DNA from: Betaproteobacteria bacterium Ga0077532
GTDB taxonomy: Bacteria; Pseudomonadota; Gammaproteobacteria; Burkholderiales; Ga0077523
Length of the DNA stretch: 64,000 bases
NCBI GenBank assembly: GCA_001464895.1
Contig: LNEE01000013.1
Coordinates: 1 to 64,000 of the forward strand
Reading direction: 5' to 3'
Under the pieces are notes generated by a model that did no database searches, had not been told where the DNA came from, and saw nothing but the letters and a program-made list of their open reading frames with translations. Made by a program: the position numbers and the translations under genes. Shown here in pieces: positions 1 through 64,000 of this stretch; within the stretch, counting starts at the first letter, position 1, and each line of letters begins with the position of its first letter.

Positions 1-357
1 GAGCAGAGTTCGGGGATCGAGCAGGTGAATCAGGCGATCACGCAGATGGACGAGGTGACGCAGCAGAACGCGGCGCTGGTGGAAGAGGCGGCGGCGGCGG
101 CGGAGAGCCTGGAGGAGCAGGCGCAGGTGCTGTCGCAGGCGGTGTCCCTGTTCAAGGTGCGCAACGACATGAACTCTGGCGGGGTGGCGAAGCCGGAGCG
201 CCGCGGGCCCGAACGCGCGAAGAACGTCGCCCGGCTATCTCCCAAGGCGACGCCTCGGGCGTCGAAAGGCGCATCGGGCGGCGCACCTCGACCCGCTGTT
301 CTGCCGGCTCGCGCAGCGGGGGGGCGGGCTGCAGAGGGCGGTTGGGAAGACTTCTGA
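1..357 (+). CDS. Methyl-accepting chemotaxis protein, C-terminal fragment
   Basis: The reading frame is open from base 1, so this is the 3' end of a longer chemoreceptor gene that begins outside the window. The visible 118 residues are the end of the cytoplasmic signalling coiled coil: a Gln/Glu-rich heptad region ([19 protein letters not shown]) is the usual last methylation helix of MCPs. A flexible Arg/Pro/Ala-rich linker follows, and the protein ends in GGWEDF. That C-terminus resembles the xWxxF pentapeptide which tethers CheR and CheB to receptors, and cheR and cheB lie 4-5 kb downstream. The DNA of the coiled-coil part is almost identical to the end of the next receptor gene, which suggests recent duplication or gene conversion. 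A terminator follows directly. Confidence 0.93.
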   Translation, partial: EQSSGIEQVNQAITQMDEVTQQNAALVEEAAAAAESLEEQAQVLSQAVSLFKVRNDMNSGGVAKPERRGPERAKNVARLSPKATPRASKGASGGAPRPAVLPARAAGGRAAEGGWEDF

Positions 358-383
358 TCCGGACTGCCCCAAGTTGACGCACC

Positions 384-416
384 GACGGCTGGCTGGTCCA
401 GCCGTTCTCTTTTCTC
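384..416 (+). terminator. Intrinsic terminator after first chemoreceptor
   Basis: ACGGCTGG (385-392) and CCAGCCGT (398-405) form a perfect 8-bp stem with a 5-base loop, followed by the T-rich run TTCTCTTTTCT. It lies 27 bases after the stop of the first receptor. It separates that gene from the second receptor. The rest of the 300-base gap up to 657 shows no gene. Confidence 0.7.
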
Positions 417-657
417 TCCGCAGGGTCCGTGATCGGACATGGCGCGCATCGGGCTGCCGACGCCGTCAACGCGAGACCGACAAGGTCGCAGCCGGGAAGT
501 GCAGACGCAGAGGTCCGGCCTCACGGCGCTCGAGGGCGTGAGGCCGGAAAGATGTGCAATCGCCTCAAGTGCGTCGCCACGGAACCGTCATTTAAATACA
601 CAAAGTTGGTGATCGACCGTTCCGCGCGGAGCGGTCATGCGTCTCAGGGGACAAAAC

Positions 658-3443
658 ATGATGTGGCTTCGGAAACTGGGTGGCGCTGGCGTCGGCATGA
701 AGCTCGCGAGCGTGGCTGTCATTGCAGTGATGCTCGTGCTGGGTGCGCTCGCATGGATCATTGCCAGTTCCGCTCGCAAGGCGATGGACGACGAAGCACT
801 GAGGACGCTTCAGATCGAACTGAAGATGACCATCGATCTGCTCGACAGCTATCACGAGAGTCTTGAAGCTCAAACCGCACGCATCAGCAACACATTGCTT
901 GCGGCCTATCCGGGTGGCTTCGCCGTCGACGGGCGGAAGCGCGTGGCGGTTGGTCCGCGCGCCGCGCCCACGCTCCTGAGCGGCAAGCGCACCATCAACC
1001 TCGACGCGTCGGAGGTCGATCGGCTGCAGAAGTTGACCGGCGCGGTCGGCACGTTGTTCGTGCGCGATGGTGACGATTTCGTCAGGGTCGCCACCTCCGT
1101 CCGCGATGCTGCCGGTCAACGCATGCTCGGGACAGTCCTGGCGCGCGACAGCGGTGCGTATCAGGCCGTGAGCGCAGGCAAGACGTTCGTCGGCAAGACG
1201 ACGCTCTTCGAGCGCGACTACATTGCCCGCTACGAACCCATCAAGGGGGCGGACGGCCAGGCCATCGGCATCGCCTTCGTCGGGCTCGACATCAGCAAGG
1301 AACTGCAGAACCTGAAGGACCGGATCCATCGCGTGAAGGTGGGTGAGACCGGCTACATCTATGCGCTCGATGGGGCGCCGGGCCCGCAACTCGGCATCGC
1401 GACGATCCATCCTGCCAAGGAGGGTAAGAACCTCCTGGGCGCGAAGGACGCCGACGGCAACGAGTTCATTCGCGAGATGGTAGAGAAGCGCGAAGGTGTG
1501 ATCCGCTATCCGTGGTTCAACCCCGAGCTTGGCGACAAGGCGCCCCGGGAGAAGATCGTGGCCTACGGGCACTTCCCCGCCTGGAACTGGGTGGTTGGCG
1601 TGGGCAGCTATACGGAGGAGTTCTCGCGCGGTGCGGAAATGCTGCGCAACCGGGTGTTCATGGTCGCGGTGATCGGCGTGATCCTCCTCGCCATCGTCCT
1701 GTACCTCGCTGTTCGACGCATCGTCGTCCGACCGTTGGCGCAGGCTGCAGCGGCCGCTGCGGAGATCGCGGCAGGCAACCTTCACCATGAGGTTCGAAGT
1801 GGCACGCACGACGAGGTCGGTGCCCTGCTCGGTGCGTTGGACCAGATGCGCATCAAGCTCCTGGAACGCATCGAGGCCGACCAGCGCGTGGCGCGCGAAG
1901 CTCTGCGCGTCAAGGTCGCGCTCGACTGCTCGACGACCAGTGTTCGCATTGCCGACAACGACGGCAAGCTTCTGTACGTGAACGATGCGATGAAGACAAC
2001 GCTGAGGCGCATCGAGCCCGAACTGCGCCAGCGCCATCCGGCGTTCTCGGTGGACAACATCGTCGGGCAGAGCGTCGGCATCTTCTACGACGATCCCGAC
2101 GCGGCACTCGCGCGGCTGTCCAGGCTGGACCGTGCCGTGTCGATGGATATGGTCATCGGTGGCCGCGACTTCGAGATCAGCACCACACCCATTCTGGATG
2201 CCGATGGCGTTCGTCTTGGCAGCGTGGGCGAATGGGTCGACCGGACAGATCAACGCAAGGCCGAGCGCGAGATCGAGGGTTCCGTACAGGCGGCATCCCA
2301 GGGCGACTTCTCGCGCCTCGTGCCTCTGGAAGGGAAGGAGGGCTTCCTGAAGCAGATGGCCGAGGGGTTGAACGGGATCATGAGGTCGTGCGACACGAAC
2401 CTCGCAGCGGTGGCCGGCGTTCTCAACGGGATGGCGGCAGGGGATCTGACGCGGCGGGTTGAGGGAGATTTCGTGGGCCGCTTCGCAGAGCTGCAGGAGG
2501 ACTCCAACGCGACCACGACGCGTCTGCGCGAGCTCATTGGTCAGGTGCAGGAGTCGGTCGCGTCCATCACGACGGCCTCGAAGGAGATCGCGGCTGGCAA
2601 CACCGACCTGTCGGAGCGTACGGAGGAGCAGGCCTCCAGCCTGGAACAGACGGCGAGTTCCATGGAACAGCTGACATCCACGGTGAAGCAGAACGCAGAG
2701 AACGCGAAGCAGGCGAATCAGCTGGTGGTGGGTGCTTCGGATGTCGCAGTGCGCGGTGGGCGCGTGGTTCAGCAGGTGGTGAGCACCATGGGTGAGATTT
2801 CGGAGAGCAGCAAGAAGATCGCGGACATCATCTCGGTGATCGACGGGATCGCATTCCAGACGAACATTCTGGCGCTGAACGCGGCGGTGGAAGCGGCGTG
2901 GTGGCGACGGAGGTGCGGAACCTCGCGCAGCGCAGTGCGGCGGCGGCGAAGGAGATCAAGGAACTGATCTCGGACTCGGTGGGGAAGGTGGACTCGGGTT
3001 CGAAGCTGGTGGACGAAGCTGGCCGGACGATGGAAGAGATCGTCGCGTCGGTGAAGCGCGTGACGGACATCATGGCGGAGATCGCGGCGGCGTCCGTGGA
3101 GCAGACATCGGGGATCGAGCAGGTCAACGGCGCGATCACGCAGATGGACGAGGTGACGCAGCAGAACGCGGCGCTGGTGGAAGAGGCGGCCGCGGCAGCT
3201 GAGAGTCTTGAAGAACAGGCGCAGGTGCTCTCCGGCGCCGTCGCCGTGTTCAAGGTGTCAGACAGCGGGGCGTCCGATCGGAAGGCGGCTGTCGAGCGTC
3301 GAGCACCGGATCGTCCGAAGAACGTGGCCCGGCTGCCGGCGGCACCGGCATCTCGCGTGAAGGACGACAGCCGCAAGGCAACAGTGCAGCGCTCGAAGGT
3401 GGTCGGGGGCAACGCCGCCGAGAGCGAATGGGAGGACTTTTGA
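658..3443 (+). pseudogene. Methyl-accepting chemotaxis protein, frameshifted at the hairpin tip
   Basis: Start ATG at 658 has AGGGG about 7 bases upstream; an in-frame ATG lies at 637. Domains: first membrane helix about residues 14-38, a periplasmic double-Cache sensor (about 45-325), second membrane helix ([20 protein letters not shown]), HAMP, a PAS-like module containing [15 protein letters not shown], then the MCP signalling domain. The frame runs correctly to [12 protein letters not shown] (to 2898), then shifts. The expected tip continuing R-A-G-E-Q-G-R-G-F-A is missing, and [11 protein letters not shown] resumes in another frame from 2898 to 3443. About 31 nt appear to be lost, measured against the family consensus. 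The C-terminus SEWEDF again resembles a CheR-docking pentapeptide. As written, the gene cannot make the CheA/CheW-contacting tip. It is either a true pseudogene or an assembly error in a sequence repeated among receptor paralogues. Confidence 0.85.
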
Positions 3444-3567
3444 ACGAAGTGATGATGCTCCATGACCGGCAGGCAGACACCACTGCCTGGCGCAGTGGCC
3501 AAGCAAAGTCCTCCTGACACCCCGATGCAAGGGAGCAGGCACCCATAGCAACGCTGCCTGGTTCCCC

Positions 3568-3594
3568 TCAACTTCCCGCCCCGGTCGTCGATAA
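3568..3594 (+). promoter_or_regulatory. Candidate sigma-28 (FliA-type) promoter of cheW operon
   Basis: TCAACTTC (3568-3575), an 11-base spacer, and GTCGATAA (3587-3594) resemble the flagellar sigma consensus TAAAGTTT-N11-GCCGATAA. The -10 half matches 7 of 8 positions and the -35 half 5 of 8. It sits 41 bases before cheW, in the only sizeable gap of the chemotaxis block. This is pattern matching by eye. Confidence 0.4.
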
Positions 3595-3635
3595 GCCGTC
3601 CGGGCCCCAATTGGCAAGGAATGGAGAGAGCGGAC

Positions 3636-4136
3636 ATGACGCAAGAGAACCAGAGTACGTCCACTGCCGACACCGGACGCGCCGGTGCAGGTGAGTTCCT
3701 TACGTTCTGTCTCGGCGCCGAGGAGTACGGCATCGAGATCCTGAAGGTGCAGGAGATCCGCGGCTACGATGCCGTGACGACGATCGCCAACGCGCCCGAG
3801 TTCATCAAGGGCGTGATCAATCTGCGCGGAGTGATCGTTCCGATCGTCGACCTCCGAATCAAGTTCGGGCTTGGTCGTGCGGAGTACAACCAGTTCACTG
3901 TCGTGATCGTGTTGAACCTGGGATCGCGGGTCGTGGGCATCGTCGTGGACAGCGTGTCGGACGTGCTGACGCTCGAGGCATCCCGCATCAAGGATGCTCC
4001 CGAGTTCGCGTCCAGCTTCGACACGCGCTATCTGATGGGAATCGGATCGGTCGACGAGCGGATGCTGATCCTCGTGGATATCCAGAGACTCATGCTGTCC
4101 TCGGACATGGCACTCGTCGACGAAGTGATCGAATGA
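3636..4136 (+). CDS. cheW: Chemotaxis coupling protein CheW
   Basis: CheW links chemoreceptors to the CheA kinase in the membrane-associated signalling array. The 166-residue product has the typical CheW fold signature: [20 protein letters not shown] near the N-terminus, [19 protein letters not shown] in the middle and [15 protein letters not shown] later. I chose ATG 3636 because GGAGAG lies about 9 bases before it; ATG 3621 is an in-frame alternative adding five residues. The stop overlaps the cheR start in ATGA, so the two are translationally coupled. No cheA is visible; it presumably lies upstream of the window. Confidence 0.95.
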
Positions 4137-5026
4137 GCGGCGTCTCGCTGAAGCAGCGCGATGCCGTCCCGGCTGTCTCTGCGGCCGAGGCGTCCCGCGA
4201 GTTCGCATTCACGTCAGCCGACTTCGAGACCGTCCGGGATCTCATCTATCGGCGGGCTGGCATCACGCTCTCGCCGGTCAAGCGCGACATGGTCTACAGC
4301 CGGCTCGCAAGACGGCTGCGGGTGCTCGGCCTGGACAGTTTCAGCGACTACCTGACGTTTCTCAAGTCTGGTCAGGACGAGTCCGAATGGGAGGCGTTCA
4401 CCAATGCTCTCACGACGAATCTCACTTCGTTCTTCCGCGAGGCGCATCACTTCCCCTTGCTGGCGGAGCATATGGCCCAGCGGCGGGGGCGTCCCCTGTC
4501 GATCTGGTGTTGTGCCTCGTCGACAGGCGAGGAGCCGTATTCCATCGCGATCACCGTTGCCGAGACGTTCGGCACGGCGGATGTGCCGGTCAAGATCATC
4601 GCGTCCGACCTCGATACGAACGTCCTGGAGAAGGCCCGTGCAGGCGTCTATCCGATGGAGCGGATCGAGAAGCTGTCGCCTGAACGCGTGCGGCGCTTTT
4701 TCATGCGTGGCACGGGAGCGCAGGAGGGGCACGTTCGCGTGCGCCCCGAGATCGCGCGCATGGTCACGTTCGAGCAGGTGAATCTGCTGAAGGATCCGCT
4801 TCCCGTGAAAGGACCATTCGATGCGGTGTTCTGTCGGAATGTGATGATCTACTTCGACAAGCCGACCCAGGCGGACGTGGTGCGGCGTCTCGCGAAGGTG
4901 ATGAAGCCCGATGCACTGATGTTCGTGGGTCACTCCGAGAGCCTTTTCCACGTGGCCGATACCCTCAAGCTTCGCGGCAAGACCGTTTATCAACTGGCCG
5001 GCGCCGGGGTATCCGATGGCGCTTGA
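4133..5026 (+). CDS. cheR: Chemotaxis protein-glutamate methyltransferase CheR
   Basis: CheR transfers methyl groups from S-adenosylmethionine to glutamates of chemoreceptors during adaptation. The protein (297 residues) has an N-terminal helical CheR domain (about 20-75), then the methyltransferase domain with the SAM-binding stretch [15 protein letters not shown] (about 124-139) and the conserved [10 protein letters not shown] (about 232-241). Both receptors upstream end in WEDF, a plausible docking site for this enzyme. Its ATG overlaps the cheW stop by four bases, and its end overlaps cheD by eleven bases, so the block is one operon. Confidence 0.96.
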
Positions 5027-5630
5027 TGTCGTCGTCGAGTCCCTCGCCACGAACCACTACCACGACCGTCAGTTCGACATCGATGCGGTGAAGATCCTGC
5101 CGGGCGAGTACTACGTCACCAATGCTGACCTGCTGCTGTCGACCACGCTGGGCTCGTGTATCGCCGCGTGCATCCGTGACAAGGTTTCGGGTATCGGTGG
5201 CATCAATCATTTCATGCTGCCCGACATGGGTACGGACAACACGGTGCCGGCGTCGGCATCGGCCCGGTACGGGTCGTACGCAATGGAGTTGCTGATCAAC
5301 GAGCTTCTCAAGCTGGGTGCACGACGCGTGAATCTCGAAGCGAAGGTGTTCGGTGGTGGGAACGTACTCGCGAACATGACGGTCACGCGGGTGGGATCGC
5401 GCAATACGGCGTTCGCACTGGACTACCTCGCCACCGAAGGCATCCGGATCGTCGGGAAGGACGTGCTGGACGAGTTCCCCCGCAAGGTCTATTTCTTTCC
5501 CAAGACCGGCCGCGCCCTCGTGAAGAAGCTTCGCGCCACGCGGAACGACACGCTGTTCGTTCGCGAGGTCGACTACGCGAAGCGCATCAGCAGCGTGAAG
5601 CAGGTCAGTGGCGAAGTGGAGTTGTTCTGA
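5016..5630 (+). CDS. cheD: Chemoreceptor glutamine deamidase CheD
   Basis: CheD deamidates glutamines on chemoreceptors and can modulate adaptation together with CheC or CheB. The 204-residue protein carries the catalytic Cys at residue 48 in [11 protein letters not shown] and the partner His at residue 65 in GGINHFMLP. The stretch [20 protein letters not shown] and the GGGNVL loop are also typical of the family. It starts inside the end of cheR and its stop overlaps the cheB start by one base (TGATG). The position between cheR and cheB is the common betaproteobacterial order. Confidence 0.96.
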
Positions 5631-6754
5631 TGAGCAGATCGAACGCGTCGAGTGCATCGAGCACATGGCACCCGGGCTCGGGTCGGCGGATCCGGGTCGT
5701 GATCGTCGACGACTCCGCCCTCGTGCGGTCACTGCTCTCGCAATTGCTGGCGGCTGCGGGCGACATCGAGGTGGTCGGCGTCGCTGCCGATCCGATCGCC
5801 GCGCGCGAGATCATCCGTGCCACCAGTCCGGATGTGATCACGCTCGATGTCGAGATGCCGCGCATGGACGGACTCGAGTTCCTGTCCCGACTGATGCGCC
5901 TGAAGCCGACGCCGGTCGTCATGGTGTCGTCCCTGACGCAGCGGGGGTCCGAGGTGGCGTTGCGCGCGCTCGAACTCGGCGCGGTGGACTTCGTCGCGAA
6001 GCCGCGCCTCGGCATCCAGGAAGGGCTCCAGGGTTCCGCCGATGAATTGATCGACAAGATCCGGGCAGCCGCGGGCGCGAAGGTGCGTCGATCGTCGTTC
6101 GAAATGACGCCTGCCCTCGGCGCGGATGCGGTGCTACCCGCCGCTGGTCTTTCGCGGATTGCGGCCACCGAAAAGCTGATCATCGTGGGAGCGAGCACGG
6201 GCGGAACCGAGGCCATCAAGGCGTTCCTCACGCAGCTTCCGCCGGCCTGTCCAGGGGTGCTGATCACCCAACACATGCCAGGTGCGTTCACGCGGTCGTT
6301 CGCCCAGCGACTCGACAGCCTGTGCCGTATTTCGGTGAAGGAAGCCGAAGGTGGGGAGCGTGTCCTCCCCGGGCATGCGTACATCGCGCCCGGCGATTTC
6401 CACCTGCTCCTTGCCCGAAGCGGTGCGAACTACGTCACCGAGATATCCGACGCGCCGCCGGTGAATCGTCACCGGCCTTCGGTCGATGTCCTGTTCCGCT
6501 CGGCCGCGAACGTGGCCGGCAAGAACGCAATCGGCGTCATCCTTACGGGTATGGGCAAGGACGGCGCGGCCGGAATGCTGGAGATGAAGCAAGCTGGAGC
6601 ACACACGTTTGCGCAGGACGAGGCGTCCTGCGTCGTATTCGGGATGCCACGCGAAGCCATTGCGGTGGGGGGCGTCGACGAAGTGGTGACGCTGAAGGAC
6701 ATGGCAGCGCGGGTGATGGCACGGGCCGGCGCTGATCGAGCAGTCCGGGTGTGA
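5630..6754 (+). CDS. cheB: Chemotaxis response regulator methylesterase CheB
   Basis: CheB removes receptor methyl groups (and deamidates) when phosphorylated by CheA. The 374-residue protein has a receiver domain (about 20-145) with [10 protein letters not shown] and phospho-acceptor Asp73 in [10 protein letters not shown], then a linker, then the methylesterase domain. The catalytic triad is visible: Ser189 in [10 protein letters not shown], His215 in TQHMPGAF and Asp311 in [12 protein letters not shown]. About 18 extra residues precede the receiver. A later internal start would trim them, but the ATG overlapping the cheD stop fits operon coupling. It is the last of the four tightly packed che genes. 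Confidence 0.97.
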
Positions 6755-6809
6755 CTGCCGTTGGCGCATGCCGTAACCTTGTACTGGAAATCGTCGAAAG
6801 GAAGCAAAA

Positions 6810-7115
6810 ATGCAGACTCAGGTCATGACTTCGGGGAAGACGGCGACGATCAAGTTGAGCGGACGCTTCGACTTCAATGCGCACCGGAGCTTTCGGGATG
6901 CCTACGAGTCCCAGCTCGCAGCGTCCGAGGTGAAGGAATTCGAGATCGACTTCGGGCAGGTCGAGTACGTCGACAGTTCGGCACTGGGAATGCTGCTGAT
7001 GCTTCGTGAAAAGGCCCAGGCGTCGGCGAAAGGCGTCGCGCTGGTCAATTGCCGGGGAACCGTCAAGCAGGTGCTCGATATTGCCAACTTCGGGAAGCTG
7101 TTCCAGATGCGTTGA
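6810..7115 (+). CDS. STAS-domain protein (anti-sigma factor antagonist-like)
   Basis: A single STAS domain of 101 residues, like SpoIIAA/BtrV proteins that bind and relieve serine-kinase anti-sigma factors. The motif VEYVDSSALGMLLMLREKA contains the usual phosphorylatable serine (Ser57). It lies 55 bases after cheB with AAGGAAGC before the ATG, so it may belong to the chemotaxis operon. No partner kinase or phosphatase gene is visible here. The partner and output are therefore unknown. Similar STAS proteins in this setting are often linked to surface-behaviour control, which is only an inference. Confidence 0.88.
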   Translation: MQTQVMTSGKTATIKLSGRFDFNAHRSFRDAYESQLAASEVKEFEIDFGQVEYVDSSALGMLLMLREKAQASAKGVALVNCRGTVKQVLDIANFGKLFQMR

Positions 7116-7178
7116 TGCACGCCGGGCGCTTCCGGGCCTTCAACCGGAGCGAGCTTTCCGCTAGACTCCGCTTTCCTT

Positions 7179-7255
7179 AGGCGCGTAGCTCAGCTGGTTA
7201 GAGCACCACCTTGACATGGTGGGGGTCGTTGGTTCGAGTCCAATCGCGCCTACCA
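7179..7255 (+). tRNA. tRNA-Val (GAC)
   Basis: A full cloverleaf of 77 nt. Acceptor AGGCGCG pairs with CGCGCCT, the discriminator is A, and CCA is encoded. The anticodon loop reads TTGACAT, giving anticodon GAC (valine). The T arm is GTTGG-TTCGAGT-CCAAT. Confidence 0.97.
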
Positions 7256-7340
7256 AATAAAGACAGGAGTCGATGCAGGGCACGAGGCGTTGGCCTCGGC
7301 CGGCCTCGACTCCTGTCGCATTTTCGGGTCTTCGTCCGCG

Positions 7341-9248
7341 ATGCCAACAGTACGCCTGCCCGATGGGGCAACGAGGGAATTCCCGGGCCCCGTGACGGTG
7401 GCCGAGATTGCGGCAGCGATCGGCCCAGGCCTTGCGAAGGCTGCCCTTGCCGGCAAGGTCGATGGCACTCTGGTCGATACGTCGTTCACGGTGACGGCCG
7501 ATGCGGATGTCGCGATCGTCACCGGCAAGGATGCCGAAGGCGTCGAGGTCATCCGACACTCGACTGCCCACCTTCTCGCCTATGCCGTCAAGGAGCTGTT
7601 CCCCGACGCCCAGGTGACCATCGGGCCCGTCATCGAGCACGGCTTCTACTACGACTTCGCCTACAAGCGCCCCTTCACGCCCGACGATCTCGTTTTGATC
7701 GAGAAACGCATGGCGGAGCTGGCTGCCCGCAATCTCCCCGTGACCCGGGAGGTGTGGGCCCGCGACGATGCCGTGGCCTTCTTCGAGTCGGTCGGCGAGA
7801 AGTACAAGGCTGAATTGATCGGTGCCATCCCCGCTGGCGAGCAGGTCTCCCTCTACCGCGAGGGTGATTTCATCGATCTGTGCCGTGGCCCGCATGTTCC
7901 GTCGACCGGACACCTGAAGGTGTTCAAGCTCATGAAGCTTGCGGGAGCTTACTGGCGGGGTGATTCCCGCAACGAGATGCTGCAACGGATTTACGGGACG
8001 GCTTGGGCGACCAAGGCGGATCAGGACGCCCACCTCCACATGCTCGAGGAGGCCGAAAAGCGCGATCACCGCAAGCTCGGGCGCCAATTGGACCTCTTCC
8101 ATGTGCAGGAGGAGGCGCCCGGAATGGTGTTCTGGCATCCGAATGGCTGGACCGTCTGGCAGCAGGTCGAGCAGTACATGCGCCGCACGCTCGGGCTGAA
8201 TGGCTACCGCGAAGTGCGCACGCCGCAGGTGATGGATCGCGCGCTCTGGGAGCGCTCGGGGCACTGGGAGAACTACCGGGAGCACATGTTCACCACGGCG
8301 TCCGAGAATCGGGACTACGCCGTGAAGCCCATGAACTGCCCGGGGCACATCCAAATATTCAATCAGGGGCTGAAAAGCTATCGCGATCTTCCCCTGAGGC
8401 TCGCCGAGTTCGGTGCCTGCCACCGCAACGAGCCGTCGGGCGCCCTGCACGGAATCATGCGCGTTCGCGCGTTCACCCAGGACGACGCCCACATCTTCTG
8501 CCGCGAAGATCAGGTGCAGGAGGAGGCCGCTGCCTTCATCGATCTACTGCGCCGGATCTACGCCGACTTCGGGTTCCACGACATCCTGATCAAGCTGTCG
8601 ACGCGGCCTGAGAAGCGCATCGGTGCCGATGACGCGTGGGATCGCGCCGAGTCGGCGCTCATGGCAGCGCTCGACGCGAAGCAGCTGAAATGGGATCTCA
8701 ACCCTGGCGAGGGGGCGTTCTACGGGCCGAAGATCGAGTTCTCGTTGCAGGACTCCATCGGTCGCGTTTGGCAGTGCGGGACGTTGCAGCTCGATTTCGC
8801 TCTGCCCGGGCGCCTGGGGGCCGAATACGTTGACGAGGACAACACGCGCAAGGTGCCCGTGATGCTCCATAGAGCCATCCTCGGGTCGCTCGAGCGTTTC
8901 ATCGGCATCCTGATCGAGAACCACGCGGGCGCGTTGCCGGTCTGGCTCGCTCCTGTTCAAGCGGTCGTGCTCAATATCTCCGAAGGTCAGGCCGATTACG
9001 CAACCCGCGTCACCTCAGAATTGCGGGCCGCGGGGTTGCGCGTGGAGTCAGACTTGAGGAACGACAAGATTACCTTTAAGATTCGGGAACATAGCTTGAT
9101 GAAGCTGCCGTACCAGCTGGTCGTCGGAGATAAAGAAGTGGCGGCTGGGATGGTGGCAGTGCGCGTGCGCGGAGGTCAGGACCTCGGGCAGATGACAGTG
9201 GCGGAGTTCGTCCGTCGTGTTCGCTCGGAGCTCCCGGCCGGCGTTTAA
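7341..9248 (+). CDS. thrS: Threonine--tRNA ligase ThrS
   Basis: ThrS charges tRNA-Thr with threonine in the cytoplasm. At 635 residues it is close to the usual 640. It has the N-terminal TGS domain starting [14 protein letters not shown], the editing domain with [12 protein letters not shown], then the class II catalytic core with KPMNCPGHI (zinc Cys) and [16 protein letters not shown], and a C-terminal anticodon-binding domain ([18 protein letters not shown]). I chose ATG 7341 because the TGS domain begins there; the longer frame from 7290 adds residues foreign to the family. It starts the translation-gene block and infC follows after 21 bases. Confidence 0.97.
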
Positions 9249-9269
9249 CCCTTTGCGGAGGTTACTTCC

Positions 9270-9791
9270 ATCCTTCAAGAACGTGAACTGCGGATCAACG
9301 GCGAAATCAATTCTCCCGAGATCCGGCTGGTGGGCCCGGACAGCGAGCAACTGGGTGTCGTCACCTTGGCAGAAGCATTTCAGGCAGCGGAAGCCTTGGA
9401 GCTCGATCTCGTCGAGATCGCGCCGACGGCCAAGCCCCCTGTCTGCCGCATCATGGACTTCGGTAAGTTCAAGTACAGCGAAGCCAAGAAGCGCCACGAC
9501 GCCAAGCTCAAGCAGAAGCAGATCCAGGTCAAGGAAATCAAGTTCCGACCCGGGACGGATGACGGTGATTACCAGATCAAGCTGCGTAATCTGATCCGAT
9601 TCCTGGAGGAGGGCGACAAGACCAAGATCACTCTGCGATTCCGCGGCCGGGAAATGGCCCACCAGGAGTTCGGCATCAAGCTGCTGGAGCGGGTCCGACA
9701 GGACCTGGAGGCAGTGGGTGTCGTCGAGCAGTTCCCGAAGCTGGAAGGGCGGCAGATGGTGATGGTGCTGTCGCCGAAGAAGAAAACCTGA
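9270..9791 (+). CDS. infC: Translation initiation factor IF-3 with ATC start
   Basis: IF-3 binds the 30S subunit and rejects non-canonical start codons. The family's N-terminus is recognisable in frame from 9270 ([20 protein letters not shown]), followed by the [15 protein letters not shown] linker region and the C-terminal [18 protein letters not shown]-type domain. No ATG, GTG or TTG fits this N-terminus. ATC at 9270 does, with GCGGAGG about 9 bases upstream, giving 173 residues. The first ordinary start, GTG 9330, would remove 20 conserved residues. A rare AUU/AUC start on infC is a known autoregulatory device. It sits between thrS and rpmI-rplT as in most bacteria. Confidence 0.93.
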
Positions 9792-9804
9792 GGGGCGCAG
9801 GCCG

Positions 9805-9845
9805 CAACTGCCGCTCATGCAGGATCAGCAGTTGTAGCGCAGTTG
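9805..9845 (+). promoter_or_regulatory. Possible alternative hairpins in the infC-rpmI leader
   Basis: CAACTGC (9805-9811) is complementary to two later copies of GCAGTTG (9828-9834 and 9839-9845). Either could pair with it, and the second is followed by TTTTG. In many bacteria the rpmI-rplT messenger is repressed by L20 through leader structure, so this 237-base gap is a reasonable place for such control. The structure itself is only an eye-made proposal. The rest of the gap to 10028 shows nothing else. Confidence 0.3.
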
Positions 9846-10028
9846 TTTTGTGTCTTTCGACGAATCGTAGTGAGCAGCAGCGCGGGACCCCAGGCGAAGC
9901 CTGAGTGGGCCCGTGATCGCCCCCGGTGCCGTGTCGGGCTGGGGCGCACCAGAAGCACGGTCATGGCAATCGAAGGGCCCTCTGTCGAAGGAGAGCCGCC
10001 ATGTCGTGCAGCCAACCAGGAGCGGTAA

Positions 10029-10226
10029 ATGCCGAAGATGAAGACCAAGCGGGGCGCTGCAAAGCGCTTCAAGGCGCAGGGAAGTGGTGGCATCAAGCGC
10101 GGGAAGGCCTTCCTGCGACACATCCTTACGAAGAAGTCGACCAAGCGTAAGCGCAATCTGCGCGGGACGACCCAGGTGCACGAATCCAATGAGCGCGGGG
10201 TCCGCGCCATGATGCCCTACGCGTAA
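10029..10226 (+). CDS. rpmI: 50S ribosomal protein L35
   Basis: L35 is a small basic protein of the large ribosomal subunit. The 65-residue product begins [15 protein letters not shown] and contains [16 protein letters not shown], the standard family landmarks and length. AGGAGCGG precedes the ATG. It is followed after 12 bases by rplT, the usual pair. Confidence 0.98.
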
Positions 10227-10238
10227 GGAGGACAGGAG

Positions 10239-10598
10239 ATGCCACGAGTCAAACGCGGAGTAACCGCACACGCCCGTCACAAGAAGGTTCTCGATCGCGC
10301 CAAGGGATACCGCGGCCGTCGCAGTACCGTCTATCGGATCGCAAAGCAGGCGGTCATGCGCGCAGGCCAATATGCCTACCGCGACCGTCGCAACCGCAAG
10401 CGCGATTTCCGCGCCCTGTGGATCACCCGGATCAACGCAGCAGCGCGGGAAGTTGGTCTGACCTACAGCACGTTCATGAACGGGCTGAAGAAGGCGGCAA
10501 TCGAGGTGGACCGCAAGGTGCTCGCCGACATCGCCGTGTTCGACAAGCCGGCATTCGAGCAGTTGGCGAATCAGGCAAAGGCAAGCCTGGGTCGTTGA
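10239..10598 (+). CDS. rplT: 50S ribosomal protein L20
   Basis: L20 binds 23S rRNA early in large-subunit assembly and in several bacteria also represses its own operon. The 119-residue product begins [16 protein letters not shown] and includes [18 protein letters not shown] and [16 protein letters not shown], all typical. GGAGGACAGGAG precedes the ATG. A strong terminator follows 21 bases after the stop, yet pheS begins 19 bases beyond it. Confidence 0.98.
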
Positions 10599-10619
10599 CC
10601 CGGGCAAGGCTGATCGAAG

Positions 10620-10647
10620 AAAGGAGGCCATCCGGCCTCCTTTTTTG
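10620..10647 (+). terminator. Intrinsic terminator between rplT and pheS
   Basis: AAAGGAGGCC (10620-10629) pairs with GGCCTCCTTT (10634-10643) across an ATCC loop, followed by more T. It should end or attenuate the ribosomal-protein transcript ahead of pheS. In enteric bacteria the pheST leader is attenuated by a Phe leader peptide; I see no Phe-rich leader here. Confidence 0.85.
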
Positions 10648-10665
10648 TTGTGACCAGGGGATGTC

Positions 10666-11664
10666 ATGGATGATCTCGACGGCGTCGTGGCCGAGGCACT
10701 GGAAGTGTTCGCGGCCGCGGGAGATCCGGCCTCGCTGGAACAGAGCAAGGCGCGGTATCTCGGCAAGGCCGGGCGCCTCACGGAGGCGCTGAAGTCTCTC
10801 GGGAAGCTCGATCCGGCGGAGCGCCGAGAAGCGGGTGCCCGGATCAACGCGGCGAAGGAGCAAATCGAAGGCGCCCTCGCTGCGCGACGCGATGCCCTCA
10901 TGGAGGCCGAACTCGAGGCACGCCTTCGTGGCGAGGCTGTGGATGTGACCCTGCCCGGGCGGATGCGCGCGCGGGGCAGCGTGCACCCGGTCATCCGGAC
11001 TTGGCGCCGGGTCGAGGACATCTTTCGTTCGATCGGGTTCGCTGTCGCCGATGGTCCTGAGATCGAGACCGACTGGTACAACTTCACCGCGCTGAATCAG
11101 CCCGAGAACCATCCCGCTCGCTCGATGCATGACACCTTCTACGTCGAGGGCGGTCTTCTTCTCAGGACCCACACGAGTCCGATGCAGGTGCGCTACGCCC
11201 GTACGCACGAGCCGCCCATCAAGGTGATCGCGCCGGGGCGTACCTATCGCGTCGACTCGGATGCCACGCACTCGCCGATGTTCCATCAGGTGGAGGGTCT
11301 CTGGATCGACGAGAACATCAGCTTCGCTGATCTGAAAGGCGTCTACACCGATTTCCTGCGGCGGTTTTTCGAAACCGATCAGCTCGACGTGCGGTTCCGA
11401 CCATCATTCTTCCCGTTCACCGAACCATCGGCGGAGATCGACATGGCGTTCTCATCCGGGCCTCTCAAGGGTCGCTGGCTGGAGATCTCCGGATCGGGGC
11501 AGGTACACCCGCAGGTGATCCGCAACTTCGGCCTCGACCCGGAACGCCACATTGGATTTGCGTTCGGTTCCGGTCTCGAGCGTCTCACCATGCTGCGCTA
11601 CGGCGTCGGCGACCTGCGCCTGTTCTTCGAGGGCGACGTGCGCTTCCTCGAACAGTTCGCCTGA
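10666..11664 (+). CDS. pheS: Phenylalanine--tRNA ligase alpha subunit
   Basis: PheS is the catalytic subunit of the (alpha-beta)2 phenylalanyl-tRNA synthetase. The 332-residue protein has the N-terminal coiled coil (up to about residue 85), then the class II core with motif 2 ([20 protein letters not shown]) and motif 3 ([19 protein letters not shown]). [15 protein letters not shown] is also characteristic. Length matches the family. pheT follows after 7 bases, so the two subunits are cotranscribed. Confidence 0.97.
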
Positions 11665-11671
11665 GGCCCCC

Positions 11672-14080
11672 ATGCAATTTTCCGAGCGCTGGCTGCGCAG
11701 CATTGTCGATCCGAAGTTGAGCACCGCGGAGCTCGCCCACCTGCTCACCATGTCGGGCTTGGAGGTCGAAGCCTGTGATCCGGTGGCCCCGGACTTCGCG
11801 GGTGTCGTGGTCGCCCAGGTCCTCGATTTCGAGAAGCATCCCAATGCCGACCGCCTGAAGGTGTGTCGCGTGGATGCCGGCGGCGAGATCGTGAAGATCG
11901 TCTGCGGAGCGCCGAACGTCGTCGAAGGCATGAAGGTGCCGCTCGCGCGGGTGGGGGCGGCGCTGCCTGGCGCAGATGGGGCTGTCGTGTCGATCCAGCG
12001 CGCGACGATGCGCGGTGTCGACAGCGAAGGGATGCTCTGCTCGGCACGGGAGCTGGGCTTGTCGGACGATCACGGTGGTCTGCTCGTGCTTCGCGACGAC
12101 GCGACGGTCGGTACGGACGTGAGGGACGCTCTCGCCCTGGACGATCACGTCTTCACGGTGAAGCTCACGCCCAATCGAGCGGACTGCCTGTCAGTGCTCG
12201 GTATCGCGCGGGAAGTGGCTGCACTGACGGGGGCCGCGCTCGTGCCGCCTTCGTTGGCTCCCGTTGTGGCGACCGCCGATGTGACGCACCCGGTGCGCAT
12301 CGATTCGCCGGCGGGCTGCGGTCGTTTCACCGGGCGCATCATCCGCAACGTGAATGCGAGCGCTGCGACGCCTGACTGGATGCGCGAGCGCCTCGAGCGG
12401 GCGGGGCAGCGGTGCATATCGATCCTGGTCGACGTGACCAACTACGTGATGCTCGAGCTGGGGCGGCCGCTGCACGTGTACGACGCCGATAAGCTCCGTG
12501 GCCCCGTCGTCGTGCGTTTCGGGCGGGCGGGGGAGTCCGTCGAGTTGCTGAATGGTCAGACCGTGCCGCTCGCCGACGACGTCCTCGCCATCACCGATGA
12601 CAGCGGTCCCATCGGTCTCGCAGGGATCATGGGCGGCGAGAGCACGAAGGCCGATCTCGATACGCGCCACTGCTTTCTGGAGGCGGCCTTCTTCTTCCCC
12701 GATGCCATCGCCGGACGTGCGCGTCGCTACAACTTCGGCAGCGATGCATCCCACAGATTCGAGCGCGGTGTCGATTTCGACAACAACCTTGCCGGTATCG
12801 AGCGTGCCACGCGCCTCATCGTCGACATCTGCGGTGGGGAGCCCGGACCCGTGACAGATGTCGTGGCCGCGCTGCCCGCGCGCCCGCCGGTGAGCATGCG
12901 GATTGCGCGCGCCCAGAAGATCATTGGCGTGCCGATTCCTGCCGACGAGATGGCAGAGATCTTCTCCCGTCTCGGGTTGGTCGCCACGCGTACCGGGAGC
13001 GGTGTGGACGAAGCTTTTGTCGTGACGCCGCCGAGCTACCGGTTCGACCTCGTGATCGAAGAGGATCTCATCGAGGAGGTCGCCCGGGTGCATGGGTTCG
13101 AGCGGATCCCGACGGTGCCTCCGCGAGCGCCAGCGTCGATGCAAGCCCTGCCCGAGGCTATTCGGTCTCTCCACGAGATCCGGGATCGCATGGCCGATCT
13201 CGGATACCACGAGACGATCAACTTCAGTTTCGTGGACGCCGCCTGGGAGGCCGATCTTGCGGGGTCGTCCAATCCGATCCGGGTGCTCAATCCGATCGCG
13301 AGTCAGATGTCGGTGATGCGCACGACTCTGCTCGGTGGATTGCTGTCGGCGATCCGCTACAACGCGAACCGCAAGCTCCCGCGCGTGCGGGTGTTCGAGG
13401 TCGGGCGCGTTTTCCTGCGGGACCCTTCTGCGCAGGACGGTCCTTTGAGCGTTGCCGGACTGACGCAGCCGATGCGCGTCGCAGGCGCTGCCTGGGGGGC
13501 GGTTGTCGATGAGCAGTGGGGCGTGCCTGCCCGCCACGTGGACTTCCACGACGCCAAGGGCGACGTGGAGTCGTTGCTCGCACCGATTTCCGCCAGATTC
13601 GAAGCGGCGGTACATCCCGCGTTGCACCCTGGACGTTCAGCGCGGATCGTCATCGCCGGCCGGTCGGCGGGGTGGATCGGCGAACTGCATCCGCGTTGGC
13701 AGCAGTCGTTCGGCATTCCATCGCCTGTCGTCCTGTTCGAACTCGATGCGGAGCCACTGCAGGCGCGCGGACTTCCTGCGTTGGAGGAGATCTCCAAACT
13801 GCCGGGTCTGCGCCGCGACGTCGCGGTCCTCGTGGACGAGCACATCCCGGCCGGTGCGATGCTGGACAGGCTTCGCGAAGGCCTTCCGGCAATCGTCGAG
13901 ACCGTCGAGGTTTTTGACGTATATCGCGGAAAAGGCGTGGAAAATGGGAAACGCAGTCTTGCCTTCCGGGTGCTGATGCAAGATACTCGGCGCACGCTTA
14001 CCGATGCGGATGCAGACGAAGTTGTCGCCACCGCGCTGTCTTTGCTCGAACAGTCGTTCGGCGCCAAGTTGAGGACGTAG
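11672..14080 (+). CDS. pheT: Phenylalanine--tRNA ligase beta subunit
   Basis: PheT provides tRNA binding and editing for phenylalanyl-tRNA synthetase. I set the start at ATG 11672, where the family N-terminus [14 protein letters not shown] begins, giving 802 residues; an open frame extends further upstream through pheS but is not homologous. Visible parts: the tRNA-binding OB domain ([20 protein letters not shown]), the B3/B4 editing region ([13 protein letters not shown]), the B5 domain, a catalytic-like core and the C-terminal anticodon-binding (ferredoxin-fold) domain ending in the [13 protein letters not shown] region. It is followed 10 bases later by ihfA, the classic order. Confidence 0.97.
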
Positions 14081-14090
14081 AGGCCGCAGC

Positions 14091-14393
14091 ATGACCCTTA
14101 CCAAGGCGGAGCTCGCCGACCTGTTGTTCGAGAAAGTCGGGCTTAACAAGCGTGAAGCGAAGGACATGGTGGAGACCTTCTTCGAGGAAGTACGTATCGC
14201 ACTCGAGAACGGAGATGGCGTGAAACTGTCCGGCTTCGGAAATTTCCAGTTGCGAGACAAGCCGCAACGTCCCGGACGCAATCCCAAGACCGGCGAAGAG
14301 ATTCCGATCACCGCCCGCCGTGTGGTCACATTCCACGCGAGCCAGAAGCTGAAGGCCATGGTTGAGAAGAACTACCATGGAAACGCCGAGTAA
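14091..14393 (+). CDS. ihfA: Integration host factor alpha subunit
   Basis: IhfA pairs with IhfB to bind and sharply bend DNA in replication, recombination and transcription. The 100-residue protein has the HU/IHF fold with [20 protein letters not shown] at the start and the DNA-intercalating arm motif [18 protein letters not shown]. Position directly after pheT is conserved in beta- and gammaproteobacteria. Its 3' end overlaps the following merR-type gene by 17 bases. Confidence 0.97.
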
Positions 14394-14763
14394 CGACTCC
14401 CGCATCGTCCTCCCGCCCATCCCCGCCAAGCGCTATTTCACCATTGGTGAAGTGAGCGAGTTGTGCGGGGTGAAGCCCCATGTGCTTCGGTACTGGGAGC
14501 AGGAGTTCACCCAGCTGAAACCGGTTAAGCGGCGGGGAAATCGGCGCTACTACCAGCACCATGAAGTCCTGCTGATTCGTCGCATCCGCGAGCTGCTGTA
14601 CGAGGAGGGCTTCACGATCAGCGGTGCTCGACATCGTCTTGATCTGGGGCTGGGCGAGCCGGCTCGAAACGAGGCGCCCGCCTCGACGGCTGCGCCTTCC
14701 GGCGTGGATACCGCAGACCTTCGCCGCGCGATCGGCGACATCATCGCCATCCTCGACGCCTGA
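14377..14763 (+). CDS. MerR-family transcriptional regulator
   Basis: A 128-residue MerR-type regulator. The helix-turn-helix and wing are clear: [20 protein letters not shown], then [21 protein letters not shown] short coiled-coil dimerisation helix follows. There are no Cys residues in the short C-terminus beyond the winged helix, so it is unlikely to sense metal or redox. This ihfA-adjacent MerR protein is widespread in proteobacteria and its targets are not established to my knowledge. ATG 14377 overlaps the end of ihfA, which favours cotranscription. Confidence 0.93.
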
Positions 14764-15012
14764 CAATCTGTAGGTTCGCAATTGCGATCGTCGCAGGGTC
14801 CATTCCGAGTCGGCATGCCGCGTGTTCCGACGTCGCAGTGAATCTGGCATCGCATCGAACTGGCGAGTCGCCGTGTCCCTGCCTAGAGCGTGCGGTTGAG
14901 TACGACGTTCGAATGCGCACAACGATCGGCCCCGTTTTCACTCTCGCAATGCCTCGTTGCACGCCGCTTCTCGTTGCCCGGGGCGGGGTCGCTCCGATAT
15001 ACTTCGAGACTT

Positions 15013-15089
<77 letters not shown>

Positions 15090-15090
15090 C

Positions 15091-15190
15091 GGTTTTGAGA
15101 TCTTGGTTTCGAGATCACAGTTTCGAAATCTTGATTTTTCTGATCTTAGTTTTTCAGATTCGAAGATTCGAAGTTTCCGAGATCCGAATC
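15091..15190. repeat. AT-rich degenerate 14-15-bp tandem repeat after tRNA-Pro
   Basis: Successive units GTTTTGAGATCTTG, GTTTCGAGATCACA, GTTTCGAAATCTTG, ATTTTTCTGATCTTA and GTTTTTCAGATTCGA share the pattern GTTTCGAGATCTTG. Related fragments continue to about 15190. The composition is far more AT-rich than the surroundings. Nothing is recognised in the remaining bases up to surE at 15378. Confidence 0.6.
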
Positions 15191-15377
15191 ATTCCAGGAA
15201 AGTCCAACAACGCGCGCTTCGCATCCAGTCCGGTAGCCGCTGGTTGCATCAGCGTCGACTGCCCGGCGGACAGGCCCTGGAGCAACGCGTTGCCGCGCAC
15301 GAGCGATGTGATGCGCCCGTCACGCGGTGCCCACTGGCTGGCTGTCGAGCGTAGTGCTTCGATCGTGGGTCACCCCA

Positions 15378-16121
15378 ATGCGGATTCTGCTGAGTAACGA
15401 TGACGGGTACTTCGCGCCAGGCCTGCAGGCACTGGCCGATGCGCTGGCCCTGCTCGGGGAGGTGATCGTCGTCGCACCCGAACGCGATCGCTCGGGCGCC
15501 AGCAACTCCCTCACTCTCGACCGCCCACTCACCGTCAGGCGGTCCCATCTCGGTTATCACTACGTGAACGGCACGCCCACGGACTGTGTGCACCTCGCCG
15601 TCACGGGGCTTCTCGATCAGCTTCCGGACATTGTCGTCTCAGGCATCAATCACGGGGCGAACATGGGCGACGACACCATCTATTCGGGTACGGTCGCCGC
15701 CGCCACCGAAGGTTTTCTCCTCGGTATCCCGTCGATCGCGGTCTCCCTCGCGGGGCGCCGGGATGGAAACTTCGCCGCGGCCGGCCGCGTGGCAGCGCAC
15801 TTGGTGCAACGTTGCATCGAAAGTCCTCCGGCCGGGCCGTTCCTGTTGAACGTGAATGTGCCGGACATGCCTTTCGATCAGATCAGCGGCACGGAGATCA
15901 CGCGCTTGGGCAAGCGCCACAAGGCGGAGGGTGTGGTGCGGACCACGAATCCGCGAGGCGACACCGTCTACTGGGTGGGTGCTGCCGGGGATGCTGCCGA
16001 GGCCGGGCCTGGTACCGACTTCCATGCAGTGGCGCAGGGGCGCGTGTCGATCACGCCGCTCCAGATGGATCTCACGCACTTCGAGCAGCTCGATCTCGTT
16101 CGAGCCTGGCTCGGCGCCTGA
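15378..16121 (+). CDS. surE: 5'/3'-nucleotidase SurE
   Basis: SurE is a metal-dependent phosphatase that hydrolyses nucleoside 5'- and 3'-monophosphates, linked to stationary-phase survival. The 247-residue protein starts [15 protein letters not shown], with the metal-binding DD pair and later the [22 protein letters not shown] and [11 protein letters not shown] motifs, all family hallmarks. ATG 15378 is chosen because the family begins exactly there; an upstream in-frame start at 15327 adds non-homologous residues. pcm follows after 14 bases. Confidence 0.97.
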
Positions 16122-16135
16122 GTCTCCGCGACGTG

Positions 16136-16795
16136 ATGGACTCCCGTCACATCGGTATCGGCATGACGTCGCAGCGCACGCGGATGCGCATGGTGGAGCG
16201 TCTGCGCGAGCAGGGCATCCGGGACGAGACCGTGCTCGCGGCGATGGGTGAGGTACCCCGTCACATCTTCATCGATGAAGCCCTCGCGAGCCGCGCCTAC
16301 GAGGATCTCTCGTTGCCGATCGGATTCGGGCAGACGATCTCTGCACCGCTCACTGTCGCGCGCATGCTCGAACTGGCACGCGGCGGGCGCACGCCGATGA
16401 AGGCCCTCGAGATCGGGACGGGCTGTGGCTACCAGGCTGCCGTCCTCGCGCGCATCGCCAAGGAGGTCTTCTCCGTCGAGCGAATCGCCGCATTGCTCGG
16501 ACGCGCGCGCCGCAGCCTTCGCGAGCTGCGGACCGGCAACGTCAAGCTGAAGCACGCCGACGGCAACTTCGGACTCCCGGATCTGGCGCCCTTCGATCTC
16601 ATCGTGATGGCGGCGGCCGCGCCGGAAGTACCCGAAGCACTCACCGCGCAACTCGACGTGGGGGGGCGTCTGGTGATGCCCATCGGGACGCGGGAGCAAC
16701 GGCTGGTGCTGATCGAGCGTACCGACAAGGGTCTGGTGGAAACGCGCCTGGAGGACGTCCATTTCGTGCCGCTCCTGCCAGGCACCCGGGTGTGA
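16136..16795 (+). CDS. pcm: Protein-L-isoaspartate O-methyltransferase
   Basis: Pcm repairs age-damaged isoaspartyl residues using S-adenosylmethionine. The 219-residue protein contains the SAM-binding [15 protein letters not shown] and the preceding [16 protein letters not shown], which together define the family; GGRLVMPIG is near the C-terminus. The codon used as start (16136) may be replaced by ATG 16163 (MTSQRTRM), nearer to the common family start. The last codon overlaps the GTG of nlpD. The surE-pcm-nlpD order is conserved. Confidence 0.96.
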
Positions 16796-17775
16796 GGCGG
16801 CGTTTCCCGATCCGTGGCGTCCTTGCGGCGCTGCTCCTGACCATCGGCGGCTGTGCGTTCATCGAACAGCAACCCGTCGCTGTCACGACGGCAGAGGGTG
16901 CAAAAGCCCTGGATCCATCTTCTACAAGGATCACCCGTCGGCGTGGGGATGAGCGTCCCGATGCCTACGTGGTCCAGCGTGGCGACACCCTCTATGCGAT
17001 CGCCCTGGATTTCGGTTTCGACTATCGCGAGCTCGCCGCCTGGAACGAATTGGCGGATCCCTCGCGGATCCTTGTCGGGCAGAGGCTTCGCTTCACGCCG
17101 CCGCAGAAGGATGTCGCGCCGGAAGTGAAGGCGTTGCCCGCGGCAGCGGTCGTCGCAGCCGAGCCGCTCGGGCAGCCGGCCACCCCGGGGGAGCCGACGG
17201 CCGAAGGTGGCGCGCCGACCGGCAAGGTGCCGGTGCTGTCGGAGCCCCGCGCAACAACTGTCCCCTACACCGACCAGGCGCTGGCCAAGGCATCACCGGT
17301 CGTGGCGGCGCCAGCCACGACCAAGACTCCGCAGGTGCCAGTGCCTTCCGTGGCGTCGCCAGTCTCGCCCTCGGCGCCGGACAAGCAAGCCCCCGAGGAC
17401 GACGAAGCCCTCGAGTGGGGCTGGCCTGTCCGGGGAGATCTTCTTTATCGCTTCGGTGATACCGGACGTCTCAAGGGCATCGGGATCGGTGGTCGCATGG
17501 GACAGCCGGTGTCCGCCGCGGCTACCGGCAAGGTGGTCTACAGCGGCACCGGACTGCGTGGCTACGGCAGGCTGGTCATCGTGAAACACAATGAGACCTA
17601 CCTGTCGGTGTATGCCCACAACAGCGCGTTGGCGGTGAAGGAGGGCGACCTCGTGAAGCGCGGGCAGCGCATTGCGGACATGGGAGACACCGATGCCTCG
17701 CGGGTCTCGCTGCACTTCGAGGTCCGCCGGTTCGGCCGACCCATCGATCCGCTCGGACGCCTGCCGTCGCCCTGA
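16792..17775 (+). CDS. nlpD: NlpD-like lipoprotein with LysM and degenerate LytM domain
   Basis: NlpD activates cell-wall amidases at the septum from the outer membrane. The 327-residue product begins with a basic stretch, a hydrophobic helix and a lipobox ending TIGGC (Cys at about residue 22). A LysM domain follows (about 55-100, [16 protein letters not shown]), then a Pro/Ala-rich linker, and a C-terminal peptidase-M23 (LytM) fold from about 220. The zinc ligands of active LytM enzymes are absent: [12 protein letters not shown] replaces the HxxxD region and VSLHFEVR the HxH. That fits a non-catalytic activator. The GTG start overlaps the pcm stop. rpoS, the usual next gene, is not present here. 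Confidence 0.92.
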
Positions 17776-17803
17776 ATCGCATCAAGCGTCCCGCGGCGTG
17801 TGC

Positions 17804-19783
17804 TCAGTCGAGTCGCAGCTCCCGCACGGCCCGCTTGAGATTCGAGAGATCGTCCGGACGCGAACCTTCCTCGTAGCGCAGTCGCGCGTAGAGGGCTGCA
17901 ATTGCGCGGATCGATGTCGCATGACGCGGCAGTGCTGCCGATGCCCGGATGGCGAAGGCCCGCGGCCCTTCGTTCGATGCGCGGGCGACACCGTGCTTCG
18001 CCAGCTTCTGCGAGAACGCCTGCCATAGCAGCCAGGCAGGGTCCGCCGGGGCAGATCGTGTGTGGCGCAGCGCGATCAACGCAAGTATCGCGACGACAAT
18101 GCCGGTCGCCGCGACGAGCGCGGTCGAGATGCCTCTCCATGAGACATGGCCACCGGCGAACCGAGACATCATGTTCATCTGTCGCTCGGGCGAGTAGTCG
18201 AGCACCCACTGGTTCCAGCCATTCGCCACCATGTCCATGGCAAATCTCAGATCCTTGATCCAGTCGTTGTCCACCTGACCGAGCAGTGGGACGGCGCCAA
18301 CACCCGGGAGCGCCGCCGCGGCACCGCGCTCGATACGCAGGGGCGAGACGGCTGCGGTGGGATCGACGCGGATCCATCCTCGACCCTCGAACCAGACCTC
18401 GGCCCACGCGTGAGCGTCCGACTGACGGACGATGAGGTACTTGCCGACCGGATTCAGCGTGCCTCCCTGATAACCCGTGACGACTCGCGTCGGGACACCC
18501 GCGGCGCGCATGAGGAACGCGAAGGCGGCCGCATAGTGTTCGCAGAAGCCGCGGCGCGTGACGAAGAGAAAGTCGTCGACGGCGTGCCCGGCGGCCGCAG
18601 GCGGCGTGAGCGTGTAGACGAAGGGTTGCTCACGGAACATCGTGAGGGCCCGCTGCACCAGTTGCTCCGGCGTGAGGCCCTCCTGGCGCCATGTTTCGGC
18701 GAGCTGTCGGCTGCGTGGGTTGAAGCTGGCCGGTAGCTGGAGTGCCCGTTCGAGCAGGCCCGGAACTTCATATCGTCCGAGCCGATAGCTCGGGAAGGAA
18801 GTCACTTCGTAGCGCATGCGTTCCCGCACCGGTCGGGCTGCGCGCAACTGTAGATCGAGCGTCAGGTAGCTGGAAGTCGGTGCGCCGCCGGGCATGTCGA
18901 GCGCGAACAGCCAGCGCATGTCGTGGGCTTCGAGCGTGATCGTCTGGCGGATCGGCGTGCCACCGATCTCCAGCTCTGCCTGACCCACGAGATCGGTGCC
19001 GGGGGCCCGCCAGGTACGGCCATCGAAATCCCAAAGCACCGGTCCACGCCAGTACAGCGTGTCCGCCTTCGGAGGCGTCGCGCCGAACTCCACGCGGAAG
19101 GCCACCGCGTCCGAGAGGCTCAGGCTCGACAGGCTCCCCGGCGACATCGCGTCCGAGAGTCCGGAAAGACCTCCCGCGCCGGCTTGCGGAAGCGCCCAGA
19201 GCGGTCCCTGGACGCGCGGAAAGAGCAGGAACAGGACGAGCATCAGCGGGGCCGCCTGCGCGAGCAGCAGGGCGGACTCGCGCAGGAGTCCGGTCACCCG
19301 CGGTTGGCCCGCGCGCTGGATGGCGAGGAGGTTCGCCGTGATGGCCCAGACGCATCCGAGGAGGTACGCGCCCATCGGGATCGACTGCGAATACAGGAAG
19401 TTGGTGATGACGGTGAAGTACGCGAGGAACACGAGCACCATCGCGTCCCGGGTGTCGCGCATCTCCATCAGTTTCAGGCACAGCATCAGGATGAGCAGCG
19501 CCACCGCGGCATCCCGTCCGAAGATCACGCCGTAGGACATCCACGTCCCGAGAGCCGCGAAGAGCGTCAGGACCGCCAGCATCCACGTCCGCGGGAGCCG
19601 TTGGCCGCGCCACGCGATCCACGTCCGGAGGATCATCGCGGCGGCGGCCAGTATCACCATCCAGAGCGGGATCCGGACGGCATGCGGTGCGAGGACGAGC
19701 GAAAGGCTCGCCGTCAGCCCGGTGATCCGGTCAGGCGACAGCGTGACGACGCGATCGCGTCCGGCGCGCTTAGCGCTGGCCAT
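17804..19783 (-). CDS. TgpA-like membrane transglutaminase (DUF3488 family)
   Basis: A 659-residue inner-membrane protein. Several hydrophobic helices occupy the first 180 or so residues (for example IPLWMVILAAAAMIL and LLLAQAAPLMLVLFLLF). A periplasmic transglutaminase-like domain follows, with the Cys-His-Asp triad in RRGFCEHYAAAFAFLMRAAG, DAHAWAEVWFEG and IRVDPTAAV. A further membrane helix (ALVAATGIVVAILALIAL) and a cytoplasmic tail end the protein. TgpA of Pseudomonas is the studied relative; its substrate is unknown. ATG 19783 is preferred over TTG 19792. It overlaps the end of the DUF58 gene by 14 bases, as in the known moxR-DUF58-tgpA operons. Confidence 0.93.
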   Translation of the reverse strand: MASAKRAGRDRVVTLSPDRITGLTASLSLVLAPHAVRIPLWMVILAAAAMILRTWIAWRGQRLPRTWMLAVLTLFAALGTWMSYGVIFGRDAAVALLILMLCLKLMEMRDTRDAMVLVFLAYFTVITNFLYSQSIPMGAYLLGCVWAITANLLAIQRAGQPRVTGLLRESALLLAQAAPLMLVLFLLFPRVQGPLWALPQAGAGGLSGLSDAMSPGSLSSLSLSDAVAFRVEFGATPPKADTLYWRGPVLWDFDGRTWRAPGTDLVGQAELEIGGTPIRQTITLEAHDMRWLFALDMPGGAPTSSYLTLDLQLRAARPVRERMRYEVTSFPSYRLGRYEVPGLLERALQLPASFNPRSRQLAETWRQEGLTPEQLVQRALTMFREQPFVYTLTPPAAAGHAVDDFLFVTRRGFCEHYAAAFAFLMRAAGVPTRVVTGYQGGTLNPVGKYLIVRQSDAHAWAEVWFEGRGWIRVDPTAAVSPLRIERGAAAALPGVGAVPLLGQVDNDWIKDLRFAMDMVANGWNQWVLDYSPERQMNMMSRFAGGHVSWRGISTALVAATGIVVAILALIALRHTRSAPADPAWLLWQAFSQKLAKHGVARASNEGPRAFAIRASAALPRHATSIRAIAALYARLRYEEGSRPDDLSNLKRAVRELRLD

Positions 19784-20750
19784 GGAGGGCAAGCGCCTCG
19801 AGGCACCGGCTGCGGTGCGCAGGCCCGATACCGGGCGGGATGTCCCGGCCTGGCAGGCTGACCGCGTAGCGCACCCGTGCCTCTTCCGCAGCGGTCACCC
19901 AGGCCGTGAGGCGGGACAGCGCGCGCTCGAGGCCGAGTTCGTGCGGTACGGCAGCGAGATCGAGATGGATCGTCGCCCCGCCTTCTCCGCCCGAGAACTG
20001 CTTTGTCAGCACCGCGTCGGCACGTGCCATGGCCTTCCAGGCGATCCGGGCGGGTGCGTCCCCCGGCTGATAGTCGCGGACGCCGGAGAACTCGTCCTCG
20101 CCGATCCGGGTGCGGCCACCGTTCCCGGGCCGCCCTGGGGATGCGGGGAGCGGCGGTGGCGAGGCCTCGGGTTTCGGATACACCACGGTGTTCATGTCGA
20201 GCACCGCGTAGGACCAGGCGCGGAAGAGTCCGAGCGGATAGATCGTTGCGATCCGTACCCGCGCGGCGCGGACCCGGCCCCTTGCCGAGACCGGGACGTC
20301 CAGGGTCGCGACCACCTCGTCGCGTGCTGGCACATCGAGATGCAGCGGCGTTGCACCCTCCATCCAGAGGCCCACGCTGCCACGGGTGAGCGTGCTCGAG
20401 TTGGCGATCCGGATGCGCCACGTGATCTGGCCACCGGCGAACGCGGGGCTGGCGCGGCCCGGCGTCACCTCGAGCCCCGCGAGGTTGCGCCACGTGTGGA
20501 GCATGCCTACCACGCCGAGCCCGGCGAGCAGGAACGTCAGCACGTAGCCGAGACCGAGGTTGTAGTTGATGGAACCGGCCAGCATCAGCGCCAGCGTGGC
20601 ACCCAGGGCGAGGCCGGCACGCGTCGGCACGATGTAGATGCTGCGCCGGGTGAGCGTGACCCGCGTGTGCGGTGTGCTGCGGGACGCCGTGCGCGGGGAG
20701 CGGGTGAACAGGGCGCGCGCCCGGAGCGTGGCCACCTCAGGGAACGGCAA
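19770..20750 (-). CDS. DUF58 domain protein
   Basis: A 326-residue membrane-anchored protein. Two adjacent hydrophobic segments lie at about 45-85 (GLALGATLALMLAGS and VLTFLLAGLGVVGML). The C-terminal DUF58 signature is FSGVRDYQPGDAPARIAWKA. DUF58 resembles a von Willebrand A-type fold and in operons like this partners a MoxR ATPase, which is thought to act on it as a chaperone. The biochemical role is not established. Its 5' end overlaps the end of moxR by 14 bases. Confidence 0.93.
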   Translation of the reverse strand: MPFPEVATLRARALFTRSPRTASRSTPHTRVTLTRRSIYIVPTRAGLALGATLALMLAGSINYNLGLGYVLTFLLAGLGVVGMLHTWRNLAGLEVTPGRASPAFAGGQITWRIRIANSSTLTRGSVGLWMEGATPLHLDVPARDEVVATLDVPVSARGRVRAARVRIATIYPLGLFRAWSYAVLDMNTVVYPKPEASPPPLPASPGRPGNGGRTRIGEDEFSGVRDYQPGDAPARIAWKAMARADAVLTKQFSGGEGGATIHLDLAAVPHELGLERALSRLTAWVTAAEEARVRYAVSLPGRDIPPGIGPAHRSRCLEALALHGQR

Positions 20751-21651
20751 CGTCGTCGACGAGGCGTCGGACCAGGGCGTCGCCGCCGCTCATGGAGCCG
20801 TCCGGGGGCATGAGCCGATGGCCCGCAACACCTGGCAGGACAGCCTGGATGTCTTCGGGCAGCACGGCGTTGCGGCCTTCGATGAATGCCCACGCGCGGG
20901 CCGCGGCGAGGAGCGACAGGCCCGCTCGCGGGCTCAGCCCGCTCCCGAAGGCGGGGGACTGGCGGGAATGGGTCAGCAGCGCCTGCACGTAGTCGAGCAG
21001 AGCCGGGGCCGCGTGCACGCCGCGGGCGGCGGTCTGCAGCGCGAGCAGGCGTTCCGTGTCGAGTACCGGCGTCGTGGCCTCGATGACGGAGCGCCGTGTC
21101 TCGCCGCCCAGCAGGGCGCGTTCCGCCTTGGCATCGGGGTAGCCCAGGTGGATCCGCATCAGGAACCGATCGAGCTGCGACTCGGGCAGCGGATAGGTAC
21201 CTACCTGGTTCGACGGGTTCTGCGTGGCGATCACGAAGAAGGGCGCGGGCAGGGCGCGCGTCTGGCCGTCGACCGTCACCTGCTGTTCCTCCATGGCTTC
21301 GAGCAGCGCGCTCTGGGCCTTGGGGGTGGCGCGGTTCACCTCGTCGGCGAGCACCACCTGCGAGAAGACCGGCCCCGGATGGAAATCGAAGCGCCCCTGC
21401 TCGCGGTCGTACACCGAGACGCCGATGATGTCGGCCGGCAGGAGGTCGCTCGTGAACTGGATCCTCTGGAAGGCGAGCCCGAGCACCCGCGCGAATGCGT
21501 GGGCGAGCGTCGTCTTGCCGACGCCAGGGACGTCCTCGATCAGGAGATGGCCGCGGGCGAGGACACAGGCGAGGGTGAGGCGCACCTCGCGGGGCTTGCC
21601 GAGGAGGATGCCGTCGATGGCGGCGAGGACGGACTGGATGTCTGGGTTCAT
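20737..21651 (-). CDS. MoxR-family AAA+ ATPase
   Basis: A 304-residue AAA+ ATPase of the MoxR group, which remodel or activate vWA-type partner proteins. The Walker A loop is GVPGVGKTTLAHAF (near residue 40), Walker B is VVLADEVNRATPKAQSALLEAM, and the sensor-1 region is FVIATQNPSNQVGTYPLPE. It is the first gene of a three-gene minus-strand operon with DUF58 and the TgpA-like transglutaminase. About 95 bases separate its start from the stop of the acetyltransferase gene upstream. Confidence 0.95.
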   Translation of the reverse strand: MNPDIQSVLAAIDGILLGKPREVRLTLACVLARGHLLIEDVPGVGKTTLAHAFARVLGLAFQRIQFTSDLLPADIIGVSVYDREQGRFDFHPGPVFSQVVLADEVNRATPKAQSALLEAMEEQQVTVDGQTRALPAPFFVIATQNPSNQVGTYPLPESQLDRFLMRIHLGYPDAKAERALLGGETRRSVIEATTPVLDTERLLALQTAARGVHAAPALLDYVQALLTHSRQSPAFGSGLSPRAGLSLLAAARAWAFIEGRNAVLPEDIQAVLPGVAGHRLMPPDGSMSGGDALVRRLVDDVAVP

Positions 21652-21746
21652 GGGGTCGGTTTTCGTCGCCGCAGGGATGCCCTTGAGTGTGTGTTGGGGG
21701 GCGAGAGTTCGCGAGGGTATGTTCGAGGCGCTGCGTCAGCCCGCCA

Positions 21747-24440
21747 TCAGGCCGCGAGGCGCTTCACGACGATGCGCATGGTGGCGTCGTCCGGATCGGT
21801 CATCGCGTCGAAGCCGAGGCGGCTCATCAGGTGCAGCATCTTGGTGTTGTGGGCGAGCACGTAGCCGATCATCGTGCGCAGGCCGCGCGCGCGCGCCACC
21901 TCGATGAGCTGCCCCAGCAGCCGGGTGCCGATGCCCTTGCCGTGCCAGTCGTCGGCCACCGCGAGGGCGAACTCGCAACTCGCGCCGTCGGGGTCAATCA
22001 CGTACCGCGCGACGGCGATCTGATGGTCGATGCCCGCCTCCGATAACACGGCGACCAGGGCAAGTTCCCGGTCGTAGTCGATCTGCGTGAAGCGTACGAG
22101 CATCCGCTCCGACAGTTCGTGCAGGGCGTTCGCGAACCGGAAGTAGCGCGACTCTTCCGAGAGTGCCCGGACGAACGCCTGCTCCATCTCGGCATCCTCG
22201 GGCCGGATCGGTCGCACGAAGACTTCGCGACCGTCGTCCAGCACCCAGCTTCTCGCGAGATGTCCCGGGTAGGGGCAGATGGCCATGTGGGCGTAGCGGT
22301 CCGCCGCGGTGTCGTCGACGATCGGGCCCACCACCATGCGCGCGTCGGCGGCCACGGCACCGTTCTCGTCGAGGATGAGCGGGTTGATGTCCAACTCCGC
22401 GAGCCAGGGCAGCTCGCACACCATCTCGGACACCCGGAGCAGGACCTGCTCGAGGCTGACCAGGCTGGCCGGTGGCATGCCGCGCCAGGATCGAAGCGTC
22501 GCCGCGACGCGCGTGCGATCGATGAGATTCCGGGCAAGCACCTCATTGAGTGGCGGCAAAGCGACCGCCCGATCGGCGATCAGCTCCACCTGTGTGCCAC
22601 CCGCCCCGAGCGCGATGACGGGGCCGAACACGGGATCCCGCGACACCCCGACCATGATCTCGCGCCCGTGCGGCTTGTGGACCATGGGTTCGATCACGAT
22701 GCCTTCGATCCGCGCCTCGGGCAGCGCCGCGCGGACGTTCGTCTCGATCTGCAGGTAGGCGGTGCGCACCTCCTGCGTCGTCCCGATGTCGAGGCGCACG
22801 CCACCCACGTCGGACTTGTGCGCGAGATCCGGCGAATGCACCTTCATCGCGACCGGGAACCCCATCTGTTGTGCGAGCGCGATGGCTTCCGGCACGGACC
22901 GCGCGATGGCAGTTGCCGCCACGGGGATCCGGAAGGCCGCGAGAACCCCCTTCGATTCGCTCTCCGTGAGCCCGGTCCGACCGGCGGCGAGCGCTGCCTC
23001 GATCAGGGCGCGCGCACCCTCCAGGTCGGGCGCCTGATGGTCTTGCGCGAGGGGCCCTGGCACCTGCATGAGCAGCCGCTGGTTGCTGTAGAACGCGACG
23101 ATGTTCGCGAACGCCTCGACCGCGGGCTCGGGCGCGCTGAAGGCGGGAAGCCCTGCAGCCTGCAGCGTCCGCAGCGGTGACGCTGTGCTCGTCTCGCCCA
23201 TGAAGCACGCGATCACGGGCTTGCCGGGCGCGGCGGAAGCTTCCGCGATGCTCCGGGCGACATCGTCCGGATCGCTCATCGCCTGCGGCGTCACGATAGC
23301 GACGACGCCATCGACCCCCTCGTCCGCGAGGCAAGCGGCGATCGCCAGTCGGTAGCGTTCCGGCGAGGCGTCCTCCAATACGTCGACCGGGTTGCCACCG
23401 GACCAGCTGGCCGGCAAGGCGGCGTCCAGTGCGCGATGCGTCGCCGGGGCAAGTTCGGACAACACCAGCCCGACGTCCGTTGCGCGGTCGACGGCCATCA
23501 CGCCGGGCCCGCCGCCGTTGGTGACGATGGCGAGGTGCCGGCCGACCGGGCGGTAACGCGACGACAGGTACTTCGCCGCCGCGAAGAGTTGCGTGTAGCT
23601 CGACACACGGACCGCGCCGGCGCGGCGCAGGGCGGCGTCGAAGGCTTCGTCGGGACCCGCCATCGCACCGGTGTGCGTCGTCGCGGCGCGGGAGCCCGCC
23701 GGGCCTCGTCCGCTCTTCAGCACCACCACCGGCTTGATCCGCGCAGCCGCCCGGAGCGCGCTCATGAAACGGCGGGCGCCACGCACGCCTTCGATGTACA
23801 GCACGATGCTGTCGGTGAGCGGGTCTGCGGTCAGGAAATCGAGCACTTCGGAGAAGTCGATGTCGAGCTGGTTGCCCAGCGACACGACGCTCGAGAAGCC
23901 GAGCCCATCCGCGCGGGCCCAGTCGAGCATCGCGCTGGCGAGCCCGCCGGATTGCGAGACGAGGGCCATGGCGCCGGCCTTTGCGCCGGTCCGGGCGAAC
24001 GATGCGTTCAGTCCCGCCGACGGCCGCAACAGACCCAGGGAGTTGGGACCGAGCACCCGAACACGCGCCTCGCGGGCGGTCCGGGCCACTTCGTCGAGGA
24101 GGCGGGCGTCAGCCGGCGTGCGGTCGTTGAGTCCGGACGTCAGGATCGCGACCCCCCCAGCACCGCGTTCGCCCGCCGCAGCCAACAGGGCGGGGAGGGT
24201 GGCCGCCTGCGTTGCAAGCACGACGAGATCCGGTGCCGATGGCAGCGCCGCGAGACTGCGGAAGGCGGGACGTCCCAGGACGGACGCGTGGCGCGGATGG
24301 ACCGGGTAGAGCGCCCCCTGGAACCCGCTCTCGGCGAGATTGCGCATGACGGCAGCACCGACGGACCCCGGGTCCTCGCCAGCCCCGACGATGGCGACAC
24401 TGGCGGGGCTGAAGAGGCGGTGCAGCGGATGGGCGGACAT
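21747..24440 (-). CDS. Pat/YfiQ-type protein lysine acetyltransferase (acyl-CoA synthetase-like fused to GNAT)
   Basis: An 897-residue fusion. The N-terminal half resembles NDP-forming acyl-CoA synthetases: CoA-binding domain (about 1-130, FSPASVAIVGAGEDPGSVG), succinyl-CoA ligase-like domain (about 150-290, ALVSQSGGLASAMLDWA) and an ATP-grasp part (about 490-700, VAMKVHSPDLAHKSDVGGV). A GNAT domain ends it (about 730-890, FALAVADDWHGKGIGTRLLG). This is the layout of Pat/YfiQ, which acetylates lysines of acetyl-CoA synthetase and other proteins. I cannot tell from sequence whether the synthetase half is catalytically active. The next gene, divergent, is an HDAC-family deacetylase, which strengthens the protein-acetylation reading. 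Confidence 0.92.
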   Translation of the reverse strand: MSAHPLHRLFSPASVAIVGAGEDPGSVGAAVMRNLAESGFQGALYPVHPRHASVLGRPAFRSLAALPSAPDLVVLATQAATLPALLAAAGERGAGGVAILTSGLNDRTPADARLLDEVARTAREARVRVLGPNSLGLLRPSAGLNASFARTGAKAGAMALVSQSGGLASAMLDWARADGLGFSSVVSLGNQLDIDFSEVLDFLTADPLTDSIVLYIEGVRGARRFMSALRAAARIKPVVVLKSGRGPAGSRAATTHTGAMAGPDEAFDAALRRAGAVRVSSYTQLFAAAKYLSSRYRPVGRHLAIVTNGGGPGVMAVDRATDVGLVLSELAPATHRALDAALPASWSGGNPVDVLEDASPERYRLAIAACLADEGVDGVVAIVTPQAMSDPDDVARSIAEASAAPGKPVIACFMGETSTASPLRTLQAAGLPAFSAPEPAVEAFANIVAFYSNQRLLMQVPGPLAQDHQAPDLEGARALIEAALAAGRTGLTESESKGVLAAFRIPVAATAIARSVPEAIALAQQMGFPVAMKVHSPDLAHKSDVGGVRLDIGTTQEVRTAYLQIETNVRAALPEARIEGIVIEPMVHKPHGREIMVGVSRDPVFGPVIALGAGGTQVELIADRAVALPPLNEVLARNLIDRTRVAATLRSWRGMPPASLVSLEQVLLRVSEMVCELPWLAELDINPLILDENGAVAADARMVVGPIVDDTAADRYAHMAICPYPGHLARSWVLDDGREVFVRPIRPEDAEMEQAFVRALSEESRYFRFANALHELSERMLVRFTQIDYDRELALVAVLSEAGIDHQIAVARYVIDPDGASCEFALAVADDWHGKGIGTRLLGQLIEVARARGLRTMIGYVLAHNTKMLHLMSRLGFDAMTDPDDATMRIVVKRLAA

Positions 24441-24625
24441 GGTGACCGGACGCGGGCGACGACGTGGCAGGGAATTCCATGGGCATTCTAGCGGCGGGTG
24501 GTCCCGGGCCGTCGATCCGGTGGAGGTTTTCTCGCAGCCGAATGCTCCGGCCCTGTCTGCGCCGCGCCGCGGGCGCTACCATCGTTGGACGAAACCCGCT
24601 TTCCCGACTACGCGATTCCGCCGCC

Positions 24626-25549
24626 ATGACCACTGCGTTCATCCGCCACACAGACTGCGTCCGCCACGACATGGGGCACCATCACCCGGAGTGTCCGGCA
24701 CGGCTCGGTGCCGTCGAGGATCAGCTCATCGCCTCGGGTCTGATGCAGGCCCTCGATGTACACGATGCCCCGCTGGCGACCCGCGAACAGCTCCTCCTGG
24801 TGCATTCGGAGGCCCATCTCGATGCCCTCGATCGGATGGCGCCGGACCAGGGCATCGCGCACGTGGACCCCGACACGGCGATGAACCCGTACACGCTGAA
24901 GGCGGCGTACCGCGCGGCCGGCGCGGCCGTGCTGGCCACGGATCTCGTGATCGGGGGGCGGGCCGACAACGCGTTCTGCAACGTCCGTCCGCCCGGGCAT
25001 CACGCCGAACGGCGCCGGGCCATGGGGTTCTGCTTCTTCAACAACGTCGCGGTCGCTGCCGCCCATGCGCTGACGGTCCACGGACTGGAGCGGGTCGCGG
25101 TGATCGATTTCGATGTGCACCACGGCAATGGCACCGAGGACATCTTCGCCGAGGACGGACGCGTGGTGATGGTGTCGATCTTCCAGCACCCCTTCTACCC
25201 GTACAGCGGTACCGAACCGCGTGGTGAGCACATGGTGAACGTGCCCCTGCCGGCCTACAGCGCCGGGCGCCAGTTCCGGGAGGCCGTCGACCGTCACTGG
25301 TGGCCGGCGCTAGAGCGGTTCGACCCGCAGATGCTGTTCGTGTCGGCGGGGTTCGACGCCCACCGGGACGACGACATGGCGTCGATGGGGCTGGTGGAGG
25401 CCGACTACGCCTGGATCACCGGCAGCCTGATGGAGTTCGCGGCGCGCCGATGCGCCGGCCGCATCGTCTCGACACTGGAGGGTGGATACGAGCTCCATGC
25501 GCTCGGCCGCAGTGTCGCGGCGCACGTACGGGTGCTTGCCGGGTTGTGA
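24626..25549 (+). CDS. Histone deacetylase-family (acetoin-utilisation-like) deacetylase
   Basis: A 307-residue member of the class II-type HDAC/AcuC superfamily of zinc amidohydrolases. Visible landmarks: HHHPECPARLGAV near the N-terminus, NVRPPGHHAERRRAMGFCFF with the active-site His pair, VIDFDVHHGNGTEDIF with the Asp and His zinc ligands, and VSAGFDAHRDD carrying the third ligand Asp. ATG 24626 begins the family sequence; earlier in-frame starts lie in unrelated upstream sequence. It is divergent from the Pat-type acetyltransferase with a 185-base gap. It could act on acetyl-lysine or on small acetylated amines such as polyamines. Confidence 0.94.
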   Translation: MTTAFIRHTDCVRHDMGHHHPECPARLGAVEDQLIASGLMQALDVHDAPLATREQLLLVHSEAHLDALDRMAPDQGIAHVDPDTAMNPYTLKAAYRAAGAAVLATDLVIGGRADNAFCNVRPPGHHAERRRAMGFCFFNNVAVAAAHALTVHGLERVAVIDFDVHHGNGTEDIFAEDGRVVMVSIFQHPFYPYSGTEPRGEHMVNVPLPAYSAGRQFREAVDRHWWPALERFDPQMLFVSAGFDAHRDDDMASMGLVEADYAWITGSLMEFAARRCAGRIVSTLEGGYELHALGRSVAAHVRVLAGL

Positions 25550-25705
25550 TCCGCCGTCGCGACACGAAGATTGCGCTCAAGTCTGCGCCGACCGATCCGA
25601 CAAGCCATCAACCTCCGGGTCGCCTGGCGTCCAGTCCGGGCTGGGCGCGCGTTCCGGAGGGGTGCCTCCTGGTGGGGGAGGCGCCGGCACACGGAGAGGC
25701 GGAAC

Positions 25706-25843
25706 ATGGATGGTGCAACGGATAACCGGGTGGACGACGGATCCCGCGAGTGGTTGCTGTCGCTCGCATTGATCCAGGCCGTGGTGGTGACCGCAATCCT
25801 CTGGGGCGGGCAGGGGGCGGCCTGGGCGCTGGCGGGGCTGTAG
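25706..25843 (+). CDS. Small single-span membrane protein (hypothetical)
   Basis: A 45-residue open frame starting at ATG 25706 with GGAGAGGCGG 5-10 bases upstream, an unusually good ribosome-binding site for chance. The N-terminal 17 residues are acidic and polar (MDGATDNRVDDGSREW). A single hydrophobic helix follows (LLSLALIQAVVVTAILWGG) and the protein ends AWALAGL. I do not recognise a family. It lies between the deacetylase gene and an Mth938-like gene on the opposite strand, and neither overlaps it. It may be a chance frame. Confidence 0.45.
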   Translation: MDGATDNRVDDGSREWLLSLALIQAVVVTAILWGGQGAAWALAGL

Positions 25844-25927
25844 GCCGCGATCGAGAAGTCCTTCCCGGTCCGCCGGCAAGGTGGCCCGGGCGAGAACCAT
25901 CTCCCGCCGGGGACTCTCCGATTCTCT

Positions 25928-26296
25928 TCAGAGCATCAGGGCTGCGGCGACCTTCCGCCCTTCCGCGAGCAGTATGTTGTACGTTCGACAAGCGGCTGGC
26001 GTGTCCATGACCTCCACCCCGATCCGGGCGGCCGACAGGGGCGCGTAGATCCGCGGGTGGACGAGGTGCATGCGGGGGCCGGTGCCGAGCAGCACGATCT
26101 CCAGCGGGAGCGCCGCCAGGAACGTCAGATCCGCCGCCGCGAGACGGTCAGCCGGCCCCGCCTCCCAGGGTTCGATCAGGCGGTCTGCGAACACCACGAC
26201 GCTGGTCGCGACGCGTCTTCCATTGATGACGACATGACCGTCACCGTAGCCGGTGAAGGCGTTCATGCCTTCGAATCGGTCGAGATGCAACTTCAA
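25928..26296 (-). CDS. Mth938-like (DUF498) domain protein
   Basis: A 122-residue protein of the Mth938/Xcc1710 family, whose mitochondrial relative NDUFAF3 helps assemble respiratory complex I. The features seen are [21 protein letters not shown] at the N-terminal side, [19 protein letters not shown] in the middle and [20 protein letters not shown] near the end, matching the family pattern. Its bacterial role is not established. It is divergent from alaC with an 86-base gap. Confidence 0.9.
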
Positions 26297-26382
26297 GCGG
26301 GATCTCCCGGTTTGCCGAACGGGTGTGCGGACTCTACCATTGGCGCTTTTCCCGGCCCGCCGGCCCCTTCCGGAGTCCCCTC

Positions 26383-27594
26383 GTGCACGAGTTTCCCCGC
26401 ATCAAGCGCCTGCCGCCGTACGTCTTCAACATCACCGGCGAGCTGAAGGCGGCGGCTCGCAAGCGCGGAGAGGACATCATCGACTTCGGCATGGGCAATC
26501 CGGACCAGCCCACGCCCCGGCACATCGTCGACAAGCTGGTCGAGACGGCCCAGCGCGGTGACACGCACCGCTACTCGGTTTCCAAGGGCATCCCCAGGCT
26601 GCGCCGCGCCATCACCAACTGGTACAAGACCCGGTACGCCGTCGACCTCGACCCCGATACCGAGGCCATCGCCACCATCGGATCGAAGGAAGGCATCGCG
26701 CACCTCGCCCTCGCGACGCTCGACCGCGGGGACATCGTCCTCGTCCCGAATCCGAGCTACCCCATCCACATCTACGGGCCGGTGATCGCCGGTGCCGACA
26801 TCCGCCACGTGGCGCTGGTGCCTGGTCGCGACTTCTTCGAGGAACTCGAGAAGGCCATCCGGGATTCGTATCCGAAGCCCAAGATGCTGATCCTGAACTT
26901 CCCGGCGAATCCGACGGCGCAGTGCGTCGAGCTGCCGTTCTTCGAACGGATCATCAAGCTCGCCCGCGAACACGACATCTTCGTCGTGCACGATCTGGCC
27001 TATGCCGACATCGTCTACGACGGATGGAAAGCACCGTCGATCCTCCAGGTGCCCGGTGCCAAGGACGTCGCGGTGGAGTTCTTCACGCTGTCGAAGAGCT
27101 ACAACATGGCAGGCTGGCGCGTGGGCTTTATGGTCGGCAATCGTGAACTCGTCGGTGCGCTCGCCCGGATGAAGAGCTATCACGACTACGGCACGTTCAC
27201 CCCGATCCAGGTGGCTGCCATCGTGGCACTGGAAGGGCCGCAGGACTGCGTGCACACCATCGCCCAGACCTATCAGAAGCGTCGCGACGTACTCGTCGCA
27301 GGCCTCCATGCCCTCGACTGGATGGTCGAGATTCCCAAGGCCACGATGTACATCTGGGCGCAGATCCCGGAGGCCTATCGCGCCATGGGATCGCTCGAGT
27401 TCTCGAAGAAGCTGCTGGCGGACGCGAAGGTCGCGGTCTCGCCCGGCATCGGCTTCGGCGACTACGGCGACGACCACGTCCGCTTCTCGCTGATCGAGAA
27501 CGAGGCCCGGACCCGTCAGGCGATCCGCGGCATCCGGGACATGTTCCGGAAGGACGGCCTGCTTTCGCCGTCGCAGATCGCGAAGGTCGGATGA
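26383..27594 (+). CDS. alaC: Class I/II PLP aminotransferase, AlaC-like
   Basis: A 403-residue PLP-dependent aminotransferase. The PLP lysine is in [18 protein letters not shown], and [19 protein letters not shown] and [18 protein letters not shown] are also family marks. This subgroup includes glutamate-pyruvate aminotransferase AlaC and LL-diaminopimelate aminotransferases; the position directly before hom and thrC is typical of the AlaC-type gene in betaproteobacteria. GTG 26383 ([16 protein letters not shown]) fits the family start. Starts further upstream from 26323 are open but non-homologous. Its stop overlaps the GNAT start by four bases. Confidence 0.92.
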
Positions 27595-28040
27595 CGGGGT
27601 TCCGGGTGGTGCGGGTGAGCAGCCCCGCAGGCGAACTGCTCGAGCCCGACTGGCTGCCGCGGGCGGAGTCCGTGCACCGGCAGTTGCGGCCTGATCTCGA
27701 GGCCGACTACCCGGCGCAGATGCGTCGGATCCTGGCCGGTGGCGGCGAGATGGCGGTGGTGGCGGACGGTGATGTCGTGCGGTGCGTGACGGTCTTCCGC
27801 AGCTTCGAGAACACCCATCTGGGCACGCGCTTCTACGTCGATGACCTGGTGACGGACGAGGCGGCACGCTCCACCGGCGCCGGTGCGACGATGCTGCGCT
27901 GGCTGGAGGACGAGGCACGCGCCCGCGGTTGCGGTTCGATCGATCTCGAATCCGGCGTTCAGCGCGCAGGCGCGCATCGCTTCTACTTTCGCGAAGGTTT
28001 TTCAATCCCGAGTTACAGCTTCAGGAAACCGATTCGATGA
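27591..28040 (+). CDS. GNAT-family N-acetyltransferase
   Basis: A 149-residue GNAT protein. The acetyl-CoA-binding stretch is [36 protein letters not shown], followed by [23 protein letters not shown], the usual beta4-alpha3 and C-terminal region. The substrate is unknown. It overlaps alaC and hom by four bases on each side, so it is embedded in the aspartate-family operon. It probably modifies an amino acid, an intermediate or an analogue of this pathway, but that is an inference from position only. Confidence 0.9.
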
Positions 28041-29353
28041 AACCCATCAACGTGGGCCTGCTGGGCATCGGCACCGTGGGCGGCGGCACGTTCAACGTGC
28101 TGAAACGCAACCAGAGCGAGATCCAGCGCCGTGCCGGGCGGGGCATCCAGATCACCGCCGTGGCCGACAAGGATCTCGCCCGCGCGAAGTCGGTCGTGGG
28201 CGAGGGCGTGCGCGTCACCGACGATGCCTTCACCGTCGTACGCGACCCCGACATCGACATCGTCGTCGAACTGATCGGTGGCTACACCATCGCGAAGACT
28301 CTCATCCTGGAGGCCATCGCGAACGGCAAGCACGTGGTGACGGCCAACAAGGCGCTGCTCGCCACGCACGGCAACGAGATCTTCGCGCGCGCCCGGGAGA
28401 AGGGCGTGATGGTCGCCTTCGAGGCTGCGGTGGCCGGCGGCATCCCGATCATCAAGGCGCTGCGGGAAGGCCTCACCGCCAATCGCATCGAATGGATCGC
28501 CGGGATCATCAACGGCACGAGCAACTTCATCCTGTCGGAGATGCGTGACAAGGGCCTCGCCTTCGACACCGTGCTGGCCGAGGCCCAGCGTCTGGGGTAC
28601 GCGGAGGCCGACCCGACGTTCGACATCCAGGGGATCGACGCCGCACACAAGCTGACGATCATGTCGGCCATCGCGTTCGGCATCCCCATGCAGTTCGAGA
28701 AGGCCTACACCGAAGGCATCGCAGCCCTCACGAAGGACGACATCCGCTACGCCGAGCAACTCGGCTACCGCATCAAGCTGCTCGGCATCACGCGGCGCAC
28801 GCCGGCAGGCATCGAGCTGCGCGTGCATCCGACGCTCATCCCCGCGCGCCGTCTCATTGCCAACGTCGAGGGCGTGATGAACGCGGTGCTCGTGAAGGGC
28901 GATGCGGTCGGGGCGACCCTCTACTACGGTGCCGGCGCCGGTGCGGAGCCGACGGCGTCGGCCGTGGTGGCCGATCTGGTCGACGTGACGCGCATGCAGA
29001 CGGCCGATCCGGAGAACCGGGTCCCGCACCTCGCGTTCCAGCCCGATCAGCTCTCCGACACGCCGATCCTGCCGATGGAGGAGGTCGAGACCTCGTACTA
29101 CCTCCGGCTCCGCGTGTACGACCGTCCCGGGGTGCTCGCCGACGTGGCGCGCATCCTCGCCGACCACACCATCTCGATCGATGCGATGGTGCAGAAGGAA
29201 CCCGCGGAGGGCGAGGACCAGGCCGACATCGTTCTGCTCACCCACCGCACGATCGAGAAGCATACGAACGCGGCCATCGCACGGATCGAGGCGCTGCCCA
29301 CCGTGTCGGGCAAGATCACCCGGATCCGGCTCGAAGAGCTGGGTCGCCACTGA
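28037..29353 (+). CDS. hom: Homoserine dehydrogenase
   Basis: Hom reduces aspartate semialdehyde to homoserine with NAD(P)H, on the path to threonine, methionine and isoleucine. The 438-residue protein has an N-terminal Rossmann fold (VGLLGIGTVGGGTFNVL), the catalytic region with NGTSNFILSEM and YAEADPTFDIQGIDAAHK, and a C-terminal ACT domain (about 355-430, LRVYDRPGVLADVARIL) that usually mediates threonine feedback. There is no fused aspartokinase. It overlaps the preceding GNAT gene and is followed by thrC after 21 bases. Confidence 0.97.
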   Translation: MKPINVGLLGIGTVGGGTFNVLKRNQSEIQRRAGRGIQITAVADKDLARAKSVVGEGVRVTDDAFTVVRDPDIDIVVELIGGYTIAKTLILEAIANGKHVVTANKALLATHGNEIFARAREKGVMVAFEAAVAGGIPIIKALREGLTANRIEWIAGIINGTSNFILSEMRDKGLAFDTVLAEAQRLGYAEADPTFDIQGIDAAHKLTIMSAIAFGIPMQFEKAYTEGIAALTKDDIRYAEQLGYRIKLLGITRRTPAGIELRVHPTLIPARRLIANVEGVMNAVLVKGDAVGATLYYGAGAGAEPTASAVVADLVDVTRMQTADPENRVPHLAFQPDQLSDTPILPMEEVETSYYLRLRVYDRPGVLADVARILADHTISIDAMVQKEPAEGEDQADIVLLTHRTIEKHTNAAIARIEALPTVSGKITRIRLEELGRH

Positions 29354-29374
29354 CAGCGGGCCACGGAGCATTCC

Positions 29375-30781
29375 ATGCGTTACGTTTCCACCCGCGGCGG
29401 CATGCCGCCGACGCCGTTCACCGGGATCCTCCTGGAGGGCCTCGCGCCCGACGGCGGGCTCTCGATGCCGGAGACCTATCCGCAGGTGAGCCGCGCGGAC
29501 CTCGATGCGTGGCGACCGCTCGGTTATCGGGATCTCGCCTTCGAGATCTTCTCGCGGTTCATGGACGACATCCCGTCAGCCGACCTGCGCGACATCGTCG
29601 ACCGTACGTACACGGCTGCGGCGTTCGGGTCCGACGACATCACGCCGCTGTCGACGTTGGAGCCTGGCGTGCATCTGCTGCACCTCTCGAACGGCCCGAC
29701 GCTTGCGTTCAAGGACGTCGCGATGCAGTTGCTCGGCAACCTGTTCGAGTACGTGCTTGCGAAGCGCGGCGAGGAACTGAACATCCTCGGCGCGACCTCC
29801 GGCGACACGGGCTCCGCCGCCGAGTACGCCATGCGCGGCAAGCAGGGTGTCCGCGTCTTCATGCTCTCGCCCGACGGCAAGATGAGTCCGTTCCAGACGG
29901 CGCAGATGTACTCGCTCCAGGACGCCAACATCTTCAACATCGCCGTGAAGGGTGTGTTCGACGACTGCCAGGACATGGTGAAGGCCGTGTCCAACGATCT
30001 CGCGTTCAAGGCGAAGTACCGCATCGGCACCGTGAACTCGATCAACTGGGCGCGCCTCGTCGCGCAGGTCGTCTACTACTTCAAGGGCTACTTCGCCGCC
30101 ACGAAGGGCAACGACGAGCAGGTCACCTTCTCGGTGCCGTCGGGCAATTTCGGCAATGTCTGCGCGGGGCACGTGGCGCGCATGATGGGCCTGCCCGTCC
30201 GCCGTCTCGTCGTCGCGACGAACGAGAACGACGTCCTCGACGAATTCTTCCGGACCGGGCGCTATCGCGTCAGGCCGTCGTCCGCCGTCGCGCAGACGTC
30301 CAGCCCGTCGATGGACATCTCCAAGGCCTCGAATTTCGAACGATTCGTGTTCGACCTGGTGGGGCGTGATCCGAAGATCGTCTCGGATCTCTGGAAGCAG
30401 GTCGACACCACCGGCGAGTTCGATCTCTCGGCCACGCCTTACTTCGCGCGCCTCGCGGATTTCGGGTTCGTGTCCGGCCGAAGCAGCCACGCCGATCGCC
30501 TGACGACCATCCGCCGGGTCCATGCGACGTACGGGGTGACCGTCGACACGCATACGGCCGACGGCATCAAGGCGGGGCTCGAACAACGCGAGGCGGGCGT
30601 CCCGCTGCTGTGCCTGGAAACCGCGCTGCCTGCCAAGTTCTCGGCGACCATCGTCGAGGCGCTCGGCCACGAACCTGCGCGGCCCGCCGGGTTCGACCGG
30701 ATCGAGGCGCTGCCGCTGCGCTACGACGTGATGTCGGCCGACGCAGAGGCGGTGAAGCGGTACATCGAAGCGCGTTGCTGA
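29375..30781 (+). CDS. thrC: Threonine synthase
   Basis: ThrC converts O-phosphohomoserine to threonine using PLP. The 468-residue enzyme carries the PLP lysine in NGPTLAFKDVAMQLLG, the phosphate-contacting ATSGDTGSAAEYAM and the glycine-rich FSVPSGNFGNVCAGHVARMM. The N-terminus MRYVSTRGGMPPTPF is the standard start, giving a protein of usual length for the proteobacterial type. No thrB lies nearby, so homoserine kinase must be elsewhere. It is the last gene of the alaC-GNAT-hom-thrC cluster; a helicase gene follows on the same strand after 53 bases. Confidence 0.97.
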   Translation: MRYVSTRGGMPPTPFTGILLEGLAPDGGLSMPETYPQVSRADLDAWRPLGYRDLAFEIFSRFMDDIPSADLRDIVDRTYTAAAFGSDDITPLSTLEPGVHLLHLSNGPTLAFKDVAMQLLGNLFEYVLAKRGEELNILGATSGDTGSAAEYAMRGKQGVRVFMLSPDGKMSPFQTAQMYSLQDANIFNIAVKGVFDDCQDMVKAVSNDLAFKAKYRIGTVNSINWARLVAQVVYYFKGYFAATKGNDEQVTFSVPSGNFGNVCAGHVARMMGLPVRRLVVATNENDVLDEFFRTGRYRVRPSSAVAQTSSPSMDISKASNFERFVFDLVGRDPKIVSDLWKQVDTTGEFDLSATPYFARLADFGFVSGRSSHADRLTTIRRVHATYGVTVDTHTADGIKAGLEQREAGVPLLCLETALPAKFSATIVEALGHEPARPAGFDRIEALPLRYDVMSADAEAVKRYIEARC

Positions 30782-30834
30782 GCGCGCGACCCATCGGTCG
30801 GCAAGGCACGCGCCGTCATCGCGTCGGGGGCTGA

Positions 30835-32796
30835 ATGCCATCCCTCGGTCCTGATCTCGAAGCGGTCTTCTCTCCGGAGGGGCCCCTCGCGCGGAGCATC
30901 CCGGGGTTCCGCAGCCGGCCGTCGCAGGTCGCCATGGCGCAGGCCATCGGACGCGCCATCGAGGACCGCGAGGTGCTTGTCGCCGAGGCAGGGACCGGCA
31001 CCGGCAAGACTTTCGCGTATCTCGTCCCGGCGCTCCTCTACGGAGGCAAGGTGATCGTCTCGACGGGCACCAAGACGCTCCAGGACCAACTCTTCGGGCG
31101 GGATCTCCCGGTGGTACGCGAGGCCCTCGGGGCGTCGGTCACCACCGCGCTGCTGAAGGGCCGCGCGAACTACGTCTGCCACTATCACCTCGAGCGCGCG
31201 CGCGCCGACGGCCGCTTCCAGAATCGCGCGGACGTGGGTTACCTCGAACGCATCGCGAGCTACGCGCGCACCAGCGACAGCGGCGACAAGAGCGGTCTCG
31301 CGGACGTCCCCGAGGACGCCACGGTCTGGCCGCTCGTGACCTCGACCCGCGAGAACTGCCTCGGGGCCGACTGCACCCACTTCCGCGAATGCTTCGTGAT
31401 GAAGGCGCGGAAACAGGCGCTGGAGGCCGACGTCGTCGTGGTGAACCACCATCTCTTCTTCGCGGATGTCGTGCTGCGCGACGAGGGTGTGGCCGAACTG
31501 CTGCCCAACTGCAACACGGTGATCCTCGACGAGGCGCATCAGTTGCCCGACACCGCGAGCCTCTTCTTCGGCGAGAGTCTTTCCACGACGCAACTCGTCG
31601 AACTCGCACGCGATACCCGACTCGAGGCCGCGGCCGGTGCACGCGACTTCGCGCCGTTGCCCGAAGCCGCACAGCAGCTGGAGAAAGCCGCGAAGGATCT
31701 CCGGCTCGCGTGGGGTGAGGGCGATATGGGCCGGGCGCCGGCACGCGACGCGCTGCAGAAGCCGAAGCTCGTGCCGGCCATCGAGAACGTGGAGACCTGC
31801 CTCGCGAAGCTCGACGAGCTACTCGATCTGCAGGCCGAGCGCAGCGAAGGGCTGGGGCGATGTCGCGAGCGCAGCGCACTTCTCGTGACGACCTTGAGGC
31901 GGTGGTATCGCGAGCCCGACGCGGCATACGTGCGATGGGTGGAAGTGTTCGCGGGTTCACTGCAACTGCATGCGACGCCGCTCGATGTCGGCGCGATCTT
32001 CCAGCGTCAGGTGGGCGGCGGCACGCGCGCATGGATCCTCACGTCGGCGACCCTGTCGGTTCGCGGCGACTTCTCGCACTACGTCGCGCAGCTCGGCCTC
32101 ACGTCGGCGCGCACCGAATGCTGGGACAGCCCGTTCGACTATCCACAGCAGGCCGTGCTCTACGTGCCCGAGGGTTTGCCCGAACCCAACACGCCGTACT
32201 ACACCGAGGCGGTGGTCGAGGCGGCGCTTCCCGCGATCGAGGCGGCCGGAGGTCGCACCTTCCTGCTCTTCACCAGCCTGCGTGCGATGCGCGAGGCGCG
32301 CGATCTCGTGGAGGCAGGATTGCGTCGGCTGGGTCGCGACTATCCGATCCTGTTGCAGGGCGAGGGGTCACGAACCGAGCTGCTCGAGCGCTTCCGTCGC
32401 CTCGGCAACGCGGTGCTGGTCGGCAGCCAGTCGTTCTGGGAGGGCGTGGACGTCCGTGGACCGACGTTGTCGTTGGTGGTGATCGACCGCGTGCCGTTCG
32501 CGCCGCCGGACGATCCCGTGCTGACGGCGCGCATCGAGCGCATCAACGCGGCCGGCGGCAATGCCTTCATGGACTATCAGCTGCCGCATGCGGTGATCCT
32601 CCTGAAGCAGGGGGCCGGGCGTTTGATTCGCGATGAAGCCGATCGCGGCGTGCTGATGATCTGCGATCCGAGGCTCATCTCGAAGTCGTACGGGAAACGC
32701 GTCTGGCGCAGCCTGCCGCCGATGCGCCGGACGCGGGACATCGATGATGTGGTCGCGTTTCTGTCGGGCACGGGAACATTGATCGAAGCATCCTGA
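30835..32796 (+). CDS. DinG/YoaA-type iron-sulfur DNA helicase
   Basis: A 653-residue ATP-dependent 5'-3' helicase of the XPD-like superfamily 2 branch. Walker A is EAGTGTGKT (residues 51-59) and the DEAH box is at 232-235. Four cysteines between them (Cys115, 175, 180, 186) match an iron-sulfur domain. Later motifs SQSFWEGVDVRG and GAGRLIRDEADRGVL complete the helicase core. No exonuclease domain is fused, so it fits the YoaA/DinG lineage, thought to help replication forks past damage or structured DNA. It is convergent with the YkvA-like gene, seven bases apart. Confidence 0.93.
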   Translation: MPSLGPDLEAVFSPEGPLARSIPGFRSRPSQVAMAQAIGRAIEDREVLVAEAGTGTGKTFAYLVPALLYGGKVIVSTGTKTLQDQLFGRDLPVVREALGASVTTALLKGRANYVCHYHLERARADGRFQNRADVGYLERIASYARTSDSGDKSGLADVPEDATVWPLVTSTRENCLGADCTHFRECFVMKARKQALEADVVVVNHHLFFADVVLRDEGVAELLPNCNTVILDEAHQLPDTASLFFGESLSTTQLVELARDTRLEAAAGARDFAPLPEAAQQLEKAAKDLRLAWGEGDMGRAPARDALQKPKLVPAIENVETCLAKLDELLDLQAERSEGLGRCRERSALLVTTLRRWYREPDAAYVRWVEVFAGSLQLHATPLDVGAIFQRQVGGGTRAWILTSATLSVRGDFSHYVAQLGLTSARTECWDSPFDYPQQAVLYVPEGLPEPNTPYYTEAVVEAALPAIEAAGGRTFLLFTSLRAMREARDLVEAGLRRLGRDYPILLQGEGSRTELLERFRRLGNAVLVGSQSFWEGVDVRGPTLSLVVIDRVPFAPPDDPVLTARIERINAAGGNAFMDYQLPHAVILLKQGAGRLIRDEADRGVLMICDPRLISKSYGKRVWRSLPPMRRTRDIDDVVAFLSGTGTLIEAS

Positions 32797-32803
32797 TCTT
32801 CGG

Positions 32804-33184
32804 TCAGTCGACCCAGAGGCGCCACGCGAGGAGCAGGATCGCGATCCACACGACACCGACGATGGCGGCACCCGCCAGGCTGACCGGCTTGCCCTTGCGA
32901 TCCGCGAACCATTGATCCGCCTGGTCACGGCATTGACTCCTGACGGCGGGTGGCAGCAGGCGGAGGCAGAGCCAGATGGCCCCGGGGAGCAGGATCACTT
33001 CATCGAGGTATCCCAGGATCGGGATGAAATCGGGGATGAGATCGATGGGGCTCAGTGCATAGGCCGCGACGCAGACCGCCAGCACCTTCGCGACGAGCGG
33101 CGTGTCGGGATGCCGCGTCGCGAACCAGACCGTCAGAGCATCCCTGCGCAGGGCCTTGGCCCAGGCGACGATGCGGGCCCACAC
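32804..33184 (-). CDS. YkvA-like DUF1232 membrane protein
   Basis: A 126-residue protein with the DUF1232 signature YALSPIDLIPDFIPILGYLDE, two hydrophobic segments around it and a C-terminal helix VGVVWIAILLLAWRLW. The function of the family is unknown. I place the start at GTG 33184, just after the rimO stop at 33196; the longer open frame runs antisense into rimO and is not credible. The order rimO then ykvA suggests cotranscription on the minus strand. Confidence 0.85.
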   Translation of the reverse strand: MWARIVAWAKALRRDALTVWFATRHPDTPLVAKVLAVCVAAYALSPIDLIPDFIPILGYLDEVILLPGAIWLCLRLLPPAVRSQCRDQADQWFADRKGKPVSLAGAAIVGVVWIAILLLAWRLWVD

Positions 33185-33195
33185 GCGGGTGCGTC

Positions 33196-34536
33196 CTACG
33201 GAAGGGCGATGGCGTGCAGGTCGTGCGTGTCCGAGCGCTCCACGCGCACCTTCACGAAATCGCCGACCTTCACGCCCTGCGCGCCGGACACGTGGACGAC
33301 ACCGTCGATCTCGGGGGCGTCGGCGGCGCTCCGTGCCAACAGAGTGTCGCCATCGACCTGGTCGACGAGGACGGTGATTTCCCGACCGACACGCGCGGCG
33401 AGCCGGCGCGCGGAGATGCCCGCCTGCAGCGTCATGAACCGCTCCCGGCGCTCCTGCTTCACTGGCTCGGGGACGGGGTCGGGAAGAGCATTCGCGGTCG
33501 CCCCCTCGACCGGGGAGTACGCGAAACAGCCGACCCGATCGAGTTCGGCCTCTTCGAGGAACTCGAGCAGCGATTCGAACTCGGCCTCGGTCTCGCCCGG
33601 AAATCCGACGATGAAGGTGGATCGCAGGGTGATGTCGGGGCACACCGATCGCCATGCACGGATGCGTGCAAGGTTGTTCTCGGCGCTCGCCGGACGCTTC
33701 ATCAATTTCAGGAGTCGCGGACTGGCGTGCTGGAACGGGATGTCGAGGTACGGCAGGACGCGCCCCTCCGCCATCAGCGGGATCACTTCGTCCACGTGCG
33801 GATACGGGTAGACGTAGTGGAGGCGGGTCCAGACGCCGAGCTCACCGAGGGCTGTGACCAGGTCGGTCATCCGGGTCTTCACTGGCCGCCCTTTGTGGAA
33901 GCCCGTGCGGTACTTCACATCGACGCCGTACGCGCTGGTGTCCTGCGAGATCACCAGGAGTTCCTTCACGCCGGCGCGGACGAGATGCTCGGCTTCCTGC
34001 AGAACTTCGCCCACGGGCCGGCTGACGAGGTCGCCGCGCATCGAGGGGATGATGCAGAACGTGCATCGGTGATTGCAGCCTTCCGAGATCTTCAGGTAGG
34101 CGTAGTGCTTCGGCGTAAGCCGGATCCCCTGGGGCGGGACGAGGTCCGAGAACGGATCGTGGGGCTTCGGCAGGTGCTGGTGGATGGCCGCCATGACCTC
34201 CTCGGTCGCGTGGGGGCCGGTCACGGCGAGCACGCTCGGATGGGTCTCGCGGACCACTGCACCCTTGGCGCCGAGGCATCCTGTGACGATCACCTTGCCG
34301 TTCTCCCGCACGGCCTCGCCGATGGCGTCCAGCGACTCCTCGACCGCCGAATCGATGAAGCCGCAGGTGTTGACGACCACGAGGTCGGCGGATTCGTAGG
34401 AGGGGGCGATCCGGTAACCCTCCGCCCGGAGGCGTGTGAGGATCTGCTCGGAGTCGACCAATGCCTTCGGACATCCAAGCGAGACGAAACCCACCTTGGG
34501 CGCGGGCTCGGGCCGTGCGCGAACTTTCGACTGCAT
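33196..34536 (-). CDS. rimO: Ribosomal protein S12 methylthiotransferase RimO
   Basis: RimO adds a methylthio group to an aspartate of ribosomal protein S12 by radical-SAM chemistry. In the 446-residue protein the N-terminal UPF0004 domain has Cys22, Cys58 and Cys87 for the second iron-sulfur cluster. The radical-SAM cluster binds Cys154, Cys158 and Cys161 ([12 protein letters not shown]). [14 protein letters not shown] and [13 protein letters not shown] follow, and a C-terminal TRAM domain (about 375-440) ends the protein. [16 protein letters not shown] is typical of RimO rather than MiaB. It is 11 bases from phaR upstream. Confidence 0.96.
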
Positions 34537-34547
34537 GCGAGTGAACC

Positions 34548-35129
34548 TCAGCCTTTGCGATCGGGGTCGGACGGGTCGTCTTGCGAGGCCCCGGTGGCGA
34601 AAGGTGAGAACGGGAACGTGGAGAACATGTTCCGCGCCTGTTTCTGCAGCTGCTGCTGCATTTCGACGAACGTATTGGCGCTTTGCTCGAGGTAGCTGCC
34701 CATGAGGCCCTGGATGGCGGGGCCCTGCATCTTCACGAACTGGTTCCAGGCATCGGACCCCACCACAGGGTTCTCGCCGAACTTGGCCAGCGACTGCTGC
34801 TGCAGCTTCCGCTGGATCTCCATGAATGTCTGAATGTTCTTCTCGAGGTACGAACCCATCATGCCCTGCATGGCATTACCGTAGAACCGGATGATCTGCG
34901 AGAGCATGTCGCTGGAGAACATCGGTGCGCCCGCGGTTTCCTCCTCCAGAATGATCTGCAAAAGGATGCTTCGGGTGAGATCGTCGCCCGACTTCGCGTC
35001 GAGGACCTTGAACTGCACCTGCTCCAGTACCAGCGCCTTCACGTCTGCCAGCGTGATGTAGCTGCTCGTTGCCGTGTCGTACAGCCGGCGGTTCGGATAC
35101 TTCTTGATCAGTCGAAGTTCTTCAGCCAT
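34548..35129 (-). CDS. phaR: PHA synthesis repressor PhaR
   Basis: PhaR represses phasin (phaP) and polymer genes and also binds PHB, so polymer accumulation relieves repression. The 193-residue protein has the PHB/PHA accumulation regulator DNA-binding domain at the N-terminus ([20 protein letters not shown], from residue 8), then two similar helical segments including [20 protein letters not shown] and [20 protein letters not shown]. The duplication of that segment is visible by eye. ATG 35129 has GAGGGATCC immediately upstream; the longer frame to 35516 crosses the candidate ncRNA. It is separated from phaB by 626 bases. Confidence 0.95.
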
Positions 35130-35258
35130 GGATCCCTCGTAGCGGCGACATTGTGGAGGAGGCCTGCCGCGAGCCGGATGACGAGCGGTTCCCGCCTCGA
35201 TGTTATGGGGTCGCTCGCGGACTCTAGCGGAATCATGGTGCGACGCGCAAAAAAATCG

Positions 35259-35287
35259 TTGACAGTGAATTCGGGCACGCCTAGCAT
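35259..35287 (+). promoter_or_regulatory. Strong sigma-70-like promoter on the plus strand upstream of phaR
   Basis: TTGACA (35259-35264) is a perfect -35, and TAGCAT (35282-35287) is 17 bases downstream as -10. Transcription would start near 35294. It faces away from phaR and leads into the 380-base hairpin-rich region that ends at a terminator. An 8-base palindrome GTTGCAAC follows at 35298-35305. Confidence 0.6.
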
Positions 35288-35293
35288 CTAAGT

Positions 35294-35676
35294 TATGCGT
35301 TGCAACAAGACGCGCTCGATACGCTAGATGTAAGGAAAGATTACTTCGGTGTATCATTGGTTTGTGTGGGAAAGCTTGATTCGGTCTCAATGGCGCAGCG
35401 AACAAGATTGCTGCGCGGGTCTCGAGGTGGACCCCGCGGGAGGGCAGGCGACTCCCAGTGGTTTGAGGCGCAATTTCGGACACTGCAGGAATGGCCGCCA
35501 GTAATAAATGCGGCACAGAATTCGGCCAGACGAAGACTCGAGGTCTTCGCGAGATGGGTGGCCCGGTGGGTTGCTGACGCAGCCTCCAGAAGGGTCTCCC
35601 GGCCAGACGGCTCCTCCCCCTTTATCGCAAGATAAAGGTTCAACCCCGGCGGGTTCACCCACCGGGGTTTTTTTTT
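35294..35676 (+). ncRNA. Candidate structured non-coding RNA between phaR and phaB
   Basis: A plus-strand transcription unit is framed by a sigma-70-like promoter and an intrinsic terminator. In between lie many small hairpins: GCGCAGC/GCTGCGC (35393-35416), GGGTC/GACCC (35417-35434), TGGCCG/CGGCCA (35492-35528), CGAAGAC/GTCTTCG around TCGAG (35531-35549) and CCTTTATC-GCAA-GATAAAGG (35619-35638), a perfect stem with a GNRA tetraloop. I find none of the landmark sequences of RNase P RNA, tmRNA, SRP RNA or 6S RNA. A 111-codon frame starting TTG 35300 runs through it but stops inside the last hairpin and has no clear protein family. If phaC-phaB transcription reads through to phaR, this RNA is antisense to it. 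Confidence 0.55.
35643..35676 (+). terminator. Strong intrinsic terminator of candidate ncRNA
   Basis: ACCCCGG, a mismatch, GGG, loop TTCA, CCC, a mismatch, CCGGGGT, then nine T in a row (35668-35676). The T tract lies on the plus strand only. It therefore ends plus-strand transcripts arriving from phaR's side and not phaB, whose own end shows only the T-less hairpin around 35722-35742. Confidence 0.85.
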
Positions 35677-35755
35677 GTGCCGGCGGAATGTCGATCGTGC
35701 TGCGCCCGCGCCTTGGCCAGTCGTGCTCCCATCGGGAACACGAAGGCCGGGTTCG

Positions 35756-36499
35756 TCAGGACATGTGCTGACCACCGTTGATCGAGATGTTCGCCCCGGT
35801 CAGGAAGGCCGCTTCATCCGATGCCAGATAGATGATCAGGCCGGCGACTTCCTCCGGTTTCCCAAGGCGACCAACCGGGATCTGCGGGATGATCTTCGTG
35901 TCGAGAATGTCCTTCGGAATGGCCGTCACCATCTTGGTACCGATGTAGCCGGGCGAGATCGTGTTGACGGTCACCCCCTTCTTGGCCACTTCGAGGGCGA
36001 GAGCCTTCGTGAAGCCATGCATGCCAGCCTTCGCCGCCGAGTAGTTGGTCTGACCGAAGGCACCCTTCTGGCCGTTCACCGACGAGATGTTGATGACGCG
36101 ACCCCAGCCGCGATCGACCATGCCGTCCATGACCTGCTTAGTCATGTTGAAGCAGCTGTCGAGGTTCGTGCGGATCACGGCATCCCAGTCCGCCTTGCCC
36201 ATCTTCTTGAAGGTCATGTCGCGCGTGATGCCGGCGTTGTTCACGAGCACATCGACCGCGCCGACCTCCGCCGTCACCTTCGCGACCGCGGCTGCGGCCG
36301 AATCGAAATCCGTCACGTCGCAAGGCACCGCGTGGAAGTCGTAGCCCTTGGCCTTCATGGCCGTGACCCACGCATCGGCGGTCTTGTTGCTCGGTGAGTA
36401 GGTGGCGACCACGGTGTATCCCTGATCCGCCATGCCCGTGCAGATGGGTTCTCCAAGTCCGCCCATTCCTCCCGTCACGAGTACCACGCGCTTTGGCAT
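35756..36499 (-). CDS. phaB: Acetoacetyl-CoA reductase PhaB
   Basis: PhaB reduces acetoacetyl-CoA to (R)-3-hydroxybutyryl-CoA with NADPH, giving the monomer for PHB. The 247-residue short-chain dehydrogenase has the cofactor loop VTGGMGGLGEPI, the NNAG motif (VDVLVNNAGITRDM) and the catalytic YxxxK in NYSAAKAGMHGFTKAL. The C-terminus ends GGQHMS, close to well-known PhaB. GGAG precedes the ATG. phaC lies 14 bases upstream in the same operon; no phaA thiolase is present in the cluster. Confidence 0.97.
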   Translation of the reverse strand: MPKRVVLVTGGMGGLGEPICTGMADQGYTVVATYSPSNKTADAWVTAMKAKGYDFHAVPCDVTDFDSAAAAVAKVTAEVGAVDVLVNNAGITRDMTFKKMGKADWDAVIRTNLDSCFNMTKQVMDGMVDRGWGRVINISSVNGQKGAFGQTNYSAAKAGMHGFTKALALEVAKKGVTVNTISPGYIGTKMVTAIPKDILDTKIIPQIPVGRLGKPEEVAGLIIYLASDEAAFLTGANISINGGQHMS

Positions 36500-36513
36500 G
36501 TTCTGCTCCTTGT

Positions 36514-38286
36514 TCATTGAGTTCCTGGATCGTGTCCGGCGCCTCCGGCCGGTTCGCTGTGCTCGAGCACATAGCGACCGGGCGATGGTTCGATGACCGG
36601 ATGCCGCGCGTTGCCCGGACCGGCTGACGCGGTGCGCCAGCGGCCCGCGTGCCGCGCCTGCCATCCGGCCCAATCCTGCCACCAACTTCCGCTGGCGTGT
36701 TGTGCCGCGTCCATCCATTCGTCTGCCGTGGCTATCGGGGGCGGACCGCTCCAATAGCCGCGCCGCCGACCCCCGGCCGGATTGACGATGCCGGCCACAT
36801 GGCCGCTCTCCGTCAGGACGAACCGCTCGACGCGGGCCAGCAGCGAAGCGCTCGCGTAGGCGCTGCGCCATGGAACGATGTGGTCTTCCCTTGCCGCCAA
36901 CAGGTACACGGGGGCGTCGATCGCGCGCAGGTCGATGGCGCCATGCGACGTGTCGATCCCGCCCGGATCTCGCAGGCGGTTCTCCAGGTAGAGCAGGCGC
37001 AGCAGTTGGCAGTACAGGCGCCCCGGCAGGTTCGCGCTGTCGCCGTTCCAGTGGAGCAGGTCGAAGGGCGGTGGAGTCTCGCCGAGGAAGTAGTTGTGCT
37101 GGATGAAGTGCCATACGAGTTCGCGGGCGCGAAGACTCGAGAAGGCGGCGGTGAGGCGTTGCCCGGGTACGACGGCCCCACGACCGAACTCGCGCTCGCA
37201 CTGTTCGACGAACGCAGCGTCGATGTAATGGCCGATGTCGCCGGGGTTGCCGAAGTCGAGCAAAGTGGCCAGAAGTGTCAGCGAAGCAACGCGGGATTTT
37301 CCCGCTGCCGCATCGAGTGCGGCCGCCGCAGCGGCGAGCGTGCCGCCGATGCAGAACCCAAGAACGGCCGCACGCTTGGCGCCCGAAAGCTGCAGGGCGA
37401 CGGTGAGCGTGTCGAGCACGCCCTCTTGCAGGTAGTCGTCCCAGCCGGCGTCCGCCTGCGCCCCGCCGGCATCGCGCCAGGAGACGACGAACACGTCGAA
37501 CCCCTGCGCCACGGCGTATCGGACGAACGAGTTCTCCGGGCGGAGATCGAGGATGTAGTACCGGTTGATGAAGGGAGGGACGATGAGCAGCGGACGCCCG
37601 CGCACCTTGTCGCCGGCGGGCGCGTAACGGATCAACTGCACGAGCGGCGATTCGTGGATCACGTGGCCCGGCGTCACGGCCAGGTTGACGCCGACCTGGA
37701 ATGCCTCCGGGTCGCTCATGGTGATCCGGCCGCGGGCGAGGTCCGCGGCCAGTTGCCCGGTACCCCTGGCGACGGAAGCGCCCTCGCTCGCGAAGGCGCG
37801 GCGCAGAGCGGCCGGGTTCGAGGCGAGCTGGTTGCCCGGGGACATCGCGTCGACCCATTGCTGCAGAAAGAACGCGAGGCGCCGCCGCTCGTCCTCGGAC
37901 AACTCGAGCACGCCGGGCAGTGCGGATGCGAACGCCTGCCATAGCGCGTGCTGTTGCCGCAGGTAGGCGAACCACGGGATGTCGTCCCAGGCGGGATCGC
38001 GGAATCGCGGGTCCTGTGTAACAGTCTCCTCGCGCTCACCCGATGCCGTCGGGGTGCCCAGCACCGATTGCCAGAGGGCGAACTGCCTTTCGTAGACATC
38101 GTCGAGGAACGCGCGCAGGCGTCCGGGGTCTCTCGCGAGCGTCGCAGCCAGACCCGCGAAGAGGAGGCGCGACTGCTCGGCGCCGGCCACCGTGATGGAC
38201 AGCAGGGCGCCACCACCAGGGGCCAGCAGGGCAGTGAACAAGGCGTCGCCACTCGGTGGCAGCGCGGACGTGTGGGATGTCGGCAT
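36514..38286 (-). CDS. phaC: Class I poly(3-hydroxyalkanoate) synthase PhaC
   Basis: PhaC polymerises (R)-3-hydroxyacyl-CoA to PHA at the granule surface. Start ATG 38286 gives 590 residues, the class I length. The lipase-like box GFCIGG contains the catalytic Cys312. The partner residues are Asp468 in AAREDHIVPW and His496 in TESGHVAGIVNP. PPFINRYYILDLRP and HWNGDSANLPG are also conserved. An in-frame start at 38355 would extend it by 23 residues that overlap the small divergent gene at 38354, so I reject it. It heads the phaC-phaB unit. Confidence 0.96.
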   Translation of the reverse strand: MPTSHTSALPPSGDALFTALLAPGGGALLSITVAGAEQSRLLFAGLAATLARDPGRLRAFLDDVYERQFALWQSVLGTPTASGEREETVTQDPRFRDPAWDDIPWFAYLRQQHALWQAFASALPGVLELSEDERRRLAFFLQQWVDAMSPGNQLASNPAALRRAFASEGASVARGTGQLAADLARGRITMSDPEAFQVGVNLAVTPGHVIHESPLVQLIRYAPAGDKVRGRPLLIVPPFINRYYILDLRPENSFVRYAVAQGFDVFVVSWRDAGGAQADAGWDDYLQEGVLDTLTVALQLSGAKRAAVLGFCIGGTLAAAAAALDAAAGKSRVASLTLLATLLDFGNPGDIGHYIDAAFVEQCEREFGRGAVVPGQRLTAAFSSLRARELVWHFIQHNYFLGETPPPFDLLHWNGDSANLPGRLYCQLLRLLYLENRLRDPGGIDTSHGAIDLRAIDAPVYLLAAREDHIVPWRSAYASASLLARVERFVLTESGHVAGIVNPAGGRRRGYWSGPPPIATADEWMDAAQHASGSWWQDWAGWQARHAGRWRTASAGPGNARHPVIEPSPGRYVLEHSEPAGGAGHDPGTQ

Positions 38287-38353
38287 CGTGGGGGCGGCGC
38301 GCAACGCAAGCGCCGCGGAGCATTCTCGAAGGGGCGGGCAAGGGCGGTCAAGC

Positions 38354-38581
38354 ATGTATCTCGTGGCAATCGCGTGGCTCTACGTCACGCTCCTCATGGC
38401 GGCGGCCGAGCGCAACGTCGTTTCGGGTGTGATGACCTTTCTGATCTACGGTCTCGCCCCCCTCGCGCTCTTCCTCTGGCTGTTCGGAACGCCGCAGCGC
38501 GCCCGCTTTCGCGCACTCCGCGAACAGCAGCGCGCGCGCCGGGACGCACAGGCGGCTGGAGAAAAGGAGCCGCCGCCCTGA
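38354..38581 (+). CDS. Small hydrophobic membrane protein (hypothetical)
   Basis: A 75-residue protein with two hydrophobic segments (YLVAIAWLYVTLLMAAAER and GVMTFLIYGLAPLALFLWLF) and a basic, Ala/Arg-rich C-terminal tail. It looks like a real gene because it begins in the gap divergent to phaC and ends 21 bases before pgeF. I recall similar small proteins beside pha and pgeF genes in betaproteobacteria, but I assign no function. Confidence 0.7.
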   Translation: MYLVAIAWLYVTLLMAAAERNVVSGVMTFLIYGLAPLALFLWLFGTPQRARFRALREQQRARRDAQAAGEKEPPP

Positions 38582-38602
38582 CGGCGACAGCGCAGGCTGG
38601 GA

Positions 38603-39343
38603 TCAGGGGTCCAGCCAGATGGTTGCGGCCATCCTGCCGCTGACGCGGTCCCGCCGATGCGAGAAGAATCGCTTCGAATCGCTGACGGTGCACAGGCCGC
38701 CGCCGTGGATCGCGCCGACACCCAGCGCGGCGAGTCGCTGCCTGGCGAGGAGGAAGAGATCCGCGAGCCACTTCCCCGGCCCGTGCGGCACGAACGCGGC
38801 GCCCGCTTCCACGGCGTGGCCGAGGAAGGCGTCCCGCACGTCGTCGCCCACCTCGAATGCGGACGGACCGATGGCCGGGCCCATCCACGCGAGGAGCGTC
38901 GCCGGATCCGTGTCGAGTGCGCGTACCGCATTGCCCAGGACATCGCCCGCCAGGCCGCGCCAGCCCGCGTGCGCGGCAGCGACCCGGGTTCCCGCCCGGT
39001 CGGCTAGCAGCACCGGCATGCAGTCGGCCATCTGCACCACGCACACGACGCCTGCCTGGGTGGTGAAGCTTCCGTCGGCCTCGACGAGTGTCGTCACCGT
39101 GGCTGCGTCGACCACCTGGTTGCCGTGCACCTGCCGCAACCACCGGGGATCGGCCGGGAGGCACGCCCGCAGGCGCGCGCGGTTCTCGCGCACCGATTCC
39201 GGATCGTCGCCGACCGCGATGCCCAGATTCAGGGAGTCGTAAGGCGGAAGGCTCACGCCGCCTGACCGCGTCGTGACGAGCGATCGCACCGCGGGGGGCG
39301 CGGACCAGTCGGGTACCAGCAGATCGTCGTTGGTGAGCGTCAT
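38603..39343 (-). CDS. pgeF: Peptidoglycan editing factor PgeF (YfiH family)
   Basis: PgeF belongs to the multicopper polyphenol-oxidase-like YfiH family. In E. coli it removes wrongly incorporated L-serine from peptidoglycan precursors. The 246-residue protein shows the metal-site motifs RQVHGNQVV, QMADCMPVLLAD and AAHAGWRGLAGDVL, with the last His in a GGLCTVSDSKRFFSHRRD context. Its start overlaps the stop of rluD by four bases, so the two are coupled, the usual neighbourhood of yfiH. Confidence 0.92.
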   Translation of the reverse strand: MTLTNDDLLVPDWSAPPAVRSLVTTRSGGVSLPPYDSLNLGIAVGDDPESVRENRARLRACLPADPRWLRQVHGNQVVDAATVTTLVEADGSFTTQAGVVCVVQMADCMPVLLADRAGTRVAAAHAGWRGLAGDVLGNAVRALDTDPATLLAWMGPAIGPSAFEVGDDVRDAFLGHAVEAGAAFVPHGPGKWLADLFLLARQRLAALGVGAIHGGGLCTVSDSKRFFSHRRDRVSGRMAATIWLDP

Positions 39344-40311
39344 CGGACGGGCAGCCTGTCGAGGAGTGCGGCGAAGTCCGCGGGCAGCGTGGATTCCCAT
39401 CGCATCGGGGCTTCGGTTCGCGGATGGACGAGGGCCAGTGCCGTCGCGTGGAGCGCCTGGCGGTCGAAGCCCGACACCGCCAGGGCGAGGGTCCGCGGGG
39501 CGTGCTTCAAGCCGTAGACCGGATCGCCGATCAGCGGATGTCCGAGCGATTGCATGTGCACCCGGATCTGGTGCGTGCGGCCCGTCTCGAGGCGGCATTC
39601 GACGAGGGTCCATCCGTCGCCGGCGCGCAACGGTGTGTAGTGGGTTCGCGCGGGCTTGCCTTGGGTCGTCACGGCCATGCGGGTCCGGTGGACGGGATGC
39701 CGGCCCACGGGCGCGTCGACGGTGCCTGCCCCGCGTACCACGCCGTGGACCACGGCGTGGTAGGTCCGCGAGACGGTCCTTGCCTGGAGCTGGCGCACGA
39801 GGGAGGTCTGCGCCTCCAGCGTTTTCGCCACCACCATCAGTCCGCTGGTGTCCTTGTCGAGCCGGTGCACGATGCCTGCTCGGGGGAGGTCGGCACAGCC
39901 GGCGTGATGGGCGACCAGGCCGTTCAGCAGGGTGCCGCCGCGGTGGCCGGCACCCGGGTGAACCACGAGGCCGGCAGGCTTGTCGATCACGATGATGTCG
40001 AGATCCTCGTGCACGATGACCAGCGGCATGGGTTCTGGAAGAAACATCGACCCGTCGTGCGAGGGGCCGGGTTCCAGATGCAGCCGTTCTCCGCCGCGTG
40101 CCTTGCGTGTTGCCGCGGTGGCGCTGCCATCCACGAGCAGGCGACCATCCTCCAACCATTGCCGCAGCTGGCTGCGCGAGAAGTCGGTGAACACGCGCGC
40201 CAGCGCGAGGTCCATCCGCAGTCCTGCGCAAGCCTGCGGCATGACCGCTTCGCGCGGATCGACGCCAGTGTGCAGGCTATAATCGAGGTCTTCTTCGTCG
40301 GTGACTTCCAT
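39340..40311 (-). CDS. rluD: 23S rRNA pseudouridine synthase RluD
   Basis: RluD makes pseudouridines in helix 69 of 23S rRNA. The protein of about 323 residues has an N-terminal S4 RNA-binding domain (about 25-75, RMDLALARVFTDFSRSQLRQWL), and the catalytic Asp is in GIVHRLDKDTSGLMVVAK. RTHQIRVHMQSLGHPLIGDPVY is also typical. The ATG at 40311 overlaps head to head with the ATG of bamD at 40310 (shared CATG). A start at 40242 is an alternative with some residues fewer. The rluD-pgeF pair and the divergent bamD are a common layout. Confidence 0.93.
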   Translation of the reverse strand: MEVTDEEDLDYSLHTGVDPREAVMPQACAGLRMDLALARVFTDFSRSQLRQWLEDGRLLVDGSATAATRKARGGERLHLEPGPSHDGSMFLPEPMPLVIVHEDLDIIVIDKPAGLVVHPGAGHRGGTLLNGLVAHHAGCADLPRAGIVHRLDKDTSGLMVVAKTLEAQTSLVRQLQARTVSRTYHAVVHGVVRGAGTVDAPVGRHPVHRTRMAVTTQGKPARTHYTPLRAGDGWTLVECRLETGRTHQIRVHMQSLGHPLIGDPVYGLKHAPRTLALAVSGFDRQALHATALALVHPRTEAPMRWESTLPADFAALLDRLPVR

Positions 40312-41098
40312 GCTCCGAAGTTTAGCTTTGATCGCAGTGGTGCTCGTGCTCAGCGCATGTGGTGGTGGAGACAGCGCCCTCAAGAAAGACGAGACGCAGG
40401 GGTGGAGCGTCGAGAAGCTCTACGCCGAGGCGAGGGCTGAAGCGGCAGCGGGCAACTACCGGCGGGCCATCAGCTACTACGAACGTCTGTCGTCACGCTA
40501 TCCGTATGGCAGGTACGCCCAGCAGTCACAGCTCGATCTCGCGTACGCGTACTTCAAGGACCGTGAGCCGGCCTCGGCGATCGCTACGTGCGATCGGTTC
40601 CTGAAGCTCTATCCCAATCATCCCAACGCCGACTACGCGTACTTCCTGAAGGGCCTCATCTCCTTCAACGAGGACCTCGGCATTGCGGCGAAGGTCACCG
40701 ACCAGGACATGACCGATCGCGATCCGCAGGCGATGCGCGAGTCGTTCTACGCATTGCAGGAACTCGTGACGCGGTACCCCGAGAGCAGATACACGCCCGA
40801 TGCGCTGCGACGCATGCAGTATCTGGTCAACGCGCTCGCGTCGGCCGAGGTCAAGGTGGCTGACTACTACCTGCGCCGCAAGGCCTACGTCGCCGCCGTG
40901 AACCGGGCGCAGTTCGCGATCGACAACTATCCGCAGGCGCCGGCACTGGAACGTGCCCTGCAGATCCTGGCGGACGCCTACCGCGCGATGGGCCTGACCG
41001 ATCTTCAGAAAGACGCCGAACGGATGCTCGACATCAACTTCCCGAAGTCTCGCGAGCTTGCGGAGGCAAGGCAGAAACCCTGGTGGAATCCGTTCTGA
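40310..41098 (+). CDS. bamD: Outer membrane assembly lipoprotein BamD
   Basis: BamD is an essential lipoprotein of the BAM complex that inserts beta-barrel proteins into the outer membrane. The 262-residue protein starts MLRSLALIAVVLVLSAC, a signal with lipobox LSAC (Cys17). About five TPR-like repeats follow, such as NYRRAISYYERLSSRYPYGRY and DRFLKLYPNHPNADYAYFLK. Length and repeat pattern match BamD. An in-frame GTG lies nine bases earlier. There is no gap to divergent rluD, so its promoter must sit inside that gene. Confidence 0.96.
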   Translation: MLRSLALIAVVLVLSACGGGDSALKKDETQGWSVEKLYAEARAEAAAGNYRRAISYYERLSSRYPYGRYAQQSQLDLAYAYFKDREPASAIATCDRFLKLYPNHPNADYAYFLKGLISFNEDLGIAAKVTDQDMTDRDPQAMRESFYALQELVTRYPESRYTPDALRRMQYLVNALASAEVKVADYYLRRKAYVAAVNRAQFAIDNYPQAPALERALQILADAYRAMGLTDLQKDAERMLDINFPKSRELAEARQKPWWNPF

Positions 41099-41141
41099 CG
41101 CGCCGGGCCCGACCTTCTCCGCGCCGACGCTTTCGCGAAGT

Positions 41142-42911
41142 TCAGGTGCCGGACACCAGCGCCGGCAGGACCTTCGGTGGCTCCTGGTCACCCCATAGCA
41201 CCGCCTGATTGCGGCCCCGGCGCTTGGCTTCATAGAGCGCCCGATCGGCCGCCAGCACCAGTTCCCGGGCCGAAGGCACGGCGCTCATCGTTGCGACGCC
41301 GGCACTGAAGCTCACCGAGATGCGCGTGCCTTCGGCGTCGTGCTCCACCATCGCGAAATCGCTGCACAGCTTCTCGAGAACGGCCAGGGCATCCGGGCCA
41401 TCGGTGTCGGTAAGCACGACTGCGAACTCCTCCCCACCGTACCGTCCGACGATGTCGCTCTTCCGGAGGTTCTGGCGCAGGAATCGCGCGAGGTTCTTCA
41501 GTACGCGGTCCCCGACGGGATGCCCGAACTGGTCGTTCACCGACTTGAAGTGATCGATGTCGATCATCGCGAAGGAAAGCGGGTGGTTCTGCCGCAGCGC
41601 CCGCAGCGATTCGATCTCCACGTACTGGTGGAGACGGGAGTGGTTGAGGAGGCCCGTGAGGCTGTCGTGCTGCATGAGCGCCGAGAGCGTTCGATAGCGC
41701 TCCACCCTGGCGATGACCGTGGCGATCAGTTGCGACGCCTGCAGGGGCAGGGGAAGCAGCGCGTCGCCGCCCACGTTCATCAGCCCGATCTGGCGATCGA
41801 GGTTCCAGTGCTCCGACAGGAACACGACCGGCAGACTGACGTACGAAGGAATCTGGTGCACGACCTGGGCGATCTCGTCGCCGCCGCACTCCGGAAGCTT
41901 CAGCGCGATCAGCAGAAGCTCCGGATTGAAGTCGCCCAGCATCGTGACGAGCTGCATAGGGTCCAGGACGAGCGAGACTTCCATCCCCACCTCGTGCAGC
42001 ACGGCGCGACACAGATCGGCCCGCGCGGCCTCGCCGTCGACGATCATCACCCGGTAGGGCTCGGGAAACTCCCGCTGCGACAGGGCGTCGAGCTTGTCCA
42101 CCAGGTCGGTGACCCGCAGCGGTTTCGGGAAGTAGGCGACAGCGCCGGCGCGCACGCTTTCCAGCCGTGCGTCGATGTCGCTGCGGTCCGAGACGAAGAT
42201 CACGGGTGCCCGGCTGCTGATCGAACCGCGCGGCGACGCGATGGCACGGGCCGTCGCGAGTCCGACCCCCGGAGTATCCGGATCCAGAATGACGGCGTAT
42301 GGCGCGGCGCCGACGAGCGCCTCGACCAGGGCCTCCGAGGTGTCGCGCGTCTCGATGGAATAGCCGAAGGGCGCGAGCTGCGTCGCGAGCATCTTCGCCA
42401 CGTGCGGGTCCTTCTCGAGGACGTACAGCATCCGTGGCGGCGTGGTGTCGGTCGGTGCCGGAGGGGCGACGGGCGGCGGCGTCGCTTCCCGGACCTCGCG
42501 GGGCAGATCGGGTGTCCCGGTCGGTTCGGTCGGCGATTGCTCCACGGGAGGATCGCCCTGCCATCCGGCGGTGGTCCGTGCGGCGACCCGGAGTTCGGCG
42601 ATCAGCGCTTCGATGCGCTGGATATTCGTGGGGATCAGCGGCTCGTTGCAGGCCAGAAGCGAAGCCAGGGAGGCCGCGAGCCTGCGGGCAGGTGCCGCCA
42701 GTTGGGGAAGGCCCAGCACACTGGATGCCGCGTCGAACCCGTGCGCCATGCGCTGCAAGCCCGAAACGATGTTTCGTTCGCCGCCGGCAGCGAGGGCGCG
42801 ATCCCATTCCTGCTCGATCTCCGAGAGCTTGCGAGGCAGCTCGTGCGTGTGCCGGTCCGACAGCTCTCTCAGGGCTTTTCGGTAGACATCCAGCGCGTTC
42901 ATCGACGACAT
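41142..42911 (-). CDS. Diguanylate cyclase with HPt-like and two receiver domains
   Basis: A 589-residue signalling protein predicted to make c-di-GMP. An N-terminal helical region (about 1-125) resembles an HPt domain, with His in QRMAHGFDAASSVLG but without the usual lysine-glycine after it. Receiver 1 (about 155-270) retains an Asp in VILDPDTPG. Receiver 2 (about 290-400) has ALKLPE where LD..MP is expected, so it lacks the phospho-acceptor. The GGDEF domain carries the catalytic GGEEF, with an RKSD inhibitory site five residues before. It is convergent with bamD. Regulators of this design often act as phosphorylation-gated cyclases; whether it is active is untested. Confidence 0.93.
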   Translation of the reverse strand: MSSMNALDVYRKALRELSDRHTHELPRKLSEIEQEWDRALAAGGERNIVSGLQRMAHGFDAASSVLGLPQLAAPARRLAASLASLLACNEPLIPTNIQRIEALIAELRVAARTTAGWQGDPPVEQSPTEPTGTPDLPREVREATPPPVAPPAPTDTTPPRMLYVLEKDPHVAKMLATQLAPFGYSIETRDTSEALVEALVGAAPYAVILDPDTPGVGLATARAIASPRGSISSRAPVIFVSDRSDIDARLESVRAGAVAYFPKPLRVTDLVDKLDALSQREFPEPYRVMIVDGEAARADLCRAVLHEVGMEVSLVLDPMQLVTMLGDFNPELLLIALKLPECGGDEIAQVVHQIPSYVSLPVVFLSEHWNLDRQIGLMNVGGDALLPLPLQASQLIATVIARVERYRTLSALMQHDSLTGLLNHSRLHQYVEIESLRALRQNHPLSFAMIDIDHFKSVNDQFGHPVGDRVLKNLARFLRQNLRKSDIVGRYGGEEFAVVLTDTDGPDALAVLEKLCSDFAMVEHDAEGTRISVSFSAGVATMSAVPSARELVLAADRALYEAKRRGRNQAVLWGDQEPPKVLPALVSGT

Positions 42912-42982
42912 GGCCGGTCCCTGATCTCCCTCGACGGCCGGACATTCTATCGGCCGTCGCAGGCGGCCCCACCGGGGCGACG

Positions 42983-43025
42983 CAAAAAAAATGGCTGGCC
43001 GGGCGGATCCGGCTGCCCGGTCAGC
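42983..43025 (-). terminator. Intrinsic terminator overlapping the stop of the metal chaperone gene
   Basis: On the minus strand GCTGACCGGGC (43025-43015) pairs with GCCCGGCCAGC (43004-42994) with one G-T, followed by CATTTTTTTT. The gene's TGA stop is inside the 5' arm of the stem. The T tract (42984-42991) is on the minus strand, matching the direction of the gene. Confidence 0.8.
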
Positions 43026-43227
43026 GCACGGTGAATCCGGCGTCCTCGATAGCCGAGCGCAGCGCCGGTACCGGAGCAGTGGTCGGATCGTGCTCGACCA
43101 CGGCCTGCGACTTCTCGAGGGACACCTGGGCGCTGGTGACGCCGGGCAACCCCGTGAGGACGCGGGTCACGCTCGCGACACAGCCGCCGCAGGTCATGCC
43201 CGCGATTTCCAGGGTGGTATGGGTCAT
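43021..43227 (-). CDS. Heavy-metal-associated domain protein (CopZ-like chaperone)
   Basis: A 68-residue single HMA domain. The metal-binding CxxC is in EIAGMTCGGCVASV near the N-terminus, and the rest (VTRVLTGLPGVTSAQVSLEK, AIEDAGFTV) follows the ferredoxin-like HMA fold. Such proteins carry Cu(I) or another soft metal to a P-type ATPase. No ATPase or CueR-type regulator is adjacent, so the partner is unknown. AGGAGGAAC precedes the ATG. Its terminator begins within the stop codon. Confidence 0.92.
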   Translation of the reverse strand: MTHTTLEIAGMTCGGCVASVTRVLTGLPGVTSAQVSLEKSQAVVEHDPTTAPVPALRSAIEDAGFTVR

Positions 43228-43409
43228 GGGAGTTCCTCCTCAAGGATGTCGAAAAAATCGGGAAGCCATCCGGATCGGTCGAACCTTCACGGATTGGTCA
43301 CGCGACGGGCCTAGGCTCAATGCTTCACCGTTGTACACGATCACGCCCCCCGGATCGTCGGGCGTGGGCAGGCTCTCAATCCACACCATGGACCGCCGAT
43401 AAGCCCGTG

Positions 43410-44099
43410 ATGATCACCTCGACAGCCGCCCCCACCCGGGAACACCCTCCCGGGACGCGCCCTGACCGCCAACGCCGTCGCAGGAGTGTGCTCCTGGCGC
43501 TGCTCGGTGTGGTCATTGCGGCATTCGTCGGCCACGTGCTCCTCGATCGGATCGTCCACTCCCGTGGCACCGTCGCGTCCCGGCCGGTCCACTTCGAAGT
43601 GGGGGCCCTCGACCCCTCCGTGATCCGCGGCTACCTCCTTGAAAATGGCATGGCAGGCCGCGTCCGGGCAGTCGTCGTGCATTTCCGCGACGGCAGCTGT
43701 CCGTGCTCCACCCTGGGCGATGCGCGATTCCTCGCATTGCGCACCCGCCATATCGGCGAGGACGTCATCTTCGCCACCGCGGAATCTCCGGGCGGAAGCA
43801 GCGATCCGGTGCGAGGGCTGGAGCGCCTCCCGAGGTTGCCGCCGGAGGCATCCGCCCGGCTCTGGTCGACGCTGCCCGCAGCCCCGGCCGTGGCCGTCTT
43901 CGATGGTCAGGGCACCCCGCTCTTCGTGGGTCCGTATGCGGAGGGCGAGCATTGCAGTGCCGCCCATGGCGGTCGTGCGGAAGCTGCGCTGGCGAGCATC
44001 GGCAGCGATCCCCAAGCGCCGATGCCATCGGAGGAGGCGGCGGGATGCGTCTGCGATACCCCCGCCGACCGAGCGAGTCACAGTCTCCCCAGACCCTAG
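43410..44099 (+). CDS. DUF6436-like thioredoxin-fold membrane-anchored protein
   Basis: A 229-residue protein. After a charged N-terminus (RPDRQRRRRS) one hydrophobic helix follows (VLLALLGVVIAAFVGHVLL), and the remainder appears to be outside the cytoplasm. RVRAVVVHFRDGSCPCSTLG has the Cys-Pro-Cys arrangement that I associate with the DUF6436 family of thioredoxin-like proteins. Cysteines recur near the C-terminus (AEGEHCSAAHGG, AAGCVCDTP). GTG 43407 and the frame from 43320 are alternative starts. It faces the CopZ-like gene and converges with the acetoacetyl-CoA synthetase. The substrate is unknown; the Cys pairs could bind metal. Confidence 0.72.
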   Translation: MITSTAAPTREHPPGTRPDRQRRRRSVLLALLGVVIAAFVGHVLLDRIVHSRGTVASRPVHFEVGALDPSVIRGYLLENGMAGRVRAVVVHFRDGSCPCSTLGDARFLALRTRHIGEDVIFATAESPGGSSDPVRGLERLPRLPPEASARLWSTLPAAPAVAVFDGQGTPLFVGPYAEGEHCSAAHGGRAEAALASIGSDPQAPMPSEEAAGCVCDTPADRASHSLPRP

Positions 44100-44102
44100 A
44101 CC

Positions 44103-46055
<1,953 letters not shown>

Positions 46056-46234
46056 GGCGGGACTCCGGAATCGGTGCGGTGCTGGAGGGGCGGCATGTTA
46101 GCGCAGGGGCCTCTCCCGTGGTGCGTTGCAGCGTGATCCCCTTTGCGGATCCCTCGCCGGAAACGGCCATCCGTGCACTACCATCTGCCCCGGGGATGCG
46201 CTTCATCGGAAGGGCACGCATTGGGAGAGAGGGG

Positions 46235-47938
46235 ATGCACGATCTGGTGATTCGCGGCGCGACGCTCGTGGACGGGACCGGTGCCGCGGCCCGGACCGCT
46301 GACCTCGCCGTGGACGGCGCGACGGTGACAGCGGTGGGCGAGCGCCTTGGCGCGGGTCGCCGGGAGATCGCGGCGGACGGCCTTCTGCTCGCGCCGGGAT
46401 GGGTCGACATCCACACGCACTACGACGGGCAGGCCACGTGGGACCCGTACATCACGCCGTCGTCGTGGCACGGCGTCACCACCACCGTGTTCGGCAACTG
46501 CGGCGTCGGTTTCGCGCCGGTTCGGCCCGGGTCGGAGCGCTATCTCATCAACCTGATGGAGGGCGTCGAGGACATCCCGGAGACCGTCCTCGCCGAGGGC
46601 ATCGATTTTCGCTGGGAGACCTTCGAGCAGTACCTCGACACGCTCGACGCCGGCCGGCGCGTCATCGACATCGGGGCCCAGGTGCCGCACGCGGCGTTGC
46701 GCTTCTACGCGATGGGCGATCGCGGCGCCGATCACGCCGCGCGCCCCGAAGCCCAGGAGATCGAAGCCATGGGCGCGATGCTCGAATCCGCCCTCCGCGC
46801 CGGGGCCCTCGGCCTCACCACATCCCGCACGATCAAGCATCGCGCCAAGGACGGCCGCTACACACCGGGCCTCACCGCCGCCGACCCGGAACTGACCGGT
46901 CTCGCGCAGGCCATGCGCCGCGCCGGCGCTGGCGTGATCGAGGTGAACTCCGACTTCGGCGAGGGTGACTTCGAGCACCTCCGGGCGGCGGCGCAGATCG
47001 CCGGCCGGCCGCTCTCGGTGCTGCTCCTGCAGGTGCACAACGCCCCCGACCTCTGGCGCGACACCCGGGCACGCATCCACGCCGCGCGGGCGCAGGGCAT
47101 GGACGTGACCGGGCAGGTCGGCTCGCGACCCATCGGCGTGATGATGGCGCTGGAGGGCAGCATCCATCCCTTCACCACGCATCCGCTGTGGCAGTCGATG
47201 GAGCACCTCGCGCCGGCCGAGCGCTACGCGCGCCTCGTGGCCGATGCCGATCTCCGTAGGCGCCTCGTCACGGAACGTCCGGACGACACGCACGTGCGCT
47301 GGATCTCCGGCCTGCTCGCGAAGACGTTCCGGCTGGGGCACCCGATCGATTTCGAACCCGAGGTCTCCCGCGGCATCGCGGCAGTGGCCGCCGCCGAGGG
47401 GCGCGATCCCTTCGCAGTGGCCCTCGACTGGTTGATGGAGGAGGGCGGCAAGGCTGTGCTCTTCCACACGTTCGAGAACTATTTCGACGGTAATCTCGAC
47501 GTGGTTCGCGAACTCCTGACGGACCCCGCCACCGTGGCAGGCATCGCGGATGGCGGTGCCCACGTGGGCTTCATTTGCGACGCGAGTTCGCCTAGCAGCG
47601 CGCTCGCGTTCTGGGCGCGCGATCGCACGCGCGGCGAGAAGATCCCCATCGAGTACCTCGTGAAGAAGCAGACGTCCGACACTGCTAGGGTGTACGGCCT
47701 CCGCGATCGCGGCGTGCTGGCCCCCGGGTACAAGGCCGACTTCAACCTCATCGACATGCAGCGGCTTCGCGTGCTGCCTCCCGAGATCGTGTACGACCTC
47801 CCGGCCGGCGGGCGCCGGATGATCCAGAAGGCCGAGGGCTACCGGCACACGTTCGTGTCCGGCATCGAGACCATGCGGGACGGCGAGTTCACCGGTGCGC
47901 TACCGGGCCGGCTCGTGCGCGGCGCGCGGAGCCTCTGA
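46235..47938 (+). CDS. D-aminoacylase / N-acyl-D-amino-acid deacylase family amidohydrolase
   Basis: A 567-residue metal-dependent amidohydrolase. DIHTHYDGQATWDPYITPSS contains the His-x-His pair, followed by TVFGNCGVGFAPVRPG and, towards the end, DGGAHVGFICDASSP and a C-terminal GYKADFNLIDMQRLRV. These match the N-acyl-D-amino-acid deacylase (D-aminoacylase) family. The exact substrate is unknown. ATG 46235 is well placed after a purine-rich GAGAGAGGGG. The following Bug protein gene begins directly at the stop codon, so the pair may serve uptake and hydrolysis of an unknown acylated compound. Confidence 0.9.
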   Translation: MHDLVIRGATLVDGTGAAARTADLAVDGATVTAVGERLGAGRREIAADGLLLAPGWVDIHTHYDGQATWDPYITPSSWHGVTTTVFGNCGVGFAPVRPGSERYLINLMEGVEDIPETVLAEGIDFRWETFEQYLDTLDAGRRVIDIGAQVPHAALRFYAMGDRGADHAARPEAQEIEAMGAMLESALRAGALGLTTSRTIKHRAKDGRYTPGLTAADPELTGLAQAMRRAGAGVIEVNSDFGEGDFEHLRAAAQIAGRPLSVLLLQVHNAPDLWRDTRARIHAARAQGMDVTGQVGSRPIGVMMALEGSIHPFTTHPLWQSMEHLAPAERYARLVADADLRRRLVTERPDDTHVRWISGLLAKTFRLGHPIDFEPEVSRGIAAVAAAEGRDPFAVALDWLMEEGGKAVLFHTFENYFDGNLDVVRELLTDPATVAGIADGGAHVGFICDASSPSSALAFWARDRTRGEKIPIEYLVKKQTSDTARVYGLRDRGVLAPGYKADFNLIDMQRLRVLPPEIVYDLPAGGRRMIQKAEGYRHTFVSGIETMRDGEFTGALPGRLVRGARSL

Positions 47939-48913
47939 ATGGCGGTCGAGCGTCGGCGGCTCCATCTGGCCGGCGCGCTGGCGGCCAGCGCGTGCATTCC
48001 GTCGCTCGCGCGCGCGGCTGACTATCCGTCGAAGGAGGTCCGCATCGTCGTGCCGTATCCGCCGGGTGGCGCCACCGATTTCATCGGTCGCACCCTCGCG
48101 GCCGAGCTGACTTCCCGCCTCGGGAAAAGCGTCATCGTCGAGAATCGGCCCGGGGCCGGAACGAACATCGCGGCCGAGTTCGTCGTGCGCGCGCCGGCCG
48201 ACGGCCACGTGATCCTGCTCGCTGACAGCGCCACGCTCGCCACCAACAAGACGCTCTACCGAAAGCTCCCCTACGATCCGCAGCGGGACCTCGTGCCGGT
48301 GGCGCGTGTCGCCCGGATTCCTCTCCTCCTGGTGGCACCCGCAGGCGGCGATACGCGAACGCTGTCGATGCTGCTCGCGAAGGCGCGGTCCGACGAGATC
48401 TCGTACGGCAGTCCCGGGCTCGGCTCACCGCATCATCTGGCGATGGCGCTCTATGCGCGGCGCGCCGGCCTGAACATCAACCACGTCCCCTACAAGGGGG
48501 CTGCGCCCGTGCTGCAGGACCTCCTGGGTGGTCGTCTCGACGCCGCTTTCCTGGACCTCCCGACGGTGCGCGGCGCGATGGGCGGTGGGCGCATCAAGGT
48601 GCTCGCCGTGGGCACGAAGGATCGGCTCGACGCGATGCCGGGCGTCTCCACGTTGGACGAGTCGGGCGCCGGAGGGTTCGATGCGTTCGCCTGGCAGGGC
48701 ATCGTGGTACCCGCAGGCACGCCGGCGAACGTGGTGGCTAGGCTGGGGGCCGCTCTGGACGACATCCTCAGGACCCCGGCCGTCGTGAAGAAACTCGACG
48801 AGGCCGGCGTGCTCGCCGCCCCGGCGCCGCAGGCGGAGTTCGCGCGGTTCATCGCCGAGGAGTCCGCCCGCTGGGGCGCCGTGATCCGCGAGACGGGGCT
48901 CAGCCTCGAGTGA
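47939..48913 (+). CDS. Bug/TctC-type periplasmic substrate-binding protein
   Basis: A 324-residue protein of the Bug family (tripartite tricarboxylate transporter receptor). It begins with a basic, Tat-like signal (VERRRLHLAGALAASAC) and a mature part starting near ADYPSKEVRIVVPYPPGGATD. VENRPGAGTNIAAEFV and VPYKGAAPVLQDLLGG are further family marks. Bug proteins usually bind carboxylated solutes. No TctA/TctB membrane partners are nearby, as is common in these bacteria. The start ATG directly follows the stop of the amidohydrolase, which suggests one transcript. Confidence 0.92.
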   Translation: MAVERRRLHLAGALAASACIPSLARAADYPSKEVRIVVPYPPGGATDFIGRTLAAELTSRLGKSVIVENRPGAGTNIAAEFVVRAPADGHVILLADSATLATNKTLYRKLPYDPQRDLVPVARVARIPLLLVAPAGGDTRTLSMLLAKARSDEISYGSPGLGSPHHLAMALYARRAGLNINHVPYKGAAPVLQDLLGGRLDAAFLDLPTVRGAMGGGRIKVLAVGTKDRLDAMPGVSTLDESGAGGFDAFAWQGIVVPAGTPANVVARLGAALDDILRTPAVVKKLDEAGVLAAPAPQAEFARFIAEESARWGAVIRETGLSLE

Positions 48914-49103
48914 GCGGTTTCGTGGCTGTCCTGGGTGCCGTGCCGCCCGCGCCGCAGCCCTTGCACGTGCCGCAACCGGTGTCGCAACCGGCCTTCGTCG
49001 CGGGCACGCCGCGCATCCCGAACCAGCGACGCGGCAGGAATCGGCGTGCCACGTGCAGCGCTGCGAACGCGACGATGAGTCCCACCAGGATGCCTTCGAG
49101 CAT
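48900..49103 (-). CDS. Small Cys-rich membrane protein downstream of feoB
   Basis: A 67-residue protein. One hydrophobic helix (GILVGLIVAFAALHVA) is followed by a basic linker and a cysteine cluster GCDTGCGTCKGCGAGG. Small proteins of this type (FeoB-associated Cys-rich) often end feo operons and may bind iron. GGGAGG lies ahead of ATG 49103. The stop of feoB (49106) lies three bases before the start, so the genes are coupled. Confidence 0.85.
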   Translation of the reverse strand: MLEGILVGLIVAFAALHVARRFLPRRWFGMRGVPATKAGCDTGCGTCKGCGAGGTAPRTATKPLTRG

Positions 49104-49105
49104 CG

Positions 49106-50962
49106 TCAGCCTCCCACCCACCAGAGCGCTGCGCGGTACGTGACGAACGATGCCGCGTAGGCCAGCGCGAAGAGATATCCCGCCATGGCTGCGGGATAGA
49201 ACCAGCTATTGGTCTCGCGCTTCACGACCCCCAGCGTCGAGATGCATTGTGGCGCGAAGACGTACCAGGCCAGCAGCGAGAGCGCCGTCGGCAGGCCCCA
49301 CGAGCCGGCGATGATTGGCGTGAGGGTTGCCGAGATGTCGTCGCCGGTCTGTGAAAGCGCGTAGACGGTGCCCAGTGCGCCGACCGCAACCTCCCGCGCC
49401 GCGAGTCCGGGGACGAGCGCGATCGAGATCTGCCAGTTGAAGCCGATCGGCGCGAACACGACCTCGAGCGCCCGACCGATGGACCCCGCGTAGCTGTAGG
49501 CGATGGGTGGGAGCGTGGCGTCGGGGGGCGGGCTCGGGAAGCTGCTGAGGAACCAGAGCAGGATCATCAGCGAGAGGATGATCCCGCCCACGCGCGCCAG
49601 GAAGATGCGCGCGCGCTCCCACAGCCCGATCGCGAGGCTGCGCACATGCGGCCAGTGATAGTCGGGAAGTTCCATCAGCAGGGGCTGGACGCGATCACCG
49701 GCACCTGCGCGCTTCGCGACGTAGCCCACGGCCATCGCGCTCGCCACGCCGGCCACGTAGAGCGCGAAGAGCACGACGCCCTGCAGGTTGAAGAGTCCGC
49801 CCACCGTTCGCGCTGGGATGAACGCCGCGATGATCAGCGCGTACACCGGCAGCCGCGCCGAGCAGGTCATCAGCGGCGCGATCATGATCGTGACCAGGCG
49901 TTCGCGCGGGTTCTGGATCGTGCGCGTGGCCATGATCCCCGGCACCGCGCACGCGAAACTGGACAGCAGCGGGATGAACGCCCGGCCCGACAGGCCGACC
50001 CGCCCCATCAGCCGGTCGAGCAGGAATGCCGCGCGTGGCAGGTATCCGCTTTCCTCGAGCGCGAGGATGAACAGGAAGAGGATCAGGATCTGCGGCAGGA
50101 ACACGAGGACGCTGCCCGTGCCACCGAGGATGCCTTCCACCAGCAGGCTTTGCAGCATGCCGTCGGGCAGCAGCGCCTTCACCTGCTCGCCGCACCATCC
50201 CACGGCCGCCTCGATGAGATCCATGGGCGCCTGGGCCCAGCTGAAAACCGCCTGGAAGACGAGGAACAGCACGATGGCCAGCACGATCGGCCCGGCGAGG
50301 GGATGCAGCAGCACGCGGTCGAGACGCTCGGTGGTGGTGTCTTCGCGGACCGGTTCGCGCACGCACGAGGCGACGATCGCGCGGACCTCCGCCGCAAGCG
50401 CCTCGGGCGACGGCATGCCGACATCGGTCACCGAACTGTCGGTGATCGGCGCCACCAGATGCTCCAACGCGGCGAGCAGCGCCTGTTCCCCACCGGCGCG
50501 CACTGCGACCGTCTCGACGACGGGCACGCCGAGGGCCTTCGAGAGCGCCGGCACATCGATCTCGATGCCCCGCGAGCGGGCGATGTCCGCCATGTTGAGC
50601 GCGACGACCATAGGCCGGCCGAGCCTCGCCACCTCGAGCACCATCCGGAGATTCAGCGCGAGGTTGGTTGCGTCGACGACGAACACGATGCCATCCGGCA
50701 GCGGCTCGTCGGTGCGCGCGCCGAGCAGTACGTCGCGGGTGACGGCTTCGTCCGGCGTCGCGGCCGTGAGGCTGTAGGCGCCGGGCAGATCGAGGATCCG
50801 CCAGGTCCGGCCCGAGGGTGCCGTGAACCGCCCTTCCTTACGCTCGACGGTGACGCCCGCGTAGTTCGCGACCTTCTGCCGCGCCCCGGTGAGGCGGTTG
50901 AAGAGCGCCGTCTTACCGCAATTGGGTTTGCCGACGAGGGCCAGCGTGGCGACCGTGCTCAT
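49106..50962 (-). CDS. feoB: Ferrous iron transporter FeoB
   Basis: FeoB imports Fe(II) across the inner membrane. The 618-residue protein has an N-terminal G domain with G1 GKPNCGKTALFNRLTG and G3-region LDLPGAYSL, followed by a transmembrane region of many helices (for example IVLAIVLFLVFQAVF) and the conserved GRAFIPLLSSFACAVPGIMATR gate motif repeated in Gate-type domains. It is shorter than E. coli FeoB (773) but close to the compact type seen in betaproteobacteria. The start overlaps the feoA stop by four bases, and the Cys-rich protein follows. Confidence 0.96.
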   Translation of the reverse strand: MSTVATLALVGKPNCGKTALFNRLTGARQKVANYAGVTVERKEGRFTAPSGRTWRILDLPGAYSLTAATPDEAVTRDVLLGARTDEPLPDGIVFVVDATNLALNLRMVLEVARLGRPMVVALNMADIARSRGIEIDVPALSKALGVPVVETVAVRAGGEQALLAALEHLVAPITDSSVTDVGMPSPEALAAEVRAIVASCVREPVREDTTTERLDRVLLHPLAGPIVLAIVLFLVFQAVFSWAQAPMDLIEAAVGWCGEQVKALLPDGMLQSLLVEGILGGTGSVLVFLPQILILFLFILALEESGYLPRAAFLLDRLMGRVGLSGRAFIPLLSSFACAVPGIMATRTIQNPRERLVTIMIAPLMTCSARLPVYALIIAAFIPARTVGGLFNLQGVVLFALYVAGVASAMAVGYVAKRAGAGDRVQPLLMELPDYHWPHVRSLAIGLWERARIFLARVGGIILSLMILLWFLSSFPSPPPDATLPPIAYSYAGSIGRALEVVFAPIGFNWQISIALVPGLAAREVAVGALGTVYALSQTGDDISATLTPIIAGSWGLPTALSLLAWYVFAPQCISTLGVVKRETNSWFYPAAMAGYLFALAYAASFVTYRAALWWVGG

Positions 50963-51240
50963 GGGCTGTCGCTCGCGGAGATCTCGATGAGGTCGGCCTC
51001 GAACCGGCGCAGCGCAAACGTGGCGTGGCCGATGCGCACCGCGATCGGGTCGCCGGCCGGGAACCCCTTCGCCAGGACGCGCACGCGCTCCCCGGGAAGG
51101 AACCCCAGCTCGCGCAGACGGTGGATGTGCTCGGTGATGGCCGGGGTCGACGAGGGGCGGATCCCCGTGATGATGGCGGAGCAGCCTTTCGCGAGCGCCG
51201 CGAGCGTCCGGTCGGTGGGGTTCGGCAAGAGTGGGGGCAT
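50959..51240 (-). CDS. feoA: FeoA family protein
   Basis: A 93-residue SH3-like FeoA protein thought to work with FeoB. The start at ATG 51240 is chosen since earlier in-frame residues lie in a non-homologous stretch. IHRLRELGFLPGERVRVLAKG and DPIAVRIGHATFALRRFEAD are typical of FeoA. I see no clear Fur box in the 234-base gap to the divergent dioxygenase gene at 51475. Confidence 0.9.
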   Translation of the reverse strand: MPPLLPNPTDRTLAALAKGCSAIITGIRPSSTPAITEHIHRLRELGFLPGERVRVLAKGFPAGDPIAVRIGHATFALRRFEADLIEISASDSP

Positions 51241-51474
51241 GGTCGGTGGATCGGCTTTCGAGCGTATCGCAATTCGAATCGGCCCAGCCAACAGTCCGGG
51301 CACCGCGATCGGACCGCGACGCGCCGGGATCGTTGCGCCGGCGGGTCGGTGCCGATCGGGTTCGGCGTCGGCCGATGGCGGCAGCCGTTTGTCGCGGGGC
51401 CGTGGCTGCCCTACCATCCGGCGATCACGTCACAGCAAGAGCGGATCCGTTCGAGACCGCCCGAGGGAGGATCG

Positions 51475-52293
51475 ATGCAGTTCACCGAAGCGCAGATGAA
51501 GCAGTACGACCGGGACGGCTTCCTGGTCGTCGAGGGGATGTTCGACGCTGCGGAAGTGGCGGCCATGAAGCGCGAACTCGTCCGCATCCAGGCCATCGAC
51601 ACCGATCACCTTGTCCGCGAGCGGGCAGGGGGCGTCGCGAAAACGATCTACCGGGTGCACGAAGCCGACGGGCCCACCGCGTCGACGCTCTTCCGCAATG
51701 CCGCCCGATCCCCGCGACTTCTCGGCGGCGCGCAGCAGTTGCTCGGCGACGACGCGCTGTACATCCATCACACGAAGTGCAACCTGAAGACGGCCATCGA
51801 CGGATCCGTCTGGCAGTGGCACCAGGACTACGGCGCCTGGAAGCGCGACGGCATCGCCCGCGCCGACATGACGACGGCCCTCATCATGCTGGACGAACCG
51901 ACGCCCATGAGCGGGTGCCTGTACTTCATCCCGGGCAGTCATCGCTTGGGCGACCTCGCGTCCGAGATGGACGACCGCACGACCGCGTACCGCCTGTGGA
52001 TCGTGCCGAAGGCCGATCTCGTCCGGATCATGGAGACAAGCCCGGAGCCCGTGCCGATCACCGGCGCCCCGGGCACGGTGGTCTTCTTCCACTGCAACAT
52101 CCTGCACGCCTCGGGGCACAACCTCTCGCGGCACGACCGCTGGCATCTGTACTACGTTTACAACCCGGTCGTGAACCGTCCGCTGGACGTGCCGAATCCG
52201 CGACCCGACTACGTGCGCTCGCGGAACTGGGCGCCGCTCGTCCTGGGTTCGGACGACATCCTGGCGGCCGCCCCGGCCGTCGCTTCGGTCTGA
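51475..52293 (+). CDS. Phytanoyl-CoA dioxygenase family protein
   Basis: A 272-residue Fe(II)/2-oxoglutarate oxygenase of the PhyH family. QFTEAQMKQYDRDGFLVVEG is a typical start, the iron ligands are His and Asp in WQWHQDYGAW, and the third His is in NILHASGHNLS. The substrate cannot be predicted. GGGAGG precedes ATG 51475. A second, unrelated 2-oxoglutarate oxygenase gene starts 14 bases after its stop. Confidence 0.92.
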   Translation: MQFTEAQMKQYDRDGFLVVEGMFDAAEVAAMKRELVRIQAIDTDHLVRERAGGVAKTIYRVHEADGPTASTLFRNAARSPRLLGGAQQLLGDDALYIHHTKCNLKTAIDGSVWQWHQDYGAWKRDGIARADMTTALIMLDEPTPMSGCLYFIPGSHRLGDLASEMDDRTTAYRLWIVPKADLVRIMETSPEPVPITGAPGTVVFFHCNILHASGHNLSRHDRWHLYYVYNPVVNRPLDVPNPRPDYVRSRNWAPLVLGSDDILAAAPAVASV

Positions 52294-52307
52294 TCGGGAG
52301 CCCGGCG

Positions 52308-53189
52308 ATGAACTTCCAAGTGCGTCCTCTGCATCCTCTGTTTGCCGTGGAGGTCGAGGGTGTCGACCTCCGCCAACCGCCCACGCCCGAACTCGTCCGC
52401 TGGATGGATGACGCGATGGACCGTCACGCCGTCGTCGTGCTTCGCGACCAGCACATCGACGACGACCAGCAGCTCGCGTTCGCGAAGGCCCTCGGTCCGC
52501 TGGAGCCCATGCAGGCCGTGGTGGATGTCCATCGCCAGCGGCTGAAGCATCGGGAGATGGTGGACATCTCGAATCTCGAGGTGGACGGCTCGATCCTCGC
52601 CGCCGACGACCGCCGCCGCATGTTCAATCTCGGGAACCTGCTCTGGCACAGCGACAGCAGCTTCAAGGCGACGCCGGCCAAGCACTCGATGCTGCACGCG
52701 CGATTGCTTCCGCCGTCCGCCCCGAACACCGAGTTCGCTGACATGCGCGCCGCGTGGGACGCCCTCCCGGCAGCGATGCAGGAGGTTGCGCGCCCGCTGG
52801 TCTGCGACCATTCGCTGATCTACTCGCGCGCGCTGCTGGGGTTCGACGACTTCACGCCCGAAGAGCGCGAGTGGTTCGCGCCGGTGCCACAACGCCTCGT
52901 GCGCCGCCACGCGGGGTCGGGGCGCTTGAGCCTTTACCTGTCAGCGCACATCGGCACGATCCACGGCTGGCCGCGTCCGGAAGCGATGGCTTTCATCCGC
53001 GATCTCACGGAGCACGCCACGCAGCGCGAGTTCGTCTACAGCCATCCGTGGCGGGACCACGACCTCGTGATCTGGGACAACCGCTGCACGATGCACCGCG
53101 CACGGCCGTTCGACGACAAGAAGTTCAAGCGCGACATGCGGCGGCTCACGCTGGAGGACAGCGCGCCGACGCTGGAGCAGGCGGCGTAG
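52308..53189 (+). CDS. TauD/TfdA family dioxygenase
   Basis: A 293-residue Fe(II)/2-oxoglutarate oxygenase of the TauD/TfdA type. The N-terminal stretch VEVEGVDLRQPPTPELVRWM and HAVVVLRDQHIDDDQQLAFA are typical of the family. The iron ligands are in LLWHSDSSFKATP (His and Asp) and NRCTMHRARPF (His). The substrate is unknown; relatives act on sulfonates, chlorophenoxy acids and other carboxylates. It follows the PhyH-type gene by 14 bases and is followed by the REP-like array. Confidence 0.92.
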   Translation: MNFQVRPLHPLFAVEVEGVDLRQPPTPELVRWMDDAMDRHAVVVLRDQHIDDDQQLAFAKALGPLEPMQAVVDVHRQRLKHREMVDISNLEVDGSILAADDRRRMFNLGNLLWHSDSSFKATPAKHSMLHARLLPPSAPNTEFADMRAAWDALPAAMQEVARPLVCDHSLIYSRALLGFDDFTPEEREWFAPVPQRLVRRHAGSGRLSLYLSAHIGTIHGWPRPEAMAFIRDLTEHATQREFVYSHPWRDHDLVIWDNRCTMHRARPFDDKKFKRDMRRLTLEDSAPTLEQAA

Positions 53190-53202
53190 CCCAGCCGGCC
53201 CC

Positions 53203-53610
53203 TGTAGGAGGGGCCCATCGCCCCGAAAGCGGTGGATGCCGTGGAAGCGCTTCAACCGGAACGAACGCTTTCGCGGCCATGGGCCGCTCCTACAACAGCC
53301 CGGCCGATTCCCGCTGGCGGTGGCGCATCCACGGCCTTTGTAGGAGGGGCCCATGGCCCCGAGAGCGGTGAGTGCAAGGAAAGGCTTCAACCGGAACCAT
53401 CGCTTTCGCGGGCATGGCCCGCTCCTACAACAGCCCAGCCCATTTTCACGGTCGGTGGCGCATCCACCGCCCTTGCAGGAGGGGCCCATGGCCCCGAAAG
53501 CGGTGAGTGCAAGGAAAGGCTTCAACCGTAACCATCGCTTTCGCGGGCATGGCCCGCTCCTACAACAGCCCGGCCCATTTTCACGGTCGGTGGCGCATCC
53601 ACGGCCCCTG
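53203..53610. repeat. Three-copy 135-bp tandem array of paired REP-like palindromes
   Basis: Copies start at 53203, 53339 and 53474 (period about 135). Each holds GTAGGAGGGGCCCATGGCCCC with a GAAAGCGGTG tail, then a spacer with GGCTTCAACCGG, then the inverted counterpart CGCTTTCGCGGGCATGGCCCGCTCCTACA, where each half contains a short palindrome (GGGGCC-CAT-GGCCCC and GCGGGC-ATG-GCCCGC). This paired inverted form matches bacterial REP/BIME elements known from pseudomonads and relatives. Copies 2 and 3 are nearly identical; copy 1 is more diverged. The open frames crossing it simply translate the repeat. Confidence 0.85.
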
Positions 53611-53624
53611 ATACCGTCCGACCC

Positions 53625-54776
53625 CTACAACACCGCGCCGTAGATCCCCAGCACATCCTCGTACGTCACATCCCGCGGGTTGTTCACCAGGAGGCGGGTC
53701 ACCTTCATCGCGTCGGTCGCCAGCATCGGCAGGTCGCCCTCCGGCACACCCGCGGCGCGGAGCGTCTGCTCGAAGGGCATCTCGGCTACGAGCTTCCGGA
53801 TCGCATCGAGGAACGCCGCCGACGCCGTCGCATCGTCGGCCGACTGCATCGACGGCAACATCGCGCGGCCGAGCTGCGCGTAGAGCGGTGCCGCCACCGG
53901 CATGTTGAACGCCAGCACGGGCACCATCACGAGCGCGTTCGTCAGGCCGTGCGGCAGGTGGTAGTGCCCGCCCAGCGGATACGCGAGCGCGTGCACGGCA
54001 GCCACCGGCGCGTTCGCGAACGCCATCCCCGCGAACAGCGATCCGAGCAGCATGGCCTCCCGCGCGTCGGCGTTGCCGCCGTCGTTCACCACCGTCCGGA
54101 TGTTGTCGTGCAGGAGTACCAGCGCCTTCAGCGCGAGTGCGTCCGAGAGAGGATTCTTCTTCACCCGCGATGTGTAGGCCTCGATCGCATGGACCATCGC
54201 GTCGACGCCGGTCATCGCCGTCACACGCGGTGGCAGGCCGAGGGTGAGCAGGCTGTCGAGCACCGCGACGTCCGGGTACAGCAGGGGCGAAACGACGCCC
54301 TTCTTCTCGCTGGTCGGCGTGGTGATGATCGAGATCGCCGTGACCTCGGAGCCGGTCCCGGCGGTCGTGGGAACCTGGATCAGCGGCAGCCGCGGACCTT
54401 TCGCCAGCCCGATGCCATAGATCGATGGCAGGGGCTGAGGCGTGCGGGCGAGCAGGGCGACGAGCTTCGCCGTGTCCATGGAGCTGCCGCCACCCAGTCC
54501 GATGACGCCGTCCACGCCTTTCGCGACGGCATCGGCGACGGCGTCCTCGACACTGCCCTCGGGCGGGTCGGCCTGGACATCGGCGAAGACGGTGACGCGC
54601 AGGCCGGCGGCCGCCAGGCTGGCTTCGGCCTCGCGGGTGAGACCGGACTCGTGCAGGAAGCGGTCGGTGACGAGGTAGACGTGACGCATGCCGAGTTCGC
54701 GGGCGATGTCGCCCAGGCGGCGGGTGCTGCCTTGCTCGCAGAGGATGCGCGGGGTGGTTTCGAAGCTGAAGTTCAT
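53625..54776 (-). CDS. Iron-containing alcohol dehydrogenase family protein
   Basis: A 383-residue group III (iron-type) dehydrogenase. Cofactor binding is seen in VIGLGGGSSMDTAKLVALLA. The metal ligands fall in the region including AMTGVDAMVHAIEAYTSR (Asp and His) and later AAVHALAYPLGGHYHLPHG. IQVPTTAGTGSEVTAISII is typical. The substrate is unknown. It is followed on the same strand by the aminotransferase gene upstream with a 40-base gap. Three base-pair-rich repeats separate it from the previous gene. Confidence 0.93.
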   Translation of the reverse strand: MNFSFETTPRILCEQGSTRRLGDIARELGMRHVYLVTDRFLHESGLTREAEASLAAAGLRVTVFADVQADPPEGSVEDAVADAVAKGVDGVIGLGGGSSMDTAKLVALLARTPQPLPSIYGIGLAKGPRLPLIQVPTTAGTGSEVTAISIITTPTSEKKGVVSPLLYPDVAVLDSLLTLGLPPRVTAMTGVDAMVHAIEAYTSRVKKNPLSDALALKALVLLHDNIRTVVNDGGNADAREAMLLGSLFAGMAFANAPVAAVHALAYPLGGHYHLPHGLTNALVMVPVLAFNMPVAAPLYAQLGRAMLPSMQSADDATASAAFLDAIRKLVAEMPFEQTLRAAGVPEGDLPMLATDAMKVTRLLVNNPRDVTYEDVLGIYGAVL

Positions 54777-54816
54777 GCGGTGGGTCCGTGCAGTGTGGAG
54801 TTTGGGGAAGTCTGGA

Positions 54817-56052
54817 TCAGCGATGGACGCCGGGATCGCGCTTCGGCACGCCGAACTCGCGATGACAGATCTCGGCCAGCTGCGCCACGCCCTCGCGGAT
54901 CACGTCCTCGGTCGGATGCGCGAAGCAGAGCCGCAGGTGTCGTCGACCGCCGACCGCGTCGGTCATCCACTCCGCGCCGGGATTGATCGTCACGCCGGAT
55001 CGCGCGGCGAGCTGCTCGAGGCGGCTCGTGTCCACCGCAGCGGGCAGCTTCATCCAGAGGAAGATGCCGCCGGCGGGATCATCGAACTCGACCTCGTCGC
55101 CGAAGCGCTCGCGCAGCGCCTCCATCATCACCACGAGCTTGCGACGCAGCGTCTGCCGCAGCGGCACGATGTGCTCGTCGAAGTGATCCTGACAGTACTC
55201 TGCGAGCACCATCTGATCGAGGGCCGGTGTGCCGCCGTCGGTCTTGATCGACAGGATGCGCGACATCAGCGGCCACTTCGCGATCAGAAAGCCGATGCGC
55301 AGCGCCGGCGCGATCGACTTCGAGAACGAGCCGATGTGCACGACGCGGTCGTCAGGGACCATCGAGTAGATCGCGGCTGGGCGCTCGCCGCTCCAGACGA
55401 GGTCCGCGTAGCAGTCGTCCTCGAAGATCGGGACGCCGTACTTCTCCGAGAGCGCGATGATCTCGCGCCGACGGGCCTCGCTCATGACCGTGGCGGTGGG
55501 GTTCTGCACGGTGGGGATCGTGTAGATGTACTTGGCGCGGATGCCCCGCGCGGCGAGGTCGGCCAGCGTCTCCGCAAGCTTCCCGGCACTGAGTCCGTCG
55601 TGGTCCACGGGCACGCCGATGACGTTCGCGCCGCAACGCTTCAGGCGGCTGATGGCGCCACCGTAGGTCATCTCCTCGACGATCACCGTGTCGCCCGGCG
55701 CCACGAGCGCGGCGTTCACGAGGTCCAGCCCCTGCAGGGAACCGGACGTGATGAGCACCTCGTCGGCGGTGCAGGTGATCCCGGCGTCCTTCGCGAGCTT
55801 GCGGACGATGAAGTCGCGCAGCGGCCGGTAGCCTAGCGGCCCACTCTGCATCCCGTAGGTCGCGAGGGTCGGGCCCTCCCGGCGCAGCACGCGCCCGGCG
55901 GCTGCGATGAGGTCCTCCACCGGGACGCTGCCCTCGTCGTTGTGCCCACCCACGAAGTTGAACCGGGGAAAGCCGTTCCAGCGGGATGCGGCGGGCGGGA
56001 GGTCGGCACGGAGCACGGCGGTGAAATCGAAGGGCGTAGCGGACGCTGACAC
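54817..56052 (-). CDS. PLP-dependent aminotransferase, LysN/MocR-core-like
   Basis: A 411-residue fold-type I aminotransferase. The PLP lysine is in HIGSFSKSIAPALRIGFLIA, after IFEDDCYADLVWSGERP, and YGMQSGPLGYRPLRDFIV is at the N-terminal side. The subgroup includes 2-aminoadipate and aromatic aminotransferases and the aminotransferase half of MocR regulators; there is no GntR domain here. GTG 56052 has GGGAGG about 8 bases upstream and marks the family-like start; the earlier in-frame start at 56151 adds low-complexity residues. Adjacent to the iron dehydrogenase, it may share a pathway, but that is an inference. Confidence 0.88.
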   Translation of the reverse strand: MSASATPFDFTAVLRADLPPAASRWNGFPRFNFVGGHNDEGSVPVEDLIAAAGRVLRREGPTLATYGMQSGPLGYRPLRDFIVRKLAKDAGITCTADEVLITSGSLQGLDLVNAALVAPGDTVIVEEMTYGGAISRLKRCGANVIGVPVDHDGLSAGKLAETLADLAARGIRAKYIYTIPTVQNPTATVMSEARRREIIALSEKYGVPIFEDDCYADLVWSGERPAAIYSMVPDDRVVHIGSFSKSIAPALRIGFLIAKWPLMSRILSIKTDGGTPALDQMVLAEYCQDHFDEHIVPLRQTLRRKLVVMMEALRERFGDEVEFDDPAGGIFLWMKLPAAVDTSRLEQLAARSGVTINPGAEWMTDAVGGRRHLRLCFAHPTEDVIREGVAQLAEICHREFGVPKRDPGVHR

Positions 56053-56207
56053 GGAATGGCCTCCCGGAGGCGATGGATTTGGCCCGGAGTTTAGTGGAAA
56101 CGCCGGTGTGGGCATCGATGCGGGAACCGTCCCGTGCGAGGATTGCCCCAACGGTCAACAGTGTCGCTGTCGCGGCGCGCCTCTCCTCACTTCGCACCCG
56201 GACCAAC

Positions 56208-56750
56208 TTGAAGAAACTGTTTGCGCGGTGGCTGCCCGACCCCGAGTCGCTGCGTCGCAACCGCTGGCTGCGATGGCTCGGTCCGGCGCTGCTGCATCGT
56301 CGCCTCTGGCACTACAGCCGCCGCGGGGTCGCCGTGGGCGTGGCGATCGGCGTCTTCTTCGGATTTCTCGTGCCGATCGCGCAGATCCCGATCGCCACCG
56401 GCGTCGCCGTGCTTCTCCGCGCCAACGTGCCCACCGCGATCGCCGGGACACTGGTCACGAATCCCGTGACCTTCGCCCCCGTCTACCTGCTGGCGCACCG
56501 CGTGGGTAGCGTGTTGCTCGATGCCGACGAGCCACCACCTTCGCTGCCGGCCTCCGCAGTCAAGAACGACACCCCTGGCGGCTGGGAGGGTCTCCGGACC
56601 CGCATCGTGGGGTTGGGCAGGCCCCTCGTCCTCGGTCTGGCAGTGCTGGCGGTGACGGCGGGCGTCCTCGCGTACTTCGGCATCATGCTCGGCTGGCGTT
56701 TGCGGACGGCCTGGATCTGGCGTCGACGGCGCGGCCGGCCCCCCTTCTGA
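56208..56750 (+). CDS. DUF2062 membrane protein
   Basis: A 180-residue protein of the DUF2062 family. YSRRGVAVGVAIGVFFGFLV and the hydrophobic stretches after it (IPIATGVAVLLRANVPTAIA, PLVLGLAVLAVTAGVLAYFG) are typical. The role is unknown. A TTG at 56208 (MKKLFARWLPDPESLRRN) fits the family start best; GTG or ATG starts further upstream add unrelated residues. It ends 19 bases before the stop of the convergent giant kinase. Confidence 0.82.
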   Translation: MKKLFARWLPDPESLRRNRWLRWLGPALLHRRLWHYSRRGVAVGVAIGVFFGFLVPIAQIPIATGVAVLLRANVPTAIAGTLVTNPVTFAPVYLLAHRVGSVLLDADEPPPSLPASAVKNDTPGGWEGLRTRIVGLGRPLVLGLAVLAVTAGVLAYFGIMLGWRLRTAWIWRRRRGRPPF

Positions 56751-56769
56751 TTCCGACCGATTCCCGCGT

Positions 56770-59700
56770 TCAGGAGAGGTCGCCCTCGGGTTCCGGCGTT
56801 GCAGCCACCTGCGGCGGCTCCACGGGAATGAGCAGCGAGAAGCGGGCGCCGCTTCCCGGGTTGTTGTCGGCCCAGATCCGCCCGCCGTGGTGGGAGACGA
56901 TCTCCCGGCAGATGGCGAGGCCGAGCCCTGTGCCGCCCGCACCGCTCGACGTCTTGCTGCTCTGTACGAACTTGTCGAAGACGGCCTCCAACTCGCCCTC
57001 TGGAATGCCGATGCCTTCATCGACCACACTGACCAACGCTGCATCGCACGCGGAGCCATCGGCGGCGGCGATGGATTGATCCCCGCGCAGGTCGACGGTG
57101 ACCGACAAACCCGTGCCCGTGAATCGGACGGCATTCGACAGCAGGTTGCGGACGACCTGGCCGATCCGCTCGGCATCGCAACGGACGACCACCGGCGTAT
57201 CGACGGGGACGATCGTCAATCTCACGCCGCGCTCGTGGGCGTACGCGGTGAGCTCGCCCACCACCGTGGCCACCACATCGCGCAGGTCGTGGTGGGCGAA
57301 GTCGTAGCGCATCTTCCCCGACTCGAGCTTCGAGAGGTCGAGCAGGTCGTTCAGAAGACTCAGCAGCCGGTGTCCGCTCTGCTCGATCCGCGCCAGATAG
57401 GTGGCGATCTTCGAGAGCTGCGCCGTGCCGTTCTGCATGCGATCCTGGCCGAGCCGGGAGAACGAGAGGATGGCGTGCATCGGCGTGCGCAGTTCGTGCG
57501 ACATATTCGCGAGGAACTCCGATTTCGCGCGGTTCGCCGCCTCGGCGAGTTCCTTCGCACGCACGGCTTCGGCGGTGCGCTCGGCGACGATCAGTTCCAG
57601 TTCGTCGCGATGCTGCCGGAGCGCCTCCTGCGCACGCCGAAAATCGGTGACGTCGATGTGCCCGCCGACCATCCGCAATGCGCGCCCGTCCGCATTCCGC
57701 TGGATCTGCGCCCGCGAGAGCATGCTTCGCCACGAACCGTCCCGATGCCGGAGTCGGAACTCGGCCTGGTAGAGCCCGCTGCCCGAGGCAATGGCGTCGG
57801 TCACGGCCTGATTGGCGGCAGCCCGGTCGTCCGGGTGCAGGTGATCGGTCCAGGTATCGAATCGATCGGCGAGCTCCCCGGGTTCGTACCCCAGCTGCGA
57901 CTTCCACCGTGGCGAAAAGCGCACCTTGTTGTCCACGAGATCGAGAGACCAGAGGCCGAGATCCGACGCCCAGACGGCGGCCCGCAGCACGGCCTCGCTG
58001 TCCCGCAGGTCTGCCTCCACCCGGGCGTGTTCTGCGTCCGCGTCGGCCTTGAGCAGGGCAAGCGTCAGGGCCTCGCCGACCTCGGTGATGGTCTGTCGCT
58101 CGTGGTCGCGCCAGGTACGGGGGGGCTCGGCAGAGAGGCTCAGCACCGCGCGCGGCAGTGGGGAGTGCGTGCTGCGGATCGGCACGGCGATGAATGCGTG
58201 CAGAAGTCCGGGATCGTGAAGTTCGGCCTGCTCGCCGTCCGAGACGACCACTTCGCCACGCTCCAGCGCGTCCAGGACGCCCGGGGCGACGGCTACTCTG
58301 AAGATGCCACCCTCCACGACGTCGTTCGCCAACGGACCGACGCATGTGGTGAGCGCGTACGCATCGGACGCCGACCGTGACCAGAAGCCCACGGCGAGTC
58401 CACCGAGGGCGTCGGACAGGCGCGTCATGGCTCTCGTGACCAGGGAGGGCAGTGGCACCTCCGCCGTCAGGTCCGCAGCGATACCGTTCAGGGCCTCCAG
58501 GCGGGACTGTGCCTCGAGGGCGTCCTGCTCCGCTCGTTTGCGCGCAGTGATGTCCAGATTCACCGAGATCACGCAGCGGGCGCCATCGTCGAGGGTGGTG
58601 GCGACCTTGGTCATCAGCAGCCATCGTGCGGGGCCCTCACCGAACCGGATCAGTTGCTCCGTGGTGATGGAGGTGTCGCCGCCGAGCACTGCATCGTCCT
58701 CGGCCACTGCCCGGGCGGCGTCGTCCGGGGGCAGAAGGTCGAAATCCGTGCGGTTGAGCAAGTCGGCACGCGGTCGACCGAGTTCCCGTTCCGCGGCGCT
58801 GTTCACCATGATCAGCCGGTGCGACGCATCCTTGACGAAGACGAGCGCCGGCATCGCATCGATGATCGCGTTGAGGAAGGCGCGGTTTCTCTGCAGCGCG
58901 AGGTCGGCACGGCGTCGGTCCGAGGCATCCGTCAGGGTGCAGATGAGAACCTGGGTCCCATCGGCCATGCGCATCGCGGTTTTCGATTTGCTCTGCCAGA
59001 TCCCGGTGCTCGACCCCTCCCGCGGCGGAGCTTCCTCGAAGAGGAGCGGGGCGGACGCGCGCCACGCGACCGCGTCCTGCTCGTCGAAGCGCGCGCCATT
59101 CACCGGGCCATAGATCTCCTGGTTCGTCCGACCGATGATCTGTTCGCGCGTCAATCCGGAGATGCGCAGGAAGGGTTCGTTGACCAGGATCCAACGGCCC
59201 GCGGCATCCTTGACGAAGATGCCTTGCGGCACGGCGTCGATGAGCGCTTCCACGAACTGCTTGCTGCTCTCGAGGGCAGCGGCGGCCTGCTTGAGAGGCG
59301 TGATGTCGCTCGACACACTGACCAGGTATTGAGTGCCATCGTCCAGGGTGATCGGTGTCTTGGACTTGAGCTGCCAGCGTGCGGTGACCAGGGGGTCCAT
59401 GGTCCTCTGCTCGAAGGTGGCAATCTTTCCGCTCGCCCAGGCGGCGGCGTCCTGCGACTCGAGGATGCGACCGACCTCCTCGCCGTAGATCTCGCGCACC
59501 GAGCGGCCGATGACGACGTCCGGGGTCCGTTGGGTCAGCTTGTAGTACGCCCGGTTCGCGAGGATCGTGATTCCGCCCTGGTCCCGCACGTTCACCGCCT
59601 GCGGCAAGGCATTCAGAAGCGCATCGAGGAATCGGCGGCTACGATCGACTTCGAGCACGGCCTCCTTCTGGACCGTGATGTCGGCGAGGGCCGCGATCAG

Positions 59701-62328
59701 GAAACGCCGGCCGTCGGGCATCGTGAGTCGGGACTTCACCTTCAGGACCCACGGCTGGCGACCCGTCGGATTGGGAACGCGCCACTCGAGGGTGTTCCGT
59801 TCGCCGGTGCGCAGCACCTCGGCATCCGCACGGTCGAATATTGCGGCGACATCGGCCGGATAGATGTCGGCGTTCCTCCGCCCGATCAGCACGTCCCTGG
59901 GGCGCCCGGTGAGTTCCGCGAGTGCCCCGTTGGCGAGGATCCATCGCCCGGTTTCGTCCTTCACGGAGACGCCAACCGGCAGAGCCTCGATGATGCCGTC
60001 GAGCAGGACCCGGGATTCGTTGAGTGCGCTTTCCGCCCGCTCGCGTTCTGCCCGGGCGCCGCAGAACTCCAGGGCGGCGGTGAGTGCCTCGGCGATCTCG
60101 ACGGCCACCTGGACGTCGTCGACGCTCCAGGCCCGTTCGGTGTCGTCCTCGATGCTCAGGACGCCCTTCATCTGATCGCCGTGGCCCAATGGCGCTGCGA
60201 TGCGCGCCCGGACCGCACCGCACAGAAGTGCCGCGGATTCCACTGCCGACGCCTCGGACGCTCCGCCGGGCAGCACGACCGTGTGCCCTCCTTGCAACTG
60301 CGCCAGTGCCGTAGGCGCATCCTCGAAGACCTGCGCCACCGTTGCCCCGCTGCCCGCGTCCGCCATCGGGAGAAGGCGCACGGTCGTGCCGGGGATCAGC
60401 GATGCGATGGCGCCGATGGCCAGGTCGCCGAGCGCGGCCGGGTCATCCCCGGCCAGTGTCCGTGTCGCGAGCCGATGAAGGGCTTCGATCCGGCGCCGAG
60501 CCGTCGCGGCTTCGGACTCCAGACGCTTCATGTCCGTGATGTCCAGGGCCCAGCCGACGAGCAGCCGTTCCCCCGACGAAAGTGTGACGAGATTCTTCGT
60601 CTTCAGCATCCAGCGGTGACGCCCGTCGGCGTCCTCGAACACCTCCTGCGTCCGCAGGGCCACGCCCGACCGCATGATCTCGTCGTCCTGCGCGAGATAC
60701 ATCGCCGCGGTCTCGGGCGGGAAGAAATCGCTGTCGGTTCGGCCGAGCAACTGCTCCGAGCTGATGCCGCGGAGGGCCTCTACCGCCGGATTCAGCAGGA
60801 CGTAACGATGCGCCTCGTCCTTAACGAAGATGCAGGCGGGCGAGCCGTCCAGGACACCCTTGAGGAGGCCGCGCTCCCGCTCGAGCGCGATCTCCGCCTG
60901 CTCGAGTTCGTGGACGTCGAACGAGATGCCGATGAACCCTATGTGCCTGCCTTCCGCGTCGCGACGCGGGCGCACGTTGGCCAGATGCCAACGATAGGTG
61001 CCGTCCTGCATCAGCATCCGACCGCGCACCGTGCAGGGCACCGGTGCACCGGCCATCTGGCGGAAGGCCTCGGTGATGGCCGGGAGGTCATCCGGGTGGA
61101 CGAAGTCGCGCCAGCCGTGGCCCCGGGCGATCGCGCTCGGCTGCCCGGTGGTGGCCGACCACGCATCGTTCACGTAGGTGGGATGCATCCTGGTGTCGGA
61201 CACCCAGAGCATGAACGGCGCATCGTTCGCGAGGTCCCGGAACCGGGCGTCGCCGTCGGCGCGGGCATGGGCCAGTTCGGCTCGGGCCCGGCGGCGGCTT
61301 CGTTCGATGGCGATGCTGAGAGCGAAGAGCGCGCACGCCCCGCCGATGAGCGCGGCGATCAGGCCGGGCCGGGACGGAATGGTGTCGGTCGCGACGACAT
61401 CGATCTGCCATCGGGCACCTCCGCGCGCGATTTCTGCGGTCTCGCGGGCCGCCACGTCGGCGTCTGCCGCCGTGTCGCCCACGATCAGTCGAACGGGGCC
61501 CGTCTCGCCGTGCGTCAGTGTGAGCGTGGCCCCGATGCCCGGCGCCATCTCCAGGCTGCGCGCAAGCAACCTGTCCGGGCGCAACGTGATTCCCACGAAG
61601 CCGGACTCCGGTGCCGCGGCGTCCACCGGAAACACCGGTACCACCATCACGACACCGGGTGCCCTGTCAGGCGTGCCGCCATCGGCGGGGAGCGTCGCCC
61701 GCGTCTGCACCATCGCGCCGGAGTAGGCGATGCCGCGCTTCGCGAGCGCTTCTGCCATCGCCGCCCGCCGCTCCGGCATGGTGAAGGGGTCGAAGCCGAT
61801 CGGCGCCGGGATGCCTGGTTCCGTGATGCGCCGCAGGAGGACGATGGGGTAGTAGGTGTCCCGCAAATCGGACGGATGGATGCCATAACCCGGGTGCGCG
61901 CGACGCTGGCGTTCGACGTGGGCGTCGAGATTCGCGTGCGGGACGCGCTCGGCGAAGGCCACCGTCAGGATGGCGTCTCCGTAGGCGCCCGGCAGGTCCA
62001 GGGCGTCGACATACCTGCGCCAGCCCTCGGTGTCGAACCGCATCCCCGTGCCGAGCGTGGCCGCGATCGCGCGGGCGGTGAGTTCGAGCTTGGCGATATC
62101 GGCGTCGAACGCGTCGATCGCGCGTCGTGCCTGGGTGTGTGCCCGCCGGCCGGCATCCGTGGCGGCATCGTGCCGCAGCCACTCCCAGAGACCGAACGAG
62201 GCCGCGAGTGCGGCCAGGAGTACGAGCCATGGCCAGAACGCCGCCTTGGCAATATCCGAGTTCGATCGCGGCTCGGATGTTCTCGCATCTGCCTCCGGCG
62301 AACGTGCCTCCACCCGATTCGTCATCAT
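56770..62328 (-). CDS. Giant sensor histidine kinase: CHASE, seven PAS, two GAF, HisKA, HATPase
   Basis: A 1852-residue inner-membrane kinase. Order (approximate residues from ATG 62328): membrane helix 31-51, periplasmic CHASE domain 80-310, membrane helix 322-342, PAS 363-485, PAS 490-605, GAF 620-780, PAS 785-900, PAS 905-1020, PAS 1025-1145, PAS 1150-1270, GAF 1275-1435, PAS 1445-1570, HisKA with phospho-His in NMSHELRTPMHAIL, and HATPase with N-box NLLSNAVRFTG and G-boxes DEGIGIPEG and GTGLGLAICREIVSHHGG. The middle four PAS domains share a motif like FVKDAAGRWILVN, which suggests internal duplication. There is no receiver, HPt or GGDEF domain, and no adjacent response regulator, so it is an orphan kinase. 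A longer open frame to 62424 adds residues without homology. Confidence 0.93.
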   Translation of the reverse strand: MMTNRVEARSPEADARTSEPRSNSDIAKAAFWPWLVLLAALAASFGLWEWLRHDAATDAGRRAHTQARRAIDAFDADIAKLELTARAIAATLGTGMRFDTEGWRRYVDALDLPGAYGDAILTVAFAERVPHANLDAHVERQRRAHPGYGIHPSDLRDTYYPIVLLRRITEPGIPAPIGFDPFTMPERRAAMAEALAKRGIAYSGAMVQTRATLPADGGTPDRAPGVVMVVPVFPVDAAAPESGFVGITLRPDRLLARSLEMAPGIGATLTLTHGETGPVRLIVGDTAADADVAARETAEIARGGARWQIDVVATDTIPSRPGLIAALIGGACALFALSIAIERSRRRARAELAHARADGDARFRDLANDAPFMLWVSDTRMHPTYVNDAWSATTGQPSAIARGHGWRDFVHPDDLPAITEAFRQMAGAPVPCTVRGRMLMQDGTYRWHLANVRPRRDAEGRHIGFIGISFDVHELEQAEIALERERGLLKGVLDGSPACIFVKDEAHRYVLLNPAVEALRGISSEQLLGRTDSDFFPPETAAMYLAQDDEIMRSGVALRTQEVFEDADGRHRWMLKTKNLVTLSSGERLLVGWALDITDMKRLESEAATARRRIEALHRLATRTLAGDDPAALGDLAIGAIASLIPGTTVRLLPMADAGSGATVAQVFEDAPTALAQLQGGHTVVLPGGASEASAVESAALLCGAVRARIAAPLGHGDQMKGVLSIEDDTERAWSVDDVQVAVEIAEALTAALEFCGARAERERAESALNESRVLLDGIIEALPVGVSVKDETGRWILANGALAELTGRPRDVLIGRRNADIYPADVAAIFDRADAEVLRTGERNTLEWRVPNPTGRQPWVLKVKSRLTMPDGRRFLIAALADITVQKEAVLEVDRSRRFLDALLNALPQAVNVRDQGGITILANRAYYKLTQRTPDVVIGRSVREIYGEEVGRILESQDAAAWASGKIATFEQRTMDPLVTARWQLKSKTPITLDDGTQYLVSVSSDITPLKQAAAALESSKQFVEALIDAVPQGIFVKDAAGRWILVNEPFLRISGLTREQIIGRTNQEIYGPVNGARFDEQDAVAWRASAPLLFEEAPPREGSSTGIWQSKSKTAMRMADGTQVLICTLTDASDRRRADLALQRNRAFLNAIIDAMPALVFVKDASHRLIMVNSAAERELGRPRADLLNRTDFDLLPPDDAARAVAEDDAVLGGDTSITTEQLIRFGEGPARWLLMTKVATTLDDGARCVISVNLDITARKRAEQDALEAQSRLEALNGIAADLTAEVPLPSLVTRAMTRLSDALGGLAVGFWSRSASDAYALTTCVGPLANDVVEGGIFRVAVAPGVLDALERGEVVVSDGEQAELHDPGLLHAFIAVPIRSTHSPLPRAVLSLSAEPPRTWRDHERQTITEVGEALTLALLKADADAEHARVEADLRDSEAVLRAAVWASDLGLWSLDLVDNKVRFSPRWKSQLGYEPGELADRFDTWTDHLHPDDRAAANQAVTDAIASGSGLYQAEFRLRHRDGSWRSMLSRAQIQRNADGRALRMVGGHIDVTDFRRAQEALRQHRDELELIVAERTAEAVRAKELAEAANRAKSEFLANMSHELRTPMHAILSFSRLGQDRMQNGTAQLSKIATYLARIEQSGHRLLSLLNDLLDLSKLESGKMRYDFAHHDLRDVVATVVGELTAYAHERGVRLTIVPVDTPVVVRCDAERIGQVVRNLLSNAVRFTGTGLSVTVDLRGDQSIAAADGSACDAALVSVVDEGIGIPEGELEAVFDKFVQSSKTSSGAGGTGLGLAICREIVSHHGGRIWADNNPGSGARFSLLIPVEPPQVAATPEPEGDLS

Positions 62329-62424
62329 CAGCCAAGGGCCGCGGCTCGGGGGGCAGCGCGCGGCGCGGTGAGGATCGGGCGCCCCCGTGCGCCCGATCTT
62401 CGAGCCTGCTCTGGAAAGGCGCAA

Positions 62425-63283
62425 CCCCGGCCATCAAGGATCAGCGAACTGTCACCGCCGATCCGCGCGAGTCGATCGGATGCTCCCAACGTCGCCCACG
62501 TCGGCTCCGCCGGAGGCATCTGCTTTCCATCGCGGCTGCACGTGGACATCGGCCCTCGCCACCGCGCCACCTCTCGTCGGTGATGTCGGGCAGCAAGGGA
62601 CGGGTGTCGGCCTTCGGCGATCGGCGATTCCGCCAAGGCACACGGGGATGCACCGCGGATTTCCGCGTGTGATCCGCAGGTGAAGGCGTCCGGGATGTGT
62701 CTCCCATCGGCGACGAACCTTCAGCGAACAGGCGATGGATTCGGGATCGGCTCGCGTAGCGCGGGCGACGTTCGCATTTCTTTCGTGGCCTCGGCGCTCC
62801 TGGCGCGCTGCCACGTTGCCACCCTGAAGCGCCCGGCGGTGTTTATTGCCGGCCGGCTGCGGCCATGCCACTGTAGTCCGTCCTGCTCACCCCCGTCCGC
62901 CGAGGCGCGGTCGTTTGGTGCTGATAACTTGCAGCTGTGGCGCGTTGTTTGCTGCCACGATCTGGCCGAGACCGCCGCCGAGGCAGTGGGGCGCCGGGAA
63001 AGGCAGTGTGAGGGCTTGTCGATGGGAAGCGCCGCAGGGCGCGCAGCCATAAGACCCGTGATCGACAACAGGAATCCGATGCCATGCACATCATCATCCC
63101 CGTTCATCGCAACGCTCGCGCCGCGCGCGCTACCCGGTCGCGCCCGCCGGGAGACGCCGGATTTGCTTACACCGAGGCGTCTCCCTGCCTTGACGGAGTC
63201 GCGGCATTGCGTGCCCGGGAATGTTTTGCGGCCAGCAGCGTTTCTCTGAGAGCGGCATCACGCTGCAGAGAGGACGACTGAAC
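62425..63283. other. Gene-poor stretch between the kinase gene and the next orphan gene
   Basis: I find no gene that I can support in these 860 bases. The open frames present on both strands are short, lack ribosome-binding sites and family motifs, and have no codon pattern like the neighbours. Promoter signals for the kinase must be in its left part. I see no repeat or tRNA inside it. It may be decayed DNA. Confidence 0.5.
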
Positions 63284-63715
63284 ATGAGATGGGGAAACTG
63301 CTTCACTTTTGCGATCCGCCAGTACCGGCGAGAAGGCGGATTTCTCGTGCTGCGCAAGAGCGTCAAGGCCGTGGTGCCACACATGCAATGGGCCGCGCAC
63401 GGGGCCGAGCGCGGGGCCGAGCCGATTGGTTGGATCCGCGGCTTCCTTCGGGTGATGGGGCCCGAACGCGGCTACCTGTTGTGGAACGACACCGGCGTCT
63501 ACTGGCGCCCACGCATCAGCCGACTCGCGATCATCGAGTACCTGCCTCCTCAGTGGTGCAATGACCTGGCGAAGCGTTTCTGGATCGCGCGCGTCCTCCC
63601 CATCTACGTGATCGTCTTCCGGGGATGGGTGCGGACGGGCGAGGGCGAACAAGACACCACCCAGGACATCATCGACCGGACATGGCCGGGCGCGCGCGAG
63701 GAATTCGAGCGCTGA
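63284..63715 (+). CDS. Hypothetical protein, phage-like appearance
   Basis: A 143-residue basic, aromatic-rich protein (MRWGNCFTFAIRQYRREGGF, then LVLRKSVKAVVPHMQWAAHG). AGAGGA sits about 9 bases before ATG 63284. One hydrophobic segment lies near the end (ARVLPIYVIVFRGWV). I do not recognise a family; its style resembles small proteins of phage lysis or moron regions, but that is an impression only. It sits alone between the gene-poor stretch and a tRNA-Arg gene, a possible integration boundary. Confidence 0.6.
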   Translation: MRWGNCFTFAIRQYRREGGFLVLRKSVKAVVPHMQWAAHGAERGAEPIGWIRGFLRVMGPERGYLLWNDTGVYWRPRISRLAIIEYLPPQWCNDLAKRFWIARVLPIYVIVFRGWVRTGEGEQDTTQDIIDRTWPGAREEFER

Positions 63716-63904
63716 TCGCAGCCGGAGTGATGTTCGCGTCGACGTCGCGGTCACCGAGATCGCTTCGATCACGTCAGGCACTTGCGTCGCCGAGGTGAAC
63801 GGCGGCAGTCCGCAACGGAACCGCTCGAGGCCTGAGGCCCCGCCCCGCGAAGGGTGCGCTGTTCAAATCGCGGGCCCGAGCCGTCGCATGCCGTCCTGAT
63901 TGTC

Positions 63905-63980
63905 TGGCGCCCCGAAGACGAATCGAACGTCCGACCTACCCCTTAGGAGGGGGTCGCTCTATCCACTGAGCTACCGGGGC
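63905..63980 (-). tRNA. tRNA-Arg (CCT)
   Basis: On the minus strand a 76-nt cloverleaf reads GCCCCGG at the acceptor, pairing with TCGGGGC, discriminator G and an encoded CCA. The anticodon loop CTCCTAA gives anticodon CCT (AGG, arginine). The T arm is GGACG-TTCGATT-CGTCT. tRNA-Arg genes are frequent attachment sites for integrative elements. Confidence 0.95.
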
Positions 63981-64000
63981 GTGGCGCGGATTGTAGCGGA

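Follow-up and report, generated by a model that had tools for sequence, protein, structure and literature searches.

The locus between phaR and phaB in the window, a stretch of 64,000 nucleotides from Betaproteobacteria bacterium Ga0077532, is probably a PhaR-repressed, PHB-induced phasin unit that lacks its open reading frame and has kept its promoter, its operator and a small RNA of the 3′ UTR type. Sequence comparison gives us high confidence in the phasin ancestry and the structure of the locus. With more reserve, we favor the broader view that the locus belongs to a new family of PhaR-controlled, PHB-responsive sRNAs that were born as phasin 3′ UTRs and repeatedly freed by ORF loss, a coding gene having become a stand-alone RNA gene several times independently within one bacterial order.

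The window-locus unit extends from promoter to terminator at positions 35259-35676, between the phaR start at about 35130 and the phaB stop near 35756. The original prediction of a sigma-70 promoter and a strong terminator with nine T on the plus strand was accurate in every detail: the −35 element TTGACA (35259-35264) is separated by a 17 nt spacer from the −10 element TAGCAT (35282-35287), and the terminator (35642-35676) consists of the hairpin AACCCCGGCGGGUUCACCCACCGGGGUU with nine T after it. The flanking genes lie on the opposite strand, as had been noted, and the product of phaR is a likely candidate for the regulator of the adjoining RNA unit. The features are as follows.

34548..35130, minus strand: phaR, PHA synthesis repressor, divergent neighbor (TIGR01848, 176 bits, cut-off 109)
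35259..35287, plus strand: sigma-70-type promoter, TTGACA-17-TAGCAT, kept in phaR-adjacent relatives
35296..35307, plus strand: PhaR operator-like dyad TGCGTTGCAACA, overlapping the putative start site and matching the published consensus
35308..35604, plus strand: unconserved filler at the position of the relatives' phasin ORF, as judged from divergence, HMM and folding
35609..35618, plus strand: anti-Shine-Dalgarno-like unpaired stretch GGCUCCUCCC, with UCCUCC in 49/49 aligned loci
35619..35638, plus strand: hairpin 1, CCUUUAUC-GCAA-GAUAAAGG, two-sided changes in 8/8 pairs
35642..35676, plus strand: hairpin 2, the intrinsic terminator with U9, two-sided changes in 8/10 pairs
35756..36499 (start approximate), minus strand: phaB, acetoacetyl-CoA reductase, convergent neighbor (TIGR01829, 377 bits, cut-off 302)

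The conserved RNA comprises only the last ~72 nt of the locus (35605-35676), in which an unpaired, anti-Shine-Dalgarno-like CUCCUCCC is followed by a hairpin with a GNRA cap and then by the terminator hairpin. In the predicted fold GGCUCCUCCC is unpaired, CCUUUAUC and GAUAAAGG form a stem closed by the GNRA loop, and the terminator stem precedes nine U. The whole 384 nt has a folding z-score of −3.1 relative to shuffles, a signal that is due to the 3′ 72-81 nt (z of −4.3 to −5.2); folding z-scores gave structure in the 5′ 311 nt no useful margin over shuffles (−1.9 overall, −1.0 and −0.6 for its two halves). The original prediction of a long non-coding RNA with five short hairpins therefore holds in part. 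There is a plus-strand RNA gene outside Rfam, and the stem with the GCAA tetraloop (35619-35638) and the terminator are conserved, but the remaining hairpins are not, and structure and conservation are confined to the last ~72 nt.

A nucleotide search of 60 relatives located the element in every one of the 11 congeners as well as in two further families, with the match limited to the last ~70 nt in all but one close relative. When 300 genomes of the order were searched with a covariance model (R1) derived from 15 loci, 58 contained matches at E ≤ 1e-4. Compensatory changes in homologues, which the original prediction had named as a check, are abundant: in an alignment of 49 phasin- or phaR-linked loci, two-sided changes occur in 16 of the 18 pairs, pairing is kept in 97% of cells, and there are 42 further pair types. 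The covariation score of these 49 loci was 0.557, as compared with 0.160 ± 0.012 after shuffling and ≤ 0.125 with the partner slid, although covariation in an alignment fitted to a covariance model leans towards the modelled structure. We nonetheless take the core structure to be real, in view of the low scores with slid partners and the variety of pair types.

Comparison with the closest relative gives 23-43% mismatch and a 17-column gap for the middle of the transcript, against 16-24% mismatch at four-fold degenerate positions in phaR, phaB and rimO and 8% in the core. By this measure the middle ~300 nt diverges no more slowly than four-fold codon sites, and we regard it as filler where relatives have a phasin ORF. 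The window locus itself has no such ORF, PF09361 and the phasin HMM being unmatched, and neither these profiles nor nucleotide comparison revealed a phasin remnant in it. It is hardly credible that the plus strand codes for a small protein. A 111-aa open frame does exist at 35300-35635, but it has no Pfam match and the gap in the closest relative falls mid-frame; together with the high mismatch, this ruled out a conserved small protein in the window. A ~36-nt block with a 9-bp stem (35385-35424) is nearly identical in the closest relative amid diverging surroundings, and is absent from the other species' loci fetched.

In relatives, the core RNA serves as the 3′ UTR of a gene for a phasin (PF09361). 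Four congeners (L007, L008, L011, L012) and a locus from another family (L013) carry an ORF of ~180 aa between promoter and core, and this ORF is a phasin, with PF09361 E-values of 1e-12 to 1e-16 in those scanned and the others recognized by a phasin profile. Of the 71 model matches across the order, 32 follow a phasin ORF in sense at a distance of 0-130 nt, which is far beyond chance since genomes within the genus contain only one to three phasins. Every R1 match of at least 46 bits is at a phasin or at phaR. Because five phasin-linked cores (L048, L056, L058, L060, L075) are located away from phaR, the link of the core is to phasins and not to the phaR locus alone. A class-level search gave matches in 25 of 369 genomes, mostly with weak scores of 34-44 bits; among the class-level loci fetched, L153, outside the order, is the only one that also lies beside a phasin and phaR. 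At L058 (1880-2170), the phasin-linked core is beside a 6S RNA match, and a cobalamin riboswitch match occurs further along the locus.

Seventeen loci beside phaR, the window locus and 16 others, are orphans that keep the core and promoter and have no phasin; UCCUCC is retained in all 49 aligned loci, these 17 included. On a PhaR tree of 41 loci, phasin presence or absence accounts for 9 changes, at least 6 of them forced by well-supported branches, versus an average of 13 changes for shuffled labels. Loss of the phasin ORF is favored over gain because the phasin link is order-wide, remnant codons persist in one orphan and a second locus carries an apparently broken phasin; some gains are compatible with parsimony alone. 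In the orphan L041, the last ~10 codons of the phasin of its sister, L046, are kept up to the core (82% identity over 39 nt). We interpret this as a direct trace of gene loss, in which the phasin end and stop are kept and the gene body is gone. The L031 phasin, at about −537 to −19 before the core, is apparently broken by a frameshift, and its split ORF reflects either gene decay or an error in sequencing. Redundancy may have permitted ORF loss, since six orphan congener genomes hold two phasins each elsewhere. The same two phasin kinds are found, along with a phaR-linked phasin, in G007, G008 and G009, and neither of the two phasins left in the window genome (C24, C51) has the core. In compact orphans (L053, L043, L055, L054, L039), the −35 element is just 65-104 nt ahead of the core, i.e. 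the predicted product is a stand-alone RNA of about 110-160 nt, and these loci consist of promoter, operator and RNA and nothing more. A compact form is also carried by the chromosome of Betaproteobacteria bacterium GR16-43 (CP019169, L122).

The promoter match alone is not above chance, with 1 found and 0.6 ± 0.7 expected in 3 kb; it is significant because it is conserved together with an operator in relatives. Among the 41 phaR-adjacent loci, 40 have a sigma-70-type promoter with TGCNNNGCA, the operator-like dyad TGCN3GCA, 7-13 nt (mostly 8) past its −10 element. A stricter promoter and operator rule still recovered 38 of the 41, versus 0.03 expected from dinucleotide shuffles. The dyad is present in 16 of 17 orphans and missing from L044. 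At 11 of 12 positions, the window dyad TGCGTTGCAACA agrees with the published consensus TGCRNYGCASMA, which comes from Bradyrhizobium, where it was footprinted as the PhaR site (PMC6201568). The same palindrome is found in S. meliloti, the promoter of the mmgR sRNA included (PMC12542648), and PhaR strongly binds an oligonucleotide with GGTGCGCCGCAACAATT from Ralstonia eutropha phaP1 (PMC3570403). The two phasins elsewhere in the window genome share this promoter-operator arrangement. Because the arrangement at the window locus matches published PhaR sites, the RNA is predicted to be repressed by PhaR and made on PHB accumulation, and we consider PhaR control very likely. Loci such as L053, L043, L054 and L055 have a further TGCNNNGCA dyad ~57 nt upstream of the first, flanking the promoter, and the pair suggests two PhaR sites.

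The PHB-control link that had been suggested for this locus is thus supported by the PhaR operator at the start site and by phasin ancestry, but its antisense basis is not. As originally conceived, a ~380-nt antisense RNA would control phaB-phaR read-through, and the RNA does lie opposite any phaB-phaR co-transcript. However, the portion opposite the spacer is mostly unconserved, conservation being found in the anti-Shine-Dalgarno stretch and the hairpins, and the core follows phasins elsewhere in genomes, at loci that are not between phaB and phaR. The promoter also points away from phaR, and the terminator ends ~80 nt before the phaB stop. We consider antisense control highly improbable.

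The core could instead be solely a cis-acting 3′ UTR element or terminator of phasin mRNA, with the window copy dead, kept by chance or merely stopping transcription. Most intact cases do sit in phasin 3′ UTRs, and the window terminator faces the phaB 3′ end. But for a terminator alone the CU stretch and hairpin 1 would both be dispensable, and yet they are kept in 17 of 17 orphans; the orphans also keep the promoter and, in 16 of 17, the PhaR operator, while the sequence between changes freely, and in compact orphans the promoter is almost directly ahead of the core. On balance a purely cis-acting role is unlikely as an account of the locus. Retention of promoter and RNA tail after loss of the coding part suggests that the RNA has a regulatory job of its own.

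We propose that the ancestral state was a phasin gene divergent from phaR, transcribed from a PhaR-repressed sigma-70 promoter and ending in a 3′ UTR with a CUCCUCC single strand, hairpin 1, the terminator hairpin and a U-tail. In the lineage of the window the phasin ORF would have been lost and the promoter, operator and RNA module retained, giving a ~380-nt non-coding RNA with a working part formed by its last ~72 nt. Without PHB, PhaR would occupy the operator and block transcription; as PHB granules form they would titrate PhaR and the RNA would be made. The exposed CUCCUCC should be able to pair with Shine-Dalgarno sequences because it resembles the 3′ end of 16S rRNA, and pairing with these regions of target mRNAs would lower their translation. 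In view of the U-tail, an Hfq-like chaperone is probably involved. Given this pairing ability and the analogy to double-hairpin RNAs, a trans-acting, RBS-blocking small RNA is the likeliest mechanism, and one in which we place reasonable confidence; in species that have the phasin, it may work in cis. When the anti-Shine-Dalgarno stretch was scanned against 218 crudely predicted gene starts of a single genome, no convincing target emerged, and the genome's own phasin with the sole correctly called start ranked 194 of 218.

If this model is correct, an RNA that travels with the phasin mRNA signals PHB storage status in many Betaproteobacteria-type genomes. It would also fill a gap named in a 2021 review, according to which the role of riboregulation in PHB synthesis by Cupriavidus necator, the main model, is undeciphered (PMC8401924). 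Repeated loss of the ORF with the RNA kept is a natural experiment that separates the protein of an mRNA from its 3′ UTR RNA, and allows a direct test of how sRNA genes arise from mRNA tails.

In comparison with known RNAs, no Rfam family reaches its gathering score at the window locus, consistent with the original prediction. At gathering and relaxed thresholds, Rfam gave only sub-threshold, terminator-like matches there, the best being anti-hemB (25 bits) and Betaproteobacteria toxic sRNA (22 bits), at the 3′ end only. The latter family, RF02278, includes the double-hairpin RNAs ncS03, ncS05, ncS27 and ncS62 of Burkholderia cenocepacia (PMC5688073, PMC4603805). These are the closest known RNAs and share with the window RNA the core length, the two hairpins, the second being the terminator, and a CU-rich unpaired stretch complementary to the RBS; they are predicted to pair with Shine-Dalgarno sequences, and overexpression of ncS27 slows growth (PMC5688073). 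The window RNA follows the RF02278 plan of CU-rich single strand, short hairpin and intrinsic terminator hairpin, and the lower-scoring matches of model R1 include members of RF02278. Ordinary membership in the family is nonetheless doubtful. The window locus scores 22 bits (E 0.049) against a gathering score of 50 bits, the other scanned phasin- or phaR-linked loci are also below the cut-off, and genuine RF02278 matches (L062, L067, L074, L076) adjoin neither a phasin nor phaR. The window-type RNA differs further in its longer AU-rich hairpin 1 and its ties to phasin 3′ UTRs and the PhaR operator, and the cited passages report no B. cenocepacia member beside phaR or phasins. Since the cut-off is unmet we do not file the RNA under RF02278, and the phasin-linked RNAs and RF02278 may form one clan. 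At L061 (G185), two double-hairpin RNAs lie close together (2039-2110 and 2912-2984) with no phasin found upstream of either, in a genome with five model R2 matches. The window genome (G000) has weak matches at C34:41390-41460 (L083, 27 bits) and C16:75237-75321 (L084, 19 bits), which contain CUCCUCCCCC and hairpins and are possible distant double-hairpin RNAs.

Enterobacterial 3′ UTR-derived sRNAs such as CpxQ are modules at mRNA 3′ ends that share the terminator of the mRNA and carry a single-stranded seed. The RNA described here appears to be an sRNA of this 3′ UTR type, and what is new is the link to phasins and PhaR and the repeated release from a coding gene: in contrast to CpxQ-type sRNAs, its parent ORF is gone from several lineages that have kept the promoter and the RNA. 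We found no report of a phasin 3′ UTR sRNA in open-licence papers. The R. eutropha phaP1 promoter has the same TGCN3GCA-ACA motif but drives a phasin rather than a non-coding RNA (PMC3570403). MmgR of Sinorhizobium meliloti is likewise an sRNA that is repressed through a PhaR (AniA) site in its promoter and acts in PHB storage (PMC12542648, PMC8401924). It is alphaproteobacterial, has a gene of its own and down-regulates phasins, whereas the window genome's own phasin was not a favored target in our scan. In function, MmgR is the closest counterpart of the RNA at this locus.
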